DNA of 64,000 nucleotides from Pleurocapsa sp. PCC 7319 (GTDB lineage Bacteria > Cyanobacteriota > Cyanobacteriia > Cyanobacteriales > Xenococcaceae). The stretch spans positions 2,763,322 to 2,827,321 of the forward strand of contig NZ_KB235922.1 of NCBI RefSeq assembly GCF_000332195.1, in the 5' to 3' direction. Below, in pieces: positions 1 to 64,000 of this stretch; within the stretch, counting starts at the first letter, position 1; each line of letters begins with the position of its first letter. Under the pieces are notes generated by a model, which saw nothing but the letters and a program-made list of their open reading frames with translations, made no database searches and was not told where the DNA came from. The position numbers and the translations under genes are program-made.

Positions 1-1568
1 TCCTATTTCTAAGTTATGTAGTGAGCCAATCAGACCATCGATTATGTGCCGTAGAACCATGGGTAGAAAAACATCGGCAAACCTTAGAAATAGCAACAGG
101 ATGGAACATTGGGGGCAAAGATGCCACAGATGACCGACTAGCTGACTTATTAAGTGTCATCGGTTCATCGGAAAATCAAGGGCGAGAGAAAGTAGCAATT
201 CAATTGGGACAAAGCACAATACGAGCTTATGAATTACCAACGGACAAAGCCAGAAGCGATACCACAAGTTTTAGTGTCTATCATCAGCCCACAAAAGAAA
301 CAGAAGGAACTAACTTGCTGAATTTTGGTTATAGTAAAGACCGCCGCCCTGATTTGGTTCAATATCGTCAAATGTTAGCTACTCTCGACCCCATGGGAAT
401 GCCTCTATTGGGAGCTACATTATCAGGAAATGGAACAGATGAATCTCATTATCTACCAACATGGCAACAATTGGTGGAGATTATTGGTCACAAAGATTTC
501 TTGTTTCTCGCCGATTCTAAAGGCTCTACTTGGAATAATCGGGGGAAAATTAATCAACAAGGAGGAATTTACTGTTTTCCGCTAGCGATGCATCAGCCTC
601 GTCCCAAACTGTTATCGCAATGGGTGGCTAATCCACCAACAGCAGTGCAAGAAATTTGTCTCAACTCCGAAGCCGAGTCAGAATCTCCCATTGGTAAGGG
701 TTTTGAAGTTCCGTTGGGCAGTCTCTGGTATGAAAAAGAACATCAAAAGTGGCATCGTTGGTCAGAACGATGGTTAGTGGTTTGTTCTTATGCTTTACAA
801 CAGCGTCAACTTAAAAGCTTGTCAGCTCGTCTGAGTAAAGCGGAACTTGCCCTAGAAAAACTCGCTAAAAAACCACCACAAGATGAGGTAGCTCTACAAA
901 CCAAAGTGGAGACTATTCTGAAACGTTATCGAGTTACGGGGCAGATCTTAACTGCGATTGAGAAGAAAATTGGCTATCAAAAAGTTTATCAAGGTGCTGG
1001 TCGAGGAAGTAAGAATCGTCCCTCTCGTCGTGTTCGTCAAACTACTCTTTCCTTGACTTATCAACGTTGTGAGACCGCTATCACCCATCAACAATCCATC
1101 GCTGGTTGGAGATTGTATGTAACTAATGCTAATTCACAGCGTCTTTCTCTTGAGCAAGCTGTTAACTCTTATCGGGAGCAATGGCAACCTGAAAGAGGTT
1201 TTCATCGTTTTAAACGAGGTCGTCTTCCCGCTTTACCCATCTATTTTCAAGATGAAGAACGGATTCGAGGGCTGATGTTTTTACTAACGATCGCCCTGAC
1301 TCTGTTTACCTTGATGGAATTTGTGGTTCGTCGCCAACTAGCGGTGACAAAGCAATCACTTCCTGGACTTTATTCAGGCAATCCCAAGCGCACTACTTTT
1401 CGTCCCACTGCTGAACAATTGCTAGCTGCTTTTGGCGATCTAACTTTGTATCTTTATCCTGATGGCTCTACTGAAATTAGTTCTCTTAATTCTCTTCAAA
1501 GACAGATTTTAAATCTGATGAAGATTCCTGAATCGATTTACATTCTTCCCCAGCTAGTTCCTGATTGA
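1..1568 (+). CDS. IS1634-family transposase, 5' end outside the window
   Basis: DDE transposase that would cut and join the ends of its own insertion sequence. The frame is open from base 3, upstream of the first GTG at 21, so the N-terminal (DUF4277-like) part of this normally longer family probably lies outside the window. Visible family features are the stretch GYSKDRRPDL after a first acidic site (SDTTSF), then LADSKGST with the second Asp, and near the C-terminus the PERGFHRFKRG block with the catalytic Glu, followed by LPIYF and a hydrophobic segment. The stop is TGA at 1566-1568. It lies directly upstream of an aminoglycoside-acetyltransferase-like gene on the same strand. The family call rests on these motifs. 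Whether the copy is intact cannot be judged here. Confidence 0.85.
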   Translation, partial: LFLSYVVSQSDHRLCAVEPWVEKHRQTLEIATGWNIGGKDATDDRLADLLSVIGSSENQGREKVAIQLGQSTIRAYELPTDKARSDTTSFSVYHQPTKETEGTNLLNFGYSKDRRPDLVQYRQMLATLDPMGMPLLGATLSGNGTDESHYLPTWQQLVEIIGHKDFLFLADSKGSTWNNRGKINQQGGIYCFPLAMHQPRPKLLSQWVANPPTAVQEICLNSEAESESPIGKGFEVPLGSLWYEKEHQKWHRWSERWLVVCSYALQQRQLKSLSARLSKAELALEKLAKKPPQDEVALQTKVETILKRYRVTGQILTAIEKKIGYQKVYQGAGRGSKNRPSRRVRQTTLSLTYQRCETAITHQQSIAGWRLYVTNANSQRLSLEQAVNSYREQWQPERGFHRFKRGRLPALPIYFQDEERIRGLMFLLTIALTLFTLMEFVVRRQLAVTKQSLPGLYSGNPKRTTFRPTAEQLLAAFGDLTLYLYPDGSTEISSLNSLQRQILNLMKIPESIYILPQLVPD

Positions 1569-1738
1569 CTCCAATCCAGCAAATAATTGCTGTGACTTGA
1601 TTCTATCCTCTTTATTTGATTCAATGCATTTTATTTAAGCGAACCGTGAGTTACGACTCACTAAATAAAAATAATGCTTCAGACGAATAACATCGCTTAC
1701 TTGTTCAAGGAGTTTTTTAGGCGGGTTTCCCACGGAAT

Positions 1739-1858
1739 GATATCCTGAAAAATTCTTGATATTATACTTATTTGGCATGATATCCAGAAATTTTATTGAT
1801 ATAAACGACGAATATACCGAAATTTTATAACATGCTACAAAGGGTGGATATCCAGAAA
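1739..1858. repeat. three copies of a GATATCC-A/T-GAAA motif between IS and acetyltransferase
   Basis: The 350-bp gap after the IS1634 transposase holds no convincing gene. It contains GATATCCTGAAA at 1739, GATATCCAGAAA at 1779 and GATATCCAGAAA at 1847, the first two followed by A+T-rich sequence and another GATAT. They could belong to the right end of the IS or to an upstream control region of the next gene. No function is claimed. Confidence 0.4.
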
Positions 1859-1919
1859 GCTTCCGCATAATAAATAGTTATAGCTCTCATGCTTATTTGC
1901 GCGAAAATTAATACTTAGA

Positions 1920-2714
1920 ATGGATTATCCAAAGCAACCATTGCCATTTACACAGCGATCATTAAAAGATGACTTAACCTCTTGTGGAATCACAGAGGGA
2001 GCGAACCTTATCATTCACTGCTCGCTCAAAAGTATTGGCTATGTAGTGGGTGGCGTGGAGGCGTTACTGTATGCCCTACTTGACGTTATTGGTGACAGCG
2101 GTACGCTCGTTGTCCCTACTCAATCTTGGAAAAATCTTGACCCTTGTACAGGTGTTCATGGTGTCCCAAAGGCATGGTGGGATGTCATTCGAGAAAACTA
2201 TCCTGCGTACAACAGAGATGTAACACCCTCTCTCAATATGGGCGCACTTGCCGAACTGATTCGCACACATCCCAAGGCAAAACGCAGCCAACATCCCGCC
2301 CGTTCCTTTGCTGCTGTAGGTGCCAATGCAGAGGCAATCATTGCTGACCATCTTTTAGAGTCACCTACGGGAGAACAGTCACCTCTTTCAAAACTGTATG
2401 AGCTTGACGGTCAAGTGTTTCTTTTAGGAGTAGGGCATGATAAGAGTACATCACTGCACCTTGCCGAAGATCGTGCTTCCTATGACAACAAAAGTTACAT
2501 CACTGAAAGTAGTGCAATTATGAAAGACGGGCAGCGGCATTGGGTTTCCTACCATATCCTAGAACCTATTTCGGATGATTTTAATGAAGTAGGGATGGCT
2601 TTTGAGGCGCAGAACAAGGTGCGCTTTGGTAAGGTTGGCAATGCTGAGACACGATTGATGTCGCAAAGAGAGCTTGTGGATTTTGCAAGTGTCTGGATGT
2701 CTGCACACCGTTAG
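1920..2714 (+). CDS. aminoglycoside N(3)-acetyltransferase family protein
   Basis: 264 aa, the usual length for the Antibiotic_NAT (AAC(3)/YokD) family, which transfers acetyl from acetyl-CoA to an amino group, classically N3 of 2-deoxystreptamine aminoglycosides. Family signatures are the opening IIHCSLKSIGYVVGG block, the GTLVVPTQSW strand, the SLNMGALAE/THPKAKRSQHPARSFAAVG segment, and LLGVGHDKSTSLHLAE with the His region of the active site. A short C-terminal extension ends WMSAHR. The ATG at 1920 has no strong Shine-Dalgarno site. The gene sits 350 bp downstream of an IS1634 transposase on the same strand. Chromosomal members of this family need not confer resistance, so the native substrate is unknown. 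Confidence 0.88.
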   Translation: MDYPKQPLPFTQRSLKDDLTSCGITEGANLIIHCSLKSIGYVVGGVEALLYALLDVIGDSGTLVVPTQSWKNLDPCTGVHGVPKAWWDVIRENYPAYNRDVTPSLNMGALAELIRTHPKAKRSQHPARSFAAVGANAEAIIADHLLESPTGEQSPLSKLYELDGQVFLLGVGHDKSTSLHLAEDRASYDNKSYITESSAIMKDGQRHWVSYHILEPISDDFNEVGMAFEAQNKVRFGKVGNAETRLMSQRELVDFASVWMSAHR

Positions 2715-2836
2715 TCGCCATAACTACACGCTGCAGAGGATGCTACCTTTTTGTGCACTTTGTTGTAAACTGAGCTATGGTCAAGTTTAAGACTCAAGCA
2801 CCCCTGAGCTCAAGATAGCTTAACTTAAAGATTTGA

Positions 2837-3196
2837 CTAGCTTAGGTTAAATCCTAATTGAATATCAACTGCCTTTTTTATGTCTTTCCAATAAGTCTTT
2901 TCAATTTCACCTACTTTTGTTTTGATTCGAGAGACATCCACTGCTCTAATTTGGCTTAAATGTAATCCTCTTTCTTGATCTAAGCCATTTAAATTGCTAG
3001 GTAGAACATTGACCACAAATGGGTAGTTTTTGGGTGCAAGAAAGGGAACAACAATTGTCAAAGAACTCTGTTTGTTACCAAAGTCGTTTTGCATGATTAG
3101 GCAAGCTCTAGTTTTCTTCGCTTCTGTTCCCCTAGTTGGGTCTAATTCAACCCAATAGATGTCTCCGCGTCGATAGGTTAATTGTCCGCTAGGCAT
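2837..3196 (-). CDS. MazF/PemK-type toxin (endoribonuclease)
   Basis: 119 aa, typical for MazF/PemK-family toxins, which cleave mRNA at short sequences when not bound by their antitoxin. The N-terminal block YRRGDIYWVELDPTRGTEA followed by KTRACLIMQND is the family hallmark; the basic Arg before ACLIM and the Thr/Ser further on match the active-site area. The later VLPSNLNGLDQERGL and LSQIRAVD segments are also typical. It is the second gene of a pair: its ATG overlaps the end of the antitoxin gene by 8 bp, so translation is probably coupled and the pair co-transcribed from upstream of 3413. Functional state is not visible, but no frame defect is seen. Confidence 0.9.
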   Translation of the reverse strand: MPSGQLTYRRGDIYWVELDPTRGTEAKKTRACLIMQNDFGNKQSSLTIVVPFLAPKNYPFVVNVLPSNLNGLDQERGLHLSQIRAVDVSRIKTKVGEIEKTYWKDIKKAVDIQLGFNLS

Positions 3197-3413
3197 TTAA
3201 CCCATCTCCTACTACACAATCCCAAGCGGCAATTTCTTGCTGAAATTCAGGGTCATTTTCCTGATCTATATAAGCTTTTTCTAACTCAGCCTCAAATTCT
3301 TTTTGTTTTAACTGTGAGAGTAATTCACTAATAAACTTGCTACGGTTGTTAGTTCTCTGATCAATAAACTCAATTAGACTCTCATCTAAACTTATAGTTA
3401 TCTTAGCAGCCAT
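3189..3413 (-). CDS. antitoxin of the MazF/PemK-type pair (ribbon-helix-helix-like)
   Basis: 74 aa. The N-terminus KITISLDESLIEFIDQRT is a short beta strand plus helices as in ribbon-helix-helix antitoxins, which dimerise to bind their own operator. The acidic C-terminal half (LEKAYIDQENDPEFQQEI) is the usual toxin-neutralising tail. It overlaps the toxin start by 8 bp and lies first in the operon, so autoregulation through the A+T-rich region upstream of 3413 is expected from the family. The product is inferred from fold-like pattern plus position; the sequence alone is too short for a precise family name. Confidence 0.85.
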   Translation of the reverse strand: MAAKITISLDESLIEFIDQRTNNRSKFISELLSQLKQKEFEAELEKAYIDQENDPEFQQEIAAWDCVVGDGLNA

Positions 3414-3668
3414 GATTTAAGAAATATTAGTATGATTCTTTTATCATACTTTGTTCGTAGATATGCCAATAATAGGGTGCATATTCTTATTCCTAACTCA
3501 AAGTCATATTTATCTTAGATAACGTTTTTGTGAAAGAGAAGAAAATCTTTGATCTAAAAGAATATAGAATTTTACAAACAACAACCAAGCAAATTAATCT
3601 ATAGTTTTACTGTTTCTTGGCTATGGGATTGATAGCATTCTTACAGCAAAAGAGTAATAGGAGTTGCG

Positions 3669-5156
3669 ATGGCTATGTCTCAGGTAAACGGTGTGATGAT
3701 GCAATATTTCCATTGGTATATTCCTCCTGATGGAACTTTGTGGACAGAAGTAACTACTATAGCCAAAGACCTAGCTAAAGTAGGTATAACTGCGTTGTGG
3801 CTACCTCCAGCCTATAAAGGCAGTGGCGGAGGCTATGATGTTGGTTATGGTGTGTATGACTTATTTGATTTAGGAGAGTTTGAACAAAAAGGTTCAACTC
3901 GAACGAAATACGGTACTAAGCAAGAATATTTACAAGCAATCAAAGCAACACAGAAAGCTGGACTACAAGTTTATGCTGATGTGGTTTTAAATCATCGTAA
4001 TGGTGGAGATGAAATGGAAAAGGTTCAAGCTGTACCTGTAGCCTGGGATAATCGCAATCATGAACTTGGCGGCTATCGAGAAATAGAAGTTTACACCAAA
4101 TACACTTTTCCTGGTCGTGGAGATAAGTATTCTAGCTTTAAATGGAATGCGAAGCATTTTGATTCTATTAATCACAATGCCTACGACTGGAATGACCATA
4201 ACATATACCGTATTCATGATAAAAACTTTGAAACTGATGTTGACCCTAGACACGGTAATTATGACTTTTTAATGGCTTGTGACCTTGACATGCGCAGCCA
4301 AGAAGTTCGTGATGAGTTAAGGGATTGGGCTAAATGGTATTTCGAGACTACGGGAATAGATGGTATTCGCATTGATGCTGTTAAGCATATTAGCTTTCTC
4401 TTTTTTAATGGCTGGTTAGATTATGTGCGAGAACTCCCTACTACTGATCGGAATATGTTTGCTGTGGGTGAATATTGGTCAGATGATATCGAGGCCTTAC
4501 ACCGTTATATTACGAATACTGAAGGTAGAATGTCTTTGTTTGATGTGCCACTGCACTATAACTTTCATCGTGCTAGCAAAAGTGGCGAACACTATGATTT
4601 AAGGCAAATCTTTGACAATACTTTAGTACAGCAGCAGCCTAGCTTAGCAGTAACTTTTGTCGAGAACCATGATTCTCAACCGTTGCAAGCTCTAGAATCT
4701 CCTGTAGAGCCTTGGTTCAAACCTTTAGCTTATGCCTTGATTTTATTGAGACGAGCAGGCTATCCTTGTATCTTTTACGGAGATTATTTTGGCGCACAAT
4801 ATAAAGATAAAGGCAGAGATGGTCAAGAATATGAAATTTGGCTCAATGATCATCATTGGATCATAGATAAATTACTTTATGTTCGCAAAAATTATGCTTA
4901 TGGCGAGCAGTACGATTATTTTGATGACGCCAATCTCATTGGCTGGACTAGATTAGGAGATGCGGAACATCCTCAGGCGATCGCTGTAGTTCTCAGTAAT
5001 GGCTGGGGAGGCAGTAAATGGATGGAAGTAGGTAAACCCAATACTACTTTCTACGACATCACTGAACATATACCCGATCAAGTGACTACCAATGAATATG
5101 GATGGGGAGAGTTTAGCTGTAAAGGTGGCTCGATGTCTATTTGGGTTTCTAAATAA
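3669..5156 (+). CDS. cytoplasmic alpha-amylase (GH13)
   Basis: 495 aa, no signal peptide, matching the intracellular GH13 alpha-amylases that hydrolyse alpha-1,4-glucans such as glycogen-derived maltodextrin. The four GH13 regions are in order: DVVLNH (region I), GIRIDAVKH with the nucleophile Asp at about residue 236 (region II), VGEYW with the acid/base Glu at about 268 (region III) and FVENHDSQ with the third catalytic Asp at about 335 (region IV). The DVGYGVYDLFDLGEF loop is also typical. A C-terminal beta domain ends in SIWVSK. ATG 3669 was taken, after GGAGTT at 3660-3665. It is followed after 20 bp by rsmE on the same strand. With glgB at 20.5 kb it points to an active glycogen metabolism. 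Confidence 0.93.
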   Translation: MAMSQVNGVMMQYFHWYIPPDGTLWTEVTTIAKDLAKVGITALWLPPAYKGSGGGYDVGYGVYDLFDLGEFEQKGSTRTKYGTKQEYLQAIKATQKAGLQVYADVVLNHRNGGDEMEKVQAVPVAWDNRNHELGGYREIEVYTKYTFPGRGDKYSSFKWNAKHFDSINHNAYDWNDHNIYRIHDKNFETDVDPRHGNYDFLMACDLDMRSQEVRDELRDWAKWYFETTGIDGIRIDAVKHISFLFFNGWLDYVRELPTTDRNMFAVGEYWSDDIEALHRYITNTEGRMSLFDVPLHYNFHRASKSGEHYDLRQIFDNTLVQQQPSLAVTFVENHDSQPLQALESPVEPWFKPLAYALILLRRAGYPCIFYGDYFGAQYKDKGRDGQEYEIWLNDHHWIIDKLLYVRKNYAYGEQYDYFDDANLIGWTRLGDAEHPQAIAVVLSNGWGGSKWMEVGKPNTTFYDITEHIPDQVTTNEYGWGEFSCKGGSMSIWVSK

Positions 5157-5176
5157 TGGACAATTAATATAATCAA

Positions 5177-5899
5177 TTGACTTACCGTTTAGTTATTGCA
5201 CCAGAACAAATACAGAAGCAGCAGATTATTCTGGATGCTCAACAACGGCACTATTTATTGCGGGTATTGCGGTTGGTTAATGGCGATCGCTTTATCGCGA
5301 TGGATGGTGTTGGTAATTCCTGGATGGCTGAAATTGTTGAGCAGTCAGCACAGATTATTGAATCAGTAGATGTAGGGACAGAATTGCCTGTAGTTCTTAC
5401 CCTGATTACCGCTTTACCTAAGGGAAGTGGTTATGAGCAAATAGTGCGCTGTTGTACGGAGCTAGGAGTTAGTAATTTTGTTCCTGTAATTAGCGATCGC
5501 ACAATCATCAAACCTAGTTCTAATAAAGTTCAACGCTGGCGGAAGATTGCTACCGAAGCAGCCGAACAGTCGGAAAGACAGATTGTACCGATAATTTCTG
5601 AGCCACAAAAGTTTACCTTGGCTATTGGTAATTCAAAATCTACTCAAGATAAATATATCTGCGTCGCACGAGGAAATATTCCGACTCTCTGGAATTGCTT
5701 AAAGACCAAAGAACATCAAGAAATAGTCATTGCCACAGGATGCGAAGGGGGGTGGACAGAAACAGAAGTTGCAGCGGCGATCGCTTTTGGTTATCAACCT
5801 GTTTCTCTAGGAAATCGTATCCTCCGTGCCGTCACTGCACCAATAGTCGCGAGTTCCTTAGTTACAGCAATCTTGGAATCACCTAGGGAAAAGACTTGA
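5177..5899 (+). CDS. rsmE: 16S rRNA (uracil(1498)-N(3))-methyltransferase
   Basis: 240 aa SPOUT-fold methyltransferase that uses SAM to methylate U1498 of 16S rRNA in the assembled 30S subunit. The N-terminal PUA-like part has QQRHYLLRVLRL; the central LITALPKGSGYEQIVRCCTE and the C-terminal knot with ATGCEGGWTETE and LGNRILRAVTA are the family signatures. The only possible start is TTG 5177, because an in-frame stop TAA lies at 5165-5167; the product then begins MTYRLVIAPEQ. It lies 20 bp behind the amylase and is probably co-transcribed. Two HIP1-type sites fall within the gene. Confidence 0.92.
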   Translation: MTYRLVIAPEQIQKQQIILDAQQRHYLLRVLRLVNGDRFIAMDGVGNSWMAEIVEQSAQIIESVDVGTELPVVLTLITALPKGSGYEQIVRCCTELGVSNFVPVISDRTIIKPSSNKVQRWRKIATEAAEQSERQIVPIISEPQKFTLAIGNSKSTQDKYICVARGNIPTLWNCLKTKEHQEIVIATGCEGGWTETEVAAAIAFGYQPVSLGNRILRAVTAPIVASSLVTAILESPREKT

Positions 5900-5939
5900 A
5901 AGCTTAGCGAAAAAAATAATTGTTTGATTTTTTTGCTTG

Positions 5940-6410
5940 TTGTCTATCAATCAAGTATTACTCATTACTTATTACCTTAAAAAGCTTTAAGCTCTAAGCC
6001 TTAAGCTTTAAGCTCTAAAGTTTACGCTTGGTAAACGGCTAACAGTGAGACAGTTCGTTGGCGGTGAAGCAGGGCGTTGGCGGGGTTCCCCCGCTTGAAG
6101 CCACTGCTGAACCCTTTAGGGGGTACGATGCGGCCATACGCCTGGCCTTTGTCCCGCTTGAAGGAACTGTCGCCCTAAAGGATACCGCTTCGCATAAGGG
6201 CGGGGGTTTCCCCCATGAACAACTTCATCAAGAAGAAACTGTCGTTGGCGGAGCCTTCTCGAAGAGTACCCGAAGGGCTTATAGCTATCGGGTTTAATGC
6301 CCCCAGCAAACGAAGTTTGGTGGTCTACAATTAGGAGAGGTTAAAGCCTCTTCTAATTGGCTATAAGCTTACAGCTTACAGCTTATAGCTGCGGCTCTGC
6401 CGCTTTACTT
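5940..6410. repeat. dense cluster of short palindromic repeats (no gene)
   Basis: About 470 bp of low-complexity and palindromic sequence between rsmE and the Rieske gene. It begins with alternating AAGCTTTAAGCTCTAAG units (about 5980-6018). It continues with GTTGGCG/GAAGC modules around 6050-6270, including GCCCTAAAGG...GCTTCGC at 6172-6193. Two hairpins follow: CAAACGAAGTTTG at about 6308-6320 and CAATTAGGAGAGG paired with CCTCTTCTAATTG at about 6329-6360. AGCTTACAGCTTATAGCT-type repeats come last. A 79-codon open frame runs through it (6058-6297) but is made entirely of these repeats. AGTGAGACAGTT-CGTTGG recurs at about 59956. Confidence 0.75.
6172..6193 (+). repeat. small dispersed repeat, GCCC...GCTTCGC family
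   Basis: GCCCTAAAGGATACC then GCTTCGC. It closely matches the 23-bp insertion at 37407-37429 inside an IS630 transposase and is related to those at 37716-37742 and 42456-42482. Here it is part of the intergenic repeat cluster. Confidence 0.6.
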
Positions 6411-6464
6411 ATTACTTACGAGCAATCAAATAAACTTGTCCTAACACAACTTTGTACGGCTATA
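6411..6464 (+). repeat. 54-bp repeat, copy 1
   Basis: Begins ATTACTTACGAGCAATC and ends TTTGTACGGCTATA. A second copy lies at 46939-46992 with two differences. It carries TGTCCTAA, which in the second copy pairs with an upstream TTAGGACA. The repeat overlaps the TTG at 6452 that would be an alternative start of the Rieske gene, which argues against that start. Confidence 0.7.
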
Positions 6465-6472
6465 AAAGAAAC

Positions 6473-7426
6473 ATGCATCCTGTTTTACCCGGAGCTCCTT
6501 GGTTAATTGCTCACAAGTCAATGTTGAGCGTGAATCGACCCCACAAAATTACGCTAAATGGGCGAGACTACGTCTTATGGAAGAACTCAAAAGGAGAAGT
6601 TTTTGCCCTTGATAACACTTGTCCCCATATGCAAGCACCTCTCTCAGAAGGTTGGGTGTGTGCAGAGCGCAATACGATAACTTGTCCCTTTCATGCACTA
6701 GAATTCGACGGAGAAGGAAGACTTTACCGAGATAGGAAGCCTTCTGCTGAAGCTCTAGCTCATTCTTTAGAACTCAACTTGGTGGGGGATTGTGTTTGGA
6801 CTTATGGTGGATGTGAGTCTAGATTACCCATTCCTGACGTGATTGAGAGAAGATCTCAGGGATTTCGTTTTGTGGGAATGACTGGACACCAAAGCGTTTG
6901 GGGAGATTTTTTGAGTAACCTTTTAATTAGTTATGACTACAATCACTTTAAAGGAACTCATCGCGAGTTATTTAAGATTCAAGCCATTGAGATTCACAAT
7001 TATGAAGCAAATGATTACAAAATCAAGCTAGACCAAAAAATTATTAGACAAAGAAATTCATCTCAAGAGCTATTAATCAATCCGCTTTTGGGAATCTTCC
7101 CCCAGATTTACTTAAATCGGTTTGAATATTCTTTTCCCTCGTTAGTTACCTTAATAGGGGAATTTCCCGTCGGTAAAGTTTTGCAGGTTCTTGTTATCTA
7201 TCCAGAAACCGAAAATCGAACCAAAACCTTTACCTTAGTATATGCTCAGTCGAATCCTATATTGCTCGCTGTGTTGAAGAAGTTTCTGTTGCGCTCAGTA
7301 GCCGAGCTAGTTAGGCAGGATATCGTTGCGGTAGAGAATCTATATCCGAGACAACCACCTAAAATCAAATTGCCTGATGAAGAGATTATGTTTTATGCTG
7401 AGAAGCTCTACCGAAATTGGAGATGA
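6473..7426 (+). CDS. Rieske [2Fe-2S] non-haem iron oxygenase-like protein
   Basis: 317 aa from ATG 6473 (MHPVLPGAPW). The longer frame from TTG 6452 starts inside a dispersed repeat and is rejected. The N-terminal Rieske domain has CPHMQAPL and, further on, CPFHALEF, the two Cys-X-His/Cys-X2-His ligand pairs of a Rieske cluster. The following domain has DYNHFKGTHRELF, resembling the His-X4-His part of the mononuclear iron site of ring-hydroxylating oxygenases. Such enzymes use electrons passed through the Rieske cluster to activate O2 at the iron. The substrate is not predictable; cyanobacterial relatives act on chlorophyll catabolites or carotenoids, but nothing here picks one. No ferredoxin or reductase partner lies nearby. 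Confidence 0.8.
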   Translation: MHPVLPGAPWLIAHKSMLSVNRPHKITLNGRDYVLWKNSKGEVFALDNTCPHMQAPLSEGWVCAERNTITCPFHALEFDGEGRLYRDRKPSAEALAHSLELNLVGDCVWTYGGCESRLPIPDVIERRSQGFRFVGMTGHQSVWGDFLSNLLISYDYNHFKGTHRELFKIQAIEIHNYEANDYKIKLDQKIIRQRNSSQELLINPLLGIFPQIYLNRFEYSFPSLVTLIGEFPVGKVLQVLVIYPETENRTKTFTLVYAQSNPILLAVLKKFLLRSVAELVRQDIVAVENLYPRQPPKIKLPDEEIMFYAEKLYRNWR

Positions 7427-7545
7427 TCAAACTAGATGTGCCATTTCTGCGAGATCGTGGGAACAAACCTGCTTTAACTTATCTAGGATGCTTATAAAAT
7501 GCGATCGCCGAAGGTCCTTAACTAAGGAAAAAAACTTTCTGACTC

Positions 7546-7719
7546 AACCCTGTTGAACACCTTTGGGAAGCTATTCGCGAAAACTATTTCTACAACGAAG
7601 TATTTGATTCCCTGGAGAAAGTCATCGATACCCTCTGTGAAGGTCTCAACTTTTTCAATTCCGTTCCTGAACAGCTTAAATCCATGACTTACTTTCCCCA
7701 TCTGAGAATTACGTTTTAG
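7546..7719 (+). pseudogene. C-terminal remnant of an IS630-family transposase
   Basis: 57 codons in one frame ending at TAG 7717-7719, reading NPVEHLWEAIRENYF and ending in FPHLRITF. NPVEHLWE is the region of the last catalytic Glu in IS630/Tc1-like transposases. A stop lies just upstream in frame (7540-7542) and no N-terminal part is present, so this is a scrap. It lies between the Rieske gene and a MITE, marking a favoured insertion region. Confidence 0.8.
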
Positions 7720-7838
7720 AATGCAAATTGGTATAAGTCCTGTTTATAGACAACACTTTAAATTTAGGGCAAGTTATAAAGCACTTAGGCTTTGTGACTT
7801 AAAACCAATTAATCATAAGGAAATTAATTAGAATGACT

Positions 7839-7965
7839 GGCGTTGCTGAATCGAAGTGTGATTTTATGATTTTCGCTTCTTGAGCAAATCAATCAAAATG
7901 CTAATAGCAGATTACTTTTCGGTTTCACATTGTGCCCTTGTAGTATACTTCAAATCAGCAACGCC
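7839..7965. mobile_element. 127-bp MITE with 8-bp target duplication
   Basis: The element starts GGCGTTGCTGAATCGAAGT and ends with the inverted form ACTTCAAATCAGCAACGCC. It contains no gene. The 8 bases GAATGACT occur immediately before it (7831-7838) and immediately after it (7966-7973): an exact target site duplication. It is therefore a non-autonomous element moved by a transposase encoded elsewhere. An 8-bp duplication excludes IS630 (TA) as the mover. Family assignment needs a search with the terminal repeats. Confidence 0.85.
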
Positions 7966-7996
7966 GAATGACTATATTCACAAGTATCCCTAAGAG

Positions 7997-9364
7997 CTAA
8001 ACAGATACTGGTTCTTGAGGTTTAGTTGCAGTTTTATCTGACCGCTCGGGCGGTTCTATTTCTAACTGTAAAGAAGATTTTTCCGTAATCAGGCGCGCTC
8101 CTCTGCCCAAAGTAATATAATTCCAAGCCCACTGAATCATCACTATCAGTTTGTTATCAAATTCAATTAGATAGTAGATGTGAGCAAAAACCCAAATTAT
8201 CCAGGCGATAAAACCAGAAAATCTGCCAATGTTAAGGTTGGCTACGGCTTTATTTTGTCCAATTACTGCCATGCTGCCAAAATCTTGATATGCAAATGGC
8301 GCCATAGTTTTTCCTTCGGCTCGTTGCATAATTAACTTAGCTACGTATTCCCCTTCTTTCATGGCTACAGGGGCAACACCAGGTAGGGGGCGATCGCCCT
8401 GATGAGCAAAGTTAGCTAAATCTCCAATGACAAAAATATCAGAGTAATTTTTGAGACTTAGGTCTGGTTCTACCATGACTCTACCGGCTCGATCTAATTC
8501 AGCTCCAGTGCGATCGGCTAAGACCTTACCCATAAAGGAAGCTTTTACCCCCGCAGCCCAAAGAATAGTGTGAGCATTAATGGTTTTAGTTTCTTCACCT
8601 TGACGAAAAGTAACAGAATTATCGGCGATATTAGTTACTAAAGTCTTAGTTTGTACCTCTACACCAAGCTTTTCTAATGCTTTTTGTGCTTGTGCCGATG
8701 ATTCTTCGGGATAGGGAGGCAAAATTCGCTCCATTCCCTCAAATAATAAGACTTTAGCCTGAGTAGTATCGATATCACGGAAATCATCCTTAACTGATTG
8801 ATGACAAATTTCTGCGATCGCACCTGCTAGTTCTACTCCAGTAGGACCACCCCCTACAACGACAAAATTGAGAAGAGCTTGGCGCTTTTCGGGATCGGGT
8901 TCCTTTTCTGCTGCCTCAAATGCCATAAAGATCCGACGACGCATTTCTAAGGCATCTTCCACAGTTTTCAAACCAGGGGCATCATCTTGCCAATGTTCGT
9001 TACCAAAATAGTGATGACTTACCCCCGTTGCCACAATTAAAGCATCGTAGTCTAATGCATCTCTATCTTCTAGGAAAACTTTCTTTGCTTCAGGATCGAT
9101 GTCTATTACCTTATCCAACAACACCTTTGTATTTTTGTGTTTACTTAAAACCACCCGCAAAGGAGAAGCGATATCGGCAGGGGACAATGTGCCAGTGGCT
9201 ACTTGATAGAGCAGAGGTTGAAATAAGTGAAAGTTACGTTTATCTATCAAAGTAACTTTCACTGGAGCATCTTTAAGAGATTTAGCTGCATAAAGTCCGC
9301 CAAAACCACCACCGACGATAACTATGTGAGGAACTGATGTCTGCTTAGTTTGAGTGCTGTTCAT
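7997..9364 (-). CDS. type II NAD(P)H dehydrogenase (NDH-2)
   Basis: 455 aa single-subunit flavoprotein that oxidises NAD(P)H and passes electrons to quinone without proton pumping. The first Rossmann motif GGGFGGLYAAKSL binds FAD at the N-terminus. A second, GGGPTGVELAGAIAE, at about residue 170 binds NAD(P)H. GVAPVAMKEGEYVA is the late FAD/quinone-site motif. A hydrophobic stretch (FSGFIAWIIWVFAHIYYLIEF) near residue 385 probably anchors it on the membrane. The start is ATG at 9362-9364. It stands alone, divergent from the DUF924 gene across a 400-bp A+T-rich spacer. Which cyanobacterial Ndb type it is cannot be decided by eye. Confidence 0.9.
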   Translation of the reverse strand: MNSTQTKQTSVPHIVIVGGGFGGLYAAKSLKDAPVKVTLIDKRNFHLFQPLLYQVATGTLSPADIASPLRVVLSKHKNTKVLLDKVIDIDPEAKKVFLEDRDALDYDALIVATGVSHHYFGNEHWQDDAPGLKTVEDALEMRRRIFMAFEAAEKEPDPEKRQALLNFVVVGGGPTGVELAGAIAEICHQSVKDDFRDIDTTQAKVLLFEGMERILPPYPEESSAQAQKALEKLGVEVQTKTLVTNIADNSVTFRQGEETKTINAHTILWAAGVKASFMGKVLADRTGAELDRAGRVMVEPDLSLKNYSDIFVIGDLANFAHQGDRPLPGVAPVAMKEGEYVAKLIMQRAEGKTMAPFAYQDFGSMAVIGQNKAVANLNIGRFSGFIAWIIWVFAHIYYLIEFDNKLIVMIQWAWNYITLGRGARLITEKSSLQLEIEPPERSDKTATKPQEPVSV

Positions 9365-9767
9365 AGTTTAATAATTAGGAGCTAAGTATGATAAATGGCG
9401 TTCTTAATAAAAATAAATTTGCTTGAATATCGAGAACTTCTAGGATGGAAAATTAATTTGCCAGCAATTATATACTAATACTAACTTTAGTTAACTATTG
9501 TAAACTAAGTATTACCTTAAAAGTATCAATACATTTGTATTTTATCGGTTCAATATTTTATTAATAACCCCTAATTTTTAATACTGATGTAGCAAGCAAA
9601 ACAAAATTTAGATAGATATTTTTAATCACTCTAATCAGAGTAAGTAATCACTCAATTTATAGCTATTGTTTCAGTAGACAAAGTCATATTTGCCAGTGGA
9701 AAATAAACTTTAGGCAACAGATTAATAACCAAAAAATTTGTCATGAATTGCTTATAGGTACAAAGTG
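9365..9767. other. A+T-rich divergent spacer, nothing identified
   Basis: About 400 bp between the divergent NDH-2 and DUF924 genes. It must contain both promoters, but no clear operator, repeat or small gene could be picked out. Confidence 0.5.
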
Positions 9768-10319
9768 ATGAATAAATCTAGTAATCCTGATGATATCTTG
9801 AGTTTTTGGTTTTCCGAGAAAGTAAAACCCTTGTGGTTCAAGAAAGATACTGAATTTGATCGAGAAATAAAACAGCGTTTTTTTGATACCTATCAACTAG
9901 CTAAAGCAGGAAAATTAGATGATTGGCGTAGCAATCCCGAAAGTATTTTGGCTTTGATTATTTTATTAGATCAATTTCCCCGTAATATGTTTCGCAGTAG
10001 TCCTCAAGCTTTTGCAACAGATCGGCAAGCAGTTGAGTTAACTCAATATGCTTTAGAAAAAAAATATGAACAAGAGCTATCCACGGAAAAAAAAGTATTT
10101 CTCTATATGCCTTTGATGCACAGTGAAAATCCAGAAAACCAGACTAAATGTGTGGAACTGTTCGCTAATTTGGAAAAGGAGGATAATCTCAAATTCGCCA
10201 TTAAACACCAAAAAATTGTTACTCGCTTTGGACGATTTCCTCATCGCAACAAAATATTAGGGAGAGAATCAACTCCAGCAGAACAAGAATTTTTAACTCA
10301 ACCAGGTTCAAGTTTTTAG
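9768..10319 (+). CDS. DUF924 family protein
   Basis: 183 aa from ATG 9768; an in-frame GTG lies one codon upstream. The family pattern is clear: DILSFWFSEKVKPLWFKKD at the start, LIILLDQFPRNMFR in the middle, FLYMPLMHSEN and HKIVTRFGRFPHRNKILGR towards the end. DUF924 proteins are soluble, helix-rich and TPR-like, with no established biochemical role. No operon partner is seen; the downstream 130 bp hold a repeat with GCTCTGCTAGCG and CTACGCGTAGCG. Confidence 0.9.
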   Translation: MNKSSNPDDILSFWFSEKVKPLWFKKDTEFDREIKQRFFDTYQLAKAGKLDDWRSNPESILALIILLDQFPRNMFRSSPQAFATDRQAVELTQYALEKKYEQELSTEKKVFLYMPLMHSENPENQTKCVELFANLEKEDNLKFAIKHQKIVTRFGRFPHRNKILGRESTPAEQEFLTQPGSSF

Positions 10320-10451
10320 CCATGTCTTAAAACTTGAACTCCTAATTACGAACTTCGTTGCGTTGTCGTCAGCCTTGCTTTTAGGCTAGCTTAATTCTTA
10401 CGAGAAGCTGCTCTGCTAGCGTCTACGCGTAGCGAGTACTCCGAACTCAAG

Positions 10452-11411
10452 TTAATTAGGTTTAATCCCGATAATGGTTCGATGGCGGGGATCGCTGGCG
10501 ACAGTTGTTTGATAATCAAAACCTGCTTCTTGGATCGCAGCTTCTACATCAAAAGTATAATAATCATCGCTCCATGGTTCGGTACTTTTCATTAAAGTAA
10601 ACAATACAGGCGGTAAACCCTGAATTACGGGAGAAGCGGGATTATTATCGACAATACCGATTACTCCTCCAGGCTTAAGAATACGGAATACCTCCCGAAA
10701 GATTTGTTTTGTTGCTTGACGTGGCAACTCATGAATGACAAATTGCAGAGTTACTAAATCTAGTGAGTTATCCGCTAACCCTGTCGATTCTCCTAAGCCA
10801 TGAAGCCATTGAGAAATTTCCTGTTGGGTATCAGTTGTTTGGGCTACTGCCAACATATAGGGAGATAAGTCTAAACCGATCGCATTAATAGCACTATCTT
10901 GTTTCTGGGAAAAATAACGGTGTAAAGCCAAAGTAGAAACTCCCACCGAGCAACCTAAATCAAGGATATCGGTAACTCTTGTAGGGGTATATTGTTCCAA
11001 TATCTGATAGCAACTATGACGTAGCCTTTGTTGTGCTTCCTGCCAACTAAGATTTTCGTTTTTCCAGACCCGTAAGCCCATCGAGTAAGTTGCTGAAGCT
11101 GCTTCAAAAGCGGCTTGCCAACAGAGATTTCCCCGATCATAAGCATGAAAAGGCACTTGATAGTATTCGGGATAAACTAGGTCGGGATTTGTCAGAGTAG
11201 CTAATAAGCTTTTTGCTCCAGATTGTTCTAGTTCTTGATAATTCTTGCGCCAGGGAATTCCGTTTTTTTCGGCAGTTTTAATTAATACTTGCCGCGCCTG
11301 ACTTTGCATAATGCCATATATTGGTTTGATTTGAATCAACAGGTTAACGAAGCGAGACAGTAGATCCTCTCCAGCCCAATCTGGTTTTATTTTATTAGTC
11401 GAAGATGTCAC
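10452..11411 (-). CDS. class I SAM-dependent methyltransferase
   Basis: 319 aa, GTG start at 11409-11411. The SAM-binding fold begins with ILDLGCSVGVSTLAL (motif I), then NAIGLDLSPYMLAVA (acidic loop) and LDLVTLQFVIHEL, and after it ILKPGGVIGIVDNN, all in the order of class I methyltransferases. About 150 residues precede the domain, with WQAAFEAASATYSMGLRVW just before it. The substrate is unknown. It faces the DUF924 gene convergently and is followed upstream by an SDR gene on the same strand 110 bp away. Confidence 0.85.
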   Translation of the reverse strand: MTSSTNKIKPDWAGEDLLSRFVNLLIQIKPIYGIMQSQARQVLIKTAEKNGIPWRKNYQELEQSGAKSLLATLTNPDLVYPEYYQVPFHAYDRGNLCWQAAFEAASATYSMGLRVWKNENLSWQEAQQRLRHSCYQILEQYTPTRVTDILDLGCSVGVSTLALHRYFSQKQDSAINAIGLDLSPYMLAVAQTTDTQQEISQWLHGLGESTGLADNSLDLVTLQFVIHELPRQATKQIFREVFRILKPGGVIGIVDNNPASPVIQGLPPVLFTLMKSTEPWSDDYYTFDVEAAIQEAGFDYQTTVASDPRHRTIIGIKPN

Positions 11412-11520
11412 AGTAGTTTGAAATTATTAAAGATGTGCTGACTTTTAGATCTAGTTTATAGTCTTGGGCGCGTTTTCATGCATGGTATCGATTAGATTGA
11501 AAGTGAATGCACTAATCTTA

Positions 11521-12291
11521 TTAAGTAAGATTTAGTCCGCCATCAGCAATTACAATCTCACCTGTCACATAGCTATTAGCAATCAGCATAGATGCTATCT
11601 GAGCGATTTCGTATGGTTGCGCTCCCCGACCCATAGGCGATCGCTCTTGCCAAAGTTTTTGTGCTTCTGTCCAGTTCTCACTCATAGGAGTATCTACAAG
11701 ACCAGGAGCGATCGCATTAACGCGAATAGATGGTGCTAGACTTACAGCCAGCAGCTTAGTTATATGGTTAAGAGATGCCTTAGTAACTGAATAAGGAATT
11801 GAGGCTCCCTTGGGACGAACTCCGGCATGAGAAGTAATATTGATAATGCAACTAGAATATTCCTGACAAGATGACTGACGCAAAGCGTTTTCCGCCTCGG
11901 AAATTAGTGTCCAAGGTGCAATTACATTAACTTCGTATAAATTTCGCCAGATCTCAGCGGAAGCCTCTTTCAGAGCAGAATGGGGAATTACAGCACTAAT
12001 GCCAGCATTATTTACCAATACGTCCAAACGACCGTGGTGAGATAATACATCCGCAACCAAACGACGGGCTTGCTTCTGATCGGCAAGATCGGCTTGGGTA
12101 TAAGATGCATCAGGATGAGACTGTGCTAGCGTCCTGCCAACTACTATTGATGATTTGGAATGAAAAGCGATCGTAAAGCCATCTGCTGCCAGTCGCTCGG
12201 CGATCGCCAATCCAATCCCAGATGTTGAACCTGTGATCAAAGCAACTCTCTTTTCGTTACCATTTTCGTTTTCAATTTGCTTAATGTTCAT
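11521..12291 (-). CDS. short-chain dehydrogenase/reductase (FabG-like)
   Basis: 256 aa classical SDR: NAD(P)-binding TGSTSGIGLAIAERLA, the structural NNAG, the catalytic Ser region NITSHAG and the catalytic YSVTK, then NAIAPGLVDTPM and a C-terminal VTGEIVIADGGLNL. These enzymes reduce ketones or oxidise alcohols; 3-oxoacyl-ACP reductases look the same, so the substrate is open. ATG at 12289-12291 follows an AAAGAGAT stretch. It is 110 bp from the methyltransferase on the same strand. A second SDR lies at 23.9 kb and is not closely similar by eye. Confidence 0.87.
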   Translation of the reverse strand: MNIKQIENENGNEKRVALITGSTSGIGLAIAERLAADGFTIAFHSKSSIVVGRTLAQSHPDASYTQADLADQKQARRLVADVLSHHGRLDVLVNNAGISAVIPHSALKEASAEIWRNLYEVNVIAPWTLISEAENALRQSSCQEYSSCIINITSHAGVRPKGASIPYSVTKASLNHITKLLAVSLAPSIRVNAIAPGLVDTPMSENWTEAQKLWQERSPMGRGAQPYEIAQIASMLIANSYVTGEIVIADGGLNLT

Positions 12292-12511
12292 ATCTCTTTT
12301 TGAGTTCTACGAACTGAGACTACAACAAAGAAAGTAACAACTTAATCACGAAAAAAAATCTATTGCTCGGTCTATCGCATGTTGAAGACCATTAGAGTGT
12401 ATCCAACCAACAAAAGCTGCATATTCACATTTTCCTTAATTGTTGGCAATGAAACTTAAATGATGAACATAATTTTTGATTAAATTATTTATTAGCCTTT
12501 GCTTCTCTAGA

Positions 12512-15040
12512 TTAGAATCCAACAATAATTTCCCACATTCCTATAGCCAAAGCAATGATAGCCATATGTTGGGGTAAGAGAAATTTAAATTGCTGACGAG
12601 CTATCTTTTGAGTTAAGAGGATAGATAATAGTACGCCAAAAATTAGGGAACATCCCTGCAAAAAAGCAATTACCGCGGGGTGGGCAACCAATACCGGTAG
12701 ACTTGTGCCATCTAAACCAAAGGTTGCCATGGTAACAGGAAGTATTTTGCCTCCTTCCCCTAACCCTAGCTGGAGATAATGAGCTAAGTTCCCTGCCAAT
12801 ACTAGAGGTAAATATCCATAGGCTAATTCAATAAATTGGCGGGGTTTGTATTTAGGGTTTAATTTTCCGATAAGTTGAATAATGCTTTGAGCTAGCAGAG
12901 GCAAAACCAAGGGTAAACTCAAAACTACAATAGAAACTAAAGCATGATTGCTAAATTGCTCTAAGTGAAAATCTAAACCAAGACGAGTGGATATTTCGGG
13001 TAAATGGTGCAGAAAAACTACATTCAATAGTAGGAATAATAAAGCTACTTCGTAACTGCGGGGAGTGTGAGTTGTCCATAATTCGATCCCCGGAGGACGT
13101 AAATTAAATTCTACCGAGCGATGAGGACAGGCTTTGAGACAAGTCATGCACAATACACAATCTCGATTATCAGTTAATTGTGCGGGATGAGAATATAAGG
13201 GGCAACCGTTTGTTTCTTGCCCTTCTCCCTTGGCTGCGCCACCTTTGTAACATTGATAGGTAGTACATTCTGCTGAGCAAGTCCCCTGTTGCGCCCTTAA
13301 TTCCGTCATCGACAGCTTGGCAAATAAGCCATTCATCCCCCCAATCGGACATAGATAACGACACCAAAAGCGACGTTCAAAGATGGCGGAAAAGATCATT
13401 GCCCCTGCGGTAATTAGTAACAATAAACACGCCGAAAGATAGGCGGTGTTTTCTAAATCCCAGAGTTCTTCCCAAAGCAAGATTAGAGCAAATAAACCAA
13501 ATAAAAACCAGCCTCCCCAGAGTTCTGCGGCACTTCTGGGCCATCTTTTTAGCTTTCGGGGAAATAAAATTAGGGAGAGTTTTTGAGTGATTTCGCCATA
13601 AATCATAAAGGGACATACCGCACACCAAAGTCTTCCGACAAAGGGAAATCCAATTAATATTAGAGGCCACCACCACGCCCAAAACAGATTAAGAGCAAAG
13701 TTTTCTTGACGATTTTGAGGAGCAATAAAGAGAACTAAAACAATAAAAGCAAAAAAGCCGAAAGTAAAGCCATAATTAATCCGGTCTGGAAACCAATCAC
13801 TGCGTAGAAAATAGCGTAACTTGGGGTATTTATTAAGTAGATTTAAACGATATTGTTTCTTTTTGCTTTGAGACTGCCAAACAATTTCTTCGGTAATGTC
13901 ATCACAACCTTGCAGTTGAGTTATGGCTCGTTCAATAATATTTTCCAGTTCGCTCAGATTATTGGGAAAATCATAAGCTTGTAATTTTCTTACTGCTTCG
14001 GAAGTTATCCTCGTTTTATTGAGACATTTATTACGACCAATTAGATTTAAATAGTAATTTACCTGTTCTTCTAGATCTGCTTTACGAACCCTTAAAGGAG
14101 GTACTTTAATCAAGTTATCTACCACTGCATCAATTTGGGGAACAGTTTGCTCAGAAATAAGAATTATTCTTGCCTGAGAAGTTTGTGGTTCAGCAACTTC
14201 ACCCCCAGGGCGCGTTACAGGGGTATATTGCTTAGTTTCAATTAAAGTTGCGATCGCTGGTAATAATTCAGATGGCAACTGTTGAATATTATTTAAAATT
14301 AAGGTACCTTCCCCAAGGCTAGCGATAAATCCTGGTTTACCACCGCTACGACCAAATAATTCTGCTCCACTAGTTTGTAATTTGCCACAATCGACTTTAA
14401 TAATTGGTTGCCGACGATAGGCTGAACCAAAATGAATCAAAGCTGCTAAATTATCTTTTTCCAACCCAGGCTCACCAAAAAGTAACACTGATTCTCTGGT
14501 TTCTGAAGCTTGTTTGATTTGCGATCGCAGTCTAGTTGAATAACGACTTTTGCCAATAACCCCACGTTTGGCTTTACTAACTAGATAAGGTCTTAAGATT
14601 TCTTGACGTTCTTGTTCAAATTGTAATTGTGATGATAATTCTTTTATTTCTGCTGCTAACTGTTGAGAAAAAGCTTGAGTGATTTCAGGATATTGTTCAA
14701 CTATATTTTGAAACTGAGAACTATTAATAAACCAAACTTTAGTTTCACTAATAGTTTTGATCGTATATTGTGTCGGCTGTTCTAAGAGCAAAGCATATAG
14801 ATTAAGTACGGTTCCCGACAACAAACTACTCTGACGAGATTCCAATTGACTATCACTGGCTAAGGTTCCTGTTTGAATAATATATAAGCCATCAGGTTCG
14901 GTATTTTCAGTAATCATGACCTCATTGGCAGCAACTGTTTGCTCCGAGACTAAAGAGGCGATCTCTGATAAAATTTCCGCTGATAAATTACCTAAACAAG
15001 TTTTTTGTTGGAGAAAAACCACTATGTCAGAAATATTCAT
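12512..15040 (-). CDS. fusion of cNMP-binding-like, degenerate AAA+ and polyferredoxin membrane domains
   Basis: 842 aa in three parts. Residues about 1-135 look like a Crp-type cyclic-nucleotide-binding domain (MITENTEPDGLYIIQTGTL). Residues about 160-385 resemble the AAA+ domain of sigma-54 activators. The Walker A is GEPGLEKD, Walker B lies near GEGTLILNN, and the sigma-54 contact loop GAFTGA is absent (GGKPGFIAS stands in its place). From about 400 on it is an integral membrane NapH/NosR/CcoG-like module with CAVCP and CRYLCPIG motifs, a Cys-rich insert, and CVLCMTCLKACP (a 4Fe-4S site), then several more membrane helices. Cyanobacteria lack sigma-54, so this is not a normal enhancer-binding protein. 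A membrane redox or signalling role is inference. No helix-turn-helix is visible after the AAA+ domain. Confidence 0.8.
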   Translation of the reverse strand: MNISDIVVFLQQKTCLGNLSAEILSEIASLVSEQTVAANEVMITENTEPDGLYIIQTGTLASDSQLESRQSSLLSGTVLNLYALLLEQPTQYTIKTISETKVWFINSSQFQNIVEQYPEITQAFSQQLAAEIKELSSQLQFEQERQEILRPYLVSKAKRGVIGKSRYSTRLRSQIKQASETRESVLLFGEPGLEKDNLAALIHFGSAYRRQPIIKVDCGKLQTSGAELFGRSGGKPGFIASLGEGTLILNNIQQLPSELLPAIATLIETKQYTPVTRPGGEVAEPQTSQARIILISEQTVPQIDAVVDNLIKVPPLRVRKADLEEQVNYYLNLIGRNKCLNKTRITSEAVRKLQAYDFPNNLSELENIIERAITQLQGCDDITEEIVWQSQSKKKQYRLNLLNKYPKLRYFLRSDWFPDRINYGFTFGFFAFIVLVLFIAPQNRQENFALNLFWAWWWPLILIGFPFVGRLWCAVCPFMIYGEITQKLSLILFPRKLKRWPRSAAELWGGWFLFGLFALILLWEELWDLENTAYLSACLLLLITAGAMIFSAIFERRFWCRYLCPIGGMNGLFAKLSMTELRAQQGTCSAECTTYQCYKGGAAKGEGQETNGCPLYSHPAQLTDNRDCVLCMTCLKACPHRSVEFNLRPPGIELWTTHTPRSYEVALLFLLLNVVFLHHLPEISTRLGLDFHLEQFSNHALVSIVVLSLPLVLPLLAQSIIQLIGKLNPKYKPRQFIELAYGYLPLVLAGNLAHYLQLGLGEGGKILPVTMATFGLDGTSLPVLVAHPAVIAFLQGCSLIFGVLLSILLTQKIARQQFKFLLPQHMAIIALAIGMWEIIVGF

Positions 15041-15124
15041 TTTTTAAAAGTGAGGTGCAATAGCAATATTCAACAACGTACCAAAATAATAGGTTCTCAG
15101 CTCAAGTCCTAAGAGGAAGTCTGA

Positions 15125-15748
15125 TCATAAATACACTTTACCAATCGGATTTAGTATTAGTTGATACTTAACAATTTGGCGATCAAGTAAATTTCTAACT
15201 AAAATATTTTCCAGTAAGCTTTTGTCAGTTAGCATATTGGCAGTCACAACATATTTCTGTTTTAGTTCTAAACCTGTTTTTTCCATTACCCTGATAGATG
15301 CTTTATTCTCGCTTAAAGCCCAAGCGACTATCTTATTGATATTCGATTCGGTAAAACTTCTGTTAACTAACGCTTTTGCTAATTCTGTGGCGTAACCTTT
15401 TCCCCAACTTTGTTTACGCAGACGATAACCTAATTCCACGGCATCAGATTCTGCAAGATTCAGTTGTTGAAGTAATTTAAAATCTGATTCGGGACGCAAA
15501 AATATCCAACCGATGAACTCATTACTTGATTTTTCGATTATTGCCCAAAAACCCAGGTTTTCATCTTTGTCGTAGTAACCCATTGCATAAGGTAAAAAAT
15601 TTTCGGCGATCGCTTCACGGCTACTGGGAATTCCCCCATTAATAAACCGCATCACTTCAGAATCACTATCTAAAGTGACCAAATTATCTTCGTCATCCTG
15701 ACAAAGCTGACGCAAAATCAATCTTGAAGTTTCTAAAAAAATATTCAT
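15125..15748 (-). CDS. GNAT-family N-acetyltransferase (RimJ/RimL-like)
   Basis: 207 aa. The opening LETSRLILRQLCQDDEDNLV and then DSEVMRFINGG, FWAIIEKSSNEFIGWIFL, LGYRLRKQSWGKGYATE (acetyl-CoA pyrophosphate loop) and ENKASIRVMEKTGLE are the standard order for this acetyl-CoA-dependent transferase group. The acceptor could be a ribosomal protein N-terminus or a small amine; it is not predictable. Its ATG (15746-15748) directly abuts the TAG stop of cobS (15749-15751) with no spacer, so it is almost certainly co-transcribed and translationally coupled with cobS. A functional link to cobalamin is not implied by the family. Confidence 0.87.
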   Translation of the reverse strand: MNIFLETSRLILRQLCQDDEDNLVTLDSDSEVMRFINGGIPSSREAIAENFLPYAMGYYDKDENLGFWAIIEKSSNEFIGWIFLRPESDFKLLQQLNLAESDAVELGYRLRKQSWGKGYATELAKALVNRSFTESNINKIVAWALSENKASIRVMEKTGLELKQKYVVTANMLTDKSLLENILVRNLLDRQIVKYQLILNPIGKVYL

Positions 15749-16537
15749 CTAAAATACCGTTAACCAACATAAGATTAAAGCTTCACTCCATTCGACTACT
15801 GCTCCATAAGTATCTCCTGTATGTCCTCCTAATTGTCTATAAAACCAATATCCAGTCCCCAAAGCGATCACACTATTACCCAAAACTATTATTCCAACTT
15901 GCCACCAATCAAGATATCCTGAAGTCAACCAAAAACCGCCACACCCCAGTAAACCAGACAGACCTAGCAATATATCTTGGGGTAGACGCAGATTTTCTTT
16001 ATGAAATGAGCCTTTACCTGTTTCTCTAAGATAGGGATAAAATGCGATCGCCATGACTTGTCCCCATCTAGCCCAACCGGCTGCGGAAAGCAAAACTAAC
16101 CACAGAGGAAGTGACATTTCGCTAATAGTTACTGTTTTTAATAACAAAATAATTACAGCGGCGATCGCTCCAAACGCTCCAGTTGCGCTGTCTTTCATTA
16201 CTGCTAGTTGACGCTCTTTATCAGTTACTGATAAACCATCGGCTGTATCCATCGCTCCATCTAAATGCAATCCTCCAGTTATCCCAATCCACAACGCCAC
16301 AATTAAGGCACTGCGGGTCATGATTGGCAACCGACAAAATTGCAGCAGTAAGTTTAATAAAGCCAATAATAATCCGATTAATATTCCTACTATTGGACAC
16401 CAGCGAGCAATCCGCGACCAATTGCTAGTCCACTTAAGAGACAAAGGGAGTATTGTATAAAAAATCACACTATACCCAAAAGAGGCAATTAAATTACTAA
16501 TCCACAATCCAAGACGATTGACAGATATTTTGGTCAT
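15749..16537 (-). CDS. cobS: adenosylcobinamide-GDP ribazoletransferase
   Basis: 262 aa integral membrane enzyme of the last steps of cobalamin assembly, joining adenosylcobinamide-GDP to alpha-ribazole (phosphate). The family motif GGLHLDGAMDTADGL followed by MKDSATGAFGAIAA is present, with the acidic residues that bind metal and GDP. Multiple hydrophobic segments match the expected membrane helices, and the C-terminal GHTGDTYGAV segment is also typical. It starts at ATG 16537. The GNAT gene follows without a gap. cobT lies elsewhere in the window (49.2 kb), so the pathway is dispersed, as is common in cyanobacteria. Confidence 0.93.
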   Translation of the reverse strand: MTKISVNRLGLWISNLIASFGYSVIFYTILPLSLKWTSNWSRIARWCPIVGILIGLLLALLNLLLQFCRLPIMTRSALIVALWIGITGGLHLDGAMDTADGLSVTDKERQLAVMKDSATGAFGAIAAVIILLLKTVTISEMSLPLWLVLLSAAGWARWGQVMAIAFYPYLRETGKGSFHKENLRLPQDILLGLSGLLGCGGFWLTSGYLDWWQVGIIVLGNSVIALGTGYWFYRQLGGHTGDTYGAVVEWSEALILCWLTVF

Positions 16538-16677
16538 GTATAAATACGTAATTAAAATTTCATTAAATACTAGGGAAATCTTGGGCTAATATTGTTTCAT
16601 AAGCTACTTTATTTTTACGCCATATTGCTAACAACCCAAAAATATTGAGCTAGATAATTCGAGAAAATGTACTTCTT

Positions 16678-17124
16678 ATGAGTAAACATCACGGTATGAA
16701 GTCTTTACCAGCCCCCTGTATTGTAGATAAGGGAATTGTGATTAACCAAGATGATATTAAACGCTTATTAGCTGATTTATGTCAGGTTTACTACGTTTAT
16801 ACTATAGATAGTCAAGTAAGCAGCGAAGGTCAAGGATTAATTCAAGAAATTTTTAGTGACTCTTGTCAAGCTACTTTAGTCGCCAATAGGAAGCTCTATA
16901 TAAATATTCACAGTTTTGATTATTTGCAGCTAAGTAAATCCACGGACAATCAGGCTTGCTTTGACCTGATTCAAGATAATCTTCAGCTACGACTCATTCC
17001 TGTCTCTCGAATTGCTCAGCCTCAAACTATATCAAGAAATATTGATGCTGAAACTATAGAAGCAATGGTTACAGAGGTTTTGTCTGCTCGTTTAGATGTA
17101 CAGCTTGATGATGAAGATTTTTAA
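16678..17124 (+). CDS. conserved hypothetical protein upstream of tgt
   Basis: 148 aa, soluble, acidic, no membrane segment or signal. It starts at ATG 16678 (MSKHHGMKSLPAPCIVDKG) and ends LDVQLDDEDF. The pattern (short strand-rich core around QATLVANRKLYINIHSFDYLQL) does not match a family I can name. It is 21 bp upstream of tgt on the same strand and probably co-transcribed with it. Its association with the tRNA modification enzyme is the only functional clue. Confidence 0.7.
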   Translation: MSKHHGMKSLPAPCIVDKGIVINQDDIKRLLADLCQVYYVYTIDSQVSSEGQGLIQEIFSDSCQATLVANRKLYINIHSFDYLQLSKSTDNQACFDLIQDNLQLRLIPVSRIAQPQTISRNIDAETIEAMVTEVLSARLDVQLDDEDF

Positions 17125-17145
17125 CTTAGGACTAATTAATCAATA

Positions 17146-18270
17146 GTGGGATTTTCATTTGAATGTCAAGCAGTCTGTAATCATACTAATGCTAGAGCAG
17201 GAGTTTTTCATACCCCTCATGGCATCGTCGAGACTCCCAGATTTATGCCTGTCGGTACTCTAGCAACTGTCAAAGGAATCATTCCGCAACAGCTTGAGGC
17301 AGCTAAGGCTCAAATGATTCTGGCCAATACTTATCATCTCCATCTACAGCCAGGGGAAGACATTGTCAAAGAGGCTGGGGGATTACATAAATTTATGGCT
17401 TGGAATCAGCCTATACTTACTGATTCTGGTGGATTTCAAGTTTTTAGTCTTAGTGAACTTCGTCAGATTACTGATACGGGAGTTACTTTTAAATCTCCTC
17501 GTGACGGCAGCATAATCGAACTCACTCCCGAGCGTTCTATTAAGATTCAAAATGCTTTGGGGGCAGATGTAATTATGGCTTTTGATGAATGTCCCCCTGC
17601 TGATGCGACTAAAGAACAAGTGGCAGCAGCTACAGATAGAAGTTATCGTTGGCTCAAAAGATGTCTGACAGCCCATCAAGATACTAATCGACAGGCTTTG
17701 TTCGGTATCGTTCAGGGGGGAATACACCTCGACTTGCGGACAAAAGCAGTTGAACAGCTAACAGAATTAGACTTACCTGGGTATGCTATCGGTGGCGTAA
17801 GCGTGGGGGAAGCCCCAGAATTAATTAATGCCACGGTCAAGCACACTGCTCCTTTATTACCTGCCCATAAACCTCGTTATCTAATGGGTGTCGGAACCTA
17901 TCGAGAAATGACACAGGCGATCGCCGCCGGTATAGATTTATTCGACTGTGTTATTCCCACTCGCTTTGGTCGTCATGGTACAGCTTTGGTACAAGGTCAA
18001 AGAATTAATATCAAAAATGCTCAGTATAAAAGAGACTATCAACCTCTAGATGAAACTTGTCCTTGTTACGCTTGTCAAAACTTCAGTCGAGCCTATCTTA
18101 ATCACATGGTGCGATCGCAAGAAATGCTGGGCTATATTATGTTATCCCTCCACAATGTTACTGAATTAATTCGTTTTACCCAACAAATCCGATCCTCAAT
18201 TTTTCAAGGTACTTTTGCTACTGATTTTGCTAGTTGGCTGGCGATTGATTCTTTGGGGAAAGATAATTAA
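17146..18270 (+). CDS. tgt: queuine/guanine tRNA-ribosyltransferase
   Basis: 374 aa; exchanges guanine at position 34 of GUN-anticodon tRNAs for a queuosine precursor. The start is GTG 17146, giving [19 protein letters not shown]. Motifs are [41 protein letters not shown] (active-site Asp), FGIVQGG, GGVSVGE, and [13 protein letters not shown] with the nucleophilic Asp. The zinc site near the C-terminus is [16 protein letters not shown]. Length and motifs are complete. It follows a small conserved gene by 21 bp. Confidence 0.95.
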
Positions 18271-18353
18271 CCCATATCCAAGTATTGTCCAATGATGGAG
18301 GAATATCTTTTGGTCAAGCTGCGATCGCTATTGCTCAATTGGCTAAAAATTAA
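18270..18353 (+). pseudogene. hypF: C-terminal scrap of hypF (carbamoyltransferase)
   Basis: Directly after tgt, a 28-codon frame reads HIQVLSNDGGISFGQAAIA and ends QLAKN before TAA 18351-18353. SNDGGISFGQA corresponds to the extreme C-terminal PPNDGGISLGQA signature of HypF, which makes the carbamoyl/cyanide ligand precursor of [NiFe] hydrogenase. Nothing upstream (tgt) belongs to HypF, so only the tail survives. The remaining 150 bp before the next gene show no recognisable coding. A hydrogenase-maturation-protease-like gene lies at 60.6 kb. Confidence 0.65.
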
Positions 18354-18505
18354 GATTCAGTGCGTCTTACTTCCTATTTTGTTCACCAGTATGATGACAA
18401 TCAACCTAGTAAAACTGTTTGAGTAGGATCTCATCGTTGGGTTATTTATAGAATGTTGAGTGTGCGACAAATTGTAGTTTTGTGGCAACTAATGGAGGAG
18501 ATGAA

Positions 18506-19285
18506 ATGACACTTTATGACGCGATTGGGAAAACCTACGCTCAAACGAGAAGAAGCGATCCACGTATCGCTGCTAAACTCCTAGAGATTCTGGCACCGTA
18601 TCATGCATCTACAATTGTAGATATCGGGGCTGGTACTGGTTCATATGCCTTTGCTCTAGCAGAAAATGGGTATCGTATTCTTGCTGTTGAGCCATCAGCA
18701 ACGATGAGAAGTCAGGCGGCCTCCCATCCTAGCATTCAATGGATCAATGCTTGTGGAGAAAAACTACCCTTGCCCGCTCAAAAAGCTGATGTAGCGATTA
18801 TTATGTTGGCTTTCCATCATTTTCATAATTATCAAAAAGTCTTGCAAGAAATCCACAGAGTGACAGGTGGCGGACCAGTGGTTATGTTTACTTACGACCC
18901 AAAAATGATTTCTAGTTTTTGGTTGACCCAATACTTTCCTTCGTTTATTACAGATGTACAGTCTACATTTTTACCAATTGCAACGTTGACCTCGAAAATT
19001 GAATTAATTATTAATGCAGTCGTAAATATAATTCCTTTTCCGTTACCAAATGATTTATCAGACTCATTCGCTGCGGTTGGTTGGTCACGACCAGAGCTTT
19101 ATCTGGAGGAAAGTATTCGTAATGGAATTTCAACCTTTTCAAAACTGACTGATGATGAATTAGAGCAAGGATTATCGAGCTTATATCAGGATTTAGAGAT
19201 AGGAGTATGGGACCATAAGTATGGGCATTTACGCCAGCAGAAACAGTATGATGTAGGCTATCGTTTTTTGTACACCACTGCATAA
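18506..19285 (+). CDS. class I SAM-dependent methyltransferase
   Basis: 259 aa from ATG 18506, which has GGAGGAG seven bases upstream; the longer frame from GTG 18482 lacks such a site. It opens MTLYDAIGKTYAQTRRSDPR, a pattern common in Methyltransf_11 proteins, followed by IVDIGAGTGSYAFALAENG (motif I), ILAVEPSATMRSQA and VAIIMLAFHHF. The C-terminal half carries the acceptor-binding part and is hydrophobic in places. The substrate is unknown. It is separated from tgt by a hypF scrap, which suggests it arrived with or after a rearrangement. Confidence 0.85.
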   Translation: MTLYDAIGKTYAQTRRSDPRIAAKLLEILAPYHASTIVDIGAGTGSYAFALAENGYRILAVEPSATMRSQAASHPSIQWINACGEKLPLPAQKADVAIIMLAFHHFHNYQKVLQEIHRVTGGGPVVMFTYDPKMISSFWLTQYFPSFITDVQSTFLPIATLTSKIELIINAVVNIIPFPLPNDLSDSFAAVGWSRPELYLEESIRNGISTFSKLTDDELEQGLSSLYQDLEIGVWDHKYGHLRQQKQYDVGYRFLYTTA

Positions 19286-19532
19286 CATTATTAGACTCAT
19301 CGCGATCGCGCCAGTTTGTCTTTGAATGGATTGAAAAGTTGTTTTTACCTGTATTTAAGTCGGAAAAGATCAAATAATTTTTGGCTTCTAGGGAATAAAC
19401 GCCATTAAAAATAAGAAAGTTTTATATCTAGATTGCTTGACACATATCTTCTCAAAAATTAAATTAGGTTACTATACGTATTAAGAAATGTAAAAAGTCG
19501 CTATTAAGTCTACTAATTCAATCAGGTTGCCG

Positions 19533-20240
19533 ATGAAATTACAAAGAGAATTTTTTGATCGTGTGCCCAAAACAGTAATGCCTCGTCCCTATTTCGCGCA
19601 AGAAAATGATGTTTTAGGTCAAAGTGGAACGGCTTGGGCTGTGGATGCTGCTATTTATGGTGATAATTGTTATCGCGATCGAGAGAAGGGCTTGCTTGAA
19701 ATTTATGAAGCTGGCGCAGCGATCAGCTTCTTTAATCTCCTGCCTCAAAAAAATAAATATGAACAAGAAGGACTTTATTTACGGTTGAAATTAGCTTATC
19801 GGACGACAGCCAATGCCAACGTCAATATTCGGAATTTTTCAGGAAATCATGTCACTTTACCCAATAGCTTTCATGGAGACATTTACGATGATTCCGAAAC
19901 TTATTGGCATGTAACTGAAGATCTGACCCTAAATATCAATTCGATTTATTCAGGGGAAAAACTCTGGATTCAGCGAGTTGACTGGGAATGGATGAGTAAA
20001 GAAGTGGTTTACGAGGATGAAGTTCAGGAGCAAAATATTTTTCTAACTAGGTCTTTTGAGGAAATTAAAGATTTATATGCTTCTAGAGATATAACTCCCA
20101 AGTCTGTAAAAAAATTCTTGATGGAAAAGATTAAAAAAGATGATGATTTTGCCAAGCGTTGTCTAGCTATATTGCGTCAAGATCAATTGATGAGTAAAGA
20201 CTTAGGCGAACTGTTTGTAGAAAGCGGATTCAAAAATTGA
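19533..20240 (+). CDS. hypothetical protein
   Basis: 235 aa from ATG 19533 (MKLQREFFDRVPKTVMPRPY); a TTG two codons upstream is also open. I do not recognise a family. The N-terminal two thirds are rich in aromatic residues and Asn and look beta-rich (YLRLKLAYRTTANANVNIRN). The C-terminal part is helical and charged (SVKKFLMEKIKKDDDFAKR), resembling a small helical accessory domain. There is no signal peptide or membrane helix. It stands alone between a methyltransferase and glgB, with a heptamer repeat behind it. Confidence 0.6.
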   Translation: MKLQREFFDRVPKTVMPRPYFAQENDVLGQSGTAWAVDAAIYGDNCYRDREKGLLEIYEAGAAISFFNLLPQKNKYEQEGLYLRLKLAYRTTANANVNIRNFSGNHVTLPNSFHGDIYDDSETYWHVTEDLTLNINSIYSGEKLWIQRVDWEWMSKEVVYEDEVQEQNIFLTRSFEEIKDLYASRDITPKSVKKFLMEKIKKDDDFAKRCLAILRQDQLMSKDLGELFVESGFKN

Positions 20241-20309
20241 TAATTGATAATTAATTATCACAATTCTCAGACTTGTGGGTACATCTTAAATTAACAATGG
20301 ACAATTGCC

Positions 20310-20344
20310 ATTAGCCATTAGCCATTAGCCATTAGCCATTAGCC
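20310..20344 (+). repeat. tandem heptamer ATTAGCC, five copies
   Basis: Five perfect ATTAGCC units preceded by the variant ATTGCC. Short tandem heptamers of this kind are a known feature of cyanobacterial intergenic DNA. It lies between a hypothetical gene and glgB. Confidence 0.9.
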
Positions 20345-20376
20345 AAAATCAGGATTTTAGAGTGTACCTCATAACT

Positions 20377-20466
20377 ATGAGAACCGCTATATTAATCTCG
20401 CTCTCCTCGTTGTCGATTGTTTGGTCAGAATTCTGGCAAAGTATCAACCATAATAAATTTTTATAA
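20377..20466 (+). CDS. possible 29-residue leader ORF before glgB
   Basis: ATG at 20377 opens a frame of 29 codons (MRTAILISLSSLSIVWSEF then WQSINHNKFL). Its TAA (20464-20466) ends one base before the glgB ATG at 20468, in a different frame from glgB. The hydrophobic composition and the spacing would allow translational coupling, but so short a frame can arise by chance and there is no strong ribosome binding site. Reported as a candidate only. Confidence 0.2.
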   Translation: MRTAILISLSSLSIVWSEFWQSINHNKFL

Positions 20467-20467
20467 A

Positions 20468-22405
20468 ATGACAGCAGTTCAACAAACGAATTGGTTAACC
20501 GATTTCGATTTTCATTTGTTTGGGGAAGGAAAACACTATAGCATCTACGAAAAACTCGGTGCGCACCTAACTGAAAAAGAAGGGCGATCGGGGGTTTATT
20601 TTGCTGTTTGGGCGCCTCATGCTCAGGAAGTTGGGGTAGTGGGAGATTTCAATAACTGGGATACTGGTCGGTGTCCCATGGAGCTTAAGCAGATGGGGAT
20701 TTGGGAGGTATTCGTTCCTGGTCTGCAATCAGGGGAAAAGTATAAATATGCGCTCAAAAATGCTCAGGGTAATTACTGTTTGAAAACCGATCCCTATGGC
20801 TATCAACAGGAGTTGCGTCCAGCTACAGCTTCGATTGTGACAGATTTGTCCTACTCCTGGCAGGACGAATCTTGGCTAGCCAAACGCTCCCAAACCGATC
20901 CTCATGAAAGCCCAATTTCCATCTATGAAGTCCATCTTGGTTCTTGGCTGCATTCTAGTATGGAAAACCCGCTTGAAAGCGGTCAAGCTGTATCAGTGCA
21001 TCACAAGCCTGGTGCGCGCTTTCTAACATATCGAGAATTGGCTGACAAACTCATCCCTTATGTTAAAGACATTGGCTACACTCACATCGAATTGTTACCT
21101 ATTACTGAGCATCCCTTTGATGGTTCTTGGGGTTATCAAGTAGTTGGTTACTATGCGCCCACTTCTCGTTATGGTACTCCTCAAGATTTTATGTACTTTA
21201 TTGATCGCTGTCATCAAGAGGGGATCGGGGTGCTGATCGATTGGGTACCTGGGCATTTCCCCAAAGATGCCCATGGTTTGGCTTCATTTGATGGAACTCA
21301 TCTTTATGAATATGCCGATTGGCGCAAAGGAGAACATAAAGGTTGGGGAACTTTGGTCTTCAATTATGAACGCCATGAAGTCCGTAATTTTCTCATCGCC
21401 AGTGCCTTATTCTGGTTGAAAAAATATCATATTGATGGAATTCGAGTTGATGCCGTAGCTTCCATGCTCTATCTGGACTATGAACGACAAGAATGGGTAA
21501 CTAATACCTACGGTGGTCGAGAAAACTTAGAAGCAGTAGAGTTTCTCCGCCAACTCAATGAAGCAATTTTTCAAGATCACCCTGGTGTTCTTTCCATAGC
21601 TGAAGAATCTACCACCTGGGAAAAGGTATCTCATCCCATAGATGTAGGCGGTTTAGGATTTAATTTTAAGTGGAATATGGGCTGGATGAACGATACCTTA
21701 AGCTATTTTCAAGTTCACCCCCAAGACCGTTCCAACGTTCATAACAAGCTGACTTTTAGTATTTGGTATGCTTTTAGTGAAAAATTTATGCTTGCACTTT
21801 CCCACGATGAGGTAGTTCATGGGAAGGGACATCTGTGGCAAAAAATGTCCGGGGATGATCCACAGAAAATGGCTAATTTGCGTGCGCTTTTTAGCTATAT
21901 GTTTACTCATCCTGGTAAGAAAACCCTCTTTATGGGTATGGAGTTTGGTCAGACGCGAGAATGGAATGTCAATGCTGACTTAGACTGGTGGTTGCTCGAA
22001 TCCGAACCCCATCAACAACTGCATCAGCTAGTCAAAGATTGGCATCAAATCTACCATTCTGAACCAGCGCTTTATAGTGATGACTTTAGCAATGAAGGAT
22101 TTGAGTGGATTGATTGTAATGATATGGCTCGGGGTATGATCACTTATCTGCGTAAGGATAAATATTCCGATGATGTTCTGCTTGTAGTTTGTAATTTCAA
22201 GCCCAATGTTTATCAAAATTATTGGTTAGGAGTCAAAGAACCAGGGTCTTATCAGGAACTAATTAATACGGATGATCGCAAGTATGGCGGTAGTGGAATG
22301 GTCAATCCCAGCTTGGAAACCAAACAGTGGAACTCATCTCCCTGGCCCCATGCTTTAGAGATTAATGTGCCAGCGCTTTCCGTCATGACCTTTAAAAGAA
22401 AGTGA
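20468..22405 (+). CDS. glgB: 1,4-alpha-glucan branching enzyme, short form
   Basis: 645 aa from ATG 20468 (MTAVQQTNWLTDFDFHLF); an upstream TTG (20417) extension is unlikely. It cuts alpha-1,4 chains and re-attaches them by alpha-1,6 bonds in glycogen. An N-terminal CBM48 domain (GVYFAVWAPHAQEVGVVGDF) precedes the GH13 barrel. Catalytic residues are Asp about 328 (GIRVDAVASM), Glu about 379 (SIAEEST) and Asp about 447 (LSHDEV). The usual cyanobacterial GlgB is near 770 aa with an extra N1 domain, which is missing here, so this may be one of several isoforms. Some cyanobacteria are known to carry multiple branching enzymes. The preceding 30-codon frame ends one base before it. Confidence 0.93.
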   Translation: MTAVQQTNWLTDFDFHLFGEGKHYSIYEKLGAHLTEKEGRSGVYFAVWAPHAQEVGVVGDFNNWDTGRCPMELKQMGIWEVFVPGLQSGEKYKYALKNAQGNYCLKTDPYGYQQELRPATASIVTDLSYSWQDESWLAKRSQTDPHESPISIYEVHLGSWLHSSMENPLESGQAVSVHHKPGARFLTYRELADKLIPYVKDIGYTHIELLPITEHPFDGSWGYQVVGYYAPTSRYGTPQDFMYFIDRCHQEGIGVLIDWVPGHFPKDAHGLASFDGTHLYEYADWRKGEHKGWGTLVFNYERHEVRNFLIASALFWLKKYHIDGIRVDAVASMLYLDYERQEWVTNTYGGRENLEAVEFLRQLNEAIFQDHPGVLSIAEESTTWEKVSHPIDVGGLGFNFKWNMGWMNDTLSYFQVHPQDRSNVHNKLTFSIWYAFSEKFMLALSHDEVVHGKGHLWQKMSGDDPQKMANLRALFSYMFTHPGKKTLFMGMEFGQTREWNVNADLDWWLLESEPHQQLHQLVKDWHQIYHSEPALYSDDFSNEGFEWIDCNDMARGMITYLRKDKYSDDVLLVVCNFKPNVYQNYWLGVKEPGSYQELINTDDRKYGGSGMVNPSLETKQWNSSPWPHALEINVPALSVMTFKRK

Positions 22406-22483
22406 ACTACCCATTGCTTCCGCTTGCGATAAGCGTGAGCTTCCTATCCAACAGATTGCCTTGTAGTGTATAGGAAAAGTGAA

Positions 22484-22508
22484 ATCCCACGCATAAATGA
22501 CGTGGGAT
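22484..22508. terminator. possible hairpin between convergent glgB and OYE genes
   Basis: ATCCCACG (22484-22491) pairs with CGTGGGAT (22501-22508) around a 9-base loop, in the gap between the convergent glgB and OYE-family genes. There is no clear T run on either side, so rho-independent termination is uncertain. It could equally be the remains of an IS200/IS605-type end. Confidence 0.35.
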
Positions 22509-22531
22509 GAGCTAAAGCTAATAAATGTGGT

Positions 22532-23647
22532 TCATGCAGATATCTTAGACTCTTGATAAGTAGGAAAATTGGTATATCCTTCCGCATCAAAAGAATACCA
22601 AACAGATTGATCTGCATCGGGATTTAGCTCCCAATTATTCACAAAACGAGCTACTAGATCGGGATTACTAATGTATGGTCTACCAAAGGCAATTAAGTCC
22701 GCATCACCGGAAGCGATCGCTTTTTCAGCGTCAGTGCGATCGTAACCACAGTTACCCATCAAAGTACCATCATAGACTTTTTTGATTTCTGCTAGGGTCA
22801 TTGGTTCTCCTAGTTCATGAAAACCAAATTCTAAACCGTCAATCATATGTAAGTAACCTAGTCCGTACTGATTTAACTGCTGCGCTACGTAGGTAAAGGT
22901 TTCTCGGAAGTCAGATGACCCCATATCGTTGAAACTGCCATTAGGGGAAAGTCTGACTCCGATACAATTTGCATCCCAGACAGTGAGAATAGATTCGACA
23001 ATTTCCTTTAAAAACCGATAGCGATTTTCCAGACTTCCACCATATTTATCTGTACGATGATTGGTCTTGGATTGTAAAAACTCATCAATAAGATAGCCAT
23101 TAGCACCATGTATTTCTACGCCATCAAAACCAGCTTCTTTGGCATTAGCTGCTGAGGTGCGATAATCTTCGATTACTTGCGATATTTCTTCTGTCTCTAA
23201 AGCTCTAGGGGTTTCATGAGGCTTTTTTCCATCAGGTGTATGAGCTTCTGAACCTTCTAATTTAATTGCTGAAGGAGCAACAGGAAGCTGGTTATTTTCT
23301 TGAAAGCTACTGTGAGATGCCCTACCTGTATGCCAAAGCTGTAAAAAAATCGGCGTATTTTTAGCGTGTACCGCATCGACAATTGGTTTCCAAGCTTCAG
23401 TTTGCTCTGCTGTATAAATTCCAGGAGAATGTAGCCAACCATTTGCCTGTTTAGAAATGGTAGTACCCTCGGTAATAATCAAACCCGCACCTGCCCGTTG
23501 AGCATAATATTCTTTCATGAGAGCGTTTGGGATTCTCTCCTTACCCGCACGAGAGCGAGTCAAGGGAGCCATTACAACTCGGTTGTCTAAAGATAAACCA
23601 TTCTTTTCAAATGAACTGAGGAGATGGGGGACTTTTGTTATAGTCAT
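22532..23647 (-). CDS. Old Yellow Enzyme family alkene reductase
   Basis: 371 aa from ATG 23647 (MTITKVPHLLSSF); an in-frame GTG four codons upstream is also possible. FMN-dependent reductases of this family use NAD(P)H to reduce activated C=C bonds of enones or maleimides. Family motifs are RVVMAPLTRSRA at the start, LIITEGTTIS, FLQLWHTGRASH, FDGVEIHGANGYLIDEFLQ with the His-X2-Asn pair, and SGDADLIAFGRPYISNPDL near the end. The complete length is normal. An SDR gene lies upstream on the same strand, 200 bp away across a repeat. The physiological substrate is unknown; detoxification of electrophiles is a common suggestion. Confidence 0.92.
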   Translation of the reverse strand: MTITKVPHLLSSFEKNGLSLDNRVVMAPLTRSRAGKERIPNALMKEYYAQRAGAGLIITEGTTISKQANGWLHSPGIYTAEQTEAWKPIVDAVHAKNTPIFLQLWHTGRASHSSFQENNQLPVAPSAIKLEGSEAHTPDGKKPHETPRALETEEISQVIEDYRTSAANAKEAGFDGVEIHGANGYLIDEFLQSKTNHRTDKYGGSLENRYRFLKEIVESILTVWDANCIGVRLSPNGSFNDMGSSDFRETFTYVAQQLNQYGLGYLHMIDGLEFGFHELGEPMTLAEIKKVYDGTLMGNCGYDRTDAEKAIASGDADLIAFGRPYISNPDLVARFVNNWELNPDADQSVWYSFDAEGYTNFPTYQESKISA

Positions 23648-23861
23648 AGCATTCGTCACAAGTTAAGGTGGTGTGTTGTTTGTCAATCAGTTTTTAGCTA
23701 TCAGCTATCGGCTCTTAGCTTTTGAGGTATTTTGAAGCCGACTTTTTTCTTTGGGCGATTGCGCTCCGCCCTAAACAAAGGCTTAAGCCGCATGTACTAG
23801 CTCCGCGTCGCGCACTCCTCAAGCTGATCGCCTTGAACAAATGTTTGAGGGTAATTTGTTT

Positions 23862-24599
23862 TTAAAGTTCTTGCTTGGTGGGACGAATAATCATTTCGTT
23901 GACATCTACATCTCCAGGCTGTTCAATGACATAGGTAATGGCACGGGCGATCGCATCGGCATTGATAGCTACGTCATACATTTTGTCTGCGTTTTTTGCT
24001 GTCTCGTCGTGAGAGATAGTATTAGTTAATTCAGTATCTACCGCACCTGGAGAGATATTAGTGGAACGAATTTTTCCGTCAGATTCAAGTCTAATTCCCT
24101 CAGAGATTGCTTTGACAGCAAATTTTGTCGCACAATAAACTGCACCTCCAGGAAATACTTTGTGTCCTGCTACAGAAGAGATGTTGATTATATGACCCGA
24201 TTCTTGTTGGAGCATTAGGGGCATTACCGCCGCAATTCCATATAATACTCCTTTGATATTGACATCAATCATTTTTTCCCACTCATCTACCTTAGTTGCT
24301 GCTAGGGGAGATAGGGGCATTAATCCTGCGTTGTTAACTAAAACATCAATGCGTCCATAAGCTTCTTTGGTAGCTTCGGCTAAGGCTTCTACTGCCGAGC
24401 GCTCTGTAACATCTGTTATCTGATATTTGGCAGTACCGCCTTCTTGCTCAATGTTAGCTACTAATTCCTGAAGACGTTCTTCTCTTCTTGCCGTTAACAT
24501 CAATTTAGCTCCATTTTTGGCTAATCTACGGGCAGTAGCTTCACCTAAACCACTACTTGCTCCTGTAATGATGACGACTTTGTTTTGTATCTCAGACAT
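23862..24599 (-). CDS. short-chain dehydrogenase/reductase
   Basis: 245 aa classical SDR with TGASSGLGEATARRLAKNG (cofactor loop), the TARREERL that follows (Arg pair favouring NADP), NNAG, NISSVAGH with the catalytic Ser, and YCATKFAVKAIS with Tyr-X3-Lys. NISPGAVDTEL follows. It resembles YdfG/serine-dehydrogenase-type and unspecific SDRs. Start ATG 24599. An IS1182 scrap lies 70 bp upstream, so its original promoter context may have been altered. It lies beside an OYE-family gene on the same strand, and the two may handle related carbonyl and enone compounds (inference). Confidence 0.88.
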   Translation of the reverse strand: MSEIQNKVVIITGASSGLGEATARRLAKNGAKLMLTARREERLQELVANIEQEGGTAKYQITDVTERSAVEALAEATKEAYGRIDVLVNNAGLMPLSPLAATKVDEWEKMIDVNIKGVLYGIAAVMPLMLQQESGHIINISSVAGHKVFPGGAVYCATKFAVKAISEGIRLESDGKIRSTNISPGAVDTELTNTISHDETAKNADKMYDVAINADAIARAITYVIEQPGDVDVNEMIIRPTKQEL

Positions 24600-24666
24600 A
24601 AATTATTCTTGGTTTTATTGGTATGCAACAAGATTTCATCTGGTGGTGCTGAATAACGGATTACCG

Positions 24667-24984
24667 TCAAGTACCTTCCCTTAGACTAACCGACAGTACC
24701 TGGAAAGAATTGGGAATTGCCTCGGAATGTCTAAGTATAACTAGGGCTGACTTATTTTGTAAGTGAGTTTTGGCTAAACCAAGATCCCGAGATTGACGCC
24801 AAGCTGACCGTCTAACTCCTTGAGATATAGTACCTTCAATTCCTGCCCTCTGATTATAAGTCTTCAAAAATTTAGGAGTATTTTGAACTTCACGGCGATG
24901 GTGAAGCGCAATGTATTCTTGTTTTGTGTGAATAGTTAGCCCACCTAGTTGAGAATTTGCCTCCTGTCTTATAGAGTTTTTGGA
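24667..24984 (-). pseudogene. remnant of an IS1182-family transposase (C-terminal part)
   Basis: On the minus strand the frame is open from 24984 (a stop TAG lies just before) to 24667. It reads SQLGGLTIHTKQEYIALHH, then YNQRAGIEGTISQGVRR and SRDLGLAKTHLQ. RAGIEGTISQGVR plus GLAKTHLQ is the C-terminal hallmark of IS1182 transposases. The catalytic N-terminal two thirds are gone and the extreme C-terminus has drifted, so it cannot be active. Confidence 0.85.
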
Positions 24985-25100
24985 CTAATCATCCTGCTTG
25001 ATATTACGTTTGAAGCTCCTGCTGATTACTTTCGCCAACAGTATCATTTAAACTGTCTCCCAGTTTGTTGATTTACAATATGATGTGAGGAGCGACCGCT

Positions 25101-25445
25101 TCAAGTTGCCCAAATATTTAGAAACCAGCCAATTACAATACCTAGGAAAACAAAGCGCACAACCTGCCAAAAAATATCAGGCAAAAGAACACTTTCTAAG
25201 TTCAGCTCAAGTTGATCTAACTCTTGTTGTAGACTACGTAGTTCGGTTTTTAAGGGATTGGGAAGAGATTTATCTTTTTGTTGCTGTTTTAATTCTTGCT
25301 GACGCTCCTTTATTTGCGATCGCTTTTCTAGATCCTGCTTAACTTGGGTATAACGCTTCTGCAATTGTTTAAGCGATCGCTCTACATCAAATAAAATTTG
25401 TTCTAGATCATTTTCTTTCGTATCGTCAGGTTTAGGGGATGACAT
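25101..25445 (-). CDS. small coiled-coil protein with C-terminal membrane anchor
   Basis: 114 aa. Residues about 10-85 are a heptad-rich, highly charged coiled coil (LEQILFDVERSLKQLQKRY, later LKTELRSLQQELDQLELNL). The last 25 residues are hydrophobic (VVRFVFLGIVIGWFLNIW), forming a tail anchor. It starts at ATG 25445 and is divergent from the next gene by about 50 bp. No named family is recognised. The topology suggests a cytoplasmic coiled coil held at a membrane. The plus-strand frame overlapping it is judged a shadow. Confidence 0.7.
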   Translation of the reverse strand: MSSPKPDDTKENDLEQILFDVERSLKQLQKRYTQVKQDLEKRSQIKERQQELKQQQKDKSLPNPLKTELRSLQQELDQLELNLESVLLPDIFWQVVRFVFLGIVIGWFLNIWAT

Positions 25446-25494
25446 CGTTAAAATTAAATATAAAGCAATTTTTAGATCGTCACGATATTAACCT

Positions 25495-25794
25495 ATGTTT
25501 GAAGTAACGCCCTTATCGAGCAGCAAAAGTAAAGTTCCCGTGGATCTAACCGATCTAGAACTTGCTCAGGCTTTAGTAGAAAGAAATCTCATTGCTCACC
25601 AAGACTGGCATCGGCTGAAAGGAAATCGTAAGGCACAGGCTAAACAACAATTAGCTTCTGCACTAGTATTTTTATTAAAAGATCAACCTCAAGAAGCTTT
25701 AGAACGTCTCAATCAGGCTGTGGGATGGCTAGATGGCTCTTTAGCCTCCCCTCCTTGTCCCGATGCTCAACGTAGAAAAGCTAATCAGAAATAA
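25495..25794 (+). CDS. small conserved cyanobacterial protein (DUF6439-like)
   Basis: 99 aa, soluble. DLTDLELAQALVERNLIAH, then RLKGNRKAQAKQQLASALV and the TPR-like QPQEALERLNQAVGWLDGS before a Pro/Cys-rich tail (ASPPCPD). The helical repeat character and the GWLDGS ending recall a small family conserved in cyanobacteria and plastids (possibly DUF6439; from memory). No catalytic residues stand out. It is followed by another small gene 28 bp on, with which it probably forms an operon. Confidence 0.7.
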   Translation: MFEVTPLSSSKSKVPVDLTDLELAQALVERNLIAHQDWHRLKGNRKAQAKQQLASALVFLLKDQPQEALERLNQAVGWLDGSLASPPCPDAQRRKANQK

Positions 25795-25822
25795 CTACAT
25801 ATCAAATACCAATAGCCGAACA

Positions 25823-26071
25823 ATGTCCCAATCACCTGACCAATATCTTTCACCAGAAGAATCTGCAGATGTAGATGCTGCTTTGCTCTCATCTTCCGAG
25901 AAGTTTCTCACTCGTTTGACCATCTCTTCCCAAAGACTACTCCAGAAGATTGCTCAAGACTCTCAAGTTTCAGTAGAAGAACTAACTCATCATCAAATTA
26001 TTCAATGGTTTGAAAACGATAGCAAAATCAAGCGCGAGCAGGGAGACAATGCCGGAACTTTAAAATGGTAA
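25823..26071 (+). CDS. small conserved hypothetical protein
   Basis: 82 aa from ATG 25823 (MSQSPDQYLSPEESADVDA); the longer frame from 25763 overlaps the previous gene and is less likely. Helix-rich and soluble, with SSEKFLTRLTISSQRLLQKIAQDSQVSVEELTHHQI split across two predicted helices, and a charged end. No family I can name. It follows the DUF6439-like gene by 28 bp and precedes ispG by 90 bp, with a hairpin between, so the three genes may be partly co-transcribed. Confidence 0.65.
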   Translation: MSQSPDQYLSPEESADVDAALLSSSEKFLTRLTISSQRLLQKIAQDSQVSVEELTHHQIIQWFENDSKIKREQGDNAGTLKW

Positions 26072-26081
26072 GTTTTTTCTG

Positions 26082-26102
26082 GGGCTAGACAACATCTAGC
26101 CC
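26082..26102. other. hairpin before ispG
   Basis: GGGCTAGA (26082-26089) pairs with TCTAGCCC (26095-26102) around ACAACA-type loop bases. There is no T run after it, so it is not a clear intrinsic terminator. It lies in the 90-bp gap before ispG and might act on the ispG leader or protect mRNA ends. Confidence 0.4.
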
Positions 26103-26160
26103 GTAAAATAGTAAATAAATTTAAATCTAAAATTTTCGCTTTAAGCAATAGTTAGTCCTT

Positions 26161-27378
26161 ATGCAAACTCTGGATACTCCTAATCTTACTAATACGACAG
26201 CTTTTGATACTACTATTCACAGAAGAAAAACTCGTGCTGTCAAAGTTGGTGATATAACTATCGGCGGTGGCAATCCTGTGGTAGTGCAGTCGATGATTAA
26301 TGAAGATACTTTAGATATCGATGGCTCAGTGGCAGCAATTCGGCGTTTGCATGAGATTGGCTGTGAAATTGTGCGGGTGACAGTTCCCAGTATGGCTCAT
26401 GCCAAAGCTTTGGCAGAAATCAAACAAAAACTAGCTCAGACGTATCAGCCAGTTCCTTTAGTTGCCGATGTCCATCACAATGGGATGAAAATTGCTTTGG
26501 AAGTTGCCAAGCACGTTGATAAAGTAAGGATTAATCCAGGATTATATGTTTTTGAAAAACCCAAAAGCGATCGCACTGAATATACTCCGACTGAATTTGC
26601 CGAAATTGGCGATAAAATTCGCGAGACTCTGGAACCATTAGTTGTTTCCTTACGTGACCAAGGTAAAGCAATGCGAATCGGGGTCAATCATGGTTCTTTA
26701 TCTGAAAGAATGCTCTTTACCTATGGAGATACTCCAGAGGGAATGGTAGAGTCAGCACTAGAATTTATCAAAATTTGTGAATCTCTTGATTTTTACAATA
26801 TCGTTCTTTCGCTCAAGGCTTCTCGCGTCCCTGTAATGCTGGCAGCTTATCGTCTCATGGTACAAAGAATGAACGAATTAGGCATGGAATATCCTTTGCA
26901 CTTAGGCGTTACCGAAGCTGGAGATGGTGAATACGGCAGAATTAAGTCTACTGCTGGTATCGGTACCTTGTTAGCTCAGGGCATTGGCGATACTATACGT
27001 GTCTCATTGACCGAATCTCCTGAAAAAGAAATTCCTGTCTGCTATAGCATTCTCCAGGCTTTGGGACTGCGTAAAACTATGGTGGAATATGTAGCTTGTC
27101 CCTCTTGTGGTCGTACTCTCTTTAATTTGGAAGAAGTGCTACACAAAGTCCGTGAAGCTACTAAACATCTGACAGGTTTAGACATTGCCGTTATGGGTTG
27201 TATTGTAAATGGTCCTGGAGAAATGGCTGATGCTGACTATGGGTATGTAGGTAAACAACCTGGCTATATTTCTCTTTACCGTGGTCGCGAAGAAATTAAA
27301 AAAGTCCCTGAAGACCAGGGGGTTAAAGAATTAATTAATCTAATTAAGGCTGATGATCGTTGGGTAGAACCCGAGTAA
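26161..27378 (+). CDS. ispG: (E)-4-hydroxy-3-methylbut-2-enyl-diphosphate synthase
   Basis: 405 aa [4Fe-4S] enzyme of the plastid-type MEP isoprenoid pathway, converting MEcPP to HMBPP; in cyanobacteria electrons come from ferredoxin. The barrel domain has [35 protein letters not shown] and [17 protein letters not shown]. The cluster ligands are CPSCGRTLF and GCIVNGPGE (three Cys and one Glu) near the C-terminus. The length is normal and the start is ATG 26161. It provides the precursor for carotenoid and phytol chains, to which the geranylgeranyl-reductase-like gene at 31.4 kb may relate. Confidence 0.96.
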
Positions 27379-27450
27379 CTTTAAGATTATTGATCGCTGT
27401 AGTATTTTGCCAAAAGCATTTGAAAGTTATTTCGGTAATTTTTTAAAATC

Positions 27451-27508
27451 ACTGATGTTACCCAGTTACTAAAACTCTTAAAATCTTTTTTAGCTGCGTA
27501 ACATCAGT
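27451..27508. repeat. 58-bp perfect-ended inverted repeat (MITE-like)
   Basis: ACTGATGTTAC (27451-27461) and GTAACATCAGT (27498-27508) are perfect 11-bp inverted ends around 36 bases, in the gap between ispG and the CBS gene. The interior also pairs weakly (TAAAAC / TTTTTA). It could be a tiny MITE, an IS end pair, or an ispG transcription terminator hairpin. Confidence 0.5.
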
Positions 27509-27609
27509 TAGTCAATCTGCCTCAGATCACACAAGAATAATAGTGTTGATAATTAAGGTTGAATAGTTATTTATGGCACATATTTTTATTCAACCAATTA
27601 TTGTCACTA

Positions 27610-28053
27610 ATGAAGCTATTAGACTATAAACAAACGCCCTCTGTTGCTGCCTTAATGCAGCCATTTCCCTACTTTGCTGAATCCGATAGTTCAGTAGTGC
27701 AGATTCGAGAATTGATGAAAAGCCACAATATTCGTCATGTACCGATCATGCAAAATGAGAGTGTTGTAGGCATTATTTCAGAACGAGATCTCTGTAGGTT
27801 AGATAATTCGGCAACTGTGGTGCCTATTACTGAAGAAATTCCCGTTCGTAATGTCATGACTCTTAATCCCTATGTTGTTGAAATTGATACACCTTTAAAA
27901 ATTGTAATTTTTGAAATGACCAAGCGTAAGATAGGTGCTGCAGTCATTATTAGTGCTGGTAAGCTGGCAGGTATTATTACTGTTATAGATATCTGTCGCG
28001 CTTTGGGAGAATTACTACCCACTCTAGGATATTCAAATGAAAGCATTTTCTAA
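27610..28053 (+). CDS. CBS-domain protein
   Basis: 147 aa from ATG 27610 (MKLLDYKQTPSVAALMQP); a TTG-started extension from 27559 is less likely. It consists of two tandem CBS domains. The first has SDSSVVQIRELMKSHNIRHVP and VVGIISERDL; the second has VRNVMTLNPYVVEIDTPLKI and LAGIITVIDICRAL. CBS pairs bind adenosine nucleotides or SAM and regulate partner proteins; stand-alone ones act as soluble sensors. No partner domain or operon gene is present, so its target is unknown. Confidence 0.9.
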   Translation: MKLLDYKQTPSVAALMQPFPYFAESDSSVVQIRELMKSHNIRHVPIMQNESVVGIISERDLCRLDNSATVVPITEEIPVRNVMTLNPYVVEIDTPLKIVIFEMTKRKIGAAVIISAGKLAGIITVIDICRALGELLPTLGYSNESIF

Positions 28054-28177
28054 ATATTAGAGCAATTTTGGTACAAGAAGATTTATAGCGAGCGATCACA
28101 GCGATAACGTACTATACCATTCCATACTAGAGCGAGACAATTCGGGCAGGGTCGATTTATATACCTGTTTATAATTA

Positions 28178-29065
28178 ATGATTATTTTGAGTTTAGTATG
28201 TGCCCTAGCCTTTGCTAGTGGCGGATTTTCTGGTAAATATCTTGCAGCTATTGGAATTACATCCGATAATGCTCTCAAGAATCATCAAAAGCTTTTGGTG
28301 GGCTTACTAATCGTGATCGTGCCTGTTTTAGGTATATTAGTAATTCTCGATAAATTTCATCTTACTTTTCTATTACCAAAGATTTTTCCACCCACAATAT
28401 TGATTTATTTGGCAGGTTATTTCCACGAAATTATTGTGGGGATGGGATGTTTCTTTCTAGGACTGTTATTATTCTTAGAACTAGGAAATAAACGTTTTCG
28501 ACCAAAAATGGTTCAATTGTTAACCGCAGTTGCCGCAATCTCTTTTTCCCTCAGTATTTTGCTCTTTTTTCTTCAGCCTGTGCAAGCACTTGTTGCTCAA
28601 CCAAAAATAATCAATGGCATTGTAATGCAAACTACTCCCTACACTTGCTCTCCTGCCAGTATTGCCACCCTAGCTCGTTATACGAAACGATATCCTAATC
28701 TCACGGAGAAAAACGTAGTAAAGTTAACGAAAACGAATCGTTTTGGCACAACTACTCTATCGGAAATCAGAGCGATGTCCAAGTTAGGCTTAAATCCTCA
28801 ATATCGCCATAATTTGACTATCGATGATTTAATTGCTCTAAATAAACCTGCTTTGTTGCATGTTAAAGAGAAAAAGAAAACTGGTAAAGGTGTCAGATTT
28901 TCTCACGCTGTTGCTTTCTTATCGATTAATCCGCAAAAAGAATTGATCTTAATTGGCAACCCACTCTATGGCATTCAAATCAAAACCTATCGTGATTTCG
29001 AGCAATATTGGTTTGGGGAAGCAATTTTAGTAAATTTAGATAAAATACGTCCTTCGATAAGTTAA
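28178..29065 (+). CDS. membrane protein with a C39-like cysteine peptidase domain
   Basis: 295 aa. The N-terminal half has about four to five hydrophobic segments (for example LLVGLLIVIVPVLGILVIL and MGCFFLGLLLFLEL). The C-terminal half (from about residue 145) resembles peptidase C39: TTPYTCSPASIATLARY with the likely catalytic Cys, RFSHAVAFLSI with the His, and LIGNPLYG where the third residue lies. Classical C39 domains are N-terminal parts of bacteriocin ABC exporters and cleave double-glycine leaders. Here there is no ATPase, and the order is membrane part first. Whether the domain faces outside, and what it cuts, is unknown. No leader-peptide substrate gene is seen nearby. Confidence 0.75.
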   Translation: MIILSLVCALAFASGGFSGKYLAAIGITSDNALKNHQKLLVGLLIVIVPVLGILVILDKFHLTFLLPKIFPPTILIYLAGYFHEIIVGMGCFFLGLLLFLELGNKRFRPKMVQLLTAVAAISFSLSILLFFLQPVQALVAQPKIINGIVMQTTPYTCSPASIATLARYTKRYPNLTEKNVVKLTKTNRFGTTTLSEIRAMSKLGLNPQYRHNLTIDDLIALNKPALLHVKEKKKTGKGVRFSHAVAFLSINPQKELILIGNPLYGIQIKTYRDFEQYWFGEAILVNLDKIRPSIS

Positions 29066-29089
29066 CCAGCAAGGCTCATCCCAGACATA

Positions 29090-29260
29090 GACAATTTAGT
29101 ATTTATTGAACCTCCCATCGCGGGACGCGAGGGATTCCCATATAGACTCACGACTATGCCGAAGCACCCGCCAGAACGCCATCACTGGGCTGTTTAATTA
29201 CGGTAGTTCCTACCGCGATATTTTCTAAACCTCTATTTCTCACTACTTCTGCTGCTGCCA
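29090..29260 (-). ncRNA. predicted omega (guide) RNA at the TnpB element right end
   Basis: By analogy with characterised IS200/IS605 elements, the guide RNA is transcribed in the same sense as tnpB (minus strand). It overlaps the tnpB 3' coding end and finishes at the right-end stem-loop GCGTCCCGCG, with its guide taken from the flank beyond about 29106. This is placed by homology and not from a detected promoter; the limits are approximate. Confidence 0.35.
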
Positions 29261-30465
29261 CATCCCTGTTCTGAACGTATCCGCATTCAGGGCAAGAATG
29301 TATTCTTACGCTCAAATCCTTTTTTCCTGTATGAGTTCCACAATTGGAGCATATTTGAGATGTAAAATCTTTATTTACTTTGGCAAAATAGGTGTCTGTT
29401 TTCAAGCAAACATACTCAAGAATCTTGAAAAATTGACCTAATCCCATGTCTAAAGATTGCTTGCCAAACAAGCCTCTACTCCATAAGACAAAGTTAATAT
29501 CTTCGACAAATATCATTCCGACTCCATCACATAGTTGATATGCCAAGTTGAAGTGATATTCTTTTCGTCTGTTTGCTACAGCTTCATGAAGTAATGCAAT
29601 ACGATGGTTTAGTTGCTTCCATTTATTAGAACCTTTTTTCTTATTCTTTAGCTTTTTTTGTAGTAATTTAATCTTACGCAGAGCTTTATCTAAGAATGAG
29701 GGTCGAGTAAGTACTAGCCCATCGGAAGTTGAAATCATGCTCTCAATACCCGCATCAATACCGATAGCATGACCATGAGGTATTGGTTTGACAATATCCA
29801 CATCTAGTTCAATCATTAAATTGGCATAGTAACCACTAGCTTTTTTAATAATTTGTACTTGCTTAATTTTGAATCCTTCTGGTATATCTCTTGACTTTCT
29901 AAACTTAATTAATTTAAGCAAAGGCATCTTGAGGTACTTATCTTCTACTGATATCTTGCCCAAAATGTTAAAAGATCGGGCTTTGTTCTTGTATCGAGGG
30001 AAACCCATACCCTTGCTCTTCATATCATTGAACGCTCTGTCTAGCTTTCGCAATGTTTGTTGCATAGCCTGAGCATTACCTGATTTCAGAAAAGCGTTGG
30101 CTTTCTTAGCCTTAGTTAACTCAGCCGACTGAGTATGATAATTAGGGTAATCAAATGGTTCAACAATATACTCATGAAACAGAGAACATTGGTTTACCTT
30201 ACAGCTACGACTGTTATACCAAAGTTTACGCACATACAACGCATGATTCCAGACCGCTCTACAAACATCTAAATTGTGTTCAATTATTTCTATTTGTTTG
30301 GTTGTTGGCTGTATTTTGTAGTTGTATGTAAGATTAAGCATTTCGACCAAGATGCTATATTGTTTAGTCATTTTACAATATACTTGTCCGTTTTGTAAAA
30401 CAAAGTAAGATTAACTTACAACTAACCCGTGATTCATCCCTGCGCGGGACGCGAGGGTCTTCTCA
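29106..30465 (-). mobile_element. IS200/IS605-superfamily element with TnpB only (IS1341 type)
   Basis: tnpB (29154-30341, minus) is flanked by matching stem-loop sequences. On the plus strand GCGGGACGCGAGGG occurs at about 29120-29133 (right end, behind the tnpB stop) and again at about 30444-30457 (left end). On the minus strand each folds as CCCTCGCG...CGCG-AGGG/TGGG. TTGAA at 29106 (TTCAA on the minus strand) after the stem is a plausible right cleavage site. No tnpA transposase is present, so movement would need TnpA in trans. The left boundary is approximate. Confidence 0.75.
29154..30341 (-). CDS. tnpB: TnpB, RNA-guided nuclease of an IS605-type element
   Basis: 395 aa from ATG 30341 (MLNLTYNYKIQPTTKQIEI); ten further in-frame codons upstream are less likely. 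TnpB proteins are the ancestors of Cas12 and cut DNA guided by a transposon-end RNA. The RuvC acidic residues are visible: AIGIDAGIESM (Asp), MIFVEDINF (Glu) and CGYVQNRDVAAAEV (Asp). The zinc ribbon CSNCGTHTGKKD...CPECG is complete. No frame defect is seen, so the nuclease may be active. The guide (omega) RNA is expected to overlap the 3' end of the gene and run through the right-end stem at about 29106-29150. Confidence 0.92.
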   Translation of the reverse strand: MLNLTYNYKIQPTTKQIEIIEHNLDVCRAVWNHALYVRKLWYNSRSCKVNQCSLFHEYIVEPFDYPNYHTQSAELTKAKKANAFLKSGNAQAMQQTLRKLDRAFNDMKSKGMGFPRYKNKARSFNILGKISVEDKYLKMPLLKLIKFRKSRDIPEGFKIKQVQIIKKASGYYANLMIELDVDIVKPIPHGHAIGIDAGIESMISTSDGLVLTRPSFLDKALRKIKLLQKKLKNKKKGSNKWKQLNHRIALLHEAVANRRKEYHFNLAYQLCDGVGMIFVEDINFVLWSRGLFGKQSLDMGLGQFFKILEYVCLKTDTYFAKVNKDFTSQICSNCGTHTGKKDLSVRIHSCPECGYVQNRDVAAAEVVRNRGLENIAVGTTVIKQPSDGVLAGASA

Positions 30466-30515
30466 CGTAGAATGATAAAGTTAAATCATTTTAACCGTTA
30501 ACATACTTTACTTGC

Positions 30516-31403
30516 ATGCAGTTAATTACAGGCAAAACTAAGCTCTTAGGAATTATTGGCGATCCAGTAGAACATTCTTTATCTCCTGTGATGCATAATT
30601 CAGCAATCGCCAGCTTAAATTTAGACTATGTTTATGTACCTCTGCCCGTAAAAAAGGGAGATTTAGAAAGAGCGATCGCCGGATTTAGTGCTATTGATTT
30701 AGTAGGATTCAGCATCACTATTCCCCACAAACAAGATATCATTCCTCTGCTGACGGAAATTTCCGATGATGCAGCCAATATTGGAGCTGTTAATACAGTT
30801 TGGCGTACTGCTTCAGGTTGGAAAGGAACAAATACTGATGTAGTAGGATTTGTTGCTCCCTTAAAAACTATGTCCCAAGATTGGTCTAAGTTAACCCCCG
30901 TAATTCTAGGCAATGGAGGCGCAGCCAGAGCAGTGGTTACTGGTTTAGTTAATCTGGGGTGTCAAGAAATTCACGTTGTGGGACGCAACCCGGATAGGCT
31001 AGCCAGATTCTATGAAAGTTGGCAAGATGCCCCTGCCATTCGTTCTATCCTCAAAATCCATAATTGGGATAACTTGAGTAGTTTACTGCCTGCTACGGAC
31101 TTATTAGTTAATACCACTCCAGTGGGAATGTCTCCCCATGTAGATGCTTCGCCGATTGATGCCAATTTAATGCAGAAATTGAAATCTAGGGCGATCGCTT
31201 ATGATTTAATCTATACTCCCAACCCCACCCAGTTTCTTAAACTAGCCCAAGCTCAGGGGGCAACAGCGATCAATGGGCTAGAAATGCTGGTTCAACAGGG
31301 AGTAGCTGCCCTAGAAATTTGGTTACAGCAGCCACCTCCCGTGTCAGTGATGCGAAACTCACTCAAGGAGTACTTAGGACTGAAGACTATAGATAACCAG
31401 TAA
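30516..31403 (+). CDS. aroE: shikimate dehydrogenase
   Basis: 295 aa; reduces 3-dehydroshikimate to shikimate with NADPH in aromatic amino acid and quinone precursor synthesis. The N-terminal domain has GIIGDPVEHSLSPVMHN, and FSITIPHKQDI with the catalytic Lys. GAVNTVWRTASGWKGTNTD carries the catalytic Asp. The Rossmann part has LGNGGAARAV and NTTPVGM, and the C-terminus NGLEMLVQQG. The start is ATG 30516. It is downstream of the TnpB element's left end by about 50 bp, so the insertion lies just upstream of its promoter region. Confidence 0.95.
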   Translation: MQLITGKTKLLGIIGDPVEHSLSPVMHNSAIASLNLDYVYVPLPVKKGDLERAIAGFSAIDLVGFSITIPHKQDIIPLLTEISDDAANIGAVNTVWRTASGWKGTNTDVVGFVAPLKTMSQDWSKLTPVILGNGGAARAVVTGLVNLGCQEIHVVGRNPDRLARFYESWQDAPAIRSILKIHNWDNLSSLLPATDLLVNTTPVGMSPHVDASPIDANLMQKLKSRAIAYDLIYTPNPTQFLKLAQAQGATAINGLEMLVQQGVAALEIWLQQPPPVSVMRNSLKEYLGLKTIDNQ

Positions 31404-31424
31404 CCAGTAATCAGTAATCATTTT

Positions 31425-32555
31425 TTAGCCTATTCCAGGAATAAACTTCAATTTTTGTGTGGCTGTCTCGGCAATTTGAGCATAGCTTAGTTCTCCACAG
31501 AGAATTTTACCCATTAATCGACCAGCAGCAGGGCGTTTTACCCCAAGTTTATAGGCAATTTTAGGTGCTTTAAAAAATAAACCGGCAAGAAAATCAGCTT
31601 TGGCAAGATTATTTCCCCATTCTTGTTGAATAATCTCTGTATAGTCTCCTAGAGCATCGGCATTACCTGTAATGGCACTACTAACTGCTTCTGCTGCTTT
31701 AATTCCAGTAAACATAGCTGGTCGAATACCTTCTCCAATTAAGGGATCGACAATTCCCGCTGCTTCCCCAACTAATAAAGCGCGATCGCTATGTAAAATA
31801 CGATCTTGTTGCCATAGGTTGAGAGGATGTTCTGTATATTGACCCTGGCTAGGATCTAAATCAAATAGTTCTGCATATTTAGTTAATTGCTTTTTTAGTT
31901 CATCGGCTTTACCTTTCGGATTACGGACATAAGCTGCACTTAAGGAATAACCATCGGCTTTGGGAAAACACCACATAAAACCATTTTTCAGCGAACCAAA
32001 ATCAAAAAATGCCATGGTTTTGCGGCGATCGCTAACTTCTCCAGGCACTTGTAAACTTGCGGCTGCAATTGTTTGAGGAGCATCAAATCCCAGTAATTTT
32101 GCCACCATACTATTAGCACCATCTGCCGCAATTAAATATTTACCTGTAAATGCTCCATTGTTAGTATCAACTTGCCAACTATCTCCTTGTAAAGTGACAT
32201 TTGTTACTTCTGTGCCATCTTTAAATTCAACTCCTTGACTTGTAGCTTGCTCCATCAAAAAGCTATCAAATTGATCTCTCTGTACCATCCACATTGGGGT
32301 CACATTTTTCAGCCGCACTTCAGCAGGATCGCCCATCTTAAAAGTGTATTTAACCTCAGAGACGTTATTTTGCACTACAGGAGAAAAATCAAAATCAAAC
32401 CATTCAGCGATCGCCGGGGAAACTCCACCACCACAAGATTTAGCACGGGGAAAAGAATTTTTTTCAATTACTAAAATCGAATGTCCTTTTTTGGCCAAGT
32501 GATAAGCCGCACTCGCTCCAGCAGGACCTGCACCTACAATAATACAGTCAAACAT
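31425..32555 (-). CDS. geranylgeranyl-reductase-family flavoprotein
   Basis: 376 aa. The FAD-binding motif is at the very start (CIIVGAGPAGASAAYHLA), then CGGGVSP typical of the geranylgeranyl reductase family, the LIAADGANSMVAKLLG segment, and LLVGEAAGIVDPLIGEGIRPA, the conserved FAD ribityl site. This family reduces isoprenoid double bonds, e.g. in the phytyl chain, but also includes hydroxylases and reductases of unknown role. It appears distinct from ChlP, which has a longer sequence; the true substrate is not known. It is convergent with aroE with 21 bp between. Confidence 0.88.
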   Translation of the reverse strand: MFDCIIVGAGPAGASAAYHLAKKGHSILVIEKNSFPRAKSCGGGVSPAIAEWFDFDFSPVVQNNVSEVKYTFKMGDPAEVRLKNVTPMWMVQRDQFDSFLMEQATSQGVEFKDGTEVTNVTLQGDSWQVDTNNGAFTGKYLIAADGANSMVAKLLGFDAPQTIAAASLQVPGEVSDRRKTMAFFDFGSLKNGFMWCFPKADGYSLSAAYVRNPKGKADELKKQLTKYAELFDLDPSQGQYTEHPLNLWQQDRILHSDRALLVGEAAGIVDPLIGEGIRPAMFTGIKAAEAVSSAITGNADALGDYTEIIQQEWGNNLAKADFLAGLFFKAPKIAYKLGVKRPAAGRLMGKILCGELSYAQIAETATQKLKFIPGIG

Positions 32556-32729
32556 AAAAGGTAATACCTTGCAAAATAAAGATTGTTTTTAAACCTTTAA
32601 CACATTAAATGAAGCAAAATAGATACACAATCTATATCCATACAGTATTTCTTATACTTTACTCATTGGTTGATATTTACAGTTGATAGCTGATAGCCAT
32701 GAATCATCGGTCAATCATTTTTTCATTAA

Positions 32730-34352
32730 TCAATCTGGCTGTAAACCAGAACCTACAGGAGCAATAGAGTTTAGTTTCAGCTCAGGCATATCCTGTTCAA
32801 TCTGACGGAGATTCCATTCATTTTTGAATAGCAGTACAGGTCTACCCCAATTATCCTTGACAGCGATCGCATTAAAAATTCGACCCGCTTTTTCTAAGGC
32901 ATCCCAGCCCCCATGAACCCAGCGAGCTACGCTATAGGGTAATGGTTCAATTCTCGTCTCAACATTGTATTCGTTTTGCAAACGAAATTGAACTACTTCG
33001 ATCTGTAATTGTCCTACCGCAGCCAAGATGGGATCGCGTTTAAAGTCATCGGTGGAATACATGACCTGGATCGCACCTTCTTCACGCAATTCGGTAATCC
33101 CTTTCTGGAATTGTTTAAATTTTGAAGGATTAGGATTCTTGAGATAAGCAAATATTTCAGGAGAAAAACAGGGAATTCCTTCATACTCTATTTTTTTGCC
33201 GTTATAAATCGTATCCCCGATCGCAAATACCCCAGGATTATTTAAACCAATGATATCCCCTGGATATGCCTCATCTAGGGATTCTCTCCCCTGAGCAAAT
33301 AGTTTTTGTGGACGAGAAAGACGCACGGTTTTACCAGAACGAGCGTGTTGTACTGTCATGTCTTTTTCAAACTTACCCGTACAGACTCGCACGAAAGCCA
33401 CGCGATCGCGATGTTTGGGGTCCATATTTGCCTGAAGTTTGAATACAAACCCCGTAAATTCTTCGTAGGTAGGTTCAATTACGCCGATGGAAGATTTGTG
33501 AGATTCTGGCTGTTGAGCATACTCTAAAAAAGCTTTAAGAAATAACTCGACCCCAAAGTTAGTCATGGCACTACCAAAGAAAATTGGAGTCATTTTCCCT
33601 GCATGAACCTGTTCTAGGTCGAATTCTGCGCCAATCTCATCCAGTATTTCTAATTCTTCTTTGAGCTGATAGTAAAGCTCTTGTTCGAGGTATTCCTCAA
33701 TGCGAGGATCTCCCAATTCAATCACAGTATCTTGAGCTGCTTTACTACCGTGAGAGCGACGTTCAAATAAATGTATTTTCCGTTCACGGCGATCAAATAC
33801 TCCCTTAAAGCGGTCGCCCATGCCAATCGGCCAATTTACAGCATAGGTCTGTAAGCCTAATTCCTGCTCAATTTCGTCAATTAGTTCAAAAGCTTCTCTT
33901 CCTGGACGATCTAACTTATTGACAAAAGTAAATATTGGCAGCGATCGTAACTGACATACTTCAAACAGCTTGCGGGTTTGTGGCTCTAGACCCTTGGCAG
34001 CATCAATCAACATCACCGAATTATCCGCAGCAGCAAGAGTACGATAAGTATCTTCACTAAAGTCTTGGTGTCCGGGGGTATCAAGTAAATTAATCTGGAA
34101 ATTGTTATAGATAAACTGCAACACGGTTGAAGTAATCGAAATACCTCTTTGTTGTTCCATCTCCATCCAATCCGAAGTAGCTTTGCGCTGTGCTCGACGA
34201 GCCTTAACCGCCCCTGCCTCGTGGATTGCACCTCCGTAGAGTAGGAGCTTTTCTGTCAGGGTTGTTTTTCCCGCGTCAGGGTGGGAAATAATAGCAAAAT
34301 TACGACGACTGGATACAGCCTGTTCGATTTCAGTCTGAAGTTCTGCGGGCAT
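32730..34352 (-). CDS. prfC: peptide chain release factor 3
   Basis: 540 aa translational GTPase that helps RF1/RF2 leave the ribosome after termination. The G domain is complete: [15 protein letters not shown] (G1), GISITSTV (G2), [16 protein letters not shown] (G3), [10 protein letters not shown] (G4). A long C-terminal part follows with [18 protein letters not shown]. The length matches bacterial RF3 (about 530). The start is ATG 34352 ([18 protein letters not shown]). No operon partner; it has its own upstream 350-bp spacer. Confidence 0.96.
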
Positions 34353-34425
34353 TGAGTATTAATTACTGGAGCAACAACTGTTTAAGATATTATATCTCTT
34401 GTCAAGGTTCAGATATCTATCTTTA

Positions 34426-34453
34426 AGCTGTCAGCTCTCAGCTGTCAGCTCTC
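34426..34453. repeat. direct repeat of a 14-mer, AGCTGTCAGCTCTC x2
   Basis: Two perfect adjacent copies upstream of prfC, in the 350-bp spacer between prfC and the BrnT/BrnA-type pair. It is one of the many AGCT-rich short repeats in this genome. Confidence 0.8.
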
Positions 34454-34538
34454 AAAATTTAGCAAAGTGAAGTTCTCATCTAGCTGATAACAAAGAAATT
34501 AAAACATCAAAGGCTCTAAATTGGCACAAAATCCATCT

Positions 34539-34673
34539 ATTAAGTAAGTCGGGCTTGAAATAATCAACTACGTTTACTTTTGTAAACCGAGTCAAAGTAC
34601 TTGTCCTAGATAGGATTTAGCTATGTTTACATTTTGAAACCTACGTGAGCTTTTCTACCCTTACCTACTTAAT
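34539..34673. repeat. degenerate inverted repeat (possible decayed MITE)
   Basis: ATTAAGTAAGTCGGG at 34539 and the inverse of ATTAAGTAGGTAAGGG ending at 34673 form imperfect ends about 135 bp apart, with internal GTTTAC/GTAAAC pairs. No gene lies between. The homology of the two ends is partial, so this may be chance. Confidence 0.3.
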
Positions 34674-34700
34674 GGGTGTTAGCTGCTACCTTTTGGTAGA

Positions 34701-34931
34701 TTATCTAGTTGCAAGTTTATCTAAACGTTCAGCAATCCAAAACTTAACTAAAGATTGACGTTCAATCCCCAAACGTTGGGCTTCTTGATCTAATTTTTTT
34801 ATCATCCAAGAAGGGAAACTGACATTAACTTGTTGTTGTTCTAATTCAGGTCTTTTTAAAGTAGATAAATCGAGATACTGAATAATATCTTCACCTTCAT
34901 CAAACTTTTTATCTAATTCTTCAGCTTTCAT
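34701..34931 (-). CDS. antitoxin of the BrnT-type pair (BrnA/CopG-like)
   Basis: 76 aa. The N-terminal half is acidic (LDKKFDEGEDIIQYLDLS) and binds toxin in this family. The C-terminal half is a ribbon-helix-helix-like segment (QVNVSFPSWMIKKLDQEAQR, then LGIERQSLVKFWIAERLDK). It begins at ATG 34931, inside the end of the toxin gene (11-bp overlap), so toxin comes first and antitoxin second as in brnTA operons. Family autoregulation of the operon is expected. Confidence 0.85.
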   Translation of the reverse strand: MKAEELDKKFDEGEDIIQYLDLSTLKRPELEQQQVNVSFPSWMIKKLDQEAQRLGIERQSLVKFWIAERLDKLATR

Positions 34932-35181
34932 ATAACTTTACCTCGTTATCTCTAGACCTTCTAACGGAAATTATGCGAATTTTATTTTCTCGATAAGTAA
35001 TGATTGCTGACCAATGCTTATTATCAATTTTACCAATAACTATAAAACGAAATTCCGTAGTAGTGCGAGCTTTAATTTCAATTCGCTGAGAGTCTTGCCA
35101 TAATATTTGTGCTTCATTGAAATCAATTCCATGCTTGACCTTATTGCTAGAACTTTTGACCAAATCGTAATCAAATTGCAC
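34921..35181 (-). CDS. BrnT-family toxin (RNase-like)
   Basis: 86 aa from GTG 35181. FDYDLVKSSSNKVKHGIDF, with EAQILWQDSQRIEI and then FIVIGKIDNKHWSAIITYRE and RIISVRRSRDNEVKLY, is the BrnT/RelE-like fold pattern: the WxxxK/H-rich N-terminus, the Tyr/Arg in the last strands, and the I-S-x-R-R-x-R end. BrnT toxins inhibit growth by RNA cleavage. It overlaps the antitoxin by 11 bp and lies immediately beside the interrupted GFA gene, within an accessory island. Confidence 0.88.
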   Translation of the reverse strand: MQFDYDLVKSSSNKVKHGIDFNEAQILWQDSQRIEIKARTTTEFRFIVIGKIDNKHWSAIITYRENKIRIISVRRSRDNEVKLYES

Positions 35182-35214
35182 TTTGTTCTCAAAATTAATA
35201 AAGTTTATCCTTGT

Positions 35215-35448
35215 TTACTCGTTAATGCAGTGAACGATCGCTTTATCTGTGGGCATATTTTCATACTGAGGCAAATCATCAGTAATCTGCCACCATTGAG
35301 CTTTGGAATCTGTATAAATATGGAACTCTTGATAGCGATCTAATTTTCCTTCACACCCTGCAATGGGCAAACCGAGTAAATTATCTCGCAAGGGATAAAT
35401 AGTCGCTAGACTTGAACCACAATTTTTACAAAAGGTCTTAATTACATT
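35215..35448 (-). pseudogene. 3' part of a GFA-family gene split by an IS4 element
   Basis: The frame reads NVIKTFCKNCGSSLATIYP, then LPIAGCEGKLDRYQEFHI and ends CINE at 35215. FCKNCGSSL is the last zinc motif of the GFA (glutathione-dependent formaldehyde-activating) fold. The 5' part of the gene is 3 kb away at 38480-38689. If the element 35449-38479 and one 9-bp copy of the target duplication are removed, codons continue Pro-Asn-Val-Ile-Lys-Thr-Phe-Cys in frame, and the whole gene is 144 aa. The gene was therefore intact until the insertion. Confidence 0.9.
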
Positions 35449-35575
35449 CTGACTTTTCACGGCATCTTTTGAAGGGTATATAAGTTGTGTAACAATATTC
35501 GCTAACAATTTTATCCATTTCGAGAAATCTGCCCTCTCGATAGAGCAAAATAATTGAGCAGATTTTGAGTGGTGA

Positions 35576-36967
35576 ATGAATCAGACCAAAAATTTAATAA
35601 CCGAAAAATGTGACTTTGGAGATCAGCGTTTAACCAAAAGGGCTATGTTCATCGAATCGAGATTATCGTTAAAATATGGCAAACCACTCTCCGCGATTTT
35701 TGAGAGAGCAAGTGACCTGAAAAGAGCTTATGAATTCTTTGCCAATCCGAAAACTAGCCTAAACAGTGTGTGCCAACCCTATCATCTTCAAACAGCAGAG
35801 CAGATTAAAGAACTCTCAATCGTATTAGCAGTAGGAGATACAACCTATCTCGATTACAAGAAAATCCGCGAAAAAAGAGCCGAATATGGACCCATTGGCA
35901 ATGGTGGGAATGGACTAATTTTACATAGCACCTTAGCTGTAAATGGGGAGAATGGACAACCCATAGGATTATTAACAGAAAAACTGTGGCATCGAAATCA
36001 TGAAGAAAGTAAGAGTTTAACTCAGAAACAGAAGCAGAAAAAGCAAGCGGAAGCAAGAAGACGTCCGATTGAACAAAAAGAATCTTATAAATGGATAGAA
36101 GCTCTCCAATCCGTCCAGAAACTCTTAGAAAAATCCGAACCAGAGAGTATTAGCACCAAAGTAATTCATGTATTTGACCGAGAAGGAGATATCGCGGAAG
36201 TCTTTGAACAAGTCAGTCAAACCGCAAATACAGGGTTAGTGGTAAGAGCAGCACATAATAGGGCATTATCAGAGTCAAACAGTTATTTATGGTCATGGCT
36301 CCCATCTCAATCTATCAAGATGGAAGTAGCAGTAGAATTAGCCAAAACCCCAAATCGAAAAGAGCGAACCGCTACTCTGGCAATTAGATATGCACCCATC
36401 AAACTTCGCAGTCCTGCCAGAATGAAAGAACCAGAATATTTTGAAGTTTATGGGGTTTATGCCGTAGAAATTGACCCCCCAGAAGGCTGTGAACCCGTAG
36501 AATGGATGATCTTGACCTCCGAACCCGTTACCAATGGGGAACAAGCACAAACCATTTTACGATGGTATACTTACCGTTGGCGAATTGAAGAATATCATAA
36601 AATTCTCAAGTCAGGGTGTAAAGCGGAAAGCTATCGTCTATCTGGAGATAGTATGCAAGTTTTACTGGGATTTTTAACGAATATCGCTGCACAATTGTTA
36701 AAAATGACCTATGTTCATCGAACCAAACCAGATGCACCTGCATCTTCAATTTTAAATCAGGTACAAATTGAGGTTTTAGCTGCCAAATTTGGAAAATCAG
36801 TCACCGCAGTAGATTTAACGGTAGCTTGGGCGATACAAGCTGTAGCTCGTTTGGGCGGTTACTTGAGTCATCGCCGAAAGAGTAATATTGGCATCACGGT
36901 GTTATGGCGTGGCTTTTTAGAGCTGCAATCTTTATGTGAAGGATGGCAATTACGCTCCCCTGGTTGA
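35576..36967 (+). CDS. IS4-family (IS50/Tn5-like) transposase
   Basis: 463 aa DDE transposase. The N-terminal DNA-binding part has CDFGDQRLTKRAMFIESRLS and RASDLKRAYEFFANP, as in Tn5-type proteins. The first Asp is in LAVGDTTYLDY, the second in VIHVFDREGD. The Y-(2)-R-(3)-E-(6)-K signature with the catalytic Glu is in YRWRIEEYHKILKSG. The start is ATG 35576. The frame is complete and uninterrupted, so the enzyme could still be active. It lies within 35449-38479 with typical 9-bp duplication, reading away from the left end. Confidence 0.93.
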   Translation: MNQTKNLITEKCDFGDQRLTKRAMFIESRLSLKYGKPLSAIFERASDLKRAYEFFANPKTSLNSVCQPYHLQTAEQIKELSIVLAVGDTTYLDYKKIREKRAEYGPIGNGGNGLILHSTLAVNGENGQPIGLLTEKLWHRNHEESKSLTQKQKQKKQAEARRRPIEQKESYKWIEALQSVQKLLEKSEPESISTKVIHVFDREGDIAEVFEQVSQTANTGLVVRAAHNRALSESNSYLWSWLPSQSIKMEVAVELAKTPNRKERTATLAIRYAPIKLRSPARMKEPEYFEVYGVYAVEIDPPEGCEPVEWMILTSEPVTNGEQAQTILRWYTYRWRIEEYHKILKSGCKAESYRLSGDSMQVLLGFLTNIAAQLLKMTYVHRTKPDAPASSILNQVQIEVLAAKFGKSVTAVDLTVAWAIQAVARLGGYLSHRRKSNIGITVLWRGFLELQSLCEGWQLRSPG

Positions 36968-37019
36968 AGTTTAGAAGCGAGTTGATTGTAACTTTGGAGA
37001 GGACTAGAATGAGAATATA

Positions 37020-37047
37020 GTTGGCGAACTTTGTTACACAACTATAT
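37020..37047 (+). repeat. internal copy of the IS4-element subterminal repeat
   Basis: GTTGGCGAACTTTGTTACAC followed by AACTATAT closely matches the inverse of 35478-35506 (left subterminal) and partly 38424-38445 (right subterminal). It is in the same orientation as the right end. It sits between transposase and passenger gene, as if the IS had once ended here and the passenger was added by a later fusion of ends. Confidence 0.65.
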
Positions 37048-37406
37048 CCGATTATTTCTGAGCTGAACTATGGCTAATGCCCGTCAACAGAAGGATCTAG
37101 CCACTCGTCTAGATGAACTTAAACATCTTATTAAACAACTCCAACAAGATATTCAAGACATAAGGGACGAAGGTGAAATTGCTCCGTCTGGTTGTTGGAT
37201 TGTGCGCTACCAAGCTAAAGGAAAAAAGGGTGGTCGTTATTGGTATTACAAATGGATGTCCCATGAGCCGATTTTTGTCACCAAAAATGGCAATCCTTCT
37301 CGTCATCAATATTTAGGTATAGTCATTCTAAATAATTTCCGTATGATTTAACGATGTCATCCAAGGAAGTACCAGGAGCGGAATAAATACGTCTTTTTTT
37401 GAGGAT

Positions 37407-37429
37407 GCCCTAAAGGATTAGCTTCGCGT
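37407..37429 (+). repeat. 23-bp small dispersed repeat in the IS630 transposase
   Basis: GCCCTAAAGGATTAG then CTTCGCGT sits between GAT and CGC (plus strand). Removing the 23 bases gives GAGGATCGCAAAG and restores the family reading EQDFAILKKRRIYS on the minus strand. The insertion therefore frameshifts the transposase. Nearly the same sequence is at 6172-6193. Confidence 0.8.
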
Positions 37430-37715
37430 CGCAAAGTCTTGTTCGATACGATTAAAATCAGGTGAATAGGGTGGTAAAAACAAAACTTTGTGACCCGCTT
37501 GTTCGGCAATGCGAAACACATCATCCTTGCGATGAAATGCCGCATTATCAAGAATTAGAGTGGAGTTTGGTTTCAATTCGGGAATTAGATGCTCTTCGAG
37601 CCATTGATTAAACCATAAAGCACCATTTACTTCCTTTAAAAAGAACTGGTGCTAACAACTCTTTGCCTCTTTTGCCAGCTATCAGACTTGTTCTTGTTCC
37701 TCTTTTACCATTGCG

Positions 37716-37742
37716 ATTGGCGAAGCCACTGCCCTTCGGGCA
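37716..37742 (-). repeat. 27-bp small dispersed repeat in the IS630 transposase
   Basis: On the minus strand TGCCCGAAGGGCAGTGGC then TTCGCCAAT lies between GCGAT and CGC. Its removal gives GGCGATCGCAATGG, a perfect HIP1 site, and protein KTYGDRNGKRG. Inserted, it adds nine codons (CPKGSGFAN) without changing frame. Confidence 0.82.
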
Positions 37743-38479
37743 ATCGCCGTAAGTTTTTTGTCCTCGTTTTGACCAGCCATAAGGACGATAGACATATTCT
37801 TCAAAGCCTGATTCATCCAAGTAAACTAAATTGCTTGATCCGTCAAGAATGACAATTTTACGTAAATTTCTCAGAAAGCTGATTCGCTCACTATGCTTAC
37901 GTTCAGTGTATTTCAGCGTTTTTTTTACGAGTTAACTTCATTTGCTTCTGGGCATACCCAATAGCACTCGTATGCACTCCAAAATATTGCGCCCTTTCTC
38001 TTAACAAAGCATCTGGATTTTCTTGAATATGTTGGGCAATTGCTAGAGAGTCTAGTTTTCGCTTTCTTCCAAGTTGTGGTGCTGGAGTCAAATTCTTTCT
38101 TCGACACCAATCATTCACACACCATAGACTTACCTCATATCTTCTTGATGCTTCGGCTTTGGAGCCTCCAGCCGCTACAAAGTCCACTACCCGCTTTCGC
38201 AAATCTACACTATAAGTCATCTAACCTGATTGATTTCTCATCTAGCTTATATTATTTCATATGTTTCCTATTTAGAATGACTATAAAGCTGGAAGTCAAG
38301 CTTATTTGAAAGCGGTTGAAGCTCTATCACGTCGTGGTCGAATTGAAGCTTTGGAGCGAGGGATGAGTACACTTTCAATGGGTTTGTCAGATTTGGTTGA
38401 GGAAACCTCAAGATTGAACAAAAGTTAGCGAACATTATTACCTAGTTTTTTTTCGACCCAAGATACCGTGAAAAGTCAG

Positions 38480-38689
38480 AATTACATTGGGTGTAGCTTG
38501 ATATTGAGCCAGATACTCTTCTCCTTGGATTAGCTTGTAGCCATCTTGTTTGACTACCATACGACTTCTAAACGCTGCTCCGTGCCACTTGCGACATTTA
38601 GAACAATGACAGTGAACTAAATTTCCTGTTGCACCGTTATATTCATAGCGAATTTTGCCACATAAACATTCGCCTTTTAAATTAGCCAA
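38480..38689 (-). pseudogene. 5' part of the GFA-family gene split by the IS4 element
   Basis: The likely start is TTG 38689 (MANLKGECLCGKIRYEY), preceded by AGGAGGAG four bases upstream; an upstream GTG at 38716 is less likely. Zinc-binding ECLCGK and CHCSKCRKWHG are the first GFA motifs. The frame runs to QATPNVI at the 9-bp target duplication and then into the IS. Joined to 35215-35439 it gives 144 aa with all GFA cysteines. GFA proteins bind zinc; the name activity on S-hydroxymethyl-glutathione is doubtful for most members. Confidence 0.9.
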
Positions 38690-38817
38690 TTTTCTCCTCC
38701 TGCAGCTTGAACCCACATTTCGCGAGTTGTATCGTATTTCTTAGGATTATAGATTTACTTCATCTGCTTAGTTGAATAATGTTTCTCGAGCTGCTAAATG
38801 ATTCCGTCTCAAAGTTC

Positions 38818-40893
38818 TTAGTGACCCACATTTTCAACAGACCGGGCAGACTCGGACGTGGGTTCCATCGCCACCGTAGCTGGAGAATACCAGATGGGAG
38901 AAGTATACGCCCGCTCTTGTAAGGTTAGGGGAATACGATTACAAACTTTTGGACGTTTGGGTTTGGCACACCACTCATCGCCGAAGAAAGCTTTATCGTA
39001 GTCCGTCCAACGGGGAGTGGGAATTTCCAACACTCGGGCATAGTAAAACGCCCGTTGGCTGGGGTCGAAGTCAGGGTCTGTCCAAACCGTTTCCAGTTGC
39101 TTGTCACCGATAGTGTTGGTATAGGTTGCCGTTTCGGTGTCCACGGTGTTGCCAACATCAGGTAAATCGCCCGTGATAGGACGAGGGGTGCGACCGTCCG
39201 AACCCTTGACGTTATAGATTTTTTCGTGGGTGTTGCCCTCAGCATCCAGCCAACCTTTGATAATTTGAATGCGATCGAGGTTTGCTCCCAAGGAGTCTTT
39301 TAAGGCAGCCACCAAGAAGGTAGGTGTTTTTTCTGGCGGAATAGGGGTCAGATCGCCACCCATGGGAACCCCCTTGTCATAGCCCACTTCAGCCAGATCC
39401 AGGTCTAAATCCGAGTCGTTGAAGTCCCAACCGCCAAAGAAGCGAACAACCATACGCGGTCCGGTGGTGCCATACACTTCTCGTCGCTCCATGGCATCGA
39501 ATAGAGCCTTACGGGTATTTTCGGTAGCCCAAACCCCCATGTAGCCAGAGGCTCCATACTGCCATCCCAAACGACCGACCTTCTCTATTGCTCGTTCAGT
39601 ACTGGGAGCCTGATTGGGGAATTTACCCATAAAGCTATTTTCTTCCACCGCCGACACGGAAATATGAGAATCTGTAGAACCCGCCAGACCAAATTTGAAG
39701 GGGTTAGCACCAAGGCTTTCTTCAAATTTCAGTCCATTTTTCAGAGCCGGACGAGCATACTCATGCTCAAACATCGCTTTGCGGGCTTCGGGGTCACTGG
39801 GTTTTGGGAAGCTCATATCTAGGTTGCCTAAATCCCAACCTGCAACCTCAAAGTCAGCAAATTCATCATCCGGAGATATCTCCGGATGAGTTTCACTGGT
39901 GCCTTTAATCTGGGTGACTTCATAGATGGGTTCCCAAAGCTGTCGCCGTTGGGCATAGTTCTCGGTCAAGGGATTACCATTATGATCGATTTCCGCAAAC
40001 ATCAGACCGTTGCTGATATTGCCATTGTGGGGAATTGCTAGCACATCCCCACCCGTCTTATCCTCATAGTTTTGCATCCAGTTCCAAAGGTATTCTGGAT
40101 TGCTGCTTTGGTTTGTGGTGTAGGGAACCAGTTGGTTGGCTTTGTCCCCATTATCACGGTAGATGATATTGCGGTGTAAGTTGTTGCCACCCAGCAGCGA
40201 GGTCCACTCATAACCAATCACTGCGGTAAAATTACCCGGATCGTTATGAGCTTCTGCCGTATCAATTATTTCCTGCCAGAAAGTTTGGAACTCTTCGGCA
40301 GAGGGAGACAGACATGAGGGTAATTTCCCTTGGGAAAAAGCTGCAATAATTTCTGATGAAGCTTTAACTGCCTTATTTCCACCCGCCACAACCATCTCAT
40401 GCCAGGTATCAACCTGCTCTTGAGCGGCACCGCAATCTGTGGGAGTATTAAACAAAAACTTTGAAAAAGCCCCTAACCCGTCTGAGTGATCGGTAACAAC
40501 CAAAAAATCTAAGGGGCGAGAAAGCTTCACGGGTTGTCCTGCATCGGTTATGACTTCATTGCCCCGAGCAAATTCATAGGCATCTGCAGGTCCCAAACGA
40601 GTTCCAGCAGCTCCTGCATCAAAGGAATAAATGGTGTGCAGGTGGGTATCGCCCCATAACACCTGTTGGGGTCGCTCTACATAGGGCGAGTAACACTTAC
40701 TATTGGGGTCAAAGCGGCAATCTCTTTCAGGTAAAGGGGTCGAGGATTGTTTCTCAAGAAAGTCGTACTCTCCAGGGGGTAGGGAAGATAATGCTAAAGC
40801 ACTGTTGGAGGGAATGAGAATGTTCCCCATCAGTAAACAAATACACAAGCCTGTGATAAACAGTTTGCGAATTCGCAAAAACCTTTGATTCAT
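38818..40893 (-). CDS. secreted DUF3604 protein
   Basis: 691 aa. An N-terminal signal sequence (positive start, then LFITGLCICLLMGNILI, cleavage probably after SNSALA) exports it. The mature part has LWGDTHLHTIYSFDAG and FLVVTDHSDG, PHP-like metal-binding His/Asp motifs, followed by VIGYEWTS, AIPHNGN, LAGSTDSH and YGTTGPRM, the standard order of DUF3604. The family has no settled biochemical function; PHP-like motifs suggest a metal-dependent hydrolase. It follows HupE-like and parvulin genes on the same strand (126 bp from hupE-like), and the same grouping is common around DUF3604 genes. It has no frame defects. Confidence 0.9.
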   Translation of the reverse strand: MNQRFLRIRKLFITGLCICLLMGNILIPSNSALALSSLPPGEYDFLEKQSSTPLPERDCRFDPNSKCYSPYVERPQQVLWGDTHLHTIYSFDAGAAGTRLGPADAYEFARGNEVITDAGQPVKLSRPLDFLVVTDHSDGLGAFSKFLFNTPTDCGAAQEQVDTWHEMVVAGGNKAVKASSEIIAAFSQGKLPSCLSPSAEEFQTFWQEIIDTAEAHNDPGNFTAVIGYEWTSLLGGNNLHRNIIYRDNGDKANQLVPYTTNQSSNPEYLWNWMQNYEDKTGGDVLAIPHNGNISNGLMFAEIDHNGNPLTENYAQRRQLWEPIYEVTQIKGTSETHPEISPDDEFADFEVAGWDLGNLDMSFPKPSDPEARKAMFEHEYARPALKNGLKFEESLGANPFKFGLAGSTDSHISVSAVEENSFMGKFPNQAPSTERAIEKVGRLGWQYGASGYMGVWATENTRKALFDAMERREVYGTTGPRMVVRFFGGWDFNDSDLDLDLAEVGYDKGVPMGGDLTPIPPEKTPTFLVAALKDSLGANLDRIQIIKGWLDAEGNTHEKIYNVKGSDGRTPRPITGDLPDVGNTVDTETATYTNTIGDKQLETVWTDPDFDPSQRAFYYARVLEIPTPRWTDYDKAFFGDEWCAKPKRPKVCNRIPLTLQERAYTSPIWYSPATVAMEPTSESARSVENVGH

Positions 40894-41019
40894 GTTGATT
40901 AACTCCTGTGGGAATTATTTTTTTTCGATTGTTGAACTCCAGATAAAATGTCTGCTGGTTCACTTTTAGTTGCGCTCGCTGGACTTACACTCATTCAATT
41001 GTGAGATGCCAAGTCGGCT

Positions 41020-42048
41020 TTATCCCCAAAATGCAGCAACTCGCTGAATACACCAAAAGGATGCCATAGTGCCAATACTGTATGTAGGCACCCATTCCGA
41101 CCAGCGCGGATAGCTCTGGGAACTAAATCGTTTTAAGCTTTCCATCAACGCAACCACCATCAGCACAAAGGCTAGTTGTCCCATCTCCACCCCAACATTA
41201 AAAAACAACAGTGCCGGGGGAATGTCTTGGGGCGGTAACCCCACCTCAGTCAATGCGCCTGCAAAACCAAAGCCATGTAATAGCCCAAACGTGAGAGCGA
41301 CTAGCCAGGGATATTGCTCCGTCAGTCCCGGTTTTCCCATCTGACTGTGCGCTAATTCTGAAGCCAAGAACAAAATACTCAGGGCGATCGCAGCTTCCAC
41401 AGGCGCTTGAGGTACATTCACAAAACCCAAGGTCGCTGCCCCCAGGGTAAGGCTGTGAGCCAGGGTAAAGGCAGTTATGGTCTTCACCAAACGCCAAGAG
41501 GGGGCAATAATCAACACCAGCCCCAAAACAAACAGCAAGTGGTCAATGCCACTCAAGATGTGTTCGACTCCCAGTTTGAGGTAAGTCTGCCCAACGGCAA
41601 ATACAGTGGTTTTTTCCGGAATGACGAAGGTTTCTTGTCCACTGGGCAACAGGGTCGTTTGGGAATGCCCATCTGCCCACTCCAGTCGCAACAGCACCTC
41701 CACAAAGTTTTTCACCAGTCCAGGAAAAGCAATTGTTGATTGAGCCAATCCTTTGTCGCCACAATCCAACGTCCATCGGGAAACAGAAGTGGCAATTGCT
41801 TCAGGCGTAATCGCCACAGTACAGTGTTTGGGGAAAACTGGGCGAATGTCGATTGGCGGTCCATAGCCATCATCCCCAGAACCAAAAGTTGGTGGGGTTT
41901 TCCAAAGTACGTTGATTTGACCAGAGGGTTGTTCTCTTAATTCCAGGTAAGCGGTTTGAAAGCCATGAGCTTTAGCCGGAGTGGGAGAAAATCCCAGAGT
42001 TATAACAATCAGGAGAATCACGCCAAGCCAGCGTCGTATCCAGTTCAT
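41020..42048 (-). CDS. HupE/UreJ-family membrane protein
   Basis: 342 aa. A signal peptide (WLGVILLIVITLGFSP then TPAKAHGF) leads into a beta-rich extracytoplasmic domain of about 140 residues. The membrane domain starts with LGVEHILSGIDHLLFVLGLV, the HupE/UreJ_2 signature with conserved His and Asp, then ALTFGLLHGFGFAGAL, also His-containing. Members are thought to move nickel or cobalt, though many are untested. Its ATG overlaps the stop of the parvulin gene by 4 bp (ATGA), so the two are translated together. DUF3604 follows. The codon usage looks more G+C-rich than in neighbouring genes. Confidence 0.87.
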   Translation of the reverse strand: MNWIRRWLGVILLIVITLGFSPTPAKAHGFQTAYLELREQPSGQINVLWKTPPTFGSGDDGYGPPIDIRPVFPKHCTVAITPEAIATSVSRWTLDCGDKGLAQSTIAFPGLVKNFVEVLLRLEWADGHSQTTLLPSGQETFVIPEKTTVFAVGQTYLKLGVEHILSGIDHLLFVLGLVLIIAPSWRLVKTITAFTLAHSLTLGAATLGFVNVPQAPVEAAIALSILFLASELAHSQMGKPGLTEQYPWLVALTFGLLHGFGFAGALTEVGLPPQDIPPALLFFNVGVEMGQLAFVLMVVALMESLKRFSSQSYPRWSEWVPTYSIGTMASFWCIQRVAAFWG

Positions 42049-43022
42049 GATTTGCCCTCCTGAAGTGCTTGGTTTAGGGCATCCCGATCAATCGAGATTG
42101 TGTAGCGATCACGCAATTTTTCAGAGAACTGTTGATCCAGCTTTTGCTTCTGCTTTCGCAGGTAGTCCAGACGCACATTCTTTCTCACCTCTACCAAGGT
42201 TGCTGGATGGCCGGGTTCAATTTCAGTGACGTTAACCAGATGGCTACCATAAGCAGAATGGAAGGGGCCTTGCCAACCTTTCTCAGTCACTCCAGCGATC
42301 TCAGTCGCCAAAGTTCCCCCAAAAGTGTTATTGATGGTTCGAGCCGAGGCCAGGGTATAGGTTTTAGGCAACATGGAGCGATCGCCCTTGGGTTGAACCA
42401 CGTTGGGGTCGGTTTGTAGCTGAGTCAGAAGATTTTCAGCATCGGCATCAGTGCGATCGCGAAGCGCATGCCCTACGGGCTTATCGCTATGTAGTTCTTG
42501 GCTGAAATAGACTTGCTGAAAGCTAAAACGTCCGGGAATAGTATAGCGATCGGCATGAGCGTCTAAATAACTTTGCAATTCTTCATCCGACGGCTCCTGT
42601 ATACCTGCCACATTTTCCACCAAAAACTGCATTTTTTGAATGAGTCGTCGCCGCACAATGATATCTTTATCATCTAACCCCAATGCCAGGGCTTCCTGAT
42701 ACAAAACCTCATCGTGAATATACTTATCTACTAACTTTTGCAACTGTTGCTCCGTTGGCTTTCTGCCCCACTGCAACTGCCAAGTTGCTTGCAAAGAGCT
42801 AATTACAGGACCTCCGACTTCAATTTGTTTGGCGGAAGTAGATATCATTGAAGGACTGCCAACCCAAAAATACAGCCCAAATAGCAGGGCACCCAAAACT
42901 AGGAAATGCAGCAATGGTTCTCGCAAGATGCGAATCGGTGGCTTGGGTTGATTGTCAGTATCAACCAGGATTGCAGACGGCAGAGTTTCTCGATTGATCG
43001 GTGTTGTTACTATTTCCTGCAT
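42045..43022 (-). CDS. membrane-anchored parvulin-type peptidyl-prolyl isomerase
   Basis: 325 aa. After about 38 cytoplasmic residues comes one hydrophobic segment (LLHFLVLGALLFGLYFWVG), so the rest is outside the membrane. A SurA/PpiD-like helical part (VDKYIHDEVLYQEALALGL, QKMQFLVENVAG) is followed by a parvulin domain with RFSFQQVYFSQ, GGTLATEIAGV and GWQGPFHSAYGSHLVNVTEI. It would help fold exported proteins, perhaps DUF3604 or the HupE ectodomain. An in-frame 27-bp small dispersed repeat (KPVGHALRD) lies at a former HIP1 site. It overlaps the HupE-like gene by 4 bp. Confidence 0.88.
   Translation of the reverse strand: MQEIVTTPINRETLPSAILVDTDNQPKPPIRILREPLLHFLVLGALLFGLYFWVGSPSMISTSAKQIEVGGPVISSLQATWQLQWGRKPTEQQLQKLVDKYIHDEVLYQEALALGLDDKDIIVRRRLIQKMQFLVENVAGIQEPSDEELQSYLDAHADRYTIPGRFSFQQVYFSQELHSDKPVGHALRDRTDADAENLLTQLQTDPNVVQPKGDRSMLPKTYTLASARTINNTFGGTLATEIAGVTEKGWQGPFHSAYGSHLVNVTEIEPGHPATLVEVRKNVRLDYLRKQKQKLDQQFSEKLRDRYTISIDRDALNQALQEGKS
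42456..42482 (-). repeat. 27-bp small dispersed repeat inside the parvulin gene
   Basis: On the minus strand GCGAT is followed by AAGCCCGTAGGGCATGC then GCTTCGCGAT and CGC. Taking out 27 bases leaves AGCGATCGCACTG, a perfect HIP1 octamer, and the protein HSDRTDAD. It adds nine codons in frame, so the enzyme probably survives. Same family as 37716-37742 and 37407-37429. Confidence 0.85.
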
Positions 43023-43106
43023 GGTGATTCTATAAATATGACACTACCCATTTAGGTGTTTGACATGGTTAAATGCTGTTTCCTGACAGATTCCCCAGGA
43101 GAATAC

Positions 43107-44087
43107 TCAGGTAGAAGGTACAGCTCTAACCACTATTAAACCTAGATAAGACACATGGGCTTTCAGTTGCTTTTCTACGGTATCAGTAATCCCTTGGGTT
43201 TCCTGGAGGGAAAGGTTAGGCGGTAGCATAATATCCATCTCCACATGGAGCCGATGCCCTAGCCAGCGAGTCCGCAGATTGGCGATCGCTTCAGTTTCAA
43301 TTTCAGGCACATGACTGATTGCATGGTGGAGCGATTCTAGTACCTCTGGTTCCACGCCATCGAGCAAGCGACTAAAAATAGTCTGTCCCGACTCCCAGAC
43401 GATTTTGAGCAACACGGCGGCGATCGCTAAACCAATCACTGGATCGGCCCAGGAATAGCCCAAACTAACACCCACGGCACTGAGTAACACCGCCAGACTT
43501 ACCAAACCATCTGCCATAGCGTGGTAGCCATCGGCTATCAAGGCAGCACTATTAATTTCCCGCCCTACCCGAACGCGGAAAACAGCCACAATTTCGTTAC
43601 CGATGAAGCCGACGAAGCCAGCGATGGCTAAGGCTCCCAAATGATGCAGGGGCTGAGGATGGTAAAATCGCTCTACAGACTCATAGGCGGTAATGATTGC
43701 ACTCAACAATACAATTGCCACAATCATTACCCCTGCCAAGTCTTCCAATCGAGCAAAGCCATAGGAAAATTTTGGTGTTGACTTTCGTCGGGATACTAGA
43801 AACGCCACACCCAAAGGTACGGCGGTCATTGCATCCCCTACGTTATGAATCATATCGGCCAGGAGAGCAACACTACCAGAAAGCCAGAATACCGCAGCCT
43901 GTACAATGGCCGTGAGTAGCAAGCCCACCAAAGACCATTTCACAGCCCAGATTCCTCGGGCAGAACTAGCGATTTCCGGATCTATGACCCCGTGGGTGTG
44001 GGTATAATCGCCATGATGATGGTGGTGATGTTCCACCTTTAGTCTGGTCAGTTGAGGAACATCAATAGAACTAGAAAGTTGTGTCAT
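43107..44087 (-). CDS. cation diffusion facilitator (zinc-type) with His-rich N-terminus
   Basis: 326 aa. The first 35 residues hold KVEHHHHHHGDYTHTHG, a metal-binding run. Six membrane helices follow. ALLADMIHNVGDAM has His-X3-Asp and ALIADGYHAMADGL the matching His-X3-Asp of zinc-type CDF proteins (proton-coupled export of Zn or related divalent metals). A C-terminal cytoplasmic domain ends with HRLHVEMDIMLPPNLSL. ATG 44087. It is 84 bp upstream of the parvulin gene on the same strand, in the DUF3604/HupE block, so metal handling looks like a shared theme (inference). The His run is natural coding and not a tag. Confidence 0.93.
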   Translation of the reverse strand: MTQLSSSIDVPQLTRLKVEHHHHHHGDYTHTHGVIDPEIASSARGIWAVKWSLVGLLLTAIVQAAVFWLSGSVALLADMIHNVGDAMTAVPLGVAFLVSRRKSTPKFSYGFARLEDLAGVMIVAIVLLSAIITAYESVERFYHPQPLHHLGALAIAGFVGFIGNEIVAVFRVRVGREINSAALIADGYHAMADGLVSLAVLLSAVGVSLGYSWADPVIGLAIAAVLLKIVWESGQTIFSRLLDGVEPEVLESLHHAISHVPEIETEAIANLRTRWLGHRLHVEMDIMLPPNLSLQETQGITDTVEKQLKAHVSYLGLIVVRAVPST

Positions 44088-44563
44088 AGTACTTGTTGAA
44101 ACAGGACATTCATCTGGGCATAAGTTAGGTAAACTACCTACACTTCTCTACTTGGTGAGTGGTGAGCGCAGGCTTTTAGTAGCTGTAGCAAATACAATCG
44201 ATAAGCATCAGGGTTTAGGCTGGTTTACACCTAAAAGCACGCGGGAGAAATCACGGCCCGTATTTTTGAATGGGTCTTCAATTCAAAACGGGCGCATTTA
44301 TTCGCCGTGAAAGGATTATCGGTAAAATCAGTTGTCTGAATATCAATTTAAAATCGAAAAGAGATGAACTAGGGAAGAAAAAGTTTTAATCAAAGCCATA
44401 TTGAACCATTCGTGACAAGTTTATAATCACAACAACAAGAAGCAATGCGATTTCTCACAAACAAGGAAATACATCCTACAAACTCTTGATTACCGATCAC
44501 CGATAAGTTTTAGGATGAAAGTTGGTGAGAAAATTACGATAAAAATATTTAAGAGGATCGGCA
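44088..44563. other. 475-bp spacer with a nested inverted repeat
   Basis: Between the CDF gene and the CSP41-like gene. TCACGGC (44251) with GCCGTGA (44304-44310) and, inside, CCCGTATTTTTGAAT (44257) with ATTCAAAACGGG (44281-44292) form a nested stem. Related bases (CGAAACGGGCGACAT) occur near 61671. No gene was found. It could be a non-coding repeat of the type built from GGGC...GCCC arms. Confidence 0.5.
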
Positions 44564-45499
44564 ATGCGAATTTTAATGATGGGGGGAACTCGCTTTATTG
44601 GAGTTTATCTGACTAAGGTTTTAGTAGACCAGGGGCATGAAGTTGTCTTATTTAATCGGGGTAACAATCCTGCTCCAGTAGAGGGAGTAAGTCAGATACA
44701 AGGTGATCGCAAGGATGCAAGTCAACTTAAAGAGAAGCTGGCGGGAGAAAGTTTTGATGCCATCTTTGATAACAATGGTCGGGAATTGAGCGATACTCAA
44801 CCTTTAGTAGAAATTTTCAATGGTAAGGTCAAGCATTTTGTCTATGTAAGTTCGGCAGGAGTCTACTTAAAATCGCACCAAATGCCTCACCGTGAAGGAG
44901 ATGCGGTCGATCCTAATAGTCGTCATAAGGGTAAACATCATACCGAAGCTTATTTAGCTGAGTCGGGTATTCCTTGGACTTCTATTCGCCCAGTTTATAT
45001 TTATGGTCCTCAAAACTATAACGATCTCGAAGCTTGGTTTTTTGACCGTATAGTTCGTAATCGTCCTCTACCGATACCTGGGAATGGGATGTATATTACT
45101 CAGTTTGGTCATGTCCAAGATTTAGCGTCAGCGATGGCTAGTGTTTTAGGAAACGAGACTGCGATTGGGAAAATTTATAACATTTCAGGCGATCGCTATG
45201 TAACTTTTAACGGTTTGGCTTATGCTTGTGCTGAGGCTGCGGGTAAATCCTCTGAAGATATTAAACTAGAGCATTACAATCCTGCTAAGTTTGACTTTGG
45301 CAAAAGAAAAGCTTTTCCGATGCGTCAACAACATTTCTTTGCTGATATTCACCAGGCTCAAACAGACCTTAATTGGCAACCTAAGTATGATTTAGTCTCT
45401 GGCTTAAAAGACTCTTTCCAAAATGATTATCTGGCATCGGGTAGAGATCAATCAGAAATTGACTTTGCTTTAGATGAAGAGATATTAGGCAAAATATAA
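44564..45499 (+). CDS. NAD-dependent epimerase-like protein (CSP41-type)
   Basis: 311 aa extended SDR. MRILMMGGTRFIGVYLTKVL is the Rossmann start with a GGTRFIG motif typical of CSP41 relatives, followed by HFVYVSSAGVYLKS, SIRPVYIYGP and ITQFGHVQDLASAM. Plastid CSP41 proteins bind RNA and ribosome-associated transcripts, and cyanobacterial homologues are thought to act with ribosomes or RNA polymerase. A sugar-nucleotide role is the alternative. AGAGGA lies eight bases before ATG 44564. Its 3' end overlaps the convergent pgsA gene by 52 bp. Confidence 0.86.
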   Translation: MRILMMGGTRFIGVYLTKVLVDQGHEVVLFNRGNNPAPVEGVSQIQGDRKDASQLKEKLAGESFDAIFDNNGRELSDTQPLVEIFNGKVKHFVYVSSAGVYLKSHQMPHREGDAVDPNSRHKGKHHTEAYLAESGIPWTSIRPVYIYGPQNYNDLEAWFFDRIVRNRPLPIPGNGMYITQFGHVQDLASAMASVLGNETAIGKIYNISGDRYVTFNGLAYACAEAAGKSSEDIKLEHYNPAKFDFGKRKAFPMRQQHFFADIHQAQTDLNWQPKYDLVSGLKDSFQNDYLASGRDQSEIDFALDEEILGKI

Positions 45500-45996
45500 A
45501 TCCAGCCCGAGATTAAACTTATTGCCACTGCTAGCCAAAATAAAATAATGGTTGGGGTATCCCACTGAGACGATAGGGGCGCAATTAAAAAAGCGATCGC
45601 TATAATTTGTACTACGGTTTTCAGTTTTCCCCAGATATTTGCCCCTGCAATGCTAGTATTACCTGTTAATTTAGGGTTGACACGCCAGCCTGCGATCGCT
45701 AATTCTCTAGTTAAAATTAAAAATACTCCCCAAGCAGGAACTATCTGTAGCTCAATCAAAGCTAGTAATGAGCCCAAAACCAAAAGCTTATCTACTAAAG
45801 GATCGAGAAACTTACCCAATTCCGTTACCATGTCTAATTTGCGAGCTAAATAGCCGTCTACCCAATCTGTCCCTGCTGCAATGACAAAAATCCCCACACA
45901 GAACCAACGATTTTCTGGAGTGGGGTTTTGGAGTAAATAGAGAATTAAAGGAAGTCCTAATAGACGAGATAAAGTTATCCAAGTCGGAAGATTCAT
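45448..45996 (-). CDS. pgsA: CDP-diacylglycerol-glycerol-3-phosphate 3-phosphatidyltransferase
   Basis: 182 aa from ATG 45996 (MNLPTWITLSRLLGLPLIL); a 16-residue upstream extension to 46044 is possible but lacks homology-like sequence. It makes phosphatidylglycerol phosphate, the precursor of the only phospholipid of cyanobacterial thylakoids. The CDP-alcohol phosphatidyltransferase motif is GTDWVDGYLARKLDMVTELG followed by KFLDPLVDK (D-X2-D-G-X2-A-R-X8-G-X3-D-X3-D). Hydrophobic helices are as expected. Its last 17 codons overlap the 3' end of the convergent CSP41-like gene. Confidence 0.93.
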   Translation of the reverse strand: MNLPTWITLSRLLGLPLILYLLQNPTPENRWFCVGIFVIAAGTDWVDGYLARKLDMVTELGKFLDPLVDKLLVLGSLLALIELQIVPAWGVFLILTRELAIAGWRVNPKLTGNTSIAGANIWGKLKTVVQIIAIAFLIAPLSSQWDTPTIILFWLAVAISLISGWIYILPNISSSKAKSISD

Positions 45997-46065
45997 AGAA
46001 ATAGAGTGAAATAATTGAAAAGAGGAACTGGCGCACTTAATCATAGTGTTTTCCAGATCTAATCT

Positions 46066-46740
46066 TCAACAAGCACCCTTACGAGTCAACACTACTACAA
46101 TTGTTTGTACAATTAGGATTATGTCGTACGCTATAGACCATCTTTTTTGATAATCCAAATCCATTTGCACAATATCTTCAAAATCGAGAACTGCTGAACG
46201 TCCTCTAACTTGCCATTCTCCAGTGATACCAGGTTTAACTTTTAAACGCTGAAAATGGTGGTCGTCGTACATAGATACTTCATTAGTAGTTGGGGGACGA
46301 GTCCCAACTAAACTCATATCACCTTGGAGAACGTTCCAAAATTGAGGAAACTCATCTAGACTAGTGCGGCGCAGAAAACGACCTATTCTAGTAATACGAG
46401 GATCTTTGTCATTTTTAAAGATGTGTCCTTTAGCTTTATTTTCTACTAAATGCTTTTTCTGGTCTGCATCGGTAATCATGGAACGAAATTTCCAAATTTT
46501 GAAAGGCTTTCCTTCCAGACCACAGCGAGTTTGACTATAGAAAAGATTACCTGGATCATCAAATTGCATCGCGATCGCAATTGGTAGAGCAATAATTCCC
46601 GTGATTACCAAACCAACAATTGCTCCCAATATGTCTAACATTCTTTTCGCTCTGCTAGTTACTGAGGGATGAACTTGATGTCCAATATGTAATGGCAGAA
46701 CTTTCATTTCCCTTAGCTGAAGATTAATAGGTGCAGTCAT
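46066..46740 (-). CDS. bacterial sugar transferase (exopolysaccharide priming)
   Basis: 224 aa. One hydrophobic segment near residue 37-60 (MLDILGAIVGLVITGIIALP) precedes the catalytic part: KPFKIWKFRSM, DPRITRIGRFLRRTSLDEFP, QFWNVLQGDMSLVGTRPP and VKPGITGEWQVRGRS. These enzymes transfer a sugar phosphate from UDP-sugar to undecaprenyl phosphate, starting polysaccharide repeat synthesis. The short form without the extra N-terminal domain. It is 70 bp from pgsA on the same strand. No other glycosyltransferases lie nearby. Confidence 0.93.
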   Translation of the reverse strand: MTAPINLQLREMKVLPLHIGHQVHPSVTSRAKRMLDILGAIVGLVITGIIALPIAIAMQFDDPGNLFYSQTRCGLEGKPFKIWKFRSMITDADQKKHLVENKAKGHIFKNDKDPRITRIGRFLRRTSLDEFPQFWNVLQGDMSLVGTRPPTTNEVSMYDDHHFQRLKVKPGITGEWQVRGRSAVLDFEDIVQMDLDYQKRWSIAYDIILIVQTIVVVLTRKGAC

Positions 46741-46938
46741 ATAAATCTAAATTTAAACAGGTCTAATTATTAATACAGTTTGATTATGGTCTTTATGCAA
46801 TCTTATTTGGTTCACAACCTAGATAGCTATAAACAAAGACTCTCTTTACTGAATCTTTAGAAAAAAAATAGTAACTTTAAAGCTTTTATAGCAATACGAA
46901 CTTTTATTAGGACACTCATTACTCGTTACTCGTTACTC

Positions 46939-46992
46939 ATTACTTACGAGCAATCAAATAAACTTGTCCTAACGTAACTTTGTACGGCTATA
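46939..46992 (+). repeat. 54-bp repeat, copy 2 (within a 560-bp gene-free spacer)
   Basis: Same 54 bases as 6411-6464, with two substitutions. Just upstream TTAGGACA (about 46907) pairs with TGTCCTAA inside the repeat, around an array of ATTACTCGTT/ATTACTTACG units. The rest of 46741-47300 is A+T-rich with no gene visible; it must contain the promoters of the divergent sugar transferase and Crp-family genes. Confidence 0.7.
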
Positions 46993-47300
46993 TATACAGC
47001 TCATCTTTAATTAAGTTCTTTATTCTCAAAAAATAATTAAATGATGTTATAAAATAAGCCAGTTGAAAGTATTTGCCAATCAAAAAGTATTTTTATTATT
47101 TTTGTTAGTTGTGGCTTTTTTAATCAGAAAATTTCAGTCAAACCACCTTTTTAAATAGTTTAAAAATAATACTTTTTCATAATAATTGCCGAAAATTTGT
47201 AAGATTTTTAGCTGAGTAAAAAATCTATTTGATCTCTAAATGGATTTAAATTTCATTACTTAGCTTTTTTAGATGATACAAAGGAGATATTAATAATCAA

Positions 47301-48026
47301 TTGAAGCTCGACTTACATATGGAAGACCAATCTCGATATCTAGAGTCCAACATTAATCATAAAGAACTGATGGAATTAGTTCCATTTATGGCTGGACTAC
47401 CGGAAGATAGTACTCACAAAATTGCTGGTCATTTTGTGACTCTATCTCATCCTGCTAATCAAGTACTTCTCCTAGAAAATGATTGGGGAGGTTCAGTATA
47501 TTTCATCCTAGAAGGATGGGTAAAAATTCGTACTTACAATCTTGATGGAAAAGAAGTTACCCTCAACATTCTGGGGAGAGGAGAACTTTTCGGGGAAATG
47601 GCGGCTATGGATAAAATGCCTCGTTCGACAGATGCTATTACCCTGACCAAGACTTTAATTGGTAGAATACCAGCAGAAGATTTTGTCAACCTAATTAATA
47701 CTGAACCGATGGCAGGAGTTCGTCTGGTGCAATTAATGGCCAAGCGTTTACGTCAAGTCAATCGACGACTTCAATTGCGAGAGGCAAGCAGTATTTCAAG
47801 AGTGGCAGATGCAATTCTATTCCTGGTGGAGGGACAAGGAAAGGAAGGTGCTCAAGGTACAGAAATTCCTAACGTACCCCATCGAGAAATTAGTAGTTTA
47901 AGCGGGTTGGCTAGAGAAACCGTAACCAGAGTCTTAACCAAGTTAGAAAAAAAAGGTTTAATTCAAAGAGATGCTGACTCGATGCGTATTCCTGACGTGC
48001 CTGCTTTAGAAGATACTATCTGCTAA
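47301..48026 (+). CDS. Crp/Fnr-family transcription regulator
   Basis: 241 aa from TTG 47301, or 235 aa from ATG 47319 (MEDQSRYLESNINHK); AAGGAG at 47281-47286 is rather far from either. An N-terminal cupin-like nucleotide-binding domain has GSVYFILEGWVKIRT and GRGELFGEMAAMDKMPRSTD. A long dimer helix follows, then a winged helix with VPHREISSLSGLARETVTRV (recognition helix) and KKGLIQRD. Fe-S cysteines of Fnr are absent. The ligand is uncertain: Arg in the PRSTDA phosphate-binding region is compatible with a cyclic nucleotide, but Ser of cAMP receptors varies. Upstream lies a long, repeat-bearing spacer. Confidence 0.9.
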   Translation: MKLDLHMEDQSRYLESNINHKELMELVPFMAGLPEDSTHKIAGHFVTLSHPANQVLLLENDWGGSVYFILEGWVKIRTYNLDGKEVTLNILGRGELFGEMAAMDKMPRSTDAITLTKTLIGRIPAEDFVNLINTEPMAGVRLVQLMAKRLRQVNRRLQLREASSISRVADAILFLVEGQGKEGAQGTEIPNVPHREISSLSGLARETVTRVLTKLEKKGLIQRDADSMRIPDVPALEDTIC

Positions 48027-48077
48027 TATACTCAGACCTCCTAATTATCTTAGTTGATTTAACAAGTTAAATTGCTT

Positions 48078-48842
48078 ATGGCTACAGAAGATCGAAAACA
48101 TTCATTGTCTGATACTGCTAAACAGATTGATGATGATGATATCAACTGGGTTGATGAGGAGGATTCCGAGTTAGTTAATTCCCCTATAACATCCTCAAAA
48201 AGAACACCTAAAAAAGATACTAAAGTTCCTACCGATACAGTAGTCATGGTAGAAACTGCTTTCTTAGCTAGTGCTGCTAGTTTAGTATGGTTAATCAATT
48301 ATTATTTTCCGTTTGGACCTGTCTTAAAAATTTTCTTTCCCATTCCGATCGCCCTGATTTATTTGAGACGAGGTAATCGAGCTTCCTGGATGGCGGCGAT
48401 TGTTTCAGGATTACTGTTATTAGTTTTGATGGGACCTACTCGAAGTATTATTTTTTTGATGCCTTATGGTCTTATGGGAGTTTTGTTAGGAGCCTGTTGG
48501 CAGCGTAAGGTCAGTTGGTCAATTTCGATTTTGTTGGGGTCGGCGATTGGTTCTCTAGGGATATTTTTTCGTTTTTGGTTAACCTCTATTTTAGTAGGAG
48601 AAAATTTATGGGTATATGTGATTACTCAAATTACTGAAGTAACAGACTGGTTATTTTTTAAGCTGGGAATCTTAGCACAACCTAACTTTTTCTTGATTCA
48701 ATTACTGGCTTTTGGCTTGATTATTATTAATAATTTAGTTTATCTATTTGCAGTTCACTTGGTAGCCTTAATATTGCTAGATCGCTTGAATAATCCCATT
48801 TCGCGACCTCCTGAATGGGTCAGAGTTTTACTAGATTACTAA
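48078..48842 (+). CDS. DUF2232-family membrane protein
   Basis: 254 aa from ATG 48078 (MATEDRKHSLSDTAKQIDD), with an acidic cytoplasmic N-terminus of about 55 residues. The rest has six hydrophobic segments, e.g. VETAFLASAASLVWLINYY, LRRGNRASWMAAIVSGLLLL and FLIQLLAFGLIIINNLVYLF. PIPIALIYLRRGNRASW near the start is typical of the DUF2232/YybS-like group, which may act as transporter membrane components or S-component-like proteins. It follows the Crp-family gene by 50 bp on the same strand and may be co-transcribed. No substrate is known. Confidence 0.8.
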   Translation: MATEDRKHSLSDTAKQIDDDDINWVDEEDSELVNSPITSSKRTPKKDTKVPTDTVVMVETAFLASAASLVWLINYYFPFGPVLKIFFPIPIALIYLRRGNRASWMAAIVSGLLLLVLMGPTRSIIFLMPYGLMGVLLGACWQRKVSWSISILLGSAIGSLGIFFRFWLTSILVGENLWVYVITQITEVTDWLFFKLGILAQPNFFLIQLLAFGLIIINNLVYLFAVHLVALILLDRLNNPISRPPEWVRVLLDY

Positions 48843-48984
48843 TAAAGAAACGGCTACGCCGTAGCTAATAGCTCTTAGCTATTAGCTAAGAGCTTCAATC
48901 AAATAGAGTCTTAAACTCTACCTGATTGTCGACGACCTAAGAGGTCGGAGTCTTAAACTCAATTACGCTTTTAGCAGTCAAACC

Positions 48985-49034
48985 AAGGCTAAAAGCTAAA
49001 GGCTAAAGGCTAAAGGCTAAAGGCTAAAAGCTTT
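48985..49034 (+). repeat. tandem heptamer GGCTAAA array
   Basis: About six units of GGCTAAA with one variant (AGCTAAA), inside a 310-bp gene-free spacer (48843-49151) that also contains TAGCTCTTAGCTATTAGCT-type palindromes and a repeated GAGTCTTAAACTC (about 48905 and 48948). The same class of short tandem repeat occurs at 20310. Confidence 0.85.
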
Positions 49035-49151
49035 AAGATAAAAAGCTTAGAGGAGTAGCTGTTTCTTGAGGTCGCCTCAAGAATTTATATGCCCCGTCTT
49101 AGAACTTAGTCCTAGAGGATACCGCGACCCATAAGCTTAGAGCTTTAAAAT

Positions 49152-50276
49152 ATGATTTACGTTTACAGTCAGTTACAATCAGGATTTCGTTGGTTAAGAC
49201 AATATAGTGGTGCTAATCCTAGTTTTGCTTGTATTTTAGGTTTTACCGCTACGGGATTAATTCCAGGTATTTCCGCAGCAGGGGCAACCCCTCAAGATCG
49301 AGAATATACAGCGATCGCCGATGCGGAATTTTTGGCTCAAGGTGTACAAGCAAATTATCACCATCCTTTACCAATACTTACCGCAGGAGTATCGCCAACG
49401 TTTATTTCTCGTGCAGTAGTAGAGGCTTTGCAGATCCCTACCTACATTTTTAATGCTGGTTTACCCCATCAGCCAACGGTAGATACTATCGATCTGCGGG
49501 GAATTCCTGCTGCTTGTATCACTACTGGTCGAGCGATGCACCTAGAGACGGTACAACACCTATTTAAACAAGGTCAGAAATGGGGGGAAAAACTGGCAAA
49601 TACGACTGATTATTTGATTATTGGAGAATGTGTAGTTGGGGGGACAACCACGGCTCTAGCTCTATTGATGGCATTGGGAATTGAGTCTAGGGGAATGGTT
49701 AATAGTAGTCATCCTAGTTGCAATCATACCCAAAAATGGTCGGTGGTTCAGACTGGACTATTGCAGGCAGACTTATTAACATCTCAGCCAAACGATCTCC
49801 ATGATCCCCTAAAGTTAGTGGCAGCAATCGGCGATCCGATGCAAATTGTCGCAGCAGGCATGGCAATCACCGCCAGTAAACATATGGGAGTATTGTTAGC
49901 AGGTGGTACACAAATGCTAGCAGTTTATGCTCTAATTGAAGCGCTCATAAACTATCATCACGTATCAGCTCAATTATCTCAGATTGTTGTAGGTACAACT
50001 AGATGGGTAGCAGAAGATACTACCGGCAATACAGTTGGTTTGGCAAAACGTATCGGTAGGGTCCCTCTCTTGGCTACTAGACTTAGTTTTGCTACTTCTC
50101 GATATACTAATTTTCGAGCCTATTCCCAAGGTTATGTCAAAGAAGGAGTAGGAGCTGGAGGCTGCGCGATCGCAGCTCACCTTAAATTAAATTGGACTTC
50201 CACTCGCTTGCTGACTGTCATCGAAACTCTATTTGCTCGTTATCGCCATTTAAGAATGAATTCTATAGGTCAATAA
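49152..50276 (+). CDS. cobT: nicotinate-nucleotide-dimethylbenzimidazole phosphoribosyltransferase-like protein
   Basis: 374 aa of the TIGR00303-type CobT variant widespread in cyanobacteria, thought to make the alpha-ribazole phosphate (or adenine equivalent) for the lower loop of cobalamin/pseudocobalamin. Motifs: LTAGVSPTFISRAVVEAL, TTGRAMHLETV, DYLIIGECVVGGTTTALAL, SSHPSCNH and ILLAGGTQMLAVYAL-like LLAGGTQMLAVYAL. The C-terminus has VGAGGCAIAAHLKL. ATG 49152. It overlaps the convergent coiled-coil gene by 27 bp at its 3' end. cobS, at 15.7 kb, acts at the next step. Confidence 0.88.
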   Translation: MIYVYSQLQSGFRWLRQYSGANPSFACILGFTATGLIPGISAAGATPQDREYTAIADAEFLAQGVQANYHHPLPILTAGVSPTFISRAVVEALQIPTYIFNAGLPHQPTVDTIDLRGIPAACITTGRAMHLETVQHLFKQGQKWGEKLANTTDYLIIGECVVGGTTTALALLMALGIESRGMVNSSHPSCNHTQKWSVVQTGLLQADLLTSQPNDLHDPLKLVAAIGDPMQIVAAGMAITASKHMGVLLAGGTQMLAVYALIEALINYHHVSAQLSQIVVGTTRWVAEDTTGNTVGLAKRIGRVPLLATRLSFATSRYTNFRAYSQGYVKEGVGAGGCAIAAHLKLNWTSTRLLTVIETLFARYRHLRMNSIGQ

Positions 50277-50627
50277 TTGTTCTTCTAGAGCAGCAATACG
50301 ATTGTATGCAGCAGTAAGCTGTGCTGTTAAACGACGAATTTGGGTATCGGGGGAGAGATTTTCGCTGCTAGAATTGGCACTACTAGTACTACTATTATCA
50401 TCTACCAAAATATCTTTATGAGTTAGTTGATAGTCTGAGTCTCCGTCATGACTTTTATAGTAGGAGTGCCCTGAAGCAAAGTTAGGTAGTGAATAGGTAT
50501 CTTGCTCTGAACATTTCGGAGCTTGGGAACTTAATTCTTTAACCTGATTACTAATTTGCTCAATTAGCCCGTGCAGGCGATCTATTTTATCCCGTAGCTC
50601 AATAATTTGTACCTGTAATGTATCCAT
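50250..50627 (-). CDS. small coiled-coil protein
   Basis: 125 aa. The N-terminal helix has heptads (LQVQIIELRDKIDRLHGLIE, then QISNQVKELSSQ), a Ser/Asp-rich unstructured middle follows (DDNSSTSSANSSSENLS), then a second coiled coil (QIRRLTAQLTAAYNRIAALE). No family or membrane segment. ATG 50627. The repeat of a short-coil/linker/short-coil form suggests an oligomerising linker or scaffold, unproven. Its 3' end overlaps cobT by 27 bp. Confidence 0.7.
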   Translation of the reverse strand: MDTLQVQIIELRDKIDRLHGLIEQISNQVKELSSQAPKCSEQDTYSLPNFASGHSYYKSHDGDSDYQLTHKDILVDDNSSTSSANSSSENLSPDTQIRRLTAQLTAAYNRIAALEEQLLTYRIHS

Positions 50628-50878
50628 AGATTTTTATTAACCAATCAATTATCCTGTGCTTTCATGCTAAAAGCATTATGCTCAAAAATAACTACTATTC
50701 CTGATTCATTTAATAATTGCTCAACTTATTTTTGTAAATATATTAATACTACTTATAAAAGCCAATTTTAAGCCAAAATTTACCATGATTTAGCTGTAAA
50801 AATATGTCTTCTGACGTTAGTGAAACTACTGATTTAAACCTAGGTATATCTACTTTAAATAATTAATTTTGATCTGTA

Positions 50879-52072
50879 ATGAATTACCAGCTATCTCGTC
50901 GTTCCTTTTTATCTACTTCTGCTGCTATAGCGTTGACACAACTATTGTTAGGTTGTAGCAATACTGGTACAATTTCCCAAATATTATTTCTCGAAGATTC
51001 TATCCCAGCACAGTTAATTAGCGATTTTAGCAGGACTATTGGTAAAGAAAATCAAGTTAAATTTAAACCTCAAACGCAAATATATCAAATCTTTGATTCT
51101 CTTCTTAATTGGCAGCAAAGTGAAAAAACAGCTCAACAGACCAAAGGGTTATTCGATAAAATCTTTAATAAATCTATAGTTAATCATGGTTTGACTACTT
51201 TAGGAGATTTTTGGTTACAGTCGGCAATCAAACAAAATCTGATTCAACCTTTATCGATCAAGGACATATCTAGTTGGCAAAACCTACCAACTAAATGGCA
51301 ACAATTGGTTCGGCGCAATCCTCAAGGAAAATTAACAGCAAATGGTATGATTTGGGGTGCGCCATATCGTTGGGGTAGTACGGTAATTGCTTATCGAAGC
51401 GATAAGCTAGAACAGCAGGGAATAAATGTCTCAGATTGGAGCGATCTTTGGCAAGAGAGTTTACGCGATCGCATTTCTTTATTAGATTCTCCTCGAGAAG
51501 TTATTGGCTTAACTTTGAAAAAACTAGGACATTCTTACAATACTGCAAATTTAGATTCCGTACCGAATCTAGAAACGGAATTATTAGCTCTACATCAACA
51601 AGCAAAGTTATATAGCTTAGATCATTATTTAGAACCACTTATTTTAGGTGATACATGGGTTGCTGTTGCCTGGTCAACAGACATCTTACCTTTACTTAAA
51701 CGTTATCCCGATCTTAAATTTATCATTCCTCAATCGGGAGCATCTTTATGGGCAGATATTTGGGTTCAACCTCAGGTATCAAAAAACTCAACAGAACCAA
51801 CAAATAGCAATGAATCTAAAGCTGTAATTGAATCATGGATTAACTTTTGCTGGCAACCGAAAGCAGCTAAACAAATATCTCTTTTTACTAACGGAATTTC
51901 ACCAATTTTGTCATCACTTAAGTCAGAAGACATACCTCAAGATCTCCAAGAGAATGTTTTTCTTAATTCAGAAATTTTAAATTCTTCAGCTAGCGAGTTT
52001 TTATTACCTCTTACATCAGAAACAGAACAGCAATATCGCGATATGTGGCTTAAAATTCGACAATCAGTTTAA
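50879..52072 (+). CDS. Tat-exported lipoprotein, PotD-like solute-binding protein
   Basis: 397 aa. Signal region SRRSFLSTSAAIALTQLL carries the twin Arg, and LLLGC is a lipobox with Cys 26. The mature part resembles periplasmic polyamine/spermidine-binding proteins (extracellular solute-binding family 1/13): SIPAQLISDFSRTIGKENQ, WGAPYRWGSTVIAYRSDKLE, LLDSPREVIGLTLKKLGHS and WSTDILPLLKRYPDLKFIIPQSGA. It would bind a small cationic or organic ligand for an ABC importer. No permease or ATPase gene lies adjacent (recQ follows), so its transporter must be elsewhere. Confidence 0.85.
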   Translation: MNYQLSRRSFLSTSAAIALTQLLLGCSNTGTISQILFLEDSIPAQLISDFSRTIGKENQVKFKPQTQIYQIFDSLLNWQQSEKTAQQTKGLFDKIFNKSIVNHGLTTLGDFWLQSAIKQNLIQPLSIKDISSWQNLPTKWQQLVRRNPQGKLTANGMIWGAPYRWGSTVIAYRSDKLEQQGINVSDWSDLWQESLRDRISLLDSPREVIGLTLKKLGHSYNTANLDSVPNLETELLALHQQAKLYSLDHYLEPLILGDTWVAVAWSTDILPLLKRYPDLKFIIPQSGASLWADIWVQPQVSKNSTEPTNSNESKAVIESWINFCWQPKAAKQISLFTNGISPILSSLKSEDIPQDLQENVFLNSEILNSSASEFLLPLTSETEQQYRDMWLKIRQSV

Positions 52073-52154
52073 TGTAGGAGCGATTCGCGAATCGCCCCAG
52101 CAAAGGTTATGTTGTAACAAGTATTTGATAATTTTTTTATCGATATATTTGTTG

Positions 52155-53606
52155 ATGAATATTGCTTGGCAGGAAGTTAAAGAGAAATTCAAACAGATTT
52201 GGGGTTATGAAGATTTTCGATCGCCTCAAGGAGAAATAATTCATACCCTCTTAACAGGTAAAGATGCTGTGATTATTTTGCCGACGGGTGGAGGAAAGTC
52301 GATTTGCTTTCAATTACCGGCATTATTACAACAGGGTTTGACTATCGTGGTTTCTCCTTTAGTAGCCTTAATGGAAAATCAGGTTAATCAATTAAAAAAG
52401 CTTGGTTTACCAGGAACATTATTGCACAGCGAATTATCTCGAAACGAAAAGCAGGCGAATTTAAGGGGAATAGCAGAACAGCAATTTAGATTACTCTACT
52501 TATCTCCCGAAACTTTACTCAGTAAACCAATCTGGGAACTCATCTCTCAACCTCAAATAAAAATTACGGGCTTAGTTTTAGATGAGGTTCATTGTCTAAC
52601 TCAGTGGGGAACTACTTTTCGTCCTGCTTATCGTCGTTTGGGCGCAGTACGTCGCAGTTTATTACAACATAAACCCCCTGGTACTAAAATTGCGATCGCC
52701 GCCTTTACTGCTACTGCCGATCCCCAAACCCAAAAGGCGATCGCTCAAGTTTTAGAATTAAAGGAACCAAAAACTTTTCTAGTTAGTCCTTACCGCTCTA
52801 ATCTGAGTTTAAATATCCAAACAGTTTGGACTCCCAGAGGCAGAAAACAGTTGACATTAAAGTTTATTCAAGCGAGAGCCAATCAATCCGGATTAGTCTA
52901 TGTGCGTTCGCGTCAAGATAGCCAAACTTTAGCAGCATGGTTTCAATCTTTAAATTACTCCGTTGCTCCTTACCATGCAGGATTAGTTACTAGCCAAAGA
53001 AGAAAGATTGAACAAGATTGGATTTCGGGGAAAACCCAATTTGTAGTCTGTACCTCGGCTTTTGGTATGGGAATCGACAAACCAGATGTTCGCTGGGTAA
53101 TTCACTATCACGCACCAGAATTACTTACGGAATATATTCAAGAAGTGGGCAGAGGTGGTAGGGATAATCAACCCGCAACAGCTTTAACCCTGATTAGTGA
53201 ACTGACAGGATGGTTAAATCCAGAAGATAAACAACGCAGTCAATTTTTTAACCGTAAGTTAGAGCAACAATATCGCCAAGCACAGCAAATCGCCAAGCAG
53301 CTACCAAATCAAGGAGCGATCACCATAATCAAAGAACAATTTCCCCAAGGAGAAATTACTCTAGGAATTTTGCACAGTTTAGGCTTGGTATCCTGGCAAG
53401 ATCCTTTCCACTATCGAAAACGCTCGTCTTCAATCGCTTTAAATCATTTAGCTGCCAGACAAAAACGTCATCAGCAACAGATGCAACAGTATCTTAAAAC
53501 GAGGGAGTGTCGCTGGCAATATTTGCTACAGGCTTTTGGTTTTAGTCGAGAAGCACAGAGATTAAAATGCGATCGTTGTGATAATTGTCGTCAATACTGT
53601 AATTAA
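52155..53606 (+). CDS. recQ: RecQ-family ATP-dependent DNA helicase, short form
   Basis: 483 aa from ATG 52155 (MNIAWQEVKEKFKQIWGYE); a ten-codon longer TTG frame is less likely. SF2 motifs: LPTGGGKSICFQLPAL (I), DEVHCLTQWG (II), AFTATADPQT (III), and TSAFGMGIDKPDVRWVIHYH to EYIQEVGRGGRD (V-VI). A zinc-binding end (RECRWQYLLQAFGFS, then CDRCDNCRQYC) is present, but the winged-helix and HRDC domains of full-length RecQ are missing. It unwinds 3'-5' in recombination and repair. It is 82 bp from the upstream lipoprotein gene. Confidence 0.93.
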   Translation: MNIAWQEVKEKFKQIWGYEDFRSPQGEIIHTLLTGKDAVIILPTGGGKSICFQLPALLQQGLTIVVSPLVALMENQVNQLKKLGLPGTLLHSELSRNEKQANLRGIAEQQFRLLYLSPETLLSKPIWELISQPQIKITGLVLDEVHCLTQWGTTFRPAYRRLGAVRRSLLQHKPPGTKIAIAAFTATADPQTQKAIAQVLELKEPKTFLVSPYRSNLSLNIQTVWTPRGRKQLTLKFIQARANQSGLVYVRSRQDSQTLAAWFQSLNYSVAPYHAGLVTSQRRKIEQDWISGKTQFVVCTSAFGMGIDKPDVRWVIHYHAPELLTEYIQEVGRGGRDNQPATALTLISELTGWLNPEDKQRSQFFNRKLEQQYRQAQQIAKQLPNQGAITIIKEQFPQGEITLGILHSLGLVSWQDPFHYRKRSSSIALNHLAARQKRHQQQMQQYLKTRECRWQYLLQAFGFSREAQRLKCDRCDNCRQYCN

Positions 53607-53624
53607 ACTCTTTTGGAAATCGCC

Positions 53625-53654
53625 AAAAAAAGCCCCCAGGTACCAAACTGGGGG
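53625..53654 (-). terminator. intrinsic terminator for the minus-strand membrane gene
   Basis: Read on the minus strand, CCCCCAG (53654-53648) pairs with CTGGGGG (53639-53633) around an eight-base loop and is followed by C and a run of seven T (53631-53625). It lies 135 bp beyond the stop of the gene at 53790-55631 and 20 bp past convergent recQ. Stem plus T run is the classic rho-independent form. Confidence 0.85.
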
Positions 53655-53789
53655 ATATATGTAACAGATAATATCTGTTGCATAGCTCTATCTCTTCTCC
53701 AAGATGCTCTAAGATTTCTTTAATGATGATGATCGCGATCACAACCTGGTGTGAGTTCGATCAACTATTTATTAGTTTTTAATTGCTAG

Positions 53790-55631
53790 CTAGAACAAAC
53801 TATTGAGGAAACTAATACACAGCCCATAAAGTAGAAATTGGCTTGCCACAATAGTTAAAATCCCTGACGTAACAAAAAAGTAGCCGTAATTCCAGTTGAT
53901 TTGAAAATCTTTAATTAATAAACTGCTCGCTAATATCATAACGATGGGAAAAATAATACTAGCAACTAAGCTCAATAAGGGTATATTCGCGGCGATTAGT
54001 TGCACTATGCCAAGAATTATAGCTACCAGATAAATAGTCTGAGTACGATTGACTTTTATGCCCAAATTAAGCCTTGAGCCGATCGCAATACCAATAGCGG
54101 CAAAAATAGTGTATAAGCCCAAATTAATGGGATTAGTATAAATACCAAAAGCAAGATTCGACCTGGAGACAGCTGATTTTTGATAATGTTTTGTCGGCCA
54201 TTTTTGAGGAATAAGATCCGCTGTCAGTAGTTCGGGCGATCGCTCTTTTTGACCAACAGTGTAAACACAGCCAACACGTATATTCTCTGGTTGATTAACG
54301 CGTTTCTGTTGCGCTTGCACAACATAAATATGGGCAAAAACTTGTTCGCCGTGGCTGGATATTACGGGAGTTTGTCGAGGATCAATATTGCCAGATATAC
54401 CAGCCTTGACGTTAGCATATCTTTGACAACCATAGTTAGCTGCTATTGTTGTTGCTTCAGTCATGGGAAAAATACTGGGAGATGATTGTTTGATCATTTT
54501 GGCTCCAGCTAAATTAACGGCTAAACGGCAGTAGTTTTGTGAACCAATAGTGTTAATACAGAGAGCAGGAATTTGTGGCGAAGTAAGTTTGATGTCTGAG
54601 TTGTTGGTATAAATTCCCAGCATAATCAAAACTACTGTAGCCATTGTCCAGGCAAAAGGTAGTACGATTTTTTGGGCAATAGGAGGTAGTTTAAATTTTT
54701 TTAAGGTAAAACTACCTAATTGAGTATCATTAGACCCAGTTGCTTGAGAATTAGATTTAGCAGGGGTAAAACTATACTCAGTATTACTGCGCTTGTTTTT
54801 TTTGGTGGCAGCGATCGCTGTATTTTTGGCTACTATTGCTTTAAATTCTGCTATGGTTGCCGAACTATCAAAACAATAGCGACTCAGCCAAATAGATACC
54901 TGACGCTTTTCATCATCATTTAAATCCGTGATTTGTGTAAACCACTTTTGCACTCCGATAGCAAAATTGGCAATATCAGTAGTTTTGGCGAGTTTGAAAT
55001 AGTCATCTAAAGCAGGTAAGATTTTTTGTTTATTATTATCGGATAAATGGTGAAAAAACTTGACCAAGCGCATTATTTCCTTGTCTGGAGCGATTATTTC
55101 GCAGGTAAGTAATTTTTTATTGCTGACAAAACAATATTGAGCTAGGCTGTTGCGATCAGATTGGGAATTATTAGTTGGTACAGTCTCAGTCTCTGTGTTT
55201 CTAGCTGTAAATGTATCAATATCTTCTTCCTTGAAAGGTTTACTGTGAAACATACCCGTGGAATGAAGTAAACCTGTATCGCCACTGCTATCATCTTCTA
55301 AAATATCCTGAGAGTCTTGCTCGTTTTGGGAACTGGCAATGGTATCAATATTCTCTGAATTAATATCTGTGGTTAATTCCACAAAAGTCTGCCAATCTGG
55401 TTCAATTGTTCCTAACTTCCGGCTATGTAACCAGATACCTTCGAGAGAATCAAAAGATAAGCTGGCGATCGCCTGAGCAATAATATTAGTTAAAAATGAA
55501 TAGTCTGGCTGTTGCTCAAGTTTGCGGTTGATATAAATATGTAGTTGAGAATCTTTAATAATGACTTGAAATCGAAAATTCTTGTTTCCACAAGCACTTT
55601 TTAAAGCTTTAATAATTAACTCTTGATCCAT
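53790..55631 (-). CDS. large hypothetical membrane protein (cyanobacterial)
   Basis: 613 aa, start ATG 55631 (MDQELIIKALKSACGNKNF). The first 90 residues form a small alpha/beta domain (FRFQVIIKDSQLHIYINRKL) reminiscent of cyanobacterial two-fold repeated N-terminal modules. A long acidic/Ser-rich linker follows, then a helical portion, one membrane helix near residue 325 (IVLPFAWTMATVVLIMLGIY), a 130-residue extracytoplasmic part with three Cys, and four further helices at the C-terminus. No family I recognise. It stands 70 bp from mutS on the same strand and ends with a good terminator, so it might be transcribed with mutS. Confidence 0.72.
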   Translation of the reverse strand: MDQELIIKALKSACGNKNFRFQVIIKDSQLHIYINRKLEQQPDYSFLTNIIAQAIASLSFDSLEGIWLHSRKLGTIEPDWQTFVELTTDINSENIDTIASSQNEQDSQDILEDDSSGDTGLLHSTGMFHSKPFKEEDIDTFTARNTETETVPTNNSQSDRNSLAQYCFVSNKKLLTCEIIAPDKEIMRLVKFFHHLSDNNKQKILPALDDYFKLAKTTDIANFAIGVQKWFTQITDLNDDEKRQVSIWLSRYCFDSSATIAEFKAIVAKNTAIAATKKNKRSNTEYSFTPAKSNSQATGSNDTQLGSFTLKKFKLPPIAQKIVLPFAWTMATVVLIMLGIYTNNSDIKLTSPQIPALCINTIGSQNYCRLAVNLAGAKMIKQSSPSIFPMTEATTIAANYGCQRYANVKAGISGNIDPRQTPVISSHGEQVFAHIYVVQAQQKRVNQPENIRVGCVYTVGQKERSPELLTADLIPQKWPTKHYQKSAVSRSNLAFGIYTNPINLGLYTIFAAIGIAIGSRLNLGIKVNRTQTIYLVAIILGIVQLIAANIPLLSLVASIIFPIVMILASSLLIKDFQINWNYGYFFVTSGILTIVASQFLLYGLCISFLNSLF

Positions 55632-55701
55632 ATTTAGGCAACCAGAAATTAAAAGGCATTGTGACTATAATTCCCAAATATGGTGGTTAAACGATAAAAG
55701 T

Positions 55702-58347
55702 TTAATCTTCAAAAATATCTAATTGTTCGATCGCCTGTCCTGGAGCTTGTTGAACTTTCTTGGGCTGGACTTGTTTAATTCCTTGCCGTAAGCCCAAGGC
55801 AATTTTACTGTGTTTTTCAATTTGTCCCATGACCTGTTTGGCTCTGGAAATAACGGAGGAGGGTAAACCCGCTAGTCTTCCCGCCTCAATACCATAGGAT
55901 TTATCGGCTCCTCCAGGACTAACTTGGTGGAGAAAGATAATTTTGTCAGACATTTCTTTGACCGTTACTTGATAATTAGCCACATTGGTCAAAATCGAAG
56001 CCAGCTCATTTAACTCGTGATAGTGGGTGGCAAAGATAGTTCTGGCTTGTATTTCGGTTGCTAAGTATTCTGCTACTGCCCAAGCAATGGAGAGTCCATC
56101 AAAAGTGGCTGTACCTCTGCCTATTTCGTCTAAGAGAATTAAGGATTTAGGGGTTGCATGATTCAGGATATTAGCGGTTTCGTTCATTTCCACCATAAAA
56201 GTAGATTGTCCCGTGGCTAAGTCATCTACCGCACCAACTCGGGTAAAAATGCGATCGCAGACCGCTAATTTAGCTTCCGTAGCCGGGATAAAACTGCCGA
56301 TTTGGGCAATTAATTGAATCAAACCGACTTGCCGTAAATAACAACTTTTGCCACTGGCATTGGGTCCGGTCAAAATAATTAAATCTGGATTTACCTCACC
56401 CTTTTCTAAAGGATCTCCAGCACCCATTTGAGCCGAATTAGGGACAAAAAAGCCTTCTCCCAAGGATTGCTCGACAACAGGATGTCTACCTTCAATAATA
56501 TTAATTTCTCGTCCCTTAACCATGGTCGGACAGCAATAATTCTGATAGACAGCAACTTCCGCCAAACCCGCCAAAACATCGATCGCCGCAACGGCTTTAG
56601 AAATACTACGGATTTCTCGGGCTTTTTCCGCTACTGTGGCTCTTAATTCCGTAAAAATATCGTATTCGAGGTTATTGAGGTCATCCTTAGCAGTTAAAAT
56701 TCTCGTCTCCCGTTCTTTTAATTCTGAGGTGATATATCTTTCTTCGTTGGTCAAAGTTTGTTTGCGCTGATAGTTATCAGGAGCCTGAGCGGCTTTGGAG
56801 CGGGGCATACTAATGTAATAACCAAAGGTTTTGTTATAGCCTACTTTGATGTTAGCGATGCCGATTCTTTCTCTTTCAGTTACTTCCAGGTTAGTGAGCC
56901 ATTTTTTATCGTCTTCTAGCCGCTGACGAATTTCATCTAATCGGGAATCAACTCCATCTTTAATTATCCCCCCTTCTTTAAGCTGCTGAGGTGGAGATTC
57001 TACTAGGCGTTCTACAACGTATAATCCTAACTGTTCTAACTCTGGGGGAACATGATGTAACGCTTTGAGATAAGGAGCAGAACCATAAGAGGCGATCGCT
57101 GATAAATCGCTTAATTTTACCAGGGACTCAGATAAAGCTAATAAATCCCGCGCATTAGCTGTCCCTGAACTCACTCTGCCCGATAATCTTTCGATGTCAT
57201 ATATTTTACGCAACATAGAGCGTAAATCTTGACGCAGAGAGGTGTTAGCTACCAGTTCTTGAATTGTGTCTTGACGAGCAGCAATTCCTTTAATATCAAT
57301 TAATGGTTGCAACATCCAACGCCGTAACGCTCTTCCTCCCATCGCCGTACTAGTACGATCCAATGCCCACAATAAAGAACCATGAAAAGTACCATCTCGA
57401 ATCGTCTGGGTAATCTCCAAGTTGCGACGAGTCTGATGATCGAGAACCAAATAGTCTGCCAAACTATAGGTGCGTAGAGGCTGTAATGATACTTGATAGG
57501 CTTTTTGCGTATCCTCGACGTATTCTAATAAACCTCCCGCAGCTCTTACCCCTAAAGGTATTTGAGCACAACCCATTCCTTCGAGAGAACTAACCTGAAA
57601 GGTATCTTTGAGTCTTTGGCTAGCTTCGACTAAAGTAAATGGCTGTTGCGCTCGCAAAGAATAACAAAAATTATCGGGTAGATGATCGGCTAAATACTCA
57701 GACTTCTCCCCCGGACGCAGTAAACCATTAACGTCAGGAGCATTAGCGGGAATTAGTATTTCGGAAGGCTGTAAACGCAGCAATTCCATGGTTAGGGAAT
57801 TTAAGTCATTTGACTGGGTGGTGAAAAATTCCCCCGTCGAAATATCTGCATAGGCTAAACCCCAATGCTCTCCAGCAACTACAATGGCAGCCAGAAAATT
57901 ATTACAACGGGCTTGCAACATCCCGTCGTCAGTTAAAGTACCGGGGGTAAGTAACTTTTGAATTTCCCTGCGTACCATTCGCCTTTCTGCCGTAGCAATC
58001 TTGGCATCTTCCACCTGATCGCAAATTGCCACTGCAAAACCTTTTTCCACCAGCATTGTGCTGTAACGTTCTAAAGCATGGTGGGGAACTCCTGTCATGG
58101 CAATACGCCCAATTTCTTTTCCCCCTTCCTTACTGGTTTGAACTAATTCAAGCTCCCGGGAAATAGTAACAGCATCCTGAAAAAAACATTCAAAAAAGTC
58201 TCCCACTCGATAGAGCAATAGTGCATTGGGGTATTGTTCTTTCACCTCAACGTAGTGATGATACATGGGCGAAAGCTTAGCTCTATCTATTGTGCGGTAA
58301 TCGGTAACGATAGTTTTTTCGGATTTACTATGCTTCTCAGAGGACAT
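55702..58347 (-). CDS. mutS: DNA mismatch repair protein MutS
   Basis: 881 aa. The mismatch-recognition Phe-X-Glu lies in [16 protein letters not shown] near the N-terminus; a clamp and lever region follows. The ATPase has [16 protein letters not shown] at about residue 660 (Walker A), then [28 protein letters not shown] (Walker B/D-loop) and [10 protein letters not shown]. It binds mispaired bases and starts repair with MutL. Length is normal, with a short C-terminal tail. ATG 58347. The upstream 200 bp to the divergent GGDEF gene contains both promoters. Confidence 0.97.
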
Positions 58348-58548
58348 GAATTAAGAGTCAATTAGGAACTTTATTACTTATGACTTTATCGCACTCAATT
58401 AGTTTATTTCGCTGTAATCTCGATCTGTTTGAAGATTTTCAAGTAAACATTATTAAATAATTTTGACATATTAGTCAAAAATACTGATAAAAACTGTTTT
58501 CTAAAATATCGATTACAATTGCGATTAATAGCATGATAATAATGAGCT

Positions 58549-59952
58549 ATGAGCAAAATTATTAATAATCACAACTCAAGATTTCGCTGGACAATTTTGA
58601 GAAAAATTGGTGGTTTATCTAGTATTCTAATATTAATTGTTTGGGGCATAATTATTTATTCAATTATTGCTCTAAAACATATAAGAGATGATTTACAAGA
58701 AATTGCCAAACTAGATGTACCACTTACCGATGTATACAACAAAATAGAATCTAATCAACTAGAATTGCAGATTGCAATGAATGAACTATTATGGCTAAAT
58801 AAAAATATTAATAATCTTTCTACTAAAAAAAATATCGAAATCAAACAAAAGTTAAAATCAACTAAAGGACATATAGACAAACAAATAAATCAAGGGACAG
58901 GACTATTATTAAGTCACCGAGAAGACCATCCAGAATTCAAAGCTAAATTTCAAAAAATCAACAGTGCTTTAATAACAGTACAAAAAGAGAGTCATACTTT
59001 GCATTCTATTATATTAGAAATAACGAATGCTATCGATGCTAATAATTATCCTGAGGCTGATATTATTGAAGAGATGATCGCAAAAAATGCCAAATTTGAT
59101 AGTGAAGTAATCAATTTAGTCAAAGCGGTCAAAGAATTCACCTCCAGAAGATTGGAAGTCGTAGAAAAACACGAGCATACTTTTTTGATGATCAATATTT
59201 TCTTAGGGATTATTGCTTTACTTTTGAGTATATTCTTGAGCTTGATTATTAATGGTAATATTCAGAATAATATTTTTCGCCTTTCCCAAAAAATGTCAGA
59301 GGTTAGAAAAGCTATCACTGAAAAAAATCTTTTTATTCCTGCTTCAAACAGAACCTTTTCATCAGATGAAATAGGAGATTTGGAATTAGAAATATATAAG
59401 ACAATAAAAATATTTTCCAAAGAAATCCATCAACGTGAACGTCTTTCTCATTATCTCAAAAAAATCGCTACAACAGACCAATTAACTGGAGCATTTAATC
59501 GCTTTAAATGGGAAGAAATGCTGCGGTTTGAAATACTTAGAGTTGATAGAAATAAATATAGTTTATCAGTTTTAGTTTTTGATATTGATTTTTTTAAAAA
59601 AGTTAATGATACCTATGGTCATGATGTGGGAGATTTCGTATTAATTGAAGTTGTAAAAATAGTCAAACAACAAATTAGAGTTACTGATTCGATATATCGT
59701 CTAGGTGGAGAAGAATTTGCGATCCTTGCTCCCTATACGAGTAGTGAGGACGCTTTGACCTTAGCTGAAAGAATTAGAAAGTCTATTGAAAGTCATATTT
59801 TTGAGTATGTGACTCAAGTTACAATCAGCATAGGAGTAACTCAATTTAAAGTAACTGATAACCCCAAACAATTCCTTAAAAGAGCAGATTTAGCCCTATA
59901 TAAATCCAAAGAACGAGGTAGAAATCAGGTTAATATTCTTTTTGATAGCTAA
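58549..59952 (+). CDS. membrane diguanylate cyclase (GGDEF)
   Basis: 467 aa. Two membrane helices (SILILIVWGIIIYSIIALK and MINIFLGIIALLLSIFLSLII) bracket a 160-residue helical sensor region in the periplasm/outside. A HAMP-like linker follows, then a GGDEF domain with DQLTGAFNRFKWEE, DIDFFKKVNDTYGH (metal and GTP) and RLGGEEFAIL as signature. An inhibitory I-site RVTD lies exactly five residues before GGEEF, so product inhibition is likely. It would synthesise c-di-GMP from GTP. It is divergent from mutS and has no paired EAL protein nearby. ATG 58549. Confidence 0.94.
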   Translation: MSKIINNHNSRFRWTILRKIGGLSSILILIVWGIIIYSIIALKHIRDDLQEIAKLDVPLTDVYNKIESNQLELQIAMNELLWLNKNINNLSTKKNIEIKQKLKSTKGHIDKQINQGTGLLLSHREDHPEFKAKFQKINSALITVQKESHTLHSIILEITNAIDANNYPEADIIEEMIAKNAKFDSEVINLVKAVKEFTSRRLEVVEKHEHTFLMINIFLGIIALLLSIFLSLIINGNIQNNIFRLSQKMSEVRKAITEKNLFIPASNRTFSSDEIGDLELEIYKTIKIFSKEIHQRERLSHYLKKIATTDQLTGAFNRFKWEEMLRFEILRVDRNKYSLSVLVFDIDFFKKVNDTYGHDVGDFVLIEVVKIVKQQIRVTDSIYRLGGEEFAILAPYTSSEDALTLAERIRKSIESHIFEYVTQVTISIGVTQFKVTDNPKQFLKRADLALYKSKERGRNQVNILFDS

Positions 59953-60072
59953 TAGTGAGACAGTTGCGTTGGAAGAGTTACCCGCATAAGCCCTCTACTT
60001 TGCCAAACTGGATTCTATGGCTTGCAAAATGACAAGGAACTATTCAGGGGTTTGTTCGACAGACCATAAAGC

Positions 60073-60249
60073 TCAGCCATTAAGATAATCTGATTGAGGT
60101 TCGACTGCGCTAACTGGTTTAGTTTGATAGCAACTGGAAATAGTTTTAAGGGTGATACTTGGAATTTGCTCTAGTGTTGTGAGAGATTTTTGCAGGATAT
60201 CTAAAGAGTTACCCTGATTGCTGCCTAAAATGATCGCGCACTCTACCAT
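60073..60249 (-). pseudogene. folK: truncated folK (N-terminal third only)
   Basis: From ATG 60249 the frame reads MVECAIILGSNQGNSLDILQ, then SITLKTISSCYQTKPVSAVE and PQSDYLNG before a stop at 60073 (58 aa). LGSNQGNS and the later Y-T-K-P-V...Q-x-D-Y-L-N are the first motifs of FolK, which activates 6-hydroxymethyl-dihydropterin; the family is about 160 aa, so the catalytic Asp and last half are missing. Its ATG is three bases after the stop of the HTH gene (60252), so both were one operon. The sequence beyond 60073 belongs to an unrelated repeat/junction. Confidence 0.8.
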
Positions 60250-60251
60250 AA

Positions 60252-60506
60252 TTAATTTATCGGAGTATAAACAACAGCCATATCACTATCTCGATTACGC
60301 ATAACAATTCTTTCCTCGTTGTGCAATTGATTGAGCAATTCGCGAGCCTCTTTACCAGGCATATTTAACAGATTAGCTACTTCACCCACCGTAACCATTT
60401 GTTTGTACTGAATTAGATTAACTATTCTTTTTCGTTTATCTCGTTCAGATTTTTCTCGCATATTAATTCCGACAACAACAGTGGGAACTCCTAAAATTGT
60501 TGGCAT
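60252..60506 (-). CDS. small helix-turn-helix protein
   Basis: 84 aa, ATG 60506. The centre resembles a DeoR/winged helix-type HTH: KRIVNLIQYKQMVTVGEVAN, LLNMPGKEARELLNQLHNEE and RIVMRNRDSDMAVVY as wing. The N-terminus (MPTILGVPTVVVGINMREK) is hydrophobic. It could be a small regulator. It is directly upstream of the truncated folK, with only two bases between stop and folK ATG. No sensor domain is present. Confidence 0.65.
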   Translation of the reverse strand: MPTILGVPTVVVGINMREKSERDKRKRIVNLIQYKQMVTVGEVANLLNMPGKEARELLNQLHNEERIVMRNRDSDMAVVYTPIN

Positions 60507-60644
60507 AGCGATCGCCGACAGAAGTTATATGAAATTACATCGATGTGTAGTTTGAGTCACCTTCTACGCAGTAACTATTCTGATGTATGAAGTTTCAATC
60601 AAATCCCAAGGAGAGGGGAAAAATTTGGTTTGAGTCAAGTCAAT

Positions 60645-61157
60645 TTAAGATTCTGATTGAATACATTCATGGATTAGATTCTTGATTTGCTCGACATCGT
60701 CGTGAATCATCTGATGAGAAGGATGATGCCCCGTTACTAAGTTTTGACTGGCGATCTTCACCCACCAAGAGCGAGGATAATGACCATAAACGGAGTGCGT
60801 TAGAGCTAGTAAGGAGCATGGAGGCCAGGAAGGTCCAGAGCCAGGAGCCGATGACCCCGCTGACTGCAAACCACAGGCTTCTATGGCAGTAATCTTCAGA
60901 TCGGTTGTCATCCAGCAAGCATGGACAAAAATGGCATAATCAACTTTTGCTAACTTCGAGGATAGTTCTGGCGTGAGTTGTTCTACCGTGCAAACTTCAA
61001 CGTTTGGCAACTCTAACCCTTGAAGTAAAGTAGTTATTTCACAGTCAATAGTATCGTCGCCATAAGTTGGATTGCCATAAACAATGACAAGCAAGGAGGA
61101 TTGCTTCTCAGGTGGGTATACAGCATCAGGTTGAGATACGGCTGAAGGAGTGCTCAT
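60645..61157 (-). CDS. hydrogenase-maturation-protease-like protein
   Basis: 170 aa. LLVIVYGNPTYGDDTIDCEI matches the start of [NiFe]-hydrogenase maturation endopeptidases (HyaD/HoxW, peptidase A31), with Asp at the first nickel-binding position. VDYAIFVHACWMTTD stands where the second metal Asp of that family should be (normally V-D-A); LLALTHSVYGHYP has a His near the third. The C-terminus (QNLVTGHHPSHQMIHDDVEQ) is His-rich. The changed second site makes the classic protease role uncertain. No hydrogenase subunits lie nearby; a hypF tail is left at 18.3 kb. ATG 61157. Confidence 0.72.
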   Translation of the reverse strand: MSTPSAVSQPDAVYPPEKQSSLLVIVYGNPTYGDDTIDCEITTLLQGLELPNVEVCTVEQLTPELSSKLAKVDYAIFVHACWMTTDLKITAIEACGLQSAGSSAPGSGPSWPPCSLLALTHSVYGHYPRSWWVKIASQNLVTGHHPSHQMIHDDVEQIKNLIHECIQSES

Positions 61158-61721
61158 GAGGATAATTATCTTTAGGTTTGAGCTTCTTTTATTTTATGGA
61201 GCGAATTTCAATTTAATATCAGATCTTAACTTTATTTATTTAGCCAAATATAAGATTTTTCATCAATCATCATCGATTTTCATGACAATATAGCTTGATG
61301 TGTTAAAGGCTCTTAATAATTATATTGACGATAGAGTTAGGAAGCTTATTGAAGAAATGATTTAAAGAAATTGGAATTTAAGTGGATTCAGGTAAATTTT
61401 GAAATGGCGATAGACGAACTAAGAGATCGATTTTGTCAGGAACTGACAGTAATATGTTGAACTAAAACCTGCTACGCCCCATTTTTTTACCTATACCCAA
61501 AATCGCCTCAATTAATAGCAGAGTAAGTTAAAAAATGATTTAACATTGTGTGTGTGAATTCTCCTTCAAAATCATTTCGTAGCGTAAGCGTAGAAACTAA
61601 TTTAGTTTTAGTAGGGGATGGAGCTTTCAAAGGGCGTAATGCAATTATGCCCATAGTCCTTCATGAATCGAAACGGGCGACATCAATAGATAACCACTAA
61701 TTAAAGCCAAAACCTTGAATA
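61158..61721. other. 560-bp spacer with a palindromic GGGC repeat
   Basis: No gene detected. GGGCGTAAT and ATTATGCCC (61632-61652) form a near-perfect hairpin of the common GGGC-GTAAT-GCAATTA-CGCCC repeat type. The sequence TTTCGTAGCGTAAGCGTAG at about 61576 is another dispersed repeat. Promoters of the divergent protease-like and flavoprotein genes must be here. Confidence 0.55.
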
Positions 61722-62726
61722 ATGTCTAGTAGCAATCCACAAATCATAAATTCTGACTGCATTGTTATCGGTGGTAATATTACAGGATTAATTATCGCTA
61801 CTATTTTGCAGCGTAGGGGAATTAAGGTAACACTATTAGATCAGTGTAGAGACATCGGTGGACGTTTAGCTACTCGTCGCATTAGCCAGGAAAAGTCGAT
61901 TGAAGGGGTATTTGATTCTGGCATTCAATATCTCAGTGTCAAAAATCCTCAATTTCAGGTTTGGGTAGATGATTGGCTAAAGCATAAGGTGATTAAAGAA
62001 TGGTGTCAGGGTTTTGGAGAAGTAGATGGAAAACCTCGCTACTGTGGTATCAATGGTATGAGTGAAATTGCCAAGTATTTGGCGAAAAATTTGGATGTTC
62101 ATACCAGCACTAAAATCATTGAGTTTAGCTACGAAAAGAAATGGCTGATAGGAACCCAGAGCGAGCGACAATATCAAGGAGATATGCTAGCGATGACTTC
62201 TCCCATACCCGAATCTCTGTCTTTACTAGATGCTTCTTTTATACCTCTACCTTTGGAGATTAGATTCTCTTTAGAACAAATTGAATACGATAGCTGCATT
62301 GTTGTTTTAGCTCTGTTAGAAAAACCTAGTAATATTCCTGCGCCAGGAGGGATAAGTTTAGAAGATGATTCTTTAGTTTGGTTGGCGGATAATCATCAAA
62401 AAGGAATTTCTCCTGACGGTTATGCGATAACTCTTCTTGCCACTCCTAAGTTTAGTGATTACTATTGGGATAGTGATGATGTCGAAATTGTCTATAAATT
62501 AGTTACCGCAGCAGCCGATTACTTAGATTCCCCCGTAATTAAATATCAGGTGCATCGCTGGCGTTATAGCTCGCCTAAGACTTTTTATAATGAATCTTGT
62601 TTGGGGTTATTAGAATTGCCTTTGGTAATGGCAGGAGATGCCTTTGTTGACCCCACATTAGAAGGATCAGTAATGTCAGGCATGGCTGCTGGAGAATTAA
62701 TCTGTCAAAGGTTTAGAGTTTATTGA
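61722..62726 (+). CDS. FAD-dependent amine-oxidase/renalase-like protein
   Basis: 334 aa. The Rossmann FAD site is at the start (DCIVIGGNITGLIIATILQR, with Asn in place of one Gly-region residue), then VTLLDQCRDIGGRLATRR, the R-x-G-G-R-x-x-T-R motif common to renalase-like and amine-oxidase-fold proteins. DSGIQYLSV and KPRYCGINGMSEIAKYLAK follow. The C-terminus has VMAGDAFVDPTLEGSVMSG, the conserved FAD-ribityl region. The substrate is unknown; renalases oxidise off-pathway NAD(P)H isomers. ATG 61722. It converges with leuC across a strong hairpin. Confidence 0.82.
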   Translation: MSSSNPQIINSDCIVIGGNITGLIIATILQRRGIKVTLLDQCRDIGGRLATRRISQEKSIEGVFDSGIQYLSVKNPQFQVWVDDWLKHKVIKEWCQGFGEVDGKPRYCGINGMSEIAKYLAKNLDVHTSTKIIEFSYEKKWLIGTQSERQYQGDMLAMTSPIPESLSLLDASFIPLPLEIRFSLEQIEYDSCIVVLALLEKPSNIPAPGGISLEDDSLVWLADNHQKGISPDGYAITLLATPKFSDYYWDSDDVEIVYKLVTAAADYLDSPVIKYQVHRWRYSSPKTFYNESCLGLLELPLVMAGDAFVDPTLEGSVMSGMAAGELICQRFRVY

Positions 62727-62780
62727 CGCTCCCGTCGCTAAAGCGATGAATTCTTGTATCACCCCAAATTAACTAGATGA

Positions 62781-62821
62781 GGTCGCGTCTTTCGAGGAAA
62801 CCTCGAAAGTTTAAGACGACC
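62781..62821. terminator. bidirectional hairpin between convergent flavoprotein and leuC genes
   Basis: CTTTCGAGG (62789-62797) and CCTCGAAAG (62801-62809) are perfectly complementary around AAA; outside them GGTCG (62781-62785) pairs with CGACC (62817-62821). It lies between two convergent genes and so may end transcription in both directions, although T runs are weak. Confidence 0.6.
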
Positions 62822-62867
62822 GTGAGAACAACAAATGTAGAAAACACATCCCCCTCTAAGAAAGGTA

Positions 62868-64000
62868 TTATATTTCCCGTACATCAGCAACTTTACCTTT
62901 AATTGCTGCGGCTACTACCATTGCAGGACTCATCAAGAGAGTTCTACCAGTGGATGAACCCTGGCGACCTTTGAAATTACGGTTAGAAGAGGAAGCACTA
63001 ATCTGATCTCCTTCGAGCTTATCAGGATTCATTGCCAGACACATGGAACAGCCTGGTTCACGCCATTCAAATCCAGCTTGTTCAAAGATTTTATTTAAGC
63101 CTTCGGCTTCGGCTTCTTGCTTGACTCTTTCTGAACCCGGAACCACAAAAGCTTTAACTCCCGATGCTACATGATTTCCCTGAGCTACCTTGGCTGCTTC
63201 ACGCAGGTCACTGATCCTACCATTGGTACAGCTACCAATAAAACAGACATCTATTTTCGTTCCTTTAATGGGCTTGCCGGGAGTTAGTTTCATGTAGCGA
63301 TAGGCTTCTTTGGCGATCGCGCGCTCGTCTTGAGGTAAGTCATCAGCAAGAGGAATTGGATCGCTAATCCCCAATCCCTGTCCTGGAGTAATCCCCCAAG
63401 TTACTGTAGGTTCGATTTCAGCAGCATCAAACCTTACCACATCATCATATACAGCATTATCATCACTACGTATACTTTGCCACCACTTAACTGCTTGGTT
63501 CCAAGCTTCTCCTTGGGGTGCAAAATCTCGATCTTTGAGGTAAGAAAATGTAGTTTCATCGGGGTTGATATAACCACAGCGCGCTCCACCTTCTATTGAC
63601 ATATTGCAAACGGTCATTCGTTCTTCCATGCTCATAGCCTCAAAGGTAGTACCAGCAAATTCGTAGGCATAACCCACCCCACCTTTGACACCAAGCTGAC
63701 GAATAATATGAAGAATTACATCTTTAGCAAAAACACCGTGAGATAGTTGACCATTAATTTCAATTTTGCGGACTTTAAGTTTAGTCAGAGCAAGGGTTTG
63801 GGAAGCAAGAACATCCCTAACTTGAGAAGTGCCAACTCCAAAAGCGATCGCCCCAAATGCACCATGAGTCGAGGTGTGGGAATCACCGCAGGCAACAGTC
63901 ATCCCAGGTTGAGTTAAACCCTGCTCAGGAGCTATAACATGCACTATGCCTTGTTTACCAGAGCCAACATTATAAAACCTAATGCCATAATCTTTGGTAT
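62868..64000 (-). CDS. leuC: 3-isopropylmalate dehydratase large subunit, N-terminal part outside window
   Basis: The frame continues past the right edge ([20 protein letters not shown] is readable upstream of the Met at 63944), so about 90-100 N-terminal residues are missing. It isomerises 2- to 3-isopropylmalate in leucine synthesis together with LeuD, using a [4Fe-4S] cluster. Motifs: [38 protein letters not shown] and [14 protein letters not shown] with the three cluster Cys, then NRNFKGRQG. The C-terminus is complete (GKVADVREI). leuD is not in the window downstream, within the 140 bp before the convergent gene. Confidence 0.95.

Follow-up and report, generated by a model that had tools for sequence, protein, structure and literature searches.

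The window, which is the whole 64-kb stretch of DNA analysed here, belongs to contig 7 of a genome of 7.39 Mb, and this genome (its own genome below) was the one used for the whole-genome searches. Two genes in the window carry short inserts, one for an IS630-family transposase and one for a parvulin. Three inserts had been predicted, and all three were present when the sequence was re-read. The inserts at 37716-37742 (IS630 transposase) and 42456-42482 (parvulin gene) are 27 bp each and add nine in-frame codons, while the 23-bp insert at 37407-37429 causes a frameshift, as had been claimed. Joining the flanks of either 27-bp insert gives the HIP1 octamer GCGATCGC. Both 37713-37747 and 42453-42487 consist of GCGAT, 25 bases and ATCGC; with one copy of AT included, the insert comes to 27 bp. 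The features are as follows.

6172-6193, minus strand: look-alike core in a larger dispersed repeat (about 5970-6408)
37357-38220, minus strand: IS630-family transposase, split into several frames, with both inserts aboard (HTH_Tnp_IS630, PF01710; DDE_3 under the curated cut-off)
37407-37429, minus strand: another dispersed repeat, 23 bp long (type B), outside HIP1, which shifts the frame of the C-terminal part of the IS630 transposase
37713-37717, plus strand: left HIP1 half GCGAT at the IS630 site, read from the sequence
37718-37728, plus strand: hairpin 1 at the IS630 site, TGGC-GAA-GCCA, 4 bp with a triloop
37730-37742, plus strand: hairpin 2 at the IS630 site, TGCCC-TTC-GGGCA, 5 bp with a triloop
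37743-37747, plus strand: right HIP1 half ATCGC at the IS630 site; GCGATCGC is uninterrupted in the closest IS relative (L348)
42045-43022, minus strand: PPIC-type peptidyl-prolyl isomerase (parvulin, PF13145), 325 aa, open across the insert
42453-42457, plus strand: left HIP1 half GCGAT at the parvulin site, read from the sequence
42458-42466, plus strand: hairpin 1 at the parvulin site, CGC-GAA-GCG
42470-42480, plus strand: hairpin 2 at the parvulin site, GCCC-TAC-GGGC
42483-42487, plus strand: right HIP1 half ATCGC at the parvulin site; GCGATCGC is intact in the five orthologues read

The original prediction held that all three inserts split HIP1. This was borne out for the two 27-bp inserts but not for the one at 37407-37429. 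The octamer left after its excision, AGGATCGC, had been taken for a one-base variant of HIP1, but it differs from GCGATCGC at two places. On the minus strand this insert reads ACGCGAAGCTAATCCTTTAGGGC, and the closest IS relative has the empty site GCCATCCTC on the coding strand. Copies of the 23-bp repeat elsewhere stand after GCG or GTG, and their own flanks as read make no HIP1. Given the empty site and these flanks, HIP1 was rejected as the target of this repeat. The 23-bp repeat also occurs within hairpin 2 of other elements. The match at 6172, which had been regarded as a similar copy, sits within a larger dispersed repeat; another locus matches this repeat at 100% identity for 437 bp, and further loci hold parts of it.

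The motif GCCC...GCTTCGC, proposed as the common form of the inserts, found 52 matches in the genome versus 7 in the control, and 45 versus 16 when two mismatches were allowed. It misses most of the HIP1-splitting copies, whose loops or stems mostly differ from it, and it gathers two other repeats, so it does not define the element. The 27-mer is instead defined by its structure, two adjacent triloop hairpins of about 4 bp and about 5 bp between the HIP1 halves. In the window, the pattern GCGAAGC-N{2,16}-GGGC had four matches with 0.10 expected. A scan for structure only (GCGAT, two triloop hairpins, ATCGC) on 61 stretches of 1.264 Mb including the window gave 22 strand matches at 15 places from 4827 GCGAT/ATCGC anchors, while five control word pairs gave 0 of 7967 anchors. 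Genome-wide, the commonest form had 78 matches with at most one mismatch and its control had none. Among these matches, 64 distinct contexts had sufficient flank and were read. Stem 1 was TGGC/GCCA in 46 of them and CAGC/GCTG in 12, and stem 2 was mostly TGCGC/GCGCA (38) or TGCCC/GGGCA (11).

The preference for HIP1 was measured by a flank-blind search, in which the insert alone was the pattern and the whole own genome was searched. There were 87 matches and none with the reversed-pattern control. The matches fell into 76 distinct contexts, and five of these were set aside because another repeat interrupted hairpin 2. In the 71 uninterrupted contexts the rebuilt octamer was exactly HIP1 in 52, had one mismatch in 10, two in eight and three in one, and AT flanked the insert on both sides in 70. 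The imperfect cases include nested or tandem insertions, such as two different elements in one HIP1 (L102) and a three-level nest (L074). In the 1.264-Mb sample, HIP1 makes up 1129 of the 5239 GATC sites (21.5%), and a binomial test that allows insertion at GATC sites only still gives a probability of about 2e-20 for the excess. The predicted genome-wide excess of HIP1 flanks is thus present.

It could be argued that such matches are chance occurrences together with copies carried inside IS elements. In the genome, the matches to the two IS630 inserts form 11 pairs, with about 313 bp between the members of a pair, and there is one unpaired match where a contig ends; both IS630 inserts travel with the IS, and therefore they count once. 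At least 11 IS copies thus carry the two inserts, and the copy at 6172 rides on a larger repeat. However, the 76 contexts are those left after the IS copies were collapsed, and the element patterns had no control matches in the own genome, which makes this explanation hardly credible. HIP1 targeting by an element too small to code for anything is strongly supported for two of the three predicted copies, by the flank-blind search and by the empty sites described below.

If the repeat had entered existing HIP1 sites, relatives should have uninterrupted octamers. A search of 195 genomes of the order for the parvulin gene gave six matches outside the own genome, five of which were read (L343-L347), while the sixth (G507:C192) is outside the count. 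All five orthologues have an uninterrupted GCGATCGC at the junction and lack the insert, in agreement with the original prediction. The parvulin gene was not found in the 12 genomes of the genus that were searched, and therefore the orthologues are from other families of the order. The transposase bore out the expectation in part. The insert was absent from all 22 relatives of the middle part of the IS630 transposase that were read, and the closest (L348) has GCGATCGC, but L349 has GCGAGCGC and the other 20 are without HIP1.

Segments of twelve other interrupted genes were compared with the own genome and 12 others of the genus. Junctions could be read for ten genes at 46 positions, 44 in relatives and two in own paralogues, and these are part of a longer list of matches; a fetched RelA locus (L328) gave no junction readout and is outside the count. 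The insert was found at none of the 46 orthologous or paralogous positions. An exact, in-register GCGATCGC was present at 21 of them: 6/8 for an SNF2-type helicase, 4/5 for an M42-type peptidase, 6/11 for the L235 gene, 2/7 for RelA, 2/4 for the L282 gene and 1/2 for the own paralogues of the L228 gene. The other 25 positions lack exact HIP1, including all those of the L232 (0/3), L256 (0/3), L265 (0/2) and L268 (0/1) genes. These alignments argue strongly for insertion rather than loss and for recent mobility. A different history would be that the repeats are ancient and that HIP1 halves were created at their borders later, through the same process by which HIP1 multiplies. The title of reference 6 in PMC4390886 does report that HIP1 propagates by nucleotide substitution. 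Yet relatives free of the insert hold GCGATCGC at the same codons (the 21 of 46 positions and the five parvulin orthologues), so this history is largely refuted and very improbable.

Copies from other genomes were used to examine the structure. The named-genome scan gave at least 109 loci, and ten of them, titled proteobacteria, actinobacterium or Eubacteriales, were left out of the covariation set. Nine of these ten form at most two of the four free pairs described below and the tenth (L113) forms three, and they were rejected as members and treated as chance. Metagenome-assembled genomes (MAGs) titled Chloroflexaceae and Gracilibacteria were counted as cyanobacterial, the latter by assumption and the former because 3035 bp of L142 are identical to G028, a genome of the window's order. 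The covariation set had 110 unique sequences, 49 from the own genome and 61 from named records that are cyanobacterial or from MAGs counted as cyanobacterial.

In this set, 98.3% of the stem cells were paired, versus at most 44.5% when the stems were slid by one to three bases. The search pattern fixes 10 of the 14 pairs, and therefore only four are informative. All four free pairs show changes on both sides. Of the 103 listed matches counted as cyanobacterial, 71 have Watson-Crick pairing at all four free pairs, 26 at three and six at two. The pairs fixed by the pattern also change in a compensatory way in some copies, since searches with half of the pattern found copies with TGGGC/GCCCA, TGAGC/GCTCA, TACGC/GCGTA and TGCC/GGCA stems; other half-pattern matches were degraded, truncated or interrupted. 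Departures from Watson-Crick pairing, G.U and A.C alike, were rare in the 110 sequences. A three-way junction was the minimum-energy fold for 27/49 own and 45/61 other sequences with DNA parameters, and for 16/49 and 25/61 with RNA parameters. Some loops occur in both orientations in the own genome. Within otherwise identical classes (31 classes for each loop), there were five such pairs for loop 2 and two for loop 1, most with small counts, and this inversion is only suggestive of a flipping of the arms.

The strict form has a patchy occurrence, as the strict pattern was found in 2 of 386 genomes of a phylum-wide sample, the own genome included. Within the genus, copies with at most one mismatch number 78 in the own genome and 85 in G005, versus 0-7 in eleven other genomes. 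Elements of the same form are also in several Nostoc, Scytonema and Brasilonema genomes among the matches listed from the named-genome scan. In the plasmids collection, two query forms of the element matched 22 and 19 records, mostly partially or weakly, and the best matches were from Brasilonema (90.9% and 97.1%). The IS630 had no match in this collection. Nostoc punctiforme was absent among the loci listed and among the plasmid matches.

The repeat often lies in genes. In 22 of the 64 contexts it lies within a frame of at least 180 aa that it does not close; both orientations and more than one reading frame of the element are represented. A 27-mer that is GC-rich and has few stop codons is expected to leave frames open, and open frames alone are no sign of function. 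In-frame inserts were found in genes for an SNF2-type helicase, RelA, an M42-type peptidase and others, named by reading their sequences; such inserts mean that the repeats lengthen proteins. Since its length is divisible by three and stop codons are rare, the element can persist inside genes.

We consider the 27-bp sequences to belong to an SDR5-type mobile repeat that encodes nothing and is mobilised in trans into HIP1, with a probability of about 0.88. The target, the border, the structure and the mobility of the repeat were all observed. When the element folds, the HIP1 halves GCGAT and ATCGC would close a three-way junction around both hairpins, and the element would be moved in trans, the likely mobile form being a folded single strand, of DNA or RNA, that is recognised by its shape. 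Entry may start with a cut at GCGAT^CGC staggered by two bases, which would account for the AT on both sides. The restriction enzyme AsiSI/SgfI cuts GCGAT^CGC and leaves a two-base 3' overhang, although this is an analogy only. Alternatively, the GCGAT and ATCGC ends may anneal at a gap in HIP1. Because the AT is common to both sides, GCG^ATCGC is the same as GCGAT^CGC on the other strand, and the AT could be a duplication or could be borne by the element, the data being compatible with either. Among the half-pattern matches listed (107 counted in one list, 20 places fetched), no unpaired left and right halves stood close enough together to hint at an autonomous element with the same ends.

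HIP1 is about 190 times over-represented in the 1.264-Mb sample (1129 versus 5.9 expected under a first-order Markov model), and thus five bases of homology on each side are available everywhere. The repeat might therefore spread by homology with no HIP1-specific enzyme, if single-stranded copies annealed to HIP1 exposed at replication forks and replication fixed the looped-out hairpins. It is in line with this that hairpin 2 ends in a G before ATCGC, remaking HIP1 at the border, in 11/49 own and 18/61 other unique sequences. However, ten bases in two arms are little homology, and annealing should convert imperfect flanks, yet 10 of the 71 have one imperfect base and nine are worse, unless these arose by later mutation. 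We regard spread by homology as possible, though on the unlikely side.

A broader form of the trans-mobilised reading would make shape the identity of the element. Any 27-mer with two triloop hairpins closed by HIP1 halves would be copied into HIP1 through a folded strand, entering by the AT-staggered cut or by annealing, and its arms would be repaired with each other as template. If this were true, stems would stay perfect while the sequence drifts, and loops would appear in both orientations. Such copying of one hairpin arm from the other would fit the compensatory stems and the loops in both orientations, but the stems are accounted for just as well if selection favours copies that are mobile and pair well. 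We hold this broader form to be doubtful. The genus has two copy-rich genomes, the own genome and G005, beside others with 0-7 copies, and its empty sites are readable, so target choice, border duplication and the enzyme are testable among relatives.

REPs and REPINs are short palindromic non-coding repeats that are moved in trans by RAYT (Y1-type) transposases. The 27-mer is likewise short and non-coding, but it has an octamer target and often sits inside genes. In the excerpt of PMC3733652, one end of tagged REPs carries GTAG or CGTC, and the cyanobacterial repeats of Elhai et al. are listed among REP-like families without tags. No invariant GTAG or CGTC tag was found at the foot of the hairpins in the 64 contexts of the 27-mer. 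The same excerpt describes MITEs as 70-300 bp long with terminal inverted repeats of 15-30 bp (PMC3733652). Like a MITE, the 27-mer appears to be non-autonomous and mobilised in trans, but it is 27 bp long and has internal hairpins. MITEs of the IS630/Tc1 type have a TA target duplication and the terminal inverted repeats of a resident IS. This assignment was rejected, since the dinucleotide flanking the 27-mer is AT, mostly in GATC, and there is no room for such repeats.

The closest known system is SDR5. Elhai and colleagues are said to have described SDR5 in Nostoc punctiforme as repeats of 21-27 nt without coding capacity that are exclusively within HIP1. Reportedly, they backed the structure of SDRs by compensatory mutations, saw nested SDR insertions and inferred mobility. 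The 27-mer was also found within HIP1 (52/71 exact, 10/71 with one mismatch), but strict exclusivity fails for it, as 9/71 differ at two or three places. Judged by description, it is also like SDR5 in its predicted secondary structure with compensatory changes, and its mobility is evidenced by empty sites, whereas its host is a Pleurocapsa-like cyanobacterium. Its hairpin 2 varies between genomes: a TGCGC stem with a GGA or TTC loop is commonest in the own genome, while TGCCC-CTT-GGGCA/G is commonest elsewhere, and 43 of 103 non-own matches have the CTT loop, among the matches listed. The SDR5 of Elhai et al. 2008 (Genome Res. 18:1484) is precisely inserted between HIP1 nucleotides 3 and 4 (PMC4390886, Elhai 2015, in excerpt), and the 27-mer has the same insertion point (GCG^AT...). 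The 27-mer thus matches the SDR5 kind by insertion point and description, the assignment being based on these and not on a consensus alignment. As the excerpt of PMC4390886 describes SDR5 insertion into HIP1, our main finding is already in print. Beyond Elhai et al. 2008, PMC4390886 and PMC3733652, the papers listed, judged by title and start of abstract, gave nothing further on these repeats. To the description of SDR5 insertion in PMC4390886, the present analysis adds a host lineage, a set of empty sites, flank-blind statistics, covariation seen inside a single genome and a 23-bp repeat told apart from the element.

In the element set of this genome (27-bp repeats of two adjacent hairpins between the HIP1 halves GCGAT and ATCGC), the loops GGA/TCC, GAA/TTC, and AAA/TTT were each seen in both reverse-complement states among copies with no other difference, which looks like the result of inverting single arms. 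At locus L446 (G000:C7:4004052-4004451) hairpin units are arrayed head-to-tail with GCGAT or GTGAT spacers, and this array apparently originated from successive insertions into half sites. Another locus, L221 (G000:C2:73659-76693), contains a single reading frame of 311 amino acids in which the element occurs twice, in differing copies spaced 69 bp apart.

At four different loci (L407, L409, L410, and L412), hairpin 2 of HIP1-borne elements is interrupted at one identical point, either by the 23-bp repeat, a separate dispersed repeat, or by a longer composite with a similar start. Loci L411 and L433 show a similar arrangement. Either one spot was entered repeatedly, or the composites are mobile as a unit.

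The 23-bp repeat shifts the frame of the IS630 transposase and is present in at least 11 paired IS630 copies, including the one at window positions 37357-38220. That IS630 reached this number in a frameshifted form implies transposition in trans or by frameshifting. When the uninterrupted form of the IS630 site was sought with up to three mismatches, only a single differing sequence was found.

The core at 6172 that resembles the motif of the original prediction lies within a larger repeat:

5970-6408, larger dispersed repeat enclosing the 6172 look-alike

Here 437 bp are 100% identical to locus L060, and parts of the repeat are common to several further loci of the same genome.

Locus L142 belongs to a MAG whose title is Chloroflexaceae bacterium SM1_2_4. 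Over 3035 bp, L142 is identical to genome G028, which is classified in the same cyanobacterial order as the window; the Chloroflexaceae title looks wrong.

The parvulin gene, which hosts one 27-bp element, has two neighbors:

38818-43022, parvulin-type isomerase gene with adjoining DUF3604-like and HupE/UreJ-like ORFs

Both ORF assignments are presumptive. In some rhizobial plasmid records a DUF3604 gene is annotated beneath the match to the isomerase, which suggests that a transfer between phyla took place.
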